Part shown: positions 1 to 34,875 of the stretch, piece after piece
Numbering within the stretch: the first letter of the stretch is position 1
How the letters are laid out: every line of letters starts with the position of its first letter
From: Lachnospiraceae bacterium
GTDB lineage: Bacteria > Bacillota > Clostridia > Lachnospirales > Lachnospiraceae
Assembly (NCBI GenBank): GCA_017625815.1
Contig: JAGAKD010000180.1
Location: 1-34,875, forward strand
DNA: 34,875 nucleotides
Direction of reading: 5' to 3'
Notes under the pieces: model-generated
What the model saw: the letters and a program-made list of their open reading frames with translations, nothing else
What the model was told of the DNA's origin: nothing
The model's database searches: none
Made by a program: the position numbers and the translations under genes

Positions 1-1098
1 CTCGTGTGATAAAGCATCTGAATAATAGATGTTAGCAGATACCTTTGCAGGGTGAATGCCCTGGTAATATTTAAACATATCCTCGTATCTTCTATCACCA
101 GTTCCAAGTACTACGAACTGAGTTCCATCTGTACAGATATCATTCATAATTCTATCTACAAGGTCAAGACCCTTCTGATCTGTAAGTCTTGATATAATAC
201 CTATCATGTATGCATCCTTGTCTTCAGGAAGTCCAAGCTTTTTCTGAAGAGCAAGCTTGTTTTCTACCTTGTTCTTGCGTAAGTTCTTGATAGTGTAGTT
301 CTTGTAAATTTTCTTGTCTGTAGCAGGGTTGTAATCGTTATAATCGATACCATTTACAATACCCCAAAGTGACTCGTGTCTAGCACTAAGTAATCCATGT
401 AATCCCTCACCGTACTGTGGTGTCTGTATCTCGTATGAGTAGGTATTAGAAACAGTTGAAATCTTATCAGCATATACAAGACCACCCTTGAGCATACTAG
501 CATCCTTGTACATCTCAAGCTTATCTGGAGTAAATACATAGCTAGGCAAGCCTGAATACTCCTGAAGTGTCTTAACATCCCATCTACCCTGGAACTGAAG
601 GTTGTGGATAGTCATAATAGACTTCATACCACTATAAAATGGATTGCTTGCAAATAAAGTCTTCAAATATACTGGTACAAGTCCTGCCTGCCAGTCGTGA
701 CAATGCACAATATCAGGCTGGAAACCAATACTAGGAAGAATTGACAATGCAGCCTTACTGAAATAACAGAACTTCTCGATATCCCACTTGATATCTCCAT
801 AAATATTAAAACCATTGAAATAGTATTCATTATCTATAAAGTATATAGGTACTCCTTCGTACTCCATATACATTACTCCAACATACTGCTGTTTCCAACC
901 TATATCCATATGAAAATGAGTAATATATCTCATCTTCTCCTTAAACTTTGCTGGAAGACACATATAGTTTGGTATAATAACTCTAACATCATATTGCTTC
1001 TTATCAAATATTCTTGGCAATGTACCAACTACATCCGCCAAACCTCCTGTTTTGATAAAAGGCACACACTCTGATGCAATATAAGCAATCTTCTTCAT
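1..1098 (-). CDS. glgA: Glycogen synthase GlgA (5' part; 3' end beyond the window)
   Basis: Transfers glucose from ADP-glucose to the non-reducing end of growing glycogen in the cytoplasm (GT5 family, GT-B fold). The reading frame is open from the ATG at 1098 to the window edge, 366 codons without a stop; full-length GlgA is about 480 residues, so about 110 are missing. Visible family motifs: the N-terminal KTGGLADVVG loop that binds ADP-glucose, CHDWQAG, MTIHNLQFQG, VNGID, and ISRLTDQKG at the start of the C-terminal Rossmann domain. The start is fixed by an AGGAGG site 11 bases upstream of the ATG. It is alone here; no other glg gene is visible. It lies downstream of and in the same direction as the DUF4129-like gene, but the 69-base gap and its own strong ribosome site allow separate expression. 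The assignment is secure. Confidence 0.95.
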   Translation of the reverse strand, partial: MKKIAYIASECVPFIKTGGLADVVGTLPRIFDKKQYDVRVIIPNYMCLPAKFKEKMRYITHFHMDIGWKQQYVGVMYMEYEGVPIYFIDNEYYFNGFNIYGDIKWDIEKFCYFSKAALSILPSIGFQPDIVHCHDWQAGLVPVYLKTLFASNPFYSGMKSIMTIHNLQFQGRWDVKTLQEYSGLPSYVFTPDKLEMYKDASMLKGGLVYADKISTVSNTYSYEIQTPQYGEGLHGLLSARHESLWGIVNGIDYNDYNPATDKKIYKNYTIKNLRKNKVENKLALQKKLGLPEDKDAYMIGIISRLTDQKGLDLVDRIMNDICTDGTQFVVLGTGDRRYEDMFKYYQGIHPAKVSANIYYSDALSHE

Positions 1099-1145
1099 AT
1101 TAATTCATCCTCCTAGTGAGCTAATTAGATATATTCTAACATATG

Positions 1146-1174
1146 GCAGTAAAATATTCAATCTGTTTTACTGC
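1146..1174 (-). other. Hairpin at the 3' end of the dtd-moxR operon
   Basis: A 9-base inverted repeat (GCAGTAAAA / TTTTACTGC, loop of 11) overlaps the stop codon of the DUF4129-like gene. On the minus strand it is not followed by a T run, so it is not a standard intrinsic terminator. It may slow or protect the 3' end of the operon transcript before glgA. Weak evidence. Confidence 0.3.
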
Positions 1175-2385
1175 TTAGAAAGTCTCGAAACTCGCTTTAC
1201 CAAAGCCTTATCCGGAACAACTTCCCCATACCTTACGGAAGCATATATATCTGTTAACTCTTCTATATCTTTCTCACTATTTTCTGCAATACTGACCTGT
1301 ATTTCTCTACAGGTTTTATTCTTTAGGGATATATCGTACTTATCCCTTAGTATTCTCTGCTTGTAATAACGTCTAATCTTTTCTTCACTAGAAAATCTAA
1401 GTTTAAAAAATCTTTTCTTGGTAGACTCTTCTCTTTTTAAAATTATCCTTTCAGCATCTTCTACTACATCTGTATCAAATCTTCTAGAGGCAGACAATTT
1501 CACAAGGATAGCTCTAACTATTCTGTACACGAAGTATAAAGTCAAGGCAACGAATATAATTTTAAAAAGCATATAGGTTATATCTTCTGCAGTGCCCTCG
1601 TGAGATAAAATAAAATCTCCCTCTTCATTACTGTCTACCTTATCTCCTTCAGTGCCACTAGACATAAGTCTCGTTATTAACCTAAATATAAAAGCTAATC
1701 CAAAGGCAAATATCTTGAATACACCTACGATAAGATTTCCTATCCAAGTTATTACCTTACCTAGATCTATATTTCCACCAACTATAATTCCAGCCAACAA
1801 GAAAAATAGTATAAAGATAACTATTAATGAATTTATTGACAAAATGTTACCTAAAGGTAAACCAGCCATATCACGAGTTGCTTCAACATAGCTTTTTATC
1901 CCCTCGAAATAAATCATTATATAATATAAAAAGAGTAATATTATAGGTACAAAAAAAGCTGTATTGTAAAGCATTTCCTCCTTAGCCACCCAACCAAATA
2001 CATATATCAATATACTGATTAAAAACGTCGGCCAAGGTATATCATCTATGGGTTTAAGTTTTCCCCTTCTCATGGCATAAACCATAGAATCTGATAAAAG
2101 ATGAATACTAATGCAAACGAGTAAAAGTCTCTGACCTCCGGTAAAATTAACAACAAACACCAAGGCCGTCAATATGATATGCAAAAGTAATATTCCTATG
2201 TAAGAAGCAACCTTTTCCCTGACAATATAAGATATAACAAATTGTAAAATCATTGCTATAACTATAGCTTTCGTCGGTTCCTCTTTAATCCATATTATTT
2301 CAAAAAACAAAACCAACAAATATGTAAAAAGCATCTCATATAAAAGTCTTAAGGCTCGTCTTGTGATTTCGATTTTATACTTCAT
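1168..2385 (-). CDS. Polytopic membrane protein with DUF4129-like C-terminal tail
   Basis: About 405 residues. The first about 300 residues form roughly nine hydrophobic segments. The last about 100 are basic and charged and end in a region (…REIQ…ELTDIYASVRYGE) that resembles the DUF4129 tail found at the C-terminus of TgpA/YebA-type transglutaminase membrane proteins. No transglutaminase Cys-His-Asp core is present, so this is the membrane part only. It is the last gene of the MoxR-DUF58 operon and overlaps the DUF58 gene by 11 bases, so the two are probably translationally coupled. I chose the ATG at 2385 because GGAGGTG lies 7 bases upstream; a TTG three bases earlier is also possible. 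MoxR/DUF58/membrane sets are thought to act in assembly or maturation of envelope proteins, but the exact job here is unknown. Confidence 0.75.
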   Translation of the reverse strand: MKYKIEITRRALRLLYEMLFTYLLVLFFEIIWIKEEPTKAIVIAMILQFVISYIVREKVASYIGILLLHIILTALVFVVNFTGGQRLLLVCISIHLLSDSMVYAMRRGKLKPIDDIPWPTFLISILIYVFGWVAKEEMLYNTAFFVPIILLFLYYIMIYFEGIKSYVEATRDMAGLPLGNILSINSLIVIFILFFLLAGIIVGGNIDLGKVITWIGNLIVGVFKIFAFGLAFIFRLITRLMSSGTEGDKVDSNEEGDFILSHEGTAEDITYMLFKIIFVALTLYFVYRIVRAILVKLSASRRFDTDVVEDAERIILKREESTKKRFFKLRFSSEEKIRRYYKQRILRDKYDISLKNKTCREIQVSIAENSEKDIEELTDIYASVRYGEVVPDKALVKRVSRLSKQ

Positions 2386-3496
2386 CAAATTTCACCTCCC
2401 AGCCCTTTATATAACCCCTCTTAGGAAGAAATCCATCCACATCATAATATGGCACAATAAGGGTTACACTCATGCCCTTAGAAGCAATGTAATCAAGCTT
2501 TAACAATAACTCCTCGCTACAATAGGCAGACACAACAACATATGCAATACTATCATCTAGTAATCTAACATCCTTATCCAAAATGTCTAAAAACTCCTCA
2601 TTAGTGTCATGCTTACCAATCCTAGCAAGCCCTTTATCTATGGTAACAAGATGATTTTTTGCAAGGCCAAAATCTACATTTAATAACTCTTCTGTAACTA
2701 TGTCTCTTCCATTACCAGTCACCATAACTGGGACATTTTTTTCAAGAAATGTTTTTGCAAGGGAACTAATAAGCTCTATGGAAAGCTCCTCTACAGCGTA
2801 GCTTTTTAACATATAATTTGTATCAAGATTAAGAAACAGCTTTACTCTGTATTCCGCTGTGTGACCATATTGATTAACCATAAGCTGTCCTGTTTTTGCA
2901 GATGCCCGCCAATTAATCCTACTCATACTATCATTATTGTTATATTCTCTTATTCCTCGAAAAGAAAATGGATCCTCAAAGAGACTTCTTTTTGTCTCTA
3001 TTTCACCAAATATAGAATTACACATAACCTCATAATAGTCAGTATTTATCTTTCCCGGAAAAACATATAGCTCTGAATAGTTTGGTATACTTTTAGCAAA
3101 GGTTCTTGTTATAAAGAAATCCTTTGCAATTATATTTACACCTGTAATAGTAAAAAACCCTCTTTTTGTGGCAATAAATTTAAGTCTTCTGGTAACCTTT
3201 TTATTGCCCATAACCGAGAAAACATCATTTCTATAATACCTATCAGTAATGACTGCATTTTCCTCATCAAAATAATCAAAGGTTTTTGAAGTAGCAAACT
3301 TCACGTGCAATATTGGCAATGGCAGAAATTTGTCATTGTTGATAACCTCTACTATATTGCTTTCATTTCCTGGTTCTAAACAATTATCTTCAAAGCTAAT
3401 ATCTATATTCAATTTTTCATCCCACATTCTCCTGTACAATTTTTGAATATAATTGTACAAAAATGTGGCAACGATAATAGCAATGATAAGCTGCAT
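2375..3496 (-). CDS. DUF58 domain protein
   Basis: 373 residues. An N-terminal hydrophobic segment (about residues 1-18) anchors it, followed by a beta-rich region and the DUF58 signature DPFSFRGIREYNNNDSM then INWRASAKTG (about residues 172-203), then a vWA-like C-terminal half. DUF58 proteins almost always accompany MoxR AAA+ ATPases and are thought to be their partner or adaptor in folding or assembling envelope complexes. The start ATG directly abuts the TAA of the MoxR gene (no gap) and a GGGAG site lies inside the end of that gene, so translation is coupled. It overlaps the next gene by 11 bases. The family call is firm; the biological substrate is unknown. Confidence 0.9.
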   Translation of the reverse strand: MQLIIAIIVATFLYNYIQKLYRRMWDEKLNIDISFEDNCLEPGNESNIVEVINNDKFLPLPILHVKFATSKTFDYFDEENAVITDRYYRNDVFSVMGNKKVTRRLKFIATKRGFFTITGVNIIAKDFFITRTFAKSIPNYSELYVFPGKINTDYYEVMCNSIFGEIETKRSLFEDPFSFRGIREYNNNDSMSRINWRASAKTGQLMVNQYGHTAEYRVKLFLNLDTNYMLKSYAVEELSIELISSLAKTFLEKNVPVMVTGNGRDIVTEELLNVDFGLAKNHLVTIDKGLARIGKHDTNEEFLDILDKDVRLLDDSIAYVVVSAYCSEELLLKLDYIASKGMSVTLIVPYYDVDGFLPKRGYIKGWEVKFDEV

Positions 3497-4444
3497 TTAA
3501 CTCTCCCAATCCTCAACTGGTACATTTACACTGGCAACAACATCTTTAATAAGCTTATAACCCTTATCTCCGTGAACACCAAATCCCATAATTCTATGAC
3601 TTAAGACATATGGTGCAACAGCCTTTATATCATCTGGCTCAACATAGCTTCTTCCCTTCATTGCAGCTAGAGCCTGCCCACATCTAAGAAGGGCCAAAGT
3701 ACCCCTACTACTAACTCCATAGTTTATTTTGCTATTTGTTCTTGTTGCAAGTATTATGTCAACTATATATTCTCTAATACATGTATGTACAAATATATCC
3801 TTCACTGCTTGCCTAGCTTCCACTATATCCTTCACTGTAGCTACTGAAGCAAGCTCATCCAAAGGCGATATTCCTATAAACCTATCTATAATATTAAGTT
3901 CTTCTTCCCTTGTTGTAGCTCCCATAGAAAGCTTCATCATAAATCTATCTAGCTGTGCTTCCGGCAAAGGATAAGTACCTGTTGTTTCTATTGGATTCTC
4001 TGTAGCAAACACTATAAACGGTTCTTCCAACATCATAGTTTCCCCATCTATTGTTACTTGTTTTTCTTCCATGGCCTCAAGCAAGCTTGACTGTGTTCTT
4101 GGAGTTGCTCTATTAATTTCATCTGCAAGGAGAATATTGGTAAAAATAGGACCCTTCACCAGTTGAAACTCTCCAGATTTTTGACTATATACATTAAATC
4201 CTGTTATATCAGAAGGCATAAGATCTGGTGTGAATTGTACTCGTTTAAAATCACCATCTATGCTTTTTGCCATAGCTTTTGCAAGCATGGTTTTACCTGT
4301 GCCAGGATTATCCTCTATAAGCACATGTCCCCCCGCCCAAAGAGCCACCAAGAACAAATCTATTATATTATCCTTTCCCACTATAACCTTGCTTATATTT
4401 TCTTTTATTTTGTCGCTTATATCCTTTATATTTGTATTCCCCAT
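3497..4444 (-). CDS. MoxR-family AAA+ ATPase
   Basis: 315 residues, the usual length. The P-loop is EDNPGTGKTML (about residues 40-50), Walker B is ILLADEINRA (about residues 105-114), and TENPIETTGTYPLPEAQLDR is the sensor/arginine-finger stretch typical of MoxR. The C-terminal part holds the lid domain (SSRGTLALLRC…A). MoxR proteins form hexameric rings and act as chaperone-like ATPases for envelope or metalloenzyme assembly, working with DUF58/vWA proteins. Here the DUF58 partner follows immediately and a membrane protein follows that. AGGAGG sits 5 bases upstream of the ATG. dtd ends 18 bases upstream on the same strand, so it probably shares the transcript. Confidence 0.94.
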   Translation of the reverse strand: MGNTNIKDISDKIKENISKVIVGKDNIIDLFLVALWAGGHVLIEDNPGTGKTMLAKAMAKSIDGDFKRVQFTPDLMPSDITGFNVYSQKSGEFQLVKGPIFTNILLADEINRATPRTQSSLLEAMEEKQVTIDGETMMLEEPFIVFATENPIETTGTYPLPEAQLDRFMMKLSMGATTREEELNIIDRFIGISPLDELASVATVKDIVEARQAVKDIFVHTCIREYIVDIILATRTNSKINYGVSSRGTLALLRCGQALAAMKGRSYVEPDDIKAVAPYVLSHRIMGFGVHGDKGYKLIKDVVASVNVPVEDWES

Positions 4445-4462
4445 AACTACCTCCTATGTATC

Positions 4463-4909
4463 TTACCAATCTCTACTGTCCCAAAGAATTGTAAATGGTC
4501 CATCATTTATAAGTTCTACCTTCATATCTGCTCCAAATTCTCCCGCTTCAACACTTCCATATAATTCCTTAACCTTTGACTTAAAATATTCATATAATTC
4601 TTCAGCCAAATCTGGGGAGCCTGCCTCTGTGAAGCTAGGTCTATTACCCTTTTTGCAATCCGCATACAGTGTAAATTGAGATACAACAAGTATTTTTCCA
4701 TCAACATCCCCAACACTCAAATTGGTTTTACCATCAGCATCCTCAAATATGCGAAGTTTAATTAGCTTTTGAACATACTTATCTACCATTTCCTTTGTAT
4801 CACCATTTCCTACACCAAGAAATACCAATAACCCTTTATCAATTTGTCCCTTTACATCACCGTCAACTTTAACGGATGCATTTTTCACTCTCTGAATTAC
4901 AAGCTTCAT
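4463..4909 (-). CDS. dtd: D-aminoacyl-tRNA deacylase (Dtd)
   Basis: Hydrolyses the ester bond of D-aminoacyl-tRNAs (and Gly-tRNA-Ala) so D-amino acids do not enter protein; a cytoplasmic homodimer. Family motifs are MKLVIQRV at the N-terminus, [17 protein letters not shown] (active-site SQFTL) and the C-terminal [11 protein letters not shown] with the cross-subunit Gly-Pro pair. I chose the ATG at 4909 (148 aa) because family members begin at MK/RxVIQRV. A TTG at 4924 would add five residues and is 14 bases from the AAAGGAG site at 4939-4945, whereas the ATG is 29 bases away unless the hairpin at 4920-4936 forms. It is the first gene of the moxR operon. A proofreading enzyme for D-residues fits a cell making much D-Ala and D-Glu, but that is only context. 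Confidence 0.95.
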
Positions 4910-4919
4910 ATCCTTAAAA

Positions 4920-4936
4920 GACAACTCTTAGTTGTC
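4920..4936 (-). promoter_or_regulatory. Hairpin between the ribosome site and start of dtd
   Basis: Perfect 6-base inverted repeat GACAAC/GTTGTC with a 5-base loop lies between the AAAGGAG site (4939-4945) and the conserved ATG at 4909. When folded it would shorten the distance from ribosome site to ATG from 29 to about 12 bases; unfolded, the TTG at 4924 (inside the hairpin) is the nearer start. It could set start choice or efficiency. Sequence is seen; the role is inferred. Confidence 0.35.
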
Positions 4937-5094
4937 CACTCCTTTCACATTATAGATACATTTTATCACATTATAAGAATTTATTAAGCATTTTTCCTAT
5001 ATTTTGAAATAATTGTGTCATTTACTCACTTTATATGTTAAAATCTTATTATATTTTGAATTTTACAAAAGAATTAAATATCAAGGAGGTTACT

Positions 5095-7554
5095 ATGTAT
5101 TGTGATGTATGTGGACACGAACTAAACGAAAATGGTTTCTGTCCTATATGCGGTTGGGGTGTATCTACTACTAATTCTGAAGAGATACCGCCTAGCACAC
5201 CGGCAAACCCATATGGGCAAACACCATCTAGTAATCAAGTAGCACCGCAGATGCAAACTAACGATTACAATCAATATAATCCTGCCAACCAGCAAGGTTA
5301 TAACCAACCAAATTATAATCAACAGGCCTATAACCAACAAGCCTACAATCAACAGGCCTACAATCAACAAGCCTACAATCAACAGGCTGGAGTTGGATAC
5401 GGTCAGTATAACCAGCAGCAAGCAGGCTACAATCAAGGTTACGGACAGGTACAGCCGCAGATGTCACTCAATCCGGCTATAGACTCTGCTCCACCTAAGA
5501 AAAAGGCAAAATGGCCACTTATACTTGGTATATGTCTCGCTGTTGCAGCAATCATTGGACTTGTAGTATTTATCGTAATCAAGAACAAGCCAAAGGATTA
5601 CACTAAAAACGGCAACAAAAAAACGGAGCACACTACCGAGGAAAGGACAACCGAAGAACCTACAACTGAGGAACCTACAACCGAAGAACCACTCTACGAC
5701 GAAGGAACAAAAACCATTATGATTTATATAGTTGGTGCTGACCTGGAGAGTGGCAACGGTCTTGGTTCAGAAGAGATTTACGAAATTCTTGACTCTGGCT
5801 TTGATGAGGAGAAAATGAACGTACTTATCTATACAGGTGGTACAACAGAGTGGTCACACAGCGATGTTCCAGATGATGGCAACGCTATATTCCTTGTTGA
5901 AGACGGCGAAATTGTACTACTTGAAGAATATGATCAGGAAAACATGGGTGACCCTGATACACTATCATCTTTCCTTACCTACGGTTACGAGAATTACCCA
6001 GCCGAGCAATACGGTATTATAATGTGGAACCACGGCGGTGGTGCATTCTTTGGATATGGTTTCGACGAGGTATCTGGTGACTGGCTTCCTCTTACAGAGC
6101 TTAAACAAGCCTTTGAAGATAGTCCTTTCGGTGAAGAGAACAAATTAGAATTTATAGGCTTTGACGCATGTCTTATGGCCAATATTGAAACTGCCAGCAT
6201 TTTATCACCATACGCTAATTATCTTATCGCCTCACAGGAGGTTGAACCTGGCTGGGGTTGGGATTATGCTTTCCTTGATGAGATAGATGATATGGACAAT
6301 GGTGCAGATATGGGAACTGCTATTGTAGACTCATACATAACTACTACTGAGGAATATATGCAAGCATATCCATACCAGTACTTAAACCTTACTCTTGCTG
6401 TTATGGACCTTAGCAAAGTAGATGAAGTAGAGATTGCTGTTGACAACTTATTTGCACTGGCTAATGCAGAGTTATGTGCTGATACATATAGCCAGTACTC
6501 ACGTATCCGTTCATCAACCAAAGAGATTGCTTCTGAGTATACAGGAGAATCATCATATGACGTAGTAGACTTAAAAGACCTTGGTAGAAATATGACAAAG
6601 CTCTTCCCTGACGAGTCAAATGCTCTTCAGGCAGCTGTAGATGAACTTATAGTATACAGTAGTGCAACGGAAGAACATACCAATGGTGTATCTATCTACT
6701 ATCCATATAATGCTAAGCAGTATTCTTCCCAGTATATACCAATGTATGCGGACTTCGAATTCTCAACAGAATACGAGAAATACATTACTAATTTTGCAAC
6801 ACTACTTAACAGCACACAAACAACTTCTACTGTATGGGATGCAGCAACTATGGTTCCATACACTAACGGAGATTTAACATTTAGTCTTCAGCTCACAGAA
6901 GAACAGGCTGCAGATGTTCAAAATATTTACTATGTAATCTCAAGAGAAGATGTTACAAACCCATCAAATTACGTATTTGTTTCTATGAGTAATCAGGTTG
7001 ATATGAATGATACTAATCTTCTCACAGCAAACTTTGATGGTCAGATTATTTATATGCAGGATGACACAACACTAGCTCAGTACGAGGTTATGTACACAGA
7101 GCAAGAAACAACTGATACATACACTAGATATCTTCTCACCAGTATATTATACAACGATGATATCCAGGGCGAGGATGCTATGTATGCATACTTTGTAATG
7201 GAAACCAGCGATGCTTATCCACAGGGACAGCTTTTAGGTGCATACCCAATATCAAACTATATTAGCACTGAAGGCGCTGACGTATTCCCTGATAGATACG
7301 AGATAAACATCAACGATTACTCTAATATCGCATTCGGAGTTGCATCACACGAATTCACTTCAACTGAAGATTTAACAAACTTCAACGAAGCAGATTGGCA
7401 AGATGTTTTGATTATGTATAACAGCTTCCCTATCGTAAATGGATTCTCAACTGTACTCGGCGGAATGCAGCCTGACTTATCTTACTACGGTATGTTTATC
7501 ATAGAGGATACTCAGGGCAATAGACATTGTTCAAACATAGTACAGATACAGTAA
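5095..7554 (+). CDS. Membrane-anchored clostripain-family (C11) cysteine peptidase-like protein with N-terminal zinc ribbon
   Basis: 819 residues. The order is: a zinc ribbon with CxxC…CxxC (Cys3, 6, 16, 19); a Q/N/Y-rich linker with five exact YNQQA units (residues 74-98); a transmembrane helix (about 139-163) preceded by PKKKAKW, so the ribbon is cytoplasmic and the rest outside; a TTEEP-repeat spacer (about 180-199); then a C11 peptidase domain starting KTIMIYIVGADLESGNG. The likely catalytic pair is His313 (WNHGGG) and Cys359 (GFDACLM), as in clostripain/gingipain-like enzymes. The last about 250 residues are an unrecognised beta-rich region. The ATG at 5095 has AAGGAGG 6 bases upstream; an in-frame TTG-like extension before it lacks support. 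The gene stands alone between the divergent dtd operon and a bidirectional terminator. Substrate unknown; surface proteolysis is likely. Confidence 0.9.
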   Translation: MYCDVCGHELNENGFCPICGWGVSTTNSEEIPPSTPANPYGQTPSSNQVAPQMQTNDYNQYNPANQQGYNQPNYNQQAYNQQAYNQQAYNQQAYNQQAGVGYGQYNQQQAGYNQGYGQVQPQMSLNPAIDSAPPKKKAKWPLILGICLAVAAIIGLVVFIVIKNKPKDYTKNGNKKTEHTTEERTTEEPTTEEPTTEEPLYDEGTKTIMIYIVGADLESGNGLGSEEIYEILDSGFDEEKMNVLIYTGGTTEWSHSDVPDDGNAIFLVEDGEIVLLEEYDQENMGDPDTLSSFLTYGYENYPAEQYGIIMWNHGGGAFFGYGFDEVSGDWLPLTELKQAFEDSPFGEENKLEFIGFDACLMANIETASILSPYANYLIASQEVEPGWGWDYAFLDEIDDMDNGADMGTAIVDSYITTTEEYMQAYPYQYLNLTLAVMDLSKVDEVEIAVDNLFALANAELCADTYSQYSRIRSSTKEIASEYTGESSYDVVDLKDLGRNMTKLFPDESNALQAAVDELIVYSSATEEHTNGVSIYYPYNAKQYSSQYIPMYADFEFSTEYEKYITNFATLLNSTQTTSTVWDAATMVPYTNGDLTFSLQLTEEQAADVQNIYYVISREDVTNPSNYVFVSMSNQVDMNDTNLLTANFDGQIIYMQDDTTLAQYEVMYTEQETTDTYTRYLLTSILYNDDIQGEDAMYAYFVMETSDAYPQGQLLGAYPISNYISTEGADVFPDRYEININDYSNIAFGVASHEFTSTEDLTNFNEADWQDVLIMYNSFPIVNGFSTVLGGMQPDLSYYGMFIIEDTQGNRHCSNIVQIQ
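5314..5388 (+). repeat. Five tandem 15-base units coding YNQQA
   Basis: Five in-frame 15-base copies code YNQQA. CAACAG and CAACAA alternate between units, so there is also a 30-base higher-order period, which points to growth by duplication of unit pairs. Gain or loss of units keeps the frame and would only change linker length between zinc ribbon and membrane. It is a coding repeat, not a CRISPR. Confidence 0.9.
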
Positions 7555-7570
7555 CATTACTTAATACATA

Positions 7571-7616
7571 AAAAATACTATGGTATATCACACATTGTGA
7601 ATACCATAGTATTTTT
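7571..7616. terminator. Bidirectional intrinsic terminator
   Basis: A 16-base perfect inverted repeat (AAAAATACTATGGTAT / ATACCATAGTATTTTT, loop of 14) has T runs on both strands. It lies between the convergent clostripain gene and the membrane-protein gene, and serves both. Confidence 0.92.
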
Positions 7617-8483
7617 TTATATCTTTATTCTTTCTTTTTTTGCCGACTCGACCTTTGCATCTGATGTCTCGTCATATTTTCTTCTAAGCTTGTCTAACTC
7701 AGATTCATTTCTAATTATCCCCAGTGATGGTAAATCATATTTCTTACCTATACTTTCAAGATATCTGTATATAATCATAAATGATGTTTCATCTATAGAT
7801 GTAAAGTATTCAGAATTGATAGCGTCTATACAGCTCTCAACGGTACCAAAGGCTCCAGGATTAGCACTATCAAAGATATGGGTATAGGTATCATTACATA
7901 TCTGTCTTTGTCTCTCAAAATCTGAGGATATGGTATGAACAGGAAATTGACTAAGATATATTCTAAGCCAACCTCGATTGCCTCTGAACCATTGTGACAA
8001 TGTATCATACTCCTTCTGCATATCATTTACTTCAGCTTCCCAGCCATTTGATACATATGAAGCATCCACAATTCTATCAATCTCTTCATCTGTTAAATTA
8101 AGACCAAACTTTTTATTAAATTTCTTAACAATCTTTCTACGCTTTGGAACAGATTTTGTAAGTCCTGACACAAAACTTTCTCTAGTGTATGTAGTTTCGT
8201 TATAGTTTATCTGCTCTCTGCCACGTTTTTGTTGCTTGTTTTTACCTCCACCAAGTACTTTGTATAACACATAGCCAATGACCAGTACAGGGCTAAAGGT
8301 TAAAAGCATCACAAGTAATGCTATAAATAATCCCAACACAGGACCAATAAAACTACCAAAAACACTTAACAATACTAGAGCGAAAATAATCTTTCCAACT
8401 TTTCCTTCTACCCTTTTATATGTACCTGGATTATTTCTAGCATAGCCAAGATACCATATTAAAAAGATTATCAAAAAAGGCAT
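7617..8483 (-). CDS. Unrecognised membrane protein
   Basis: 288 residues; I do not recognise the family. An N-terminal hydrophobic stretch (MPFLIIFLIWYLGYA) is followed by two to three hydrophobic segments around residues 30-75, then a Lys/Arg-rich stretch, and a cytoplasmic or surface domain of about 200 residues rich in charged and aromatic residues, with a helical KKFNKKFGLNLTDEEID segment. It ends in a very basic/acidic tail. A GAGGTG site precedes the ATG. It stands alone, 102 bases after yebC and behind that gene's terminator, so it is probably a separate unit. Membrane position is what the sequence shows; I give no function. Confidence 0.7.
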   Translation of the reverse strand: MPFLIIFLIWYLGYARNNPGTYKRVEGKVGKIIFALVLLSVFGSFIGPVLGLFIALLVMLLTFSPVLVIGYVLYKVLGGGKNKQQKRGREQINYNETTYTRESFVSGLTKSVPKRRKIVKKFNKKFGLNLTDEEIDRIVDASYVSNGWEAEVNDMQKEYDTLSQWFRGNRGWLRIYLSQFPVHTISSDFERQRQICNDTYTHIFDSANPGAFGTVESCIDAINSEYFTSIDETSFMIIYRYLESIGKKYDLPSLGIIRNESELDKLRRKYDETSDAKVESAKKERIKI

Positions 8484-8521
8484 AGCTTCACCTCTTTTCT
8501 AAGTGCCACTACTCATCCCTC

Positions 8522-8545
8522 TTACCAACACTATCGTGTTGATAA
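8522..8545 (-). promoter_or_regulatory. Stem-loop in the leader of the unrecognised membrane-protein gene
   Basis: On the minus strand UUAUCAACAC / GUGUUGGUAA can pair over 10 bases (one G-U) with a GAUA loop. No T run follows, so it is not a terminator. It sits between the yebC terminator and the ATG at 8483 and may be a 5' leader structure. The role is not known. Confidence 0.4.
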
Positions 8546-8558
8546 GAAAGGTCTTCAT

Positions 8559-8587
8559 AAAAAAATGCTAGCAAGCTGCATTTTTTT
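8559..8587 (-). terminator. Intrinsic terminator of the nnr-alr-endoA-yebC operon
   Basis: Perfect 10-base inverted repeat AAAAAAATGC/GCATTTTTTT with a small inner AGC-AA-GCT stem gives a hairpin followed by a T run on the minus strand. It overlaps the yebC stop codon by two bases. Confidence 0.85.
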
Positions 8588-9314
8588 ACTCATCCCAGTT
8601 ATGATAAACTGACTGCACGTCGTCATCCTCATCGAGTAAATCAAGAATCTTATTCATCTTCTTGATGTCATCTTCATTAGTTAGCTCTACGTAGTTCTGA
8701 GGAATCATAGTAACCTCAGCTGAAGCCATAGGAATGCCCTCTTTCTCAAGTGCTTCTCTAACAGCAGAAAAATCTGCTGGTGCTGTAATAATCTCGAAGC
8801 TATCCTCTTCCTCTGTAAAGTCTTCTGCTCCTCCGTCAAGGGCAATCATCATAAGGTCGTCTGCATCCATACTACACTCTTCCTTATCGATAATTATCTG
8901 ACCCTTTTCATCAAACATATATGATACACAGCCTGTTGTACCAACATTTCCACCGCCCTTAGTAAATGCGTTTCTTACATTAGACGCTGTTCTATTCTTG
9001 TTATCAGTGAGTGCATTAACTATAATAGCTGTTCCATTTGGTCCATAGCCTTCATAAGTAATACCTACGTAGTTAACTGAGCCAAGATCACCTGCCGCCT
9101 TTTTAATACCTCTATCAATTGTATCATTTGGCATATTGTTAGCCTTAGCTTTAGCAATAACATCACGAAGCTTACTGTTGTTAGCTGGATCTGGTCCACC
9201 TTCCTTTACTGCAACTGCTATTTCTCTTCCGATAATAGTAAATATTTTACCCTTAGCAGCATCGTTTTTCTCTTTCTTGTGCTTAATGTTTGCAAATTTT
9301 GAATGTCCTGACAT
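8586..9314 (-). CDS. yebC: YebC/PmpR-family (TACO1-type) protein
   Basis: 242 residues, the normal family length. The conserved start [18 protein letters not shown], the [18 protein letters not shown] stretch and [11 protein letters not shown] mark the YebC family. Members have been described as DNA-binding regulators and, more recently, as ribosome-associated factors that help translate difficult proline motifs (YebC2 and the mitochondrial homologue TACO1). The sequence alone does not separate these roles. AAGGAG lies 8 bases upstream of the ATG and 5 bases separate it from the CBS-domain gene, so it is co-transcribed with that gene. An intrinsic terminator overlaps its stop codon, making it the last gene of the operon. 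Confidence 0.95.
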
Positions 9315-9319
9315 ATAAG

Positions 9320-10153
9320 TTACTCCTTATCTTCTTCTATTTTCGTAATTCTAACAAGAGTTATCATCTTGTCGCATATCTTAACAGGGATAAACTTGTA
9401 TCCTCTGTATATTATCTCTGTATCTTCATTTTCAACAGGAAGCCTTCCTAGCTTGTAGAGCAAGAAACCATTTAATGTTTCAAAATCCTCATCTGGAAAA
9501 TCCACATCGATTACATCCTCAAGATCATTAAGTGATGCTCCACCATCTACCATGTATTCGTCTTCGCTTATCTTCTTGATATCCTCTTCCTCAACATCAT
9601 CATGCTCGTCTAATATATTACCAACAATCTCTTCGATAATATCTTCCATAGCAACAAGACCTTCAGTCTGTCCATACTCGTCTACTACAATGGACATATG
9701 TATCTTCTCAGACTGCATTTTCTGGAGAAGCTTTGATATATTGAAGGTTGGATGTATAAATATAGGTTCTTCCATAACCTCTACAACAGGGGTATGAGGA
9801 TTAACCATATAGGCTGACACTAAATCCTTAAGATGTATAACACCTATGATGCTATCTAAATCCTCTTCATATACCGGATATCTAGAAAAATTATTCTCCA
9901 AGGCATATTTTAATGCTTCTTCAACATCAACTGTATTCTCAACTGCCAGTATCTTCTGACGATTAGTCATGATGTCTCTTGCATCCTTATCACTAAATTC
10001 AAATATATTGGATATCATTTCAACTTCATTGTCTTCAATGACGCCTTGCTCATAACCTTCTTCTACCATAGAGAGAATCTCTTCTTCTACTTTTTCTTCA
10101 TCTACCTTTTTTGAAAAAAGTTTCTTAAAACTACTGGGACCACTCTGGGACAT
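9320..10153 (-). CDS. CBS-domain protein of the CorC/HlyC (hemolysin C-like) family
   Basis: 277 residues. It has an N-terminal helical region, a CBS pair (about residues 65-185; the stretches [20 protein letters not shown] and [19 protein letters not shown] are typical), and a C-terminal CorC_HlyC domain (about 200-272, ending [19 protein letters not shown]). CBS pairs usually bind adenine nucleotides; CorC proteins are linked to Mg/Co efflux. The DUF21 membrane domain of larger relatives is absent, so this is the soluble form. AAGGAG precedes the ATG, and the gaps of 14 bases from endoA and 5 to yebC indicate one operon. The family is firm; the ion role is inferred. Confidence 0.9.
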
Positions 10154-10167
10154 ATTATTTCTCCTTT

Positions 10168-10509
10168 TTATAATTCCAGACTTATCCTTAAGGCCTCATT
10201 CACTCTACTAATAATCTGATTATCCAAGTGACACACCTTCTCTTTAAGTCTTTGTTTATCTATCGTTCTTACCTGTTCTAACAGTATAACAGAATCCTTT
10301 GCTATATCGCAATACCTGGAGTCAAGCTCAACATGAGTTGGTAGCTTGGCCTTGTGTAGCTGAGATGTAATAGCTGCTATAATAACTGTCGAACTATGTT
10401 TGTTACCTGCTTCATTTTGTATAATAAGTACTGGTCTTACGCCACCTTGTTCTGAACCAATAACTGGTCTTAAATCGGCGTAGTATATATCTCCACGTCT
10501 GATTATCAA
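10168..10509 (-). CDS. endoA: MazF-family endoribonuclease EndoA/NdoA
   Basis: 113 residues, close to the 116 of Bacillus EndoA. MazF-type sequence-specific mRNA endonuclease. Motifs: [10 protein letters not shown] with the active-site Arg, [19 protein letters not shown], and VIIAAITSQ…KLPTHVEL followed by [14 protein letters not shown] chose the TTG at 10509: it aligns with the usual start of the family (MIVKRGD) and GGGAG lies 10 bases upstream. A GTG at 10518 would have almost no spacing from that site. It follows alr after a gap of about 75 bases, the order also seen in Bacillus (alr-ndoAI-ndoA), but no antitoxin gene of usable length lies in that gap. It is probably co-transcribed with alr and the CBS gene. 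Toxin identity is firm; the missing antitoxin is notable. Confidence 0.93.
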
Positions 10510-10584
10510 TTCATTCACACTCCCATTGTTATTTCTAACTAATCAAAGTATTTCCAATAATCATTCGTCATATACACTATTATT

Positions 10585-11751
10585 TTACAATAAATAATTC
10601 ACGCAAACAGTATCTATTCCACCTTCATTATATACTCTTGGCACTCGTCTACCTATGTTGCAAACCAACTCATAGTTAAAGCTTGCTGCAGGCGCAGCAA
10701 CTTCCTCAACGGACACATAAGCGTCACCCTCTCCACCTATGAGTATAACTTCATCTTTCACAGCCACATCAGGTATATTGGTAACATCTATCATAATCTG
10801 ATCCATACAAACTCTACCAATAATAGGTGCATACTGTCCACGAATTACGACCCTTCCTTGATTAGAAAGAGCTCTTGGATATCCATCTGCATAACCTGCC
10901 GTAACTGTAGCAACCTTAGTTTCCTTGCAGGTCACATAGGTCCAACCATAGCTAACACCAACACCTGCTGGAATAGTCTTAACATGTGCTACATGTGCCA
11001 CAAGAGACATAACCGGTTTAATAACAACTGATTTATCTACCTCTTCAGAAGGATAAAGACCATATGTAACTATGCCTATACGAACCATATCAAAATCATC
11101 ATCGTTCATTTCCATGGTTCCAGCACTATTATCTATATGCTTTAAAGAAAATGTAATACCAGCTTCCTCTAAGCACTTGATAAAATATAAAAACTTCTTT
11201 TTTTGTTCGTAGGAATAGTTTTTGTTCACCTCGTCAGCCTTAGCATAATGCGTAAATATGCCTTCTATCTCTATCCCTTCTAGTTCGCCTAATTTCTTTG
11301 CCTGGCTAATACCCTCATCATTTACAGCAAAACCTATTCTAGCCATACCCGTATCAACCTTGATGTGAACCTTAGCTTTCTTGCCACATTTAATGGCTAT
11401 ATCGGATAAAAGCTTGCACTCTTCCACATCATAAACCGCTTGAGTAATATTATATTCTAGAAGCTTCTCATAATCAGAGGAATCTGTATATCCTATAATA
11501 AGTATAGGCATATCAATGCCAGCGTTACGTAGTTCTATAGCCTCATCTATAGTAGCAACACCATAATAATCAGACAAATCCTCAATGCGCTTAGCAATCT
11601 CTACAGCGCCATGACCATAGGCATCTGCCTTTATAATGGTCATAATCTTCATATCCGACTTTCTAAGTGATTTCATCTTAGAAATATTATATCTAAGATT
11701 ATCTATGTTGATTCTTGCATATATTCTGTTGTAACCAACTTCTTTAACCAA
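10585..11751 (-). CDS. alr: Alanine racemase
   Basis: 388 residues. A PLP enzyme interconverting L- and D-alanine for peptidoglycan. IIKADAYGHGAVEIAKR contains the PLP Schiff-base Lys; KVDTGMARIG and the C-terminal RVCMDQIMIDVT with the catalytic region are also present, and Tyr of GVGVSYGWTYV is the usual second catalytic residue. The start is TTG at 11751, supported by AAGGGG 9 bases upstream; the alternative ATG within MKSLRKSD would delete conserved sequence. It overlaps the end of nnr by 8 bases, so translation is coupled. endoA follows. The order nnr-alr-endoA is common in Firmicutes. Confidence 0.96.
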   Translation of the reverse strand: MVKEVGYNRIYARINIDNLRYNISKMKSLRKSDMKIMTIIKADAYGHGAVEIAKRIEDLSDYYGVATIDEAIELRNAGIDMPILIIGYTDSSDYEKLLEYNITQAVYDVEECKLLSDIAIKCGKKAKVHIKVDTGMARIGFAVNDEGISQAKKLGELEGIEIEGIFTHYAKADEVNKNYSYEQKKKFLYFIKCLEEAGITFSLKHIDNSAGTMEMNDDDFDMVRIGIVTYGLYPSEEVDKSVVIKPVMSLVAHVAHVKTIPAGVGVSYGWTYVTCKETKVATVTAGYADGYPRALSNQGRVVIRGQYAPIIGRVCMDQIMIDVTNIPDVAVKDEVILIGGEGDAYVSVEEVAAPAASFNYELVCNIGRRVPRVYNEGGIDTVCVNYLL

Positions 11752-13255
11752 CGTAATAATCCCCTTCCAAAACCTTTGTAATGCTTCTTACAATATCTGA
11801 TGCAATCATACTGTATCTACCTTTGCTAATAGCCGCTTCCTGTCCCGCCATACCATGCATATAAACACCAAGCTTAGCAGCATCAAATGGGCTCATATTC
11901 TGTCCACAAAGGCCTGCTATAATGCCAGAAAGCACATCTCCAGAACCACCTGTAGCCATACCATTATTGCCAGTCATATTAATATATGCTTGATTGCCAC
12001 CGTCGGATACTATAGTTCTAGCATCCTTTAATACTACTACAACACCATATTTGTTGGCAAAAGCAGTAGATTCATCGTATTTGTGTTCTCTAAGCTCTGG
12101 TATTTTCATATCTATAAGTCTTGACATTTCCATCAAATGAGGTGTAATGATAACCTTCGCATTGGTATCCTCTAACCACTCTAAGTTCTTTGAAACAATA
12201 TTAAGACCATCTGCATCAAGAATAATAGTTTTCTCAAACTTTCTAAGAACTCTTTCAACTAAATATTCTGACGCCTCGCTAATACCAAGTCCAGGACCCA
12301 AAACAATAACATCTGCCCAAGAAATAGACTGACGTATAGCCTCACGCATACTATCCTTATCCTCTGGTGAATAAGTAGTAAGCATAGCCTCCGGAAGCTT
12401 TGTCTGTATAATCTCTCTATTTTCTTCTACAGTACATATCTTAACCAAGCCACATCCCATTCTATAAGCAGCTTCTGCTGCAAACATAGGAGCACCTGCC
12501 ATATTCTTACAGCCACCTATTACACATATCTTACCATAGCTTCCCTTGTGTGAATCTGATTTACGATAAGGAAGTAGCTTCTCAACATCAGCCTCGTCAT
12601 ATGTGTATAACTTAGGTTCAACAAAGTCCACTGCCTGCTTCGGAAATCCTATATCAACTATTCTAACCTGACCTGAGTACTCATAGCCTATACCTCTTAG
12701 CATACCAAGCTTAATATGCTCAAATGTTATAGTCGCATCAGCTCTTACTGCGCAACCAAGAACAAATCCTGTTAAAGAATCAATACCTGATGGTATATCT
12801 ATGGCGATTGTAAATGCATCCATATCATTGATTAGATTGATAGCTTCTGCCTGCTTGCCTGTAACATTTCTGTTAAGTCCAACACCAAATATAGCGTCAA
12901 CAACTATATCATAACCATAGTTTACTATCTCATCTAAGAACTTAACACCAAGCTTCTTGGCAATACGTCTTTGCTGTTCAAAAGCATCACTAGTCTTATT
13001 TAAACCATTTACCCAGTAAACTTCTACATCGTAGCCTGCCCCCTTTAATATACGAGCTAAAGCCACTCCATCTCCTCCGTTGTTACCACTTTCTACAACT
13101 ACTAATATTCTTGAGTTATGTGGGAACTTTGACTTAATAAAATCATACATCTCAAGAGCAGCTCTCTCCATAAGGACCATCTGTGGTAAACCTACTACAT
13201 TTACGGTATATTCATCAATGCGAGCCATCTCCTCGCCACTTACTATATATTTCAT
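11744..13255 (-). CDS. nnr: Bifunctional NAD(P)HX epimerase / ADP-dependent dehydratase
   Basis: About 503 residues. It repairs damaged NAD(P)HX: the N-terminal YjeF_N domain epimerises and the C-terminal carbohydrate-kinase-like domain dehydrates. The N-terminal half shows NGGDGVALARIL and DAIFGVGLNR; the C-terminal half shows HKGSYGKICVIGG, LGPGLG and the ATP-site MATGGSGDVLSGIIAGL. The real start is ATG at 13255 (MKYIVSGEEMARID), with GGGGA about 7 bases upstream; the longer frame to 13321 has no ribosome site and a non-family leader. It is the first gene of the nnr-alr-endoA-CBS-yebC operon. The hairpin at 13335-13360 lies 80 bases upstream in its leader. Confidence 0.94.
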   Translation of the reverse strand: MKYIVSGEEMARIDEYTVNVVGLPQMVLMERAALEMYDFIKSKFPHNSRILVVVESGNNGGDGVALARILKGAGYDVEVYWVNGLNKTSDAFEQQRRIAKKLGVKFLDEIVNYGYDIVVDAIFGVGLNRNVTGKQAEAINLINDMDAFTIAIDIPSGIDSLTGFVLGCAVRADATITFEHIKLGMLRGIGYEYSGQVRIVDIGFPKQAVDFVEPKLYTYDEADVEKLLPYRKSDSHKGSYGKICVIGGCKNMAGAPMFAAEAAYRMGCGLVKICTVEENREIIQTKLPEAMLTTYSPEDKDSMREAIRQSISWADVIVLGPGLGISEASEYLVERVLRKFEKTIILDADGLNIVSKNLEWLEDTNAKVIITPHLMEMSRLIDMKIPELREHKYDESTAFANKYGVVVVLKDARTIVSDGGNQAYINMTGNNGMATGGSGDVLSGIIAGLCGQNMSPFDAAKLGVYMHGMAGQEAAISKGRYSMIASDIVRSITKVLEGDYYVG

Positions 13256-13334
13256 ATCTTTTCCCCTAGTATAATAAAATTTTAACTTATTAATTATAGT
13301 ACATTTATACTCATATCGCAACCGAATTATATGT

Positions 13335-13360
13335 AAAAAAGCCCAAATACATAGGCTTTC
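13335..13360 (-). terminator. Possible attenuator upstream of nnr
   Basis: On the minus strand AAAGCC…GGCTTT pairs over 6 bases with a 10-base loop and is followed by six T. The gene upstream in this direction is on the other strand, so there is no minus-strand transcript to end here. This suggests leader attenuation of the nnr operon, or termination of antisense from the transglycosylase region. The stem is short; low certainty. Confidence 0.4.
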
Positions 13361-13455
13361 TATAATATAAATATCTTAATCTATTTAATTTATTCTATGA
13401 ATAAATCCCATAATATGTTATATTGGACTCAGATAATTATACAAAGGAGACTATT

Positions 13456-14373
13456 ATGATATACATAGATGGTTTAGGTTATGTAGATGAAAGCATATAC
13501 GGTTTAAATAACACAAACAGTATCAATAATTCATCACTTATTGCCACTGGCACAGAAGCAATTGTTTCAGACTTTAGCCGTATTCTTGCTACCGAAACTG
13601 CTAACCTTGATAATCAATCAAAAACATATAACCTTGATGATATATTTGAAGAAGCAGCAAAAAAATATAACGTAGATGCTAATTTGCTTAAGGCTATTGC
13701 ATATAACGAATCTCGTTTTCAGGCAGATGTCACATCTGAGGCTGGGGCTATGGGAATTATGCAGCTTATGCCTTCTACAGCCAAGGCTATGGGTGTAGAA
13801 AACGCTTATGACCCATATGAAAGCATAATGGGTGGAGCTAAGCTTTTAAACAAGCTTTCAGAAATGTTTGACGGCGATACCACACTTATGATTGCTGCCT
13901 ATAACGCAGGGGCTGGCAATGTTGAAAAATACGGTGGTGTTCCTCCATTTAAAGAAACTAAAGCATACGTAGAAAAAGTTCTTAATACTTTGAATCAAGA
14001 TATAGATACCAGCAATATGCAGGTAACCTCTAAGGCAGCTGATAGTGCGAATGTTTCATATAATGCAAACTCAATTTATAACACAATCTCTGCTTCTAGC
14101 ACTGGTTCAACATATCAAACAGTAAATGCAACTACCAACTCAATTTTAAACAACATATATGGTTCTAGCAATACTGTTTCATCTGAAAGTGCATACACCT
14201 ACACTCATTACGAGTTGCTTATGACTTATTTCCAGAGCATGCTTGATATCATTGCTAGTATGGGTGATGATGGTTCTAGTAGCTCAGATGATTTAGGCGA
14301 TAACTCACTGGCAGATTTGTTTAGGCTAGGAAATACAAGTATAACTTATAATCGTTCTACTATAAATTTATAA
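13456..14373 (+). CDS. Lytic transglycosylase, SLT domain, no visible signal peptide
   Basis: 305 residues from the ATG at 13456, which has AAAGGAG 6 bases upstream (a TTG at 13423 is weaker). SLT domain at about residues 60-175: catalytic Glu85 in AIAYNESRF, GIMQLMPSTA (100-109) and AAYNAGAGNVEKYGG (147-161), all typical of goose-lysozyme-fold transglycosylases that cleave peptidoglycan into 1,6-anhydro muropeptides. The N-terminus (MIYIDGLGYVDESIYGLNN) shows no signal peptide or membrane segment. The C-terminal 130 residues are Ser/Asn/Thr-rich with a short hydrophobic helix. A similar layout is known for flagellar-type transglycosylases exported without a Sec signal, but no flagellar gene is in view. 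Monocistronic, ending at a bidirectional terminator. Confidence 0.9.
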   Translation: MIYIDGLGYVDESIYGLNNTNSINNSSLIATGTEAIVSDFSRILATETANLDNQSKTYNLDDIFEEAAKKYNVDANLLKAIAYNESRFQADVTSEAGAMGIMQLMPSTAKAMGVENAYDPYESIMGGAKLLNKLSEMFDGDTTLMIAAYNAGAGNVEKYGGVPPFKETKAYVEKVLNTLNQDIDTSNMQVTSKAADSANVSYNANSIYNTISASSTGSTYQTVNATTNSILNNIYGSSNTVSSESAYTYTHYELLMTYFQSMLDIIASMGDDGSSSSDDLGDNSLADLFRLGNTSITYNRSTINL

Positions 14374-14377
14374 ATAA

Positions 14378-14405
14378 AAAAACCACTTCAAACGAAGTGG
14401 TTTTT
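14378..14405. terminator. Bidirectional intrinsic terminator
   Basis: AAAAACCACTTC / GAAGTGGTTTTT pairs over 12 bases with an AAAC loop. T runs on both sides serve the convergent transglycosylase and FHA-ABC genes. Confidence 0.92.
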
Positions 14406-14416
14406 ATTTATGTTAT

Positions 14417-17011
14417 TTATCTTTGCTCATCCTTAAGTTTTGTAAGAACTGCAATACTTACACCAGCAAATAGGAATGTAACTCCGAACAGGAATCCCCA
14501 GCACTTAGCCATATGAGAGCCCTTTCTAATGAACATCTCATCTTCCTCTTCTGTTTCCTCTGCATCCTCCGTCTCTTCTTCCTCTGCCTCTATAGTAACA
14601 GGATCAGAAACATATTCATCAAAGGACTGTGGATCATTTGAATACAATGAATAGTACTCAACTGAATCCTGAAGCTGGTTGATAGTCTCATCATATGCAT
14701 CCTGCATAGAAGCTATCATATCATTTGTCTCAGCTATGAGGTCATCTTGTTTCTGCTGTGCCTCTTCTTCAGCCTTTCTTGCGTCTTCTTCACCGATACC
14801 TTCTAGGTCATTCAAGGAATTAGTACTTCCAAGAGCTTCCATAGACCAACGGCTAAATGTTATGTAAGAAATCTTCTCAGTTGCTCCATTAAGCGAGAAC
14901 AGGATTCCTGAGAATAAAAGCTGTATTATAAGAACAAATGGTGCAATAGTCATAGCTCTATCACCGTTCTTTGATATAGCAGATATAAGGAGTCCAAAGC
15001 TTGCTGCAACGTAGATTGTAACGAAGATTGTAACCATCATCTCAAAGGTCGCGTTGCCAAATACAACTCCATCACACTTAGGTGCACCCTTAACGAGTAC
15101 AAATACTGCTATCATTATAACAGCCTGAACTAAAGCTATCATAGCCTGAACAATATACTTAGAAAGCATATATATCGGCAATTTAAGGTTTGCCATATAT
15201 TCTCGTTTCAATATGACTCGTTCTTTGTAGATTTCCTGTATAGTATTGAAAAGACCCATCCAGATACCAGCACTCATAAGTGCAAAAAGTATAGATCTTG
15301 TCTCAAACATCTTGTCGTATATGCCTTCCTCAGCAACAAGTGCCATAAGAAGACCTATAAGAACTGGCTGCAAGAATATCATAGCAAGTCTTTCCATATC
15401 GTTCTTAATAAGAGTAAGATATCTTCTTATAAGAACTGATAACTGATTGAGACTGCTAACCTTTCTAGGCTTAATCTCTTTACCAGAATCAACACCGGAT
15501 TCTGTACCAAGCTTATTGATACCAGAAGCCTTAAATCTGTTCTCCCAGCCCTTAGTATCTGCTGTAATCTTGTCATATACCTCTACAATATCATCTGTAT
15601 CAAAGAAATCCTTGATACCATCTGGCTTTCCACAGTAGCAAAGTCTACCACCGTAACCCATGATAATAACCTTGTCACAAAGATGAAGATTATTAGTAGT
15701 GTGGGTAACCATAATAATAGTCTTTTCCTGCTCCTTAGAGAGTCTGCTAAGAGTATGCATAAGATGCTGCTCTGTTCCAGGATCAAGTCCAGATGTAGGC
15801 TCGTCCAAGAAGAAGAGTCCTGGGTTAGCAAGGAGCTCAACTGCAATACTTGCACGCTTCTTCTGACCACCACTAAGTCTTCTAATGTATGTATCCTGAT
15901 GCTCTAAAAGCTCAACCATCTGAAGTACATCTCTGATACGGGCATCAATCTCAGCCTTTGATGTATCCTCTGGCATCTTAAGCTTTGCTGTATAATAAAG
16001 CATCTTCTTAAGTGTAATATTCTCATAAATAATATCCTGCTGTGGAACAAAACCTATAATGTTCTTCAAGGTCTGGAAGTTCTCTCTCAAGTTGATACCA
16101 TTACAATATACATCTCCTGTAATATCAGTATCGAATCCACTCATAGCAGTCATAAGTGTAGTTTTACCTGCACCAGAGCCACCGATGATAGCAACAAACT
16201 CGTTGGCGCCTATACTACAATCAACCTTATCAAGAATAGTTTTCTTGCCTTCCTTTGCAGGAACTTCTTTGTTAAGCCCTCTAATCTCAAGAGCAATACC
16301 TTCTGGCTTAACCTTATAGAATACCTGATTACCAGTAAAGATAAAGATTGTATTCAATATAGTGAAGATATCCTTATCAGCAAGCTTATATGGTCTATCA
16401 ATCTTGATACCATTGACGAAAACACCATTGGCTGACTTGTTGTCAAACAAGTAGAATTCTCCATTCATATGTCTTATACCAGCGTGGAGTCTAGATACTG
16501 CTACGTTCTTTAATTTGATATCACAGTTCTCAGCACGACCAATACTATTGTCTCCGTCGTGAAGGGTATAAGGCTTCCATGTACCTGATGAGGAATTACA
16601 ATCATAGAGCATAAGCACAGAATCCATGCCATTAATGCTCTTAGTAGTTCCAAGTCTGATAATCATATCATTGTCATCACCACCATAATATTGTCCTGGC
16701 TCAGCCTTGCAAAACTGCTGACCATACGCTATATATGTACCATTGGAGCTGTTATTGTCCTTAATGTAGAATCTGCCCTGGCTGATACATATCTCACCAT
16801 GATGACCTGATACAATCTCTGAATTAATAACGATACTATTATCACTAGAACGACCAAATGTATATGTAGCCTCAGCATGAGCACTCATATCTAACTCATT
16901 GATACCATTCTTATCTACAATAACAAGAGTATTCTGTTTTGCCTGTTGAGGCTGATACTGTGACATTGTTCCAGCATCATAGTATACAGTTCTTCCTGAA
17001 TTATTATCCAT
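14417..17011 (-). CDS. ABCG-type transporter with two N-terminal FHA domains
   Basis: 864 residues. Two FHA domains: FHA1 about 50-100 (GR53-54, SGHH 68-71, SSNGT 88-92) and FHA2 about 155-205 (GR158-159, SRLH 173-176, SANG 193-196). Then an ABC ATPase with Walker A GGSGAGKTT (277-285), signature LSGGQKKRASIAVEL and Walker B LFFLDEPTSGLD. Then an ABC2 membrane domain with six hydrophobic segments, and a long insertion before the last one that looks coiled-coil, then acidic (EEEETEDAEETEEED). FHA domains bind phospho-threonine, so the pump is likely recruited or gated by a Ser/Thr kinase; the same layout occurs in Mycobacterium tuberculosis Rv1747. No kinase gene is in this window. AAAGGA lies 7 bases from the ATG. 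Likely one gene; substrate unknown. Confidence 0.93.
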   Translation of the reverse strand: MDNNSGRTVYYDAGTMSQYQPQQAKQNTLVIVDKNGINELDMSAHAEATYTFGRSSDNSIVINSEIVSGHHGEICISQGRFYIKDNNSSNGTYIAYGQQFCKAEPGQYYGGDDNDMIIRLGTTKSINGMDSVLMLYDCNSSSGTWKPYTLHDGDNSIGRAENCDIKLKNVAVSRLHAGIRHMNGEFYLFDNKSANGVFVNGIKIDRPYKLADKDIFTILNTIFIFTGNQVFYKVKPEGIALEIRGLNKEVPAKEGKKTILDKVDCSIGANEFVAIIGGSGAGKTTLMTAMSGFDTDITGDVYCNGINLRENFQTLKNIIGFVPQQDIIYENITLKKMLYYTAKLKMPEDTSKAEIDARIRDVLQMVELLEHQDTYIRRLSGGQKKRASIAVELLANPGLFFLDEPTSGLDPGTEQHLMHTLSRLSKEQEKTIIMVTHTTNNLHLCDKVIIMGYGGRLCYCGKPDGIKDFFDTDDIVEVYDKITADTKGWENRFKASGINKLGTESGVDSGKEIKPRKVSSLNQLSVLIRRYLTLIKNDMERLAMIFLQPVLIGLLMALVAEEGIYDKMFETRSILFALMSAGIWMGLFNTIQEIYKERVILKREYMANLKLPIYMLSKYIVQAMIALVQAVIMIAVFVLVKGAPKCDGVVFGNATFEMMVTIFVTIYVAASFGLLISAISKNGDRAMTIAPFVLIIQLLFSGILFSLNGATEKISYITFSRWSMEALGSTNSLNDLEGIGEEDARKAEEEAQQKQDDLIAETNDMIASMQDAYDETINQLQDSVEYYSLYSNDPQSFDEYVSDPVTIEAEEEETEDAEETEEEDEMFIRKGSHMAKCWGFLFGVTFLFAGVSIAVLTKLKDEQR

Positions 17012-17045
17012 AATCGTTTCCTTTCGTATATTTTAGGTAAATAGC

Positions 17046-17082
17046 AAAAAAGGCTGTTGCACCAAGATTGGTGCAACAGTCC
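17046..17082 (-). terminator. Intrinsic terminator downstream of ftsZ
   Basis: GGACTGTTGCACC / GGTGCAACAGCC pairs over 12 bases with a 6-base loop, followed by six T on the minus strand. It closes the dcw cluster before the FHA-ABC gene. Confidence 0.9.
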
Positions 17083-17097
17083 TAATATTTAGAATAA

Positions 17098-18306
17098 TTA
17101 ACCTCTCTTAAGGAAGTCTGGAATCTTGATTCCATTAGCTGCGCCACCCTGTGGCTTAACTGGTGTTGGCTTTGCCATACCTGATAAATCAGTAGCTGGC
17201 TTAGCAGCACCCTGTCCCATAAATGAAGGCTTTGTAGCTGGAGCAGTAGCACCTGTAATAGGCTGTCCAGAATATGTTGGTGTCTTAATTGGAGTTACCG
17301 CCGGCTTTGCAGGGCTCTGAGTTGGAACTGAAACTGTAGCTGTAGCAGCTCCTGCCTTACCCTCGATTCCTGTAGCGATAATTGTAATACATACATCCTC
17401 ACCCATAACATCGTTGTCAACTGTACCGAAGATAATGTTAGCGCCATCACCAGCAACCTCTGTGAGGTATGTAATAGCGTCATATGCTTCAACAATACCA
17501 ATATTACCTGAGAAGTTAACAATAATGTCTGTAGCACCTGAAACTGTAGTCTCAAGTAATGGGCTATCCATAGCTGACTTAATAGCATCAACTGCCTTGT
17601 TGTCACCACTTGCTCTACCGATACCGATATGAGCAACACCCTTATCTCTCATAACAGTCTGAATATCAGCAAAGTCAAGGTTGATAAGTCCTGGCTTATT
17701 GATAAGGTCTGTTACACCCTGAACACCCTGCTGAAGAACCTCATCAGCCTTCTTAAGAGCCTCTGGAATGCTTGTACGCTTATCACATATCTGTAATAAC
17801 TTGTCGTTAGGAATAACGATAAGTGTATCTACGTTCTCTTTAAGTTTTGCAATACCGTTGATTGCATTGTTCATTCTAGGCTTACCTTCGAATGAGAATG
17901 GCTTTGTTACAACACCAACTGTAAGGATTCCAAGATTTCTTGCTATCTCAGCCACAACAGGAGCAGCACCTGTTCCTGTTCCACCACCCATACCACAAGT
18001 TACGAATACCATATTGGCATCCTTCATGATATCAGTGATTTCCTCTCTATTCTCTTCTACGGCACCTGCACCGATTTCTGGCTTTGCACCTGCACCAAGT
18101 CCCTTAGTGAGTTTCTCACCAATCTGAATCTTAGTAGTTGCTCTGCTCTGTGATAAGATCTGCTTATCTGTGTTAATTGCAATAAGCTCAACACCTTCCA
18201 CATTCTCATCAATCATTCTGTTTACTGCATTGTTACCAGCTCCACCTACACCAATCACCAGGATTCTTGCAGGGGTTTTTTCATCGTTTGATTTTATTTC
18301 AAGCAA
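17098..18306 (-). CDS. ftsZ: Cell-division protein FtsZ
   Basis: 402 residues. The tubulin-like GTPase that builds the Z ring. [13 protein letters not shown] near the N-terminus and [13 protein letters not shown] form the nucleotide site, and [15 protein letters not shown] is the T7 catalytic loop. A Pro/Ala-rich linker of about 75 residues leads to the conserved C-terminal peptide IPDFLKR that docks to membrane anchors. The start codon is TTG at 18306 with a strong AGGAGG 8 bases upstream. It is the last gene of the dcw cluster and carries its own promoter-like sequence (18394-18422) in the 126-base gap after ftsQ. An intrinsic terminator follows. Confidence 0.98.
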
Positions 18307-18354
18307 GGTCTTTTCCTCCTTATATTGTATTTAATGTTGTTATATTTTTACGCA

Positions 18355-18374
18355 ACTGGGTAAATTTTCCCACA
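18355..18374 (-). promoter_or_regulatory. Near-perfect palindrome in the ftsZ leader
   Basis: TGGGTAAA/TTTTCCCA is a 16-base palindrome with one mismatch, downstream of the ftsZ -10. Outer bases (CAA/TTG, CG/CG) can extend pairing with bulges. Could be an operator or an RNA stem; no T run follows, so not a terminator. Confidence 0.4.
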
Positions 18375-18393
18375 TTGTCGCATTATTACTTAT

Positions 18394-18422
18394 ATAATAT
18401 AATTTTTTTGCAAAATAATCAA
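18394..18422 (-). promoter_or_regulatory. Promoter of ftsZ
   Basis: TTGATT (18422-18417), spacer of 17, TATTAT (18399-18394) on the minus strand, about 90 bases before the TTG start. Both boxes match the sigma-A consensus well, and no terminator separates ftsQ from ftsZ, so ftsZ may be read from both this and the cluster promoter. Confidence 0.65.
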
Positions 18423-18432
18423 TATTTTTTTA

Positions 18433-19134
18433 TTATTTATTGCTAAAACTTGCAGTTGCATTATCAGAATTAAAATCTTTCATATAAAGAGTCCCCTCTT
18501 TTCCCTCTAATCCTTCCAAAATGCTTCCAAGATTCATCATCTGAATCTCAAGATACTCTCCACTGCCAAGTTCTATAGTTATCTTATCATGAATAAGTAT
18601 AATTTCATTCTCTGGGGTGAACTTTATCCCATCTATATCCAACTCGTATTTTTCAACAAGCTGAGTTATGGCTAATATAGATTGGAACTTACTGGTATCA
18701 TCTATAGGAAGCTTCTCTCCCATTTCCCAGCTTTCAAAGCTTAGTCCTTTTATACAAGGTACACCCTCTATTATTCGGGAAGATACATCTAGTATTATTC
18801 CATCCTTATCGAAATAAACATATTGGTCCATATATTCAACACAGCCCGCCATGGACTTTTCATATACTATAACGCTTATCTCATTTTTAGATATGAACTC
18901 TATTTCTAACTTTGCCACAAAAGGTATATCATCAATAGGATTAAATTTATTCGACAGGTATAAAAGTACCGTATTACTCGAAAAGCTCCTCTCTTCTATG
19001 GCATCAATAATTGTCTGTTCGTCTACATTTACGCAACCCGAAACTTTGATATTTTTCAATTTGTATGTATTGAGATATAATACCCCTGCTAACAACAAGA
19101 GCAATACTCCTATGCATATATATATCTTCTTCAT
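18433..19134 (-). CDS. ftsQ: Cell-division protein FtsQ/DivIB
   Basis: About 233 residues. A short cytoplasmic N-terminus, one membrane helix (YICIGVLLLLLAGVLYL), then a POTRA domain (NTYKLKNIKVSGCVNVDEQ and following) and a beta domain outside, the usual FtsQ/DivIB plan. It scaffolds the FtsL-DivIC and FtsW-PBP complex in the divisome. I chose ATG at 19134 because a GAGAG-type site lies before it while the ATG at 19152 has none; six extra residues would not change the call. It begins 24 bases after the ftsW stop. murG, often between them, is absent here. Confidence 0.9.
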   Translation of the reverse strand: MKKIYICIGVLLLLLAGVLYLNTYKLKNIKVSGCVNVDEQTIIDAIEERSFSSNTVLLYLSNKFNPIDDIPFVAKLEIEFISKNEISVIVYEKSMAGCVEYMDQYVYFDKDGIILDVSSRIIEGVPCIKGLSFESWEMGEKLPIDDTSKFQSILAITQLVEKYELDIDGIKFTPENEIILIHDKITIELGSGEYLEIQMMNLGSILEGLEGKEGTLYMKDFNSDNATASFSNK

Positions 19135-19158
19135 AGGCCACTCTCTTTCCATTGTAAA

Positions 19159-20319
19159 TTATGATGCATTAATAGGTTTTATTCTTCTAGATACACTAAG
19201 TACCAAACCAATCTCAATAAGCATTGTAACCAAGGATGTTCCTCCGTAACTGATTAAAGGAAGAGTTACTCCTGTTGGAGGAATTGTATTAGTTACTACT
19301 CCGATGTTAATTATAAGCTGTACAGCAATATGAGTCATAACACCAGTTACAATAAATCCACCAAAACTATCCTCTGTATGCTTCGCAATAAACCACATTC
19401 GCATAAGAAGCATAACAAATAGAATCATTATACCCAGCGCGCCAAAAAGGCCTAATTCTTCACATATTACGGAAAAAATCATATCGTTATGCGACTCTGG
19501 CAAAAAGCCCATTTTCTGTATACTTTGTCCTAAACCTCTACCAAACAACCCACCTGAGCCAATAGCATATAAGGACTGCATAGTCTGAAAACCATGTTCA
19601 CTTGTTTCAGGATGTAACCATGCGTCAATTCTATCCGTTCTATAGCCTGTGGCAAAAAGCATAACAGCCGCACCTGCAACACAAATGAGTGCGAAGGCCA
19701 CTATATTCAAAAATTTTGGACTAGAAACAAAAAGTATAACTATCATAACTCCAGCACAGACAATGGCTGTACTTAAGTTTTCTATGGCAATAAGACCAAT
19801 ACAAATTATTGGCAAAAGACACATTCTAAATATGCCCCCCAAAGTTTCAAGATTTTTTAATTGAACCACACATACATGGGACATATAAATTATAATAGCT
19901 ATCTTCGCAACTTCCGAAGGCTGAAACTGGAAGGAACCAATAGGAATCCATCTTGTTGCACCATTAGTGCTAATACCCAAGATAAAAACTATTCCACACA
20001 AGGCTATAGCGCCTACCATCATTACCTTAGAAAATATCTTGTACTTCTTGTAATTCACTCTAGAAACAGCATATACAACAAATAAACCAAACAATGCAAA
20101 TCTAGCCTGTTTTTTTACAAAATATGCACTATCTCCAGTGTACAATACAGCTTTATAGGAGCTTGCACTGTACACCATCATAAGACCAATTAACACGATG
20201 ATAATAGTCAAAAACAAAGTTTGGAAATCAAAATAACCACCTGATACAATCCACGGTTCGTCTTTTTCCGCTCTTCTTTTATTCTGTTGTGACGATACGG
20301 CTTGATGATTACTTGCCAC
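19159..20319 (-). CDS. ftsW: Peptidoglycan polymerase FtsW (SEDS family)
   Basis: About 386 residues with roughly ten membrane helices. SEDS glycosyltransferase that polymerises septal glycan from lipid II together with a class B PBP. Motifs: ATRWIPIGSFQFQPSE, AIGSGGLFGRGLG, MGFLPESHNDMIFSVICEE and LPLISYGGTSLVT, all characteristic of FtsW/SpoVE. I chose GTG at 20319: GAGGAG lies 8 bases upstream, while the GTG at 20328 overlaps that site. The gap to murD is 5 bases, so coupling is likely. It could be FtsW or the sporulation paralogue SpoVE; position between murD and ftsQ supports FtsW. Confidence 0.94.
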   Translation of the reverse strand: MASNHQAVSSQQNKRRAEKDEPWIVSGGYFDFQTLFLTIIIVLIGLMMVYSASSYKAVLYTGDSAYFVKKQARFALFGLFVVYAVSRVNYKKYKIFSKVMMVGAIALCGIVFILGISTNGATRWIPIGSFQFQPSEVAKIAIIIYMSHVCVVQLKNLETLGGIFRMCLLPIICIGLIAIENLSTAIVCAGVMIVILFVSSPKFLNIVAFALICVAGAAVMLFATGYRTDRIDAWLHPETSEHGFQTMQSLYAIGSGGLFGRGLGQSIQKMGFLPESHNDMIFSVICEELGLFGALGIMILFVMLLMRMWFIAKHTEDSFGGFIVTGVMTHIAVQLIINIGVVTNTIPPTGVTLPLISYGGTSLVTMLIEIGLVLSVSRRIKPINAS

Positions 20320-20324
20320 TAATC

Positions 20325-21689
20325 TCACTCCTCAAGATTTCTTACATATTCCTTAAATAAATCGCCTCGCTGCTCGTAGCTTTTAAACATATCCCAGCTA
20401 GCACATGCGGGAGAAAGTAACACTGCATCTCCCGGTCTCGCATTTTTATAACAAAATTCAACTGCTTCTTCAAGAGTATCCATAGTTACTATGCTGTAAA
20501 AGCCATGTTGCTTTGCACAAAGCTCAATCAATGGTGCAGTCTTTCCAATTAAAACTAAATATTTGACTTTAGCAGGAAACTGTTCAACCCACTCATCAAA
20601 GCTAGCTCCTTTGTCATAACCACCACCAATAAGAAAAGTAGTTGTGGTCATGGCCTTTATAGCTTTTATAGCGGCATCAGGATTAGTTCCCTTTGAATCG
20701 TTATAGTAAGCAACACCATTTACTGTTTTTACATACTCAATTCTATGTTCAACTCCCTGAAATTCGGTGCATACCTTTTCGATAATATCAATAGGAACAC
20801 CCATATAATATGTCACTGCAACTGCAGCTAATACGTTTTCTACATTGTGAGTTCCAAGAAGCTTTATATCTTTCAAAGAAAGAACCTTTTTTACCATTCC
20901 TTCTTCCTTAATCAACACATCTTCTCTATCTACGTACACTCCACTTTCAAGCTTCGTAGTTCTACTAAAATAAATGATTTTTGCATTTATACCTTCTGCA
21001 AGCTTTACAGTTTCAGGATCATCATAATTAAGAACTGCATATTCAGCCTCTGTCTGATTCTTACATATATCCTGCTTACATTTAGCATAATTTTCAAAGG
21101 TATAATGTCTATCCAAATGATCTGGAGTTACATTAAGTATTGCACTAACCTTTGGTTTAAAATCAATTATGGTTTCAAGTTGAAAACTACTTATTTCAGC
21201 TACTGTTACAGAATCTGTTTCTGTTTTATCAGCAAGACCAGTATACGGTATTCCAATATTGCCAACCACAATAGTTTTATTATTGTAAGCTTTTATTATT
21301 TCCCCTACCAAAGTAGTTGTAGTGGTCTTACCATTGGTTCCTGTAATGGCCGCAACAGTTCCTTTTTCGTAGTGATATGCAAGCTCAATTTCACTCCACA
21401 CATTAAGTCCAGCATTCTTTACCTTTAGGGCAAATTCTTTATCTACTGGTATTCCAGGACTAATAACCATAAGCTCACATTGTTCTATAACTTCATCAGT
21501 TAATTTACCTATGTGAAGTTCTATATTTTCCTTACCAGAAATCTCATCGAAATGAGCTAATATCTTGGTCTTATCAATAGATTCATTTTCATCAAAGAGA
21601 ATTACTTTCTCTCCATTTCTAGCTAAAAGTGCACTTGCACTTATTCCACTTTTTCCGCAACCTGCAACTAAAACCTTTTTTTCAAACAT
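20325..21689 (-). CDS. murD: UDP-MurNAc-L-Ala:D-Glu ligase
   Basis: 454 residues, the normal length. It adds D-glutamate to UDP-MurNAc-L-alanine in the cytoplasm, using ATP. KKVLVAGCGKSGISASALL is the N-terminal Rossmann start, AITGTNGKTTTTTLVGEI the P-loop, NVTPDHLDRHYTFENYAKCK the central motif, and YNDSKGTNPDAAIKAI and LLSPACASWDMFKSYEQRG the C-terminal motifs. AGGAGG lies 5 bases from the ATG. It sits between mraY and ftsW with short gaps, all one transcript. Confidence 0.97.
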   Translation of the reverse strand: MFEKKVLVAGCGKSGISASALLARNGEKVILFDENESIDKTKILAHFDEISGKENIELHIGKLTDEVIEQCELMVISPGIPVDKEFALKVKNAGLNVWSEIELAYHYEKGTVAAITGTNGKTTTTTLVGEIIKAYNNKTIVVGNIGIPYTGLADKTETDSVTVAEISSFQLETIIDFKPKVSAILNVTPDHLDRHYTFENYAKCKQDICKNQTEAEYAVLNYDDPETVKLAEGINAKIIYFSRTTKLESGVYVDREDVLIKEEGMVKKVLSLKDIKLLGTHNVENVLAAVAVTYYMGVPIDIIEKVCTEFQGVEHRIEYVKTVNGVAYYNDSKGTNPDAAIKAIKAMTTTTFLIGGGYDKGASFDEWVEQFPAKVKYLVLIGKTAPLIELCAKQHGFYSIVTMDTLEEAVEFCYKNARPGDAVLLSPACASWDMFKSYEQRGDLFKEYVRNLEE

Positions 21690-21704
21690 AAGCTACCTCC
21701 TGAC

Positions 21705-22658
21705 CTACACTGCCAGTAAACCAATTAGGCAAAGTATTGCTGTTACAATAGAAAAGATAGAAACAACCTTTGTCTCTGGCCAACCACAAAGTTCAAAATG
21801 GTGATGAATTGGTGCCATTTTAAATATTCTTTTTCCTGTTTTCTTAAAGTAGGTCACCTGAATAATTACAGATAAAACCTCCATAAAGTAAACAAAAGCA
21901 ACAATTAATATTATTAGTGGCATCTTGAGCACATAAGCTGTAGATGCTACAAATCCTCCCAATGCCAATGAGCCTGTATCGCCCATAAACACTCTTGCCG
22001 GATATACGTTATATACTAAAAATCCTAAAAGACTTCCTACTGTAGCACATGTTATAGGTGCAACTCCCGAACCGAAGCCTATAGCAACCATTGTAAAGAA
22101 TGTAGCTATAAGAACAGTTACTGATGATGCAAGACCATCTAAACCATCTGTAAAGTTTGCTCCATTAGCTGTTCCTAACACTACAAAGAACATAAGTGGA
22201 AAGTATAACCAGCCTAGGTCTACTGTCTTATCCACGAAAGGTATCATTATATCTGTTCCAAGATCAGTATGTGCATGAATATAGTATGCAAAAACAGCTG
22301 TAACCAAAAACTGTCCTAACATCTTTTGCCATGCACGAAGGCCCATAGATCTTTTCATAACAACCTTAATATAGTCATCAAGAAAACCAACAAATCCAAA
22401 TCCTAATGTAAGGAATAACACAGGAATAATCTGTGGATAGTCCTTAATATAAAACAAAGACGTAATTACAATACTAAATAAAATAATAAGTCCGCCCATA
22501 GTAGGAGTTCCAGACTTCTTCAAATGAGATTCTGGTCCATCATCCCTTACAAACTGTCCAAATTTTAACTTCTTAAGAAACGGTATAATAATCGGACTTA
22601 AGACAACACTAATGCCAAATGCAATTAAAATTGGTAGTATAATGTCATTTCTATTCAT
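21705..22658 (-). CDS. mraY: Phospho-MurNAc-pentapeptide transferase MraY
   Basis: 317 residues with about ten membrane helices. It makes lipid I by joining phospho-MurNAc-pentapeptide to undecaprenyl phosphate. Diagnostic stretches: RDDGPESHLKKSGTPTMGGL, GFVGFLDDYIKV (Asp pair), GANFTDGLDGLASS (catalytic Asp) and the C-terminal HHHFELCGWPETKVV. AAAGGAG precedes the ATG. It overlaps nothing but is only 15 bases from murD, and 31 bases follow the second PBP gene, in the usual dcw order. Confidence 0.97.
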   Translation of the reverse strand: MNRNDIILPILIAFGISVVLSPIIIPFLKKLKFGQFVRDDGPESHLKKSGTPTMGGLIILFSIVITSLFYIKDYPQIIPVLFLTLGFGFVGFLDDYIKVVMKRSMGLRAWQKMLGQFLVTAVFAYYIHAHTDLGTDIMIPFVDKTVDLGWLYFPLMFFVVLGTANGANFTDGLDGLASSVTVLIATFFTMVAIGFGSGVAPITCATVGSLLGFLVYNVYPARVFMGDTGSLALGGFVASTAYVLKMPLIILIVAFVYFMEVLSVIIQVTYFKKTGKRIFKMAPIHHHFELCGWPETKVVSIFSIVTAILCLIGLLAV

Positions 22659-22689
22659 CTTTAATCTCCTTTAGTATCATATGTATTTT

Positions 22690-24426
22690 TTACTTCTTCT
22701 CAATCCCTAAATATGGAAGGATATTAGTGTATATGTCAGCTACAACAGGAGCCGCAATTGTTCCACCATAATACACCCCTTCCGGCTCATCAATCAAGAC
22801 CAAAGTTAACACTTGTGGATTATCAGCCGGAGCAAATCCTATAAATGAGGAAATATATTTATTACTACTTCTAGGCAATTTCTCACTAGTGGCAGTTTTA
22901 CCGCCAATAGTATATCCCTCAATATAAGCATTTTTTCCAGTTCCTTCTGAGACTACTGCTTCTAGCAAATATTTCATGGTTTCTGAGGTTTCTTCACTCA
23001 CAACCCCCTCTACCGTCTCATATTCTAATCTATCAATAATATTGTTATTTTCATCTGTAATATATACTCCAAAATGTGGAGTTACTAAAGTTCCTCCGTT
23101 AATTATTGCTGATACAGCTCGCATAAGCTGTAGCGGAGTAATCTGAAATGACTGTCCAAAGGACATAGTAGCAAGTTCTACAGAACCTACATTTTCCAAC
23201 TTGTGAAATATGGAATTTGCCTCCCCGGGTAGGTCAACTCCTGTTTTTTCAAACAGTCCAAGTTTATCCATATAATAATAAAATTGATTTGCTCCAACCC
23301 TAGCACCTATCTCCATAAACACCGGATTGCAGGAATTCATTATGCCCTCTTTAAAGGTTTCAGAGCCATGTCCTACCACCTTATGACATCTTATTTTTCT
23401 ATCCTCAACAATTTTATATCCTGGACAATAAAATCCATCATTTTCCGTTAATACGCCTTCTTCAAATGCAGAAGTCGCCGTAACAATCTTAAAGGTTGAC
23501 CCCGGCTCATACGTATCATTTATACAAAAGTTTCTCCACATATTATTTAGGGCATCTTCATTAGATATTCCCTCTTCTGGAGTATATGTTAAGGTAAACG
23601 GGTCATTCAAATTATATTCAGGATAATCCGTCATGGCATATATTTCTCCATTTTGCGGATTCATCACTATTATACATACTCTTTTTGCATTTCTTTTTTC
23701 AAGAATCTCAGCAGCCATTTGTTCAATATACTGCTGTATATTTACATCTATTGATATTATCAAATTATTGCCAGCTATAGGTTCCACTCTAGTTTCTGCC
23801 ACATTTGGAATTTCTATTCCTCTTGCATCAGTTAGTGTTTTAATACTACCATCTGTACCCATAAGCACATCATCATACATTACCTCTAATCCAACAATAC
23901 CTTGATTATCGCCTCCGGTAAAACCAATCACCTTTGATGCCAAAGTGGAATAAGGATAATATCTTTTATAATCCTCATCTACCATAACACCATCTAAATC
24001 CAAAGCACGTATTTCATCAGCTATAGCCTTATCAACATTACTTTTGATTTTTTCTCTAGACGACACCTTTTCAACCTTTTTTCTTACCTCAGCATCATCT
24101 AATTCAAGTTTTTCCGATAAAACCCTAATAACTTCTTCCTTATCGGTAATCTGACTGTGGATGACAGATATGGAACACACAGGTTTATTTCCTGCAATCA
24201 CATTGCCATTCCTATCATAAATTATTCCTCTAGGAGCTTTAATACTTCTTTCTCTTTCCTGTATATCCCTTGCCATCTGGCCGTATTCTTCAGATTTAAC
24301 CAACATAATAGTCGTCAATCTAGCAAGCATGATGACCAATATAAGCAGACAAGCAAGCATAAATATTTTCAACCTAGAAAGATTATGTACAGTAAAGTAT
24401 TTATTTACCTGATTTAGAGATTTCAA
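22690..24426 (-). CDS. Class B penicillin-binding protein (FtsI/SpoVD-like), second of a pair, with KTA box
   Basis: 578 residues. One N-terminal membrane helix (about 20-43), a dimerisation domain and a transpeptidase domain with GSTFK (Ser310), SCN (365-367), and GGKTATSEKLP (KTA at 510-512; third motif usually KTG). The Ala codon is GCC at 22893-22891, one base from Gly GGC. No C-terminal PASTA domain. The start is TTG at 24426 with a GGTG site about 9 bases upstream; the nearest ATG lies inside the membrane helix. It is downstream of another class B PBP, 74 bases away, and just before mraY, the place where spoVD or ftsI is expected. I cannot tell by sequence which of the two is the division and which the sporulation enzyme. 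Confidence 0.92.
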   Translation of the reverse strand: MKSLNQVNKYFTVHNLSRLKIFMLACLLILVIMLARLTTIMLVKSEEYGQMARDIQERERSIKAPRGIIYDRNGNVIAGNKPVCSISVIHSQITDKEEVIRVLSEKLELDDAEVRKKVEKVSSREKIKSNVDKAIADEIRALDLDGVMVDEDYKRYYPYSTLASKVIGFTGGDNQGIVGLEVMYDDVLMGTDGSIKTLTDARGIEIPNVAETRVEPIAGNNLIISIDVNIQQYIEQMAAEILEKRNAKRVCIIVMNPQNGEIYAMTDYPEYNLNDPFTLTYTPEEGISNEDALNNMWRNFCINDTYEPGSTFKIVTATSAFEEGVLTENDGFYCPGYKIVEDRKIRCHKVVGHGSETFKEGIMNSCNPVFMEIGARVGANQFYYYMDKLGLFEKTGVDLPGEANSIFHKLENVGSVELATMSFGQSFQITPLQLMRAVSAIINGGTLVTPHFGVYITDENNNIIDRLEYETVEGVVSEETSETMKYLLEAVVSEGTGKNAYIEGYTIGGKTATSEKLPRSSNKYISSFIGFAPADNPQVLTLVLIDEPEGVYYGGTIAAPVVADIYTNILPYLGIEKK

Positions 24427-24500
24427 TAAATATCACACCAAACAACTTCTTATTGTAATATTTATTCTAATATTTAAAAACTATAACAAATATAATTTCT

Positions 24501-26612
24501 CTATTCTGTAGCTACATCATCACTACTACCCTGGTCATCAGTGTTATCACCTTCCCCAGAATCCCCTGAATCATCTGATGTATCATCTGATACATCATCT
24601 CCTTCTGCAGTAGAATCATCACTTCCAGCTGTATCTGCACCAGTTACATATGGATTATCCTCTCCACCTGCCACATCATTTTCTGGAGAGTCGCCTACAT
24701 ATATCGGACTTACCTCTTCTCCTGGTTGATCTGATGTATCTAAATCAAAATTATCATTATCCTTGTAAATATTTAAATATGGAAATAGCTCTGTAGCAAT
24801 ATCAGCAAAAATGTATGACGCCTCAGGACTAGCTGACTGATCAGGTATATCTGGCTCATCAACAATAACATAAATTACAACCTGAGGATTATCTACTGGA
24901 GCAAAACCAATAAAGGAAATAAGATACTTTCCATTTCCTCTAGGCAGCTTCTCTGCTGTACCTGTCTTACCACCAATGGAATATCCCTCTATAGATGCTT
25001 TTTTTCCTGTTCCTTCTTGAACAACCTTAAAAAGCTGTTCTCTCATTATAGCTGATGTTTCCTCAGATATTGTTCTTCTAACTAAAACATTATCCTTGTC
25101 ATCAATAACATTTCCATCTTCATCTTCGATTCTTTGAACAATAGTAGGTTCATAATAATAGCCACCATTTATTACCGAACAAAATGCTGTACAAAGCTGC
25201 ATCATAGTAACAGTAACACCCTGTCCAAATGAAGATGTAGCAAGTTCTACCTCATTCAATGTATCTCTGTGATACACAGACATACTAAGTGATAATTCAT
25301 CATACTCACCCTGAATATCGATATTAGTTCTCTGACCAAATCCAAAAAGAACCTGGTATTTATCAAATACTGCAGCACCTTCCATATCCGCAATCTGCAT
25401 AAGTGCATCATTACAAGACTTCTCTAGGGCTTGTGATAGAGTAACCTCTCCGTGTCCTCCATATCTATATGATGAACAAGCAATATGATATATATCCTTC
25501 ACTTCCCCACCATCACAAAAGAATGTATCCGCCTCAGAAACATACCCCTCTTCTATTGCACCAGCCAATGTAAATACTTTATATGTAGAACCCGGCTCAT
25601 ATAAATCAGTTACTGCAAAATTACGCCAAACATAGCTAAGGGCTTCTACATGTTCATCATCCGTTCCTTTTTCTTTAAATTCTTCAAAGGTTTTATATTT
25701 TGCATCTTCAGAATTTTCAAGGCCATCAAACATGTACTTTGTAGAATCAAGACTATATGCATCATTTGGGTCAAACTGATGAGAGTTATACAATGCTAAA
25801 ATATCACATGTAGATGGTTCCATAACAATTACAGAAACATTTTTAGCACCGTTTGTAACCATATATTCGTCAACAGTATCCTGTACTATCTTTTGAACAT
25901 TGGCATCTATACTTGTCACCAAATTATATCCATTTACTGCTGGCTCAATCTCTTCTGTCAAAGAATTATCTTCGTTTAAATATGAATATGATCTTCCATT
26001 GTAGCCGTTAAGATATTCGTTATAACCACCCTCAATGCCATACATACCAACATTTCCACTTACTGTAAAGCCAAGGACATGGCATGCAAGTTTTCCATTT
26101 GGGTAAACTCTTTTATATTGCTCTTCGAAATATACTCCTCTAACGTTGTCTCCAGCATCTGTATCGCAATACTCCATGTATTTCTTGTATTGCTCATAAG
26201 ACAAGCCTTTTTCAGCTATGACATAATATGATTTTTCATCTGCTAAAAATCCACTTATCTGAGAATCAGTATATCCAAAACATTCCTTTAATGCAGTTGA
26301 TGTAGCTTTAGTATATTCTTCCTTTTCCAGTATGTTTTTAGGTTCAAGAATAAGGTTGTATACTTTTTCCGATGTAGCAAGAACAGTTCCGTTCGCATCT
26401 AGTATTTCTCCTCGCTTATAAGGTATAACTGTACTAGAATATCCCTGCTGAGCTAAAACTTTCTGTTCATACTTATCGCCATCTTTTACATTTATTTTAA
26501 TCAACATACCTACAAGCACAACAAAACAAGCCATAAAAATACTTAATGCTATTTTTAGTCTTGTTTTCATTCTGCTGAGAAAGCGTCTGTTATTCTTTTT
26601 TTTCTTCTTCAT
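24501..26612 (-). CDS. Class B penicillin-binding protein (FtsI/PBP2B-like), first of a pair, with acidic tail
   Basis: 703 residues. A basic start (MKKKKKNNRRFLSRMK), membrane helix (about 20-40), dimerisation domain, and a transpeptidase domain with GSTYK (Ser342), SCN (399-401) and KTGTAEKLPRG (549-559). It cross-links septal peptidoglycan as partner of FtsW. The last about 60 residues (641-703) are Asp/Ser/Glu/Gly-rich without structure, where some relatives carry PASTA domains. An AAGGTGAT site lies 6 bases from the ATG. It follows ftsL by about 49 bases. Position right after ftsL is that of ftsI/pbpB in Firmicutes. Confidence 0.93.
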   Translation of the reverse strand: MKKKKKNNRRFLSRMKTRLKIALSIFMACFVVLVGMLIKINVKDGDKYEQKVLAQQGYSSTVIPYKRGEILDANGTVLATSEKVYNLILEPKNILEKEEYTKATSTALKECFGYTDSQISGFLADEKSYYVIAEKGLSYEQYKKYMEYCDTDAGDNVRGVYFEEQYKRVYPNGKLACHVLGFTVSGNVGMYGIEGGYNEYLNGYNGRSYSYLNEDNSLTEEIEPAVNGYNLVTSIDANVQKIVQDTVDEYMVTNGAKNVSVIVMEPSTCDILALYNSHQFDPNDAYSLDSTKYMFDGLENSEDAKYKTFEEFKEKGTDDEHVEALSYVWRNFAVTDLYEPGSTYKVFTLAGAIEEGYVSEADTFFCDGGEVKDIYHIACSSYRYGGHGEVTLSQALEKSCNDALMQIADMEGAAVFDKYQVLFGFGQRTNIDIQGEYDELSLSMSVYHRDTLNEVELATSSFGQGVTVTMMQLCTAFCSVINGGYYYEPTIVQRIEDEDGNVIDDKDNVLVRRTISEETSAIMREQLFKVVQEGTGKKASIEGYSIGGKTGTAEKLPRGNGKYLISFIGFAPVDNPQVVIYVIVDEPDIPDQSASPEASYIFADIATELFPYLNIYKDNDNFDLDTSDQPGEEVSPIYVGDSPENDVAGGEDNPYVTGADTAGSDDSTAEGDDVSDDTSDDSGDSGEGDNTDDQGSSDDVATE

Positions 26613-26661
26613 TTTATATCACCTTCTTAGGGTATCTATATAACAAGAAATGTCCTGAGAC

Positions 26662-27177
26662 TTAATTAGTCTCAGGAACATCCTGGTACTGTTTAACATA
26701 ATCTTCATTAGCACTATCGTAATAGATTATCTGTCCTTTTTTTGCATATACCATTCCTAATTCATTCATAGCAACATTGTTTATGTCTTCTAACGAATAC
26801 ATATTCTCTAATGAACTTGCATATGCAGCATTGTCTGCCTCTAATACTTCAAGCTGTGCTTCAAGATTGTTGATATTATTTTGTTGATCTGCAATTCTAG
26901 ACTCCATAAAAAGCAATACAATACAAGCTGCAACCATAATCATTACTGATGCCACAACAAAAACTGTATACTTAAAATTAAAAGCAAGAGCCTTGTCCAT
27001 TTCCTTATCTAATTTTCTATTAGCATTCTGTCTAACCTTTGGATTGCTATTAGGTCTTTGCTCCGGCCTTCTCTCTGGTCTTCTCTCTGGCCTTGTCTCT
27101 ATAACCGTGTCATAGTCCAATTTTCTAACAGCGCTTCCATCAAAGTAAACCATGCTTCTTGCTGTTCTCTCGCTCAT
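26662..27177 (-). CDS. ftsL: FtsL-like cell-division protein
   Basis: 171 residues. A cytoplasmic N-terminus of about 68 residues carries short RPERRPERRPEQRP repeats and is strongly basic, then one membrane helix (about 70-91), then an extracellular coiled coil (RIADQQNNINNLEAQLEVLEA and on), and a short tail with NELGMVYAKKGQI, a segment typical of FtsL/DivIC. FtsL with FtsB/DivIC and FtsQ activates FtsW and its PBP. The call rests on position (between rsmH and the first PBP) and layout, as FtsL sequences vary greatly. AAGGAG precedes the ATG; 15 bases separate it from rsmH. Confidence 0.85.
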   Translation of the reverse strand: MSERTARSMVYFDGSAVRKLDYDTVIETRPERRPERRPEQRPNSNPKVRQNANRKLDKEMDKALAFNFKYTVFVVASVMIMVAACIVLLFMESRIADQQNNINNLEAQLEVLEADNAAYASSLENMYSLEDINNVAMNELGMVYAKKGQIIYYDSANEDYVKQYQDVPETN

Positions 27178-27192
27178 AACTAACTCTCCTTA

Positions 27193-28131
27193 CTACTTAA
27201 CTTTCTCGAAAACTCTAAGTTTGGAGCTTTTTGCTCTCTTATTGTCTTCTAATTCCTCACTACTTGGAATAATAGGTTTTCTTGTAATAACCTTTCCCGT
27301 AGGAGCCTTACCACATACGCAAACCGGAAATCCCGGCGGACATGTGCAAGGATTCATATTTTTTCTAAATATATTCTTAACAATTCTATCCTCTAGAGAA
27401 TGGAATGTTATTATGCTTAATCTTCCTCCTGGATTAAGTAACTCAATCATTTTATCCAGTGAATTTTCTAACACTTCAAGTTCCTTATTTAATTCAATAC
27501 GAATGGCTTGAAATGTTTTCTTGGACGGATGTCCCGTTCCCTGTCTCATCTTAGCTGGTATAGCCGCCTTGATAATCTCATTTAACTCACCAGTTGTTTC
27601 AATAGGTTTTTCTTGTCTTGCTCTAACAATATGTTTGGCAATATTCTTTGCAAAACCATCTTCACCATAATCTCTTATGACATGAAAAAGCTCTTCTTCC
27701 GAGTAATCATTAACAATGTCTTTCGCTGTCATAGGATTACTCTGGTCCATTCTCATATCAAGAGGTGTATCCTCTCTATATGTAAAACCTCTGTCAACGT
27801 TATCTAATTGATATGATGATACCCCGAGATCAAGGATTATGCCATCGACACCGCCAATGGCTAATCCTTTTAACACGGAATCTATGTCCTGATAATTACT
27901 ATGTACTATAGTAACCTTGTCACTATAGTCTGATAATCTTTCTGTGGCCGCCTTAATGGCATCCATATCTTGGTCAATTCCAATTAACCTTCCGCCATCT
28001 CCTAATCTTTTACATATCTCAAGAGAATGGCCACCACCACCCAATGTTCCATCTACATATGTACCATTAGGCTTTATATTCAAACTGTCTACTGTCTCAT
28101 CTAATAGGACCGAAATATGTTTAAACTCCAT
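27193..28131 (-). CDS. rsmH: 16S rRNA m4C1402 methyltransferase RsmH
   Basis: 312 residues. It methylates N4 of C1402 in the decoding centre of 16S rRNA using [20 protein letters not shown] holds the SAM loop; [44 protein letters not shown] and [12 protein letters not shown] are family motifs, and it ends in a Cys pair region ([15 protein letters not shown]). AGGAG precedes the ATG and the gene starts 9 bases after mraZ. Confidence 0.97.
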
Positions 28132-28140
28132 GTACTTCTC

Positions 28141-28584
28141 CTATATTCCATACTTAGCACTCATATCAGCAGCTATATCGTTAATATCCATCTCATCAAC
28201 ACTGTTGTACTTATCCCAAGCATCCTTGTCCCATATCTCAGCAATAGAACCATTACCTATCATAACTATTTCCTTGTCAATTCCTGCCCACTCCCTAAGG
28301 TTCTGTGGAATTACTATTCTATACTGACTGTCTACTTCACAATCAACGGCAGACCCCTGGAAAAATGTTTTAAACTGACGTGCCTTAATATCTGAAACAG
28401 GAAGAGCATTAAGTTTTTCAGAAAATGCCTCCCACGCTTCCTCCGGATAAGCATATACATTCTTGTCCATACCTTTACACAGCACAAAATTATCGCCAAG
28501 ACCCACTCTAAGTCTTGCCGGTATAATCAATCTGCCTTTTGTATCCAGATTATGATTAGATTGACCTTTCATGCCCTTTGTCAT
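28141..28584 (-). CDS. mraZ: Transcriptional regulator MraZ
   Basis: 147 residues with two SpoVT/AbrB-type domains: HNLDTKGRLIIPARLRVGL in the first and VDSQYRIVIPQNLREWAG in the second. MraZ binds direct repeats upstream of its own gene and controls the dcw cluster. It is the first gene of the cluster. GGAAGGA lies about 11 bases before the ATG. Its likely operator is the repeat array at 28639-28691. Confidence 0.96.
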   Translation of the reverse strand: MTKGMKGQSNHNLDTKGRLIIPARLRVGLGDNFVLCKGMDKNVYAYPEEAWEAFSEKLNALPVSDIKARQFKTFFQGSAVDCEVDSQYRIVIPQNLREWAGIDKEIVMIGNGSIAEIWDKDAWDKYNSVDEMDINDIAADMSAKYGI

Positions 28585-28638
28585 AAACCGCTTATCCTTC
28601 CTGCCAAGGAAACGTCTTTCCTAAGCTGTATTTGTAAA

Positions 28639-28691
28639 GTGGAGTTATGTTACTCCACCGGACCTACACTTTTACTCCACTTTACTTCCAC
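28639..28691 (-). promoter_or_regulatory. MraZ operator: four GTGGA repeats at exact 11-base phase plus one inverted copy
   Basis: On the minus strand GTGGA starts at 28691, 28680, 28669 (as GTGTA) and 28658, each 11 bases apart. Three repeats read (A/G)AGTGGA-like, close to the AAAGTG box known for MraZ of Mollicutes. The last direct copy is followed after a 6-base loop by an inverted copy, GTGGAGT…ACTCCAC (28639-28658), a perfect 7-base stem. The array begins about two bases after the predicted transcription start, so bound MraZ would block initiation or elongation. Sequence and spacing are seen; the MraZ link follows from the family and position. Confidence 0.8.
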
Positions 28692-28699
28692 TTGACCCT

Positions 28700-28728
28700 A
28701 TTTTATATCACAAAAAAAAGAAATGCAA
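28700..28728 (-). promoter_or_regulatory. Promoter of the mraZ/dcw cluster
   Basis: TTGCAT (28728-28723), spacer 17, TAAAAT (28705-28700) on the minus strand. The -35 box lies inside the second half of the lgt terminator hairpin. The -10 is a good match, the -35 only fair. Confidence 0.5.
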
Positions 28729-28747
28729 TAGTTAATTTGCATTTCTT
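28712..28747 (-). terminator. Intrinsic terminator of lgt
   Basis: AAGAAATGCAA / TTGCATTTCTT pairs over 11 bases with an 8-base loop, followed by eight T on the minus strand. It ends the ychF-lgt transcript and its second arm carries the -35 of mraZ. Confidence 0.8.
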
Positions 28748-28797
28748 TCTTGTTTGAGGGGTGAATTTTCACTAAAACATACGTTTGTTTTTTGTAT

Positions 28798-28809
28798 ATT
28801 GTGCACAAT
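28798..28809. promoter_or_regulatory. Perfect 12-base palindrome between lgt and its terminator
   Basis: ATTGTGCACAAT is a perfect palindrome in the 90-base stretch between the lgt stop and terminator, where no gene is seen. It could bind a dimeric regulator acting on mraZ, but nothing else supports this. Confidence 0.25.
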
Positions 28810-28842
28810 TATTGTAAAAATACACAATCCTTCACATCCACT

Positions 28843-29763
28843 TTACTTTTTTTCTGATATATTTTTGCCATAATCTAATCTTTTCTTAACCAAAATAATT
28901 GAAGCAACAAGAACACAAACTGCAGCAAGAAGCTGTGATGCCTTCATATTGATACCAGCAATCATAAGAGAGTCTGAACGTAATCCTTCTATCCATACTC
29001 TACCAAGGCCATATCCCCATACATATATAAGACCTAATTCTCCATCAAACTTTTTGTGCTTTCTATAAATAAGAATGAACACAAGAATCATAACATTCCA
29101 TAAGGCTTCATATAAAAATGTAGGGTGAACGCTGATCCAACTCATAGCATCATACTCTACTAAGTTATTTGCCATCTTTTCAGTAATAACACCTGAATTA
29201 ACAAGGCTGTACAAACTTCCCTCATTCACATAATAGTCAACTGGTATACACATTCTAAAAATAGAATCTGTGTATTCACCAAAAGCTTCTCTGTTGAAGA
29301 AATTACCAAATCTGCCTATAGCCTGTGCCGCCAGCAAACCTGGTGCAATAGTATCTGCCATTACCCATATATTAGCTTTTTTCTTTTTTACAAAGAATAT
29401 GGCTACTATAACACCTGCTATAATTCCTCCATATATAGCTAAACCACCATTTCTTATATTTATTATATCTAACAGAGTCTCGCCAAAGCCTTTTCCTTTG
29501 CCAAAGTATTCATCCCAACTAAATATAACATAATAAAGTCTAGCACCCGCTATAGCAGGAATAACAAGCCAAAGCAAGAAATCTAAATAAAGTTCCTCGT
29601 CCTGACCAGTCTTTTTTGCATAACTTACAGACATAAAGTAAGCCACCATAAATCCTATAGTAATAACTATACCATAAAATTTGATATCCACACCAAAAAG
29701 CGTTATTCCATCTTTTACATTATTGAGAGTTATTCCAAATCCTGGAAATCGTATATCGTACAT
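28843..29763 (-). CDS. lgt: Prolipoprotein diacylglyceryl transferase
   Basis: 306 residues with about seven membrane helices. It moves a diacylglyceryl group from phosphatidylglycerol to the lipobox Cys of prolipoproteins. Key stretches: FYGIVITIGFMVAY, AGARLYYVIF, AIGRFGNFFNREAFG (signature) and SVHPTFLYEALWN, then RVWIEGLRSDS. AGGAG lies 7 bases before the ATG. It starts 14 bases after the natural end of ychF (29778) on the same strand. An intrinsic terminator follows. Confidence 0.97.
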   Translation of the reverse strand: MYDIRFPGFGITLNNVKDGITLFGVDIKFYGIVITIGFMVAYFMSVSYAKKTGQDEELYLDFLLWLVIPAIAGARLYYVIFSWDEYFGKGKGFGETLLDIINIRNGGLAIYGGIIAGVIVAIFFVKKKKANIWVMADTIAPGLLAAQAIGRFGNFFNREAFGEYTDSIFRMCIPVDYYVNEGSLYSLVNSGVITEKMANNLVEYDAMSWISVHPTFLYEALWNVMILVFILIYRKHKKFDGELGLIYVWGYGLGRVWIEGLRSDSLMIAGINMKASQLLAAVCVLVASIILVKKRLDYGKNISEKK

Positions 29764-29777
29764 ACTCCATCTCCTAA

Positions 29778-30875
29778 CTATACATTAAACTTAAACAAGA
29801 TTACATCTCCATCTTGTACAACATACTCCTTACCTTCCTGACGAACAAGTCCTTTTTCCTTTGCAGCAAGCATACTACCACTTTCCATAAGTGCATCATA
29901 TGCTACAACCTCAGCTTTGATAAAGCCTCATTCAAAATCAGTATGTATTTTACCTGCTGCCTGTGGAGCCTTTGTACCCTTTGTTATTGTCCAAGCTCTT
30001 GTCTCATCCTCACCAGATGTAAGATAGCTTATGAGACCTAAAAGTGAGTAGCTTGCCTTAATAAGCTTATCCAAACCAGACTCACTTACTCCTAACTCCT
30101 CAAGGAACATCTGCTTCTCATCCTCATCAAGCTCTGATATCTCCTGCTCTATCTGAGCACACACAGCAAATACCTCGCTACCGAACTCTGCAGCATATGC
30201 CTTAACCTTAGAAACGTATTCATTGGAAGCTCCATCATCAGCAAGATCATCTTCTGATACATTGGCTGCATATATAACTGGTTTTCCAGTGAGTAAATTG
30301 TACTCTTTAAGCCACTTAATCTCATCCTCATCATCTGTTTCAAAAGATATAGCAAGCTTAGATTCCTCTAAGTGGGTCTTTATCTTCTTCTGAAGTTCAA
30401 GTTCCTTAGCGAGCATCTTGTTATTGTTAGCTCCCTTTGTGGTCTTAGCAATTCTTCTTTCGAGAACCTCTATATCCGCAAAAATAAGCTCGTAATTGAT
30501 AGTCTCTATATCTCTAATAGGATCAACTGAGCCATCTACATGAATAACATTTGAATCCTCAAAACATCTAACCACATGAACGATGGCATCTGTCTCACGA
30601 ATATTAGAAAGGAACTGATTGCCAAGTCCTTCACCCTTAGATGCACCTTTCACAAGACCTGCAATATCAACAAATTCTATAACTGCTGGTGTTGTCTTGG
30701 CTGAGTTATACATCTTAGTAAGCTCATCAAGTCTTTTATCTGGAACTGGCACTATACCAACATTTGGATCAATAGTACAGAATGGATAGTTTGCAGATTC
30801 TGCCCCAGCCTTAGTTAATGAATTAAATAATGTACTTTTACCTACGTTCGGTAATCCAACGATTCCCAATTTCAT
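29778..30875 (-). pseudogene. ychF: Ribosome-binding ATPase YchF, interrupted by one in-frame TGA
   Basis: Obg-family P-loop protein that prefers ATP and binds ribosomes. The open part is 315 residues: GLPNVGKSTLFN, NYPFCTIDPNVGIVPVPDKR, DIAGLVKGASKGEGLGNQFL and the atypical NVSE specificity motif. It then meets TGA at 29930-29928 in the conserved stretch HTDFE-stop-GFIKAEVVAYD. The frame continues without error for 49 more residues, through EGKEYVVQDGDVILFKFNV to TAG at 29780-29778. With the stop read as one residue the product is 365 aa, the normal family length. The lost part is the end of the TGS domain. The lost codon is normally Arg; AGA to TGA is one base. The intact frame beyond suggests a recent mutation, a sequence error, or readthrough; a reassigned code is unlikely as murD in this window stops at TGA. 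AGAGG precedes the ATG. Confidence 0.93.
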
Positions 30876-30930
30876 ATTATGTTAACCTCTATTTCATAAA
30901 TCTATTACGCCTGTCTGCATAATCTTGATT

Positions 30931-30936
30931 ATTATA
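30931..30936 (-). promoter_or_regulatory. Probable -10 box of ychF-lgt
   Basis: A consensus TATAAT on the minus strand, 56 bases before the ychF ATG. The -35 region is poor, with no clear match at 17 bases. Confidence 0.4.
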
Positions 30937-31002
30937 CACCAATACAGCGACTTTTTCCACTAAAAGATTTTTATATTTCTTCACACAAGCGCAAGGGTTT
31001 TA

Positions 31003-31011
31003 TGTTATACT
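31003..31011 (+). promoter_or_regulatory. Extended -10 promoter of the DUF1538/P-II operon
   Basis: TGTTATACT is an extended -10 (TGn followed by TATACT). It predicts a start near 31018, which would put the ATG at 31017 at or before the first transcribed base and supports the later TTG at 31050. Confidence 0.5.
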
Positions 31012-31049
31012 GATATATGTTAATGATTTACAGAAAGGCGCCTGATAAT

Positions 31050-32600
31050 TTGAAATCACCACATTCAAGACTAAAAAGTAAATTTTCAGAAAAATTTTCA
31101 GAAACAATGAAGGCCGTTGTGCCAATTCTAGCAATTGTGTTGCTTCTTTGTTTTACTATAGCACCTATACCACCAAGCATATTAATGACCTTCTTAGTGG
31201 GTGCCACTTTACTAATCATAGGTATGTTATTCTTTAATGTAGGCGTCGAACTCTCTATGACCCCTATCGGCGAGAGAACTGGTACTATTATGACCAAATC
31301 TAAAAACCTATTTATAATCATCGTTGTCAGCTTTGTAATGGGATTTGTTATCACTATATCTGAACCTGATTTACAGGTTCTTGCAGAACAGGTTCCATCA
31401 ATTCCAAATATAACATTGATATTAGCAGTTGCCGCAGGAGTGGCTTTGTTTTTGGTTATTGCTATCCTTCGTATGCTTCTTAGCATTCCACTTTCATATC
31501 TATTGTTATTTTTCTACATAATTATATTTGCTTTTACACCATTTGTAGCAAAAGACTTTTTGTCTGTTGCCTTTGATTCTGGTGGTGTTACCACTGGACC
31601 TATGACAGTTCCGTTTATTATGGCTTTTGGTATTGGTATATCTGCTATCCGAAGCGATAAGCACGCCGCCAATGATAGTTTTGGTTTGGTTTCTATGTGT
31701 TCTATTGGACCTATTCTTGCAGTTATGCTTTTAGGAATTATATACACACCAGAATCCACTGAACAGGTTTCAGATTCTATTCCGGAAATTGCAAACACTG
31801 TGGATTTATGGAAGCTATTTTCCACAGAACTACCTACATACATTCACGAAATTGCTATCTCATTATTGCCAATCGTAGGCTTCTTCACTATTATGCAACT
31901 CATAGTGAGGGATATCAACAAAACTACTATACTCAAGATTGTTATAGGTATTATTTATACATATATTGGACTCGTACTTTTCCTTACAGGCGTAAACGTA
32001 GGTTTTATGCCAGCTGGTAATTATTTAGGTGCAACTATTGCAGGACTAGACTATTCATGGATTATTATTCCTATCGGTATGATAATTGGTTACTTTATTG
32101 TTAAAGCAGAGCCTGCGGTATTTGTTCTCACCAAACAAGTTGAGGAGCTTACAGACGGCTCCATATCAGCTAAGGCTATGGGAACTTCCCTTTCCTTTGG
32201 TGTTGCAGCATCAGTCGGACTCGCTATGACTAGAGTACTTACAGGTATATCTATCCTATGGTTGCTAATACCCGGATACTTTATTGCTCTAGTGCTTACA
32301 TTTTTTGTACCAAAGATTTTTACAGCTATCGCATTTGACTCCGGTGGAGTTGCATCAGGACCTATGACCGCAACATTTTTACTTCCATTTGCCATGGGCG
32401 CTTGCGAAGCTCTAGGCGGAAATATAGTTGCGGATGCATTTGGTATCGTCTCCATGGTTGCTATGACACCACTTATAGCAATTCAGATTATGGGACTTGT
32501 CTACAGAATTAAAGACAATAAACTACACAAAGAATTGGCAAGTCAAGCAGATCAGGCTATGCTTGCTTCATATGGGGATATGGAAATTATCGAATTATAA
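31050..32600 (+). CDS. DUF1538 family membrane protein (transporter-like)
   Basis: About 516 residues with a dozen or so hydrophobic segments. It has two similar halves about 250 residues apart: AFDSGGVTTGPMT and AFDSGGVASGPMT; LFFNVGVELSM and LFLTGVNVGFM; SEPDLQVLAEQV and AEPAVFVLTKQV. This is a DUF1538 tandem, a fold plan typical of transporters built by duplication. Function and substrate are unknown. Start: I prefer TTG at 31050 with AAAGG about 11 bases upstream; the ATG at 31017 lacks a ribosome site and sits at the predicted transcription start. It is followed after 12 bases by a P-II-like gene, so regulation by a small-molecule sensor is likely, as in AmtB-GlnK or SbtA-SbtB. This link is inferred. 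Confidence 0.85.
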   Translation: MKSPHSRLKSKFSEKFSETMKAVVPILAIVLLLCFTIAPIPPSILMTFLVGATLLIIGMLFFNVGVELSMTPIGERTGTIMTKSKNLFIIIVVSFVMGFVITISEPDLQVLAEQVPSIPNITLILAVAAGVALFLVIAILRMLLSIPLSYLLLFFYIIIFAFTPFVAKDFLSVAFDSGGVTTGPMTVPFIMAFGIGISAIRSDKHAANDSFGLVSMCSIGPILAVMLLGIIYTPESTEQVSDSIPEIANTVDLWKLFSTELPTYIHEIAISLLPIVGFFTIMQLIVRDINKTTILKIVIGIIYTYIGLVLFLTGVNVGFMPAGNYLGATIAGLDYSWIIIPIGMIIGYFIVKAEPAVFVLTKQVEELTDGSISAKAMGTSLSFGVAASVGLAMTRVLTGISILWLLIPGYFIALVLTFFVPKIFTAIAFDSGGVASGPMTATFLLPFAMGACEALGGNIVADAFGIVSMVAMTPLIAIQIMGLVYRIKDNKLHKELASQADQAMLASYGDMEIIEL

Positions 32601-32612
32601 TAAGGAGGACAT

Positions 32613-33290
32613 ATGGGTAATTTGTATATGATGACCACTATAGTGGACAGAAAAATTGCATCAGAATATGCTAAACTATATCAAGAAAATAATCTAAACG
32701 TTATGTTCCTCTCTTTGGGATATGGAACAGTAACCAATGATATGATGGATATGCTTGGACTGGAATCAAAAGAAAAAACCGTTGTCATTGCCATTATAGA
32801 AGAAGACAAATGGATTACTGTAAAAAGGCAACTAGAAAAGGTTCTTAAAATAGATGCTCCCGGAGGCGGAGTTGCATTTATTGTTCCACTTAGTAGCATA
32901 GGCGGTAGAAAAGCATTACAATTTTTGATTGAAAATGATAAATATGAAAGACAGGAGGAAACCACATTGAAGAATACAACTCACGATTTGATAGTAGTTA
33001 TTGCAGAGCTTGGATATACTAATCTTATTATGGATGCTGCCAGAAAAGCTGGCGCATATGGCGGTACCGTAATCCATGCCAAAGGCACAGGGATGGCTGC
33101 TGCCGAAAAATTTATGGGTGTTTCTCTTGCAGCAGAAAAAGAGGTTATATACATAGTAGTTAAAAACGAACAGAAAAATCCTATTATGCAGGCAATTATG
33201 GAAGAAGCTGGTATCAATACAAAAGCAAAAGCAATCTGCTTCTCTCTCCCAGTTACTGATACAGCAGGTCTTAGACTTGTGGAGGATTAA
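32613..33290 (+). CDS. Tandem P-II-like signalling protein
   Basis: 225 residues, twice the length of one P-II domain (about 112). Two ferredoxin-like repeats can be seen: residues 1-115 (…APGGGVAFIVPLSSIGG) and 120-225 (…DAARKAGAYGGTVIHAKGTG…EKEVIYIVV). In the second, GAYGGTVIHAKG is the usual P-II/PII-like start of the T loop, but the T loop has no equivalent of the uridylylated Tyr of GlnB, and the first copy has diverged further. P-II proteins bind ATP/ADP and 2-oxoglutarate or cyclic nucleotides and gate transporters. A strong AAGGAGG lies 5 bases before the ATG, 12 bases after the DUF1538 gene, so both are one operon. Ligand unknown. Confidence 0.85.
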   Translation: MGNLYMMTTIVDRKIASEYAKLYQENNLNVMFLSLGYGTVTNDMMDMLGLESKEKTVVIAIIEEDKWITVKRQLEKVLKIDAPGGGVAFIVPLSSIGGRKALQFLIENDKYERQEETTLKNTTHDLIVVIAELGYTNLIMDAARKAGAYGGTVIHAKGTGMAAAEKFMGVSLAAEKEVIYIVVKNEQKNPIMQAIMEEAGINTKAKAICFSLPVTDTAGLRLVED

Positions 33291-33296
33291 GGACAT

Positions 33297-33337
33297 AAAA
33301 AGTCAGCCGTTATATTTCCACTAACGGCTGACTTTTT
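33297..33337. terminator. Bidirectional intrinsic terminator
   Basis: AAAAAGTCAGCCGTTA / TAACGGCTGACTTTTT pairs over 16 bases with a 9-base loop; A and T runs on both sides. It ends the DUF1538/P-II operon and the convergent PadR operon. Confidence 0.93.
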
Positions 33338-33387
33338 TAATATATGTTTTATATACAACTTTCTCGATACATCCTAGTATAAAGTAA

Positions 33388-34476
33388 TTACTTATACTGC
33401 TCATAATACTCCACTACATCTATACCCTTTTCTTCACACTCAGCTAAAATAACTCTATAGGATTCGTTCTGTTCCTTATTGAACTTAAGAAACCATCTGA
33501 ACAAGAAAATACCAACCACTCCCATTATTACAAAATGTATTGCTGCTAACATCATATTTCCAGTTATTGCTTCACTAAGCGCTGGACCAATTACAAATAT
33601 AACTATACATACACCAGCAAAAATATTATATGCTTTCTCGGCATCAATATCCTTTTGTACATGTTTTGCATAATCAGCCTGAGTAAACTCAATACCCTTC
33701 TTAGCCTTTTTCTTCTTAAGGCGCTTATATCTAAAAGCCATACCAGATGCAACATCCTTAAGACCACCCTTGAAGGCCACCTCTTCCTCAAATTCTTTTT
33801 TTATCCTTTTATCTTCCCTATCCAAATTCTTCAATGTTCCATTCTTCTTATAGCTAATAATTATAAATGCAAGATTAATTCCAACTGCTAATATTCCTGA
33901 CACAATAAGAACTATATACAAAGGAAGGTTTATATCCACCTTGTCGCCAAGTACACTAACTCCACCAATAATTCCTGTAACAAACAACACCAACACTATA
34001 ATGTAATATACAATAGGGTGCGCTTTATTCTTTTTGAAGGTAAGAAATTTATTAACAAACTTTCCGAATGCCATTAATATAAATCCCACAACCAGACCTA
34101 ACACGATAGGGAACAAATCTATCTTACTTTTCATAAAGGAATTTCCTTCAGCCACATCTATGGCAAGCTCAATAATGCTGTATATAAATGTCACCGTCAT
34201 TATCCATCCGAAGCTACCAAAAAACTTTCCTAGCTTGTGTCCCTTATCCTCAACTGTAAAATATTTCTTACAAAACATCTCAATATCATCGCCAATTATC
34301 TTATCAACTGGTTTTTCCTCACTTTGTGCCTGAATAAACATATCGTAAAGGTTAGTCATTCTATCCTCGTATATGTCATTATCAATATTTCCCATACTTC
34401 CATATAGGTCAATTTTCTCAAAAGCTTCTTTGTATTCACCCTTTAAAAGGTTTGCCATAGCAATTGTATTTAACAT
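33388..34476 (-). CDS. PadR-partner membrane protein
   Basis: 362 residues. An N-terminal soluble helical region (about 1-100) containing IIGDDIEMFCKKYF, a stretch like the HAAS/DUF1048 sensor domains found beside PadR regulators, then four hydrophobic segments (about 106-220), a basic helical loop and two more segments near the C-terminus. Such proteins are thought to be membrane partners in stress response to antibiotics or envelope damage. AAAGGAG precedes the ATG. The gene starts 3 bases after the PadR stop codon, so the pair is one unit. I give no specific function. Confidence 0.75.
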   Translation of the reverse strand: MLNTIAMANLLKGEYKEAFEKIDLYGSMGNIDNDIYEDRMTNLYDMFIQAQSEEKPVDKIIGDDIEMFCKKYFTVEDKGHKLGKFFGSFGWIMTVTFIYSIIELAIDVAEGNSFMKSKIDLFPIVLGLVVGFILMAFGKFVNKFLTFKKNKAHPIVYYIIVLVLFVTGIIGGVSVLGDKVDINLPLYIVLIVSGILAVGINLAFIIISYKKNGTLKNLDREDKRIKKEFEEEVAFKGGLKDVASGMAFRYKRLKKKKAKKGIEFTQADYAKHVQKDIDAEKAYNIFAGVCIVIFVIGPALSEAITGNMMLAAIHFVIMGVVGIFLFRWFLKFNKEQNESYRVILAECEEKGIDVVEYYEQYK

Positions 34477-34479
34477 ATT

Positions 34480-34803
34480 TTACTCCTTTCCAAACAAAAC
34501 TCTATTGGTGCTATCTGTTATATTCTTATAATTTTCCTTAAAGCCCTCAAGCCTTTCAATGCCAGTCACCGTTATTGTGTAATATTTTCTAATAGGCCCA
34601 AGGGGTGACTTAGCCTTTCTACAGGATATATATCCATTCTTATCTAGTCTTGTTAAAACCGGATACAAGGTTCCCTCTCCCAAGTCCGAAAATCCTACCT
34701 TTTCCATCTCAGTGAGTATCTCATATCCATAGGTTTCACCATTACTAATAACAGATAACACACAACCCTCTAGTATACCTTTCATCAATTGTGTATCGTC
34801 CAT
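34480..34803 (-). CDS. PadR-family transcriptional regulator
   Basis: 107 residues. A winged-helix protein: GVLSVISNGETYGYEI-like start (LEGCVLSVISNGETYGYEI), then EGTLYPVLTRLDKNGYI as recognition helix and wing, and a short C-terminal helix for dimerisation. PadR proteins usually repress their own operon and a membrane partner. AGGAGG lies 5 bases before the ATG. It is first in a two-gene operon with the membrane protein. Likely autorepressed through sites in the region at 34830-34869. Confidence 0.93.
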   Translation of the reverse strand: MDDTQLMKGILEGCVLSVISNGETYGYEILTEMEKVGFSDLGEGTLYPVLTRLDKNGYISCRKAKSPLGPIRKYYTITVTGIERLEGFKENYKNITDSTNRVLFGKE

Positions 34804-34829
34804 AATACCTCCTACTACAAAAAATCATA

Positions 34830-34869
34830 AATACGTATTCAATCTCCACTACTTTGTATTATCAAGTAG
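34830..34869 (-). promoter_or_regulatory. Candidate operator of the PadR operon
   Basis: Two symmetric elements upstream of padR: the perfect palindrome AATACGTATT (34830-34839) and CTACTT-9-AAGTAG (34849-34869). Short symmetric sites upstream of a PadR gene are where its operator would be expected. The promoter itself is not clear. Low certainty. Confidence 0.35.
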
Positions 34870-34875
34870 CTTATA

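Follow-up and report, generated by a model that had tools for sequence, protein, structure and literature searches.

What does a membrane protein made of two copies of one domain do next to a fused double P-II protein, and does the second protein serve the first? The question is raised by a locus in the genome of a Lachnospiraceae MAG (87% complete), contained in a stretch of 34,875 nucleotides that is referred to in what follows as the window. An initial annotation had described the membrane protein as an uncharacterized transporter with a dedicated sensor. The first part of that description must be amended, as the domain concerned, DUF1538, is that of UmpAB, already known as a Na+(Li+,K+)/H+ antiporter (excerpts of PMC5484666).

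The locus and its membrane protein

On the + strand an ORF at 31017..32600 encodes a 527 aa DUF1538 (UmpA-UmpB-like) membrane protein in which two halves are fused, as judged from PF07556, which matches twice, and from an AlphaFold2 model; its true start codon may be located slightly further downstream. The tandem P-II protein of 225 aa follows at 32613..33290 (+; ORF, PF00543, AlphaFold2 model and PDB fold matches), and the 12-base gap between the two ORFs contains the ribosome-binding site AAGGAGG (32602..32608, +). The gap and the fused double P-II behind it are as first described, the latter on the evidence of a PF00543 match of the C half, hhalign and the model. A terminator-like hairpin lies 3' of the P-II gene (33297..33337, +; 16 pairs, -21.9 kcal/mol, z -6.67) and is followed by a U run; it was missed in a pattern scan because its loop of 9 falls outside the scanned range of 3-8. 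Both flanking genes, one ychF-like and the other coding for a membrane protein that DUF1048 matches weakly, run antiparallel, and DUF1538 plus P-II looks like a closed two-gene operon. A promoter-like scan gave 11 hits against a shuffle mean of 11.2, hence no excess. One DUF1538 gene and one PF00543 match were found in the window genome at its 87% completeness.

Two observations concern the neighbors themselves. The YchF-like GTPase ORF (29928-30875, -) is matched by only positions 1-35 of the 84 of the YchF C-terminal domain and therefore looks truncated or frameshifted in the assembly. At 33388-34803 (-) a PadR regulator and the membrane protein with the weak DUF1048 match form a separate pair, convergent with the operon.

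PF07556 covers the DUF1538 protein in two stretches with an overall score of 461.5 bits (cut-off 22.6, E 3.5e-139), and the two-fold repeat with a motif in each half that had been noticed at the outset is borne out. The first, UmpA-like half (31125..31742, +) is predicted from PF07556, a domain-tree split with support 0.999 and charge bias to have its N-terminus inside, and the second, UmpB-like half (31872..32501, +) is predicted from PF07556 and charge bias to have the opposite orientation. The first half scores best with UmpA. Scores with NF041627 and NF041628, the UmpA/UmpB equivalogs, are 158.7 against a cut-off of 490 and 124 against 500 bits, so far below these limits that the protein is to be regarded as a relative and not a member; a split DUF1538 pair of Methylocystis likewise falls short.

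In the AlphaFold2 model (49-row alignment, pLDDT 82.6) helices are broken near E116-P117, near E365-P366, and at or just past the DSGG motifs, which form part of AFDSGGVTTGPMT in the first half (31569..31607, +; residues 185-197) and AFDSGGVASGPMT in the second (32331..32369, +; residues 439-451). Among 16 diverse DUF1538 proteins G190, T192, T193 and G194 of the first motif are invariant and D187 nearly so, D441, G443, A446 and G448 of the second are invariant, and so are E116, E365 and P366, with P117 nearly invariant. By analogy with UmpAB, the conserved acidic residues E116/D187 and E365/D441 are put forward as candidates for binding an ion or proton. A Foldseek search of the PDB with the model gave no significant match (best E 0.045), so that a mechanism argued from the fold lacks support, and the DUF1538 profile had no match among PDB sequences, so that no sequence relation to SbtA is seen. 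The C-terminal tail (32577-32597) ends in DMEIIEL, with D521, I524, I525 and L527 conserved in 90% or more of 49 close homologues, and is a possible docking peptide for P-II. Two unusual architectures were set aside: DUF1538 proteins of 663-692 aa (P0121-P0123) are the same protein duplicated internally and probably assembly artefacts, and an apparent P-II/DUF1538 gene fusion at L156 was ruled out, the stretch containing masked bases.

The relation between the halves emerges from the family as a whole. In a tree of 225 DUF1538 domains all first halves are separated from the second halves (support 0.999), and single-gene members are placed among the first. With loops defined in our own way, from the model and hydropathy, the K+R bias in alternate loops of fused proteins amounts to +5.54 in the first half and -4.19 in the second, 63/63 each way, and in split pairs to +3.8 for the first (44/44 positive) and -2.07 for the second (39/44 negative, 3 positive). 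Opposite biases of this sort predict inverted repeats, and they are of the antiparallel kind according to the ranges in excerpts of PMC3962082, where antiparallel pairs have bias sizes of 6 to 7 and dual-topology proteins values of -2 to +1. For single-gene DUF1538 (n=11, one clade) the bias is +1.18 in loops and +3.45 with termini, range -2 to 9; the loop value suggests dual topology, a suggestion that weakens when the termini are included.

Association of DUF1538 with P-II across genomes

We surveyed 299 genomes of the phylum, with DUF1538 in 101 and PF00543 in 220. PF00543 is present in 100/101 genomes that have DUF1538 as compared with 120/198 that do not, and in the sole DUF1538 genome without P-II (G056) the DUF1538 stretch is broken by in-frame stops, two TAG and four TAA. 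Synteny was evaluated in 112 regions around DUF1538 from 100 genomes, the window genome being left out; these comprise 115 modules, a number of which are cut at the 5' side, and P-II genes were sought in them with iterated and domain profiles. Three modules are cut 3' by a contig end, and in 109 of the remaining 112 P-II lies directly downstream, on the same strand in 109/109. The three that lack a downstream P-II are the broken copy of G056, L087, for which a tandem P-II of the DUF1538 type lies on another contig of the genome, and L051, a lone first DUF1538 half with a piece of P-II upstream. No other neighbor recurs to a comparable extent, the commonest other family being found in 12/112 loci.

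A profile of the DUF1538-type P-II (limit 1e-8) matches 102 genomes, that is 100/101 with DUF1538 and 2/198 without, the latter being G001, at 9.1e-9, and G049, through a 64-residue piece. Because 17 survey loci and the window went into the profile, and because the surveyed genomes are related, the Fisher value of 2e-76 overstates the evidence; the co-occurrence pattern itself does not depend on that value. The neighborhood survey that the initial annotation had proposed finds the pairing conserved in those of the 299 genomes that have DUF1538, and synteny and co-occurrence together strongly support its dedicated transporter/P-II pair.

The pairing was also seen in other kinds of record. DUF1538 is present in 9 plasmid records, and P-II adjoins it in 7/7 of those examined, including Chelativorans and Methylocystis (Alphaproteobacteria), where the DUF1538 genes are split and the P-II has a single domain. 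Seven 'phage' records contain DUF1538, and the 2 examined have the gene order of the phylum. All of 13 further loci, picked through their P-II, show the pairing; one scan of viral contigs gave no locus and another gave one, cut by a contig end. Within Lachnospiraceae DUF1538 occurs in 61/200 genomes.

Several records merit comment on their own account. The DUF1538-P-II genes of 'Listeria phage' (L165) and 'Bacteriophage sp.' (L166) are probably bacterial DNA in assemblies, and the 2.6 Mb 'plasmid' of Acetoanaerobium noterae (L162) is probably a mislabeled chromosome. Two modules stand back to back in L075, L078 and L088, a further tandem P-II accompanies the single-gene module in G040 and G082, that of G082 belonging to a fused module, and an RNase P RNA gene is located near the module in five loci (L058, L065, L081, L086 and L093).

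DUF1538 is encoded by single genes, by gene pairs and by fused genes. In a set of 118 modules, 11 have a single DUF1538 with one P-II, 62 a fused DUF1538 with two P-II domains and one a fused DUF1538 with none, and the 44 split pairs are divided between two P-II domains (19) and one P-II (25). The P-II is of the tandem, fused double form in 75/118 modules, and its initial description as unusual does not apply to this subfamily. We considered a rule by which the number of P-II domains equals that of DUF1538 domains; single (11/11) and fused (62/63) modules fit, and the split pairs, 25 vs 19, break the fit. On the tree the DUF1538 state changes 2 times and the P-II state 4 times, with the one P-II-less module counted as two, and with so few independent events the match is kept as no more than an idea. 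New here are the opposite bias of the halves, the single, paired and fused gene forms, and the finding that tandem P-II is common in the family.

Sensor domains, riboswitches and alternative readings

The PF00543 cut-off is passed by residues 126-221 of the P-II protein only (37.4 bits vs 25). The N half goes unrecognized by Pfam and is homologous to the C half (hhalign probability 99.6, E 1.3e-24, 99 columns), giving an N domain of residues 1-112 (32613..32948, +; hhalign N vs C 99.6%) and a C domain of residues 113-225 (32949..33287, +). In the AlphaFold2 model (mean pLDDT 78, from an alignment of 69 rows) strands and helices follow in like order in both halves, and with the PDB fold matches the predicted structure displays the ferredoxin-like fold of P-II that the initial annotation had led one to expect. 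In the PDB comparison the C domain is close to AMP- and cAMP-bound SbtB, and in sequence the N half reaches SbtB chains at no better than E 0.29 to 0.43. PF00543 is matched at E 0.01 by 69/69 proteins of P-II set A4; PF06153, the Pfam family of the c-di-AMP receptor PstA/DarA, is not among the families that these proteins match at that threshold.

How well the nucleotide site has been preserved bears on whether the protein senses anything at all. In the C domain the B-loop is worn to TKAKA (33219-33233, +) in place of PGxG, and the full GxG is found in just 146/198 domains of the family. The column aligned with Lys90 holds Ile in 180, Val in 11 and Leu in 7, so that Lys90 is absent in 198/198, unlike GlnK-type P-II, which touches the ATP phosphate through this residue (excerpts of PMC8395244). 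The loss of GxG in the C domain and the family-wide absence of Lys90 render nucleotide binding uncertain, and with an N half unseen by PF00543 they are what one would expect if the tandem P-II were a structural or assembly subunit, with a worn-out binding site and no ligand sensing. We regard such a role as improbable, since the second B-loop Gly is present in 183/198 domains and the PGGG of the N domain (32859-32870, +) in 120/120 close homologues, suggesting a retained site; the wider PGxG is found within the first 110 residues in 116/120. For the equivalent of the 2-oxoglutarate residue Lys58 two alignments that are one residue apart give K176 and E175.

A modifiable T-loop Tyr is a trait of the classical nitrogen P-II proteins GlnB and GlnK. 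The window protein has no Tyr in either T loop save Y37 of GYGT at the base of the first, confirming an earlier remark to this effect; the residue is missing at both T-loop tips and, with Lys90 also lacking, neither classical trait is found. Across the family Tyr occurs somewhere in 42/181 parsed T loops, 17 of the 198 loops being unparsed. Wherever sources name the matches the subfamily is called 'P-II family nitrogen regulator', a label that would suit a general nitrogen sensor of the cell whose position beside DUF1538 is incidental. We strongly disfavor that possibility and consider it highly improbable: adjacency in 109/112 modules and near-perfect co-occurrence argue against it, as do the absence of Lys90 and of a T-loop-tip Tyr. 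No ammonium transporter was found in the window genome (87% complete) and no second PF00543 match, which makes a nitrogen/Amt role unlikely.

A further alternative retains the dedicated P-II and changes what is transported. A c-di-AMP riboswitch (RF00379) is located directly 5' of the DUF1538-P-II operon, in sense, in L073 (5452-5579, -) and L125 (5491-5638, -), whose genomes are of different families; in L050 such a riboswitch lies downstream of the module. Riboswitches of this class are linked to K+ homeostasis. Na+ and Li+ riboswitches, which are represented in Rfam, were not detected in Rfam scans at gathering scores over 112 survey loci, the window and 10 further loci. The riboswitch upstream of DUF1538, spotted post hoc at 2 loci, is a lead only, pointing to ion homeostasis with K+ uptake also possible. 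Together with UmpA/UmpB equivalog scores below the cut-offs, these observations would be accommodated by a DUF1538 branch that transports something else or works in another direction, taking up K+ or another solute, for instance, instead of extruding cations. This we judge rather unlikely. The riboswitch is common (190/299 phylum genomes) and is absent from the window, nor was it found in the window genome, which does have a diadenylate cyclase gene; among 200 Lachnospiraceae genomes it occurs in 6, of which 5 have DUF1538, with riboswitch and DUF1538 on one contig in 0/5. Moreover, the only characterized DUF1538 proteins that our literature search found are Na+(Li+,K+)/H+ antiporters (excerpts of PMC5484666).

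Proposed gating and comparison with known transporters

The locus is best read as a further case of a transporter gated by P-II, one whose transporter belongs to a family new to this role and whose sensor is tandem. More specifically we favor, with a moderate degree of confidence, a two-gene operon for a likely DUF1538 Na+/K+-H+ antiporter with predicted inverted halves and a dedicated cytosolic tandem P-II that gates it on nucleotide binding. Cytosolic regulation by P-II is proposed because of the near-invariant pairing, the P-II fold, and the precedents of AmtB-GlnK and SbtA-SbtB. In such a scheme DUF1538 would exchange monovalent cations for protons, as UmpAB does; P-II would dock on its cytosolic face and its T loops might extend to the transport cleft, as suggested by AmtB-GlnK and SbtA-SbtB; and a small ligand, probably an adenine nucleotide, would set the interaction between P-II and DUF1538 so that the antiporter opens or closes.

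A broader reading is put forward tentatively. DUF1538 could be the membrane half of a widespread and unrecognized ligand-gated cation/proton antiporter for which P-II is obligatory, with transporter and sensor each duplicated and fused. An inverted-repeat antiporter would then face a two-domain P-II in which one nucleotide site is live and the other worn, and an adenine-nucleotide signal would be passed directly on to cytosolic pH, Na+ and K+; UmpAB would have been studied without its gate.

Across the phylum the P-II subfamily follows a single membrane family with hardly an exception, and the pairing recurs on two alphaproteobacterial plasmids. If gating of a Na+/K+-H+ antiporter is correct, P-II proteins also act in ion and pH homeostasis, many genes now labeled 'nitrogen regulator' need a different annotation, the 'two-component' antiporter has a regulatory partner, and salt and pH balance are subject to a type of sensor that is most familiar from the uptake of nitrogen and carbon. 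The P-II targets in the excerpts of a 2023 review are ammonium, nitrate, urea and bicarbonate transporters, a cation/proton antiporter not being among them (PMC10710835). In the open-access literature on DUF1538/PF07556/UmpAB, insofar as its text was available (PMC5484666, PMC13255231; subscription papers and preprints outside the scope), no link between DUF1538 and P-II was found, and the nearest approach to P-II with an H+ antiporter in the accessible parts of open-access articles is a cyanobacterial review on SbtB and Nha antiporters.

UmpA and UmpB of Halomonas zhaodongensis form a heterodimer that carries out Na+(Li+,K+)/H+ antiport; each has seven predicted membrane segments and conserved acids, and the two are enough for activity in E. 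coli (excerpts of PMC5484666, a paper that contains none of the words P-II, PII, GlnB, topology and inverted). A dedicated P-II is therefore dispensable for basal activity in that host. The window protein resembles UmpAB in its paired DUF1538 domains, seven predicted segments in each, and conserved acidic residues, but UmpAB is encoded by two separate genes whereas the window has one fused gene with P-II beside it. DUF606-type antiparallel two-domain families also occur in single, paired and fused forms with opposite bias of the halves, like DUF1538, and no P-II partner is mentioned for them in the excerpts of PMC3962082.

Among transporters with a P-II partner, AmtB-GlnK is likewise a pair of transporter and P-II genes, differing in that it serves ammonium transport and that GlnK is under uridylylation control (excerpts of PMC10710835). 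In SbtA-SbtB the AMP-bound, trimeric P-II-like SbtB inserts its T loops into a cleft of the inverted-repeat SbtA (excerpts of PMC8352866 and PMC10710835). The likeness to the present locus is that of a transporter with two inverted repeats and a dedicated P-II-fold protein in one operon (excerpts of PMC8352866); the neighbor of the window P-II is DUF1538, not SbtA, and the P-II is tandem where SbtB is a single-domain protein that forms a trimer. DUF1538 and its P-II offer a clear case in which to ask how a sensor of three-fold symmetry engages a transporter that is two-fold and inverted.
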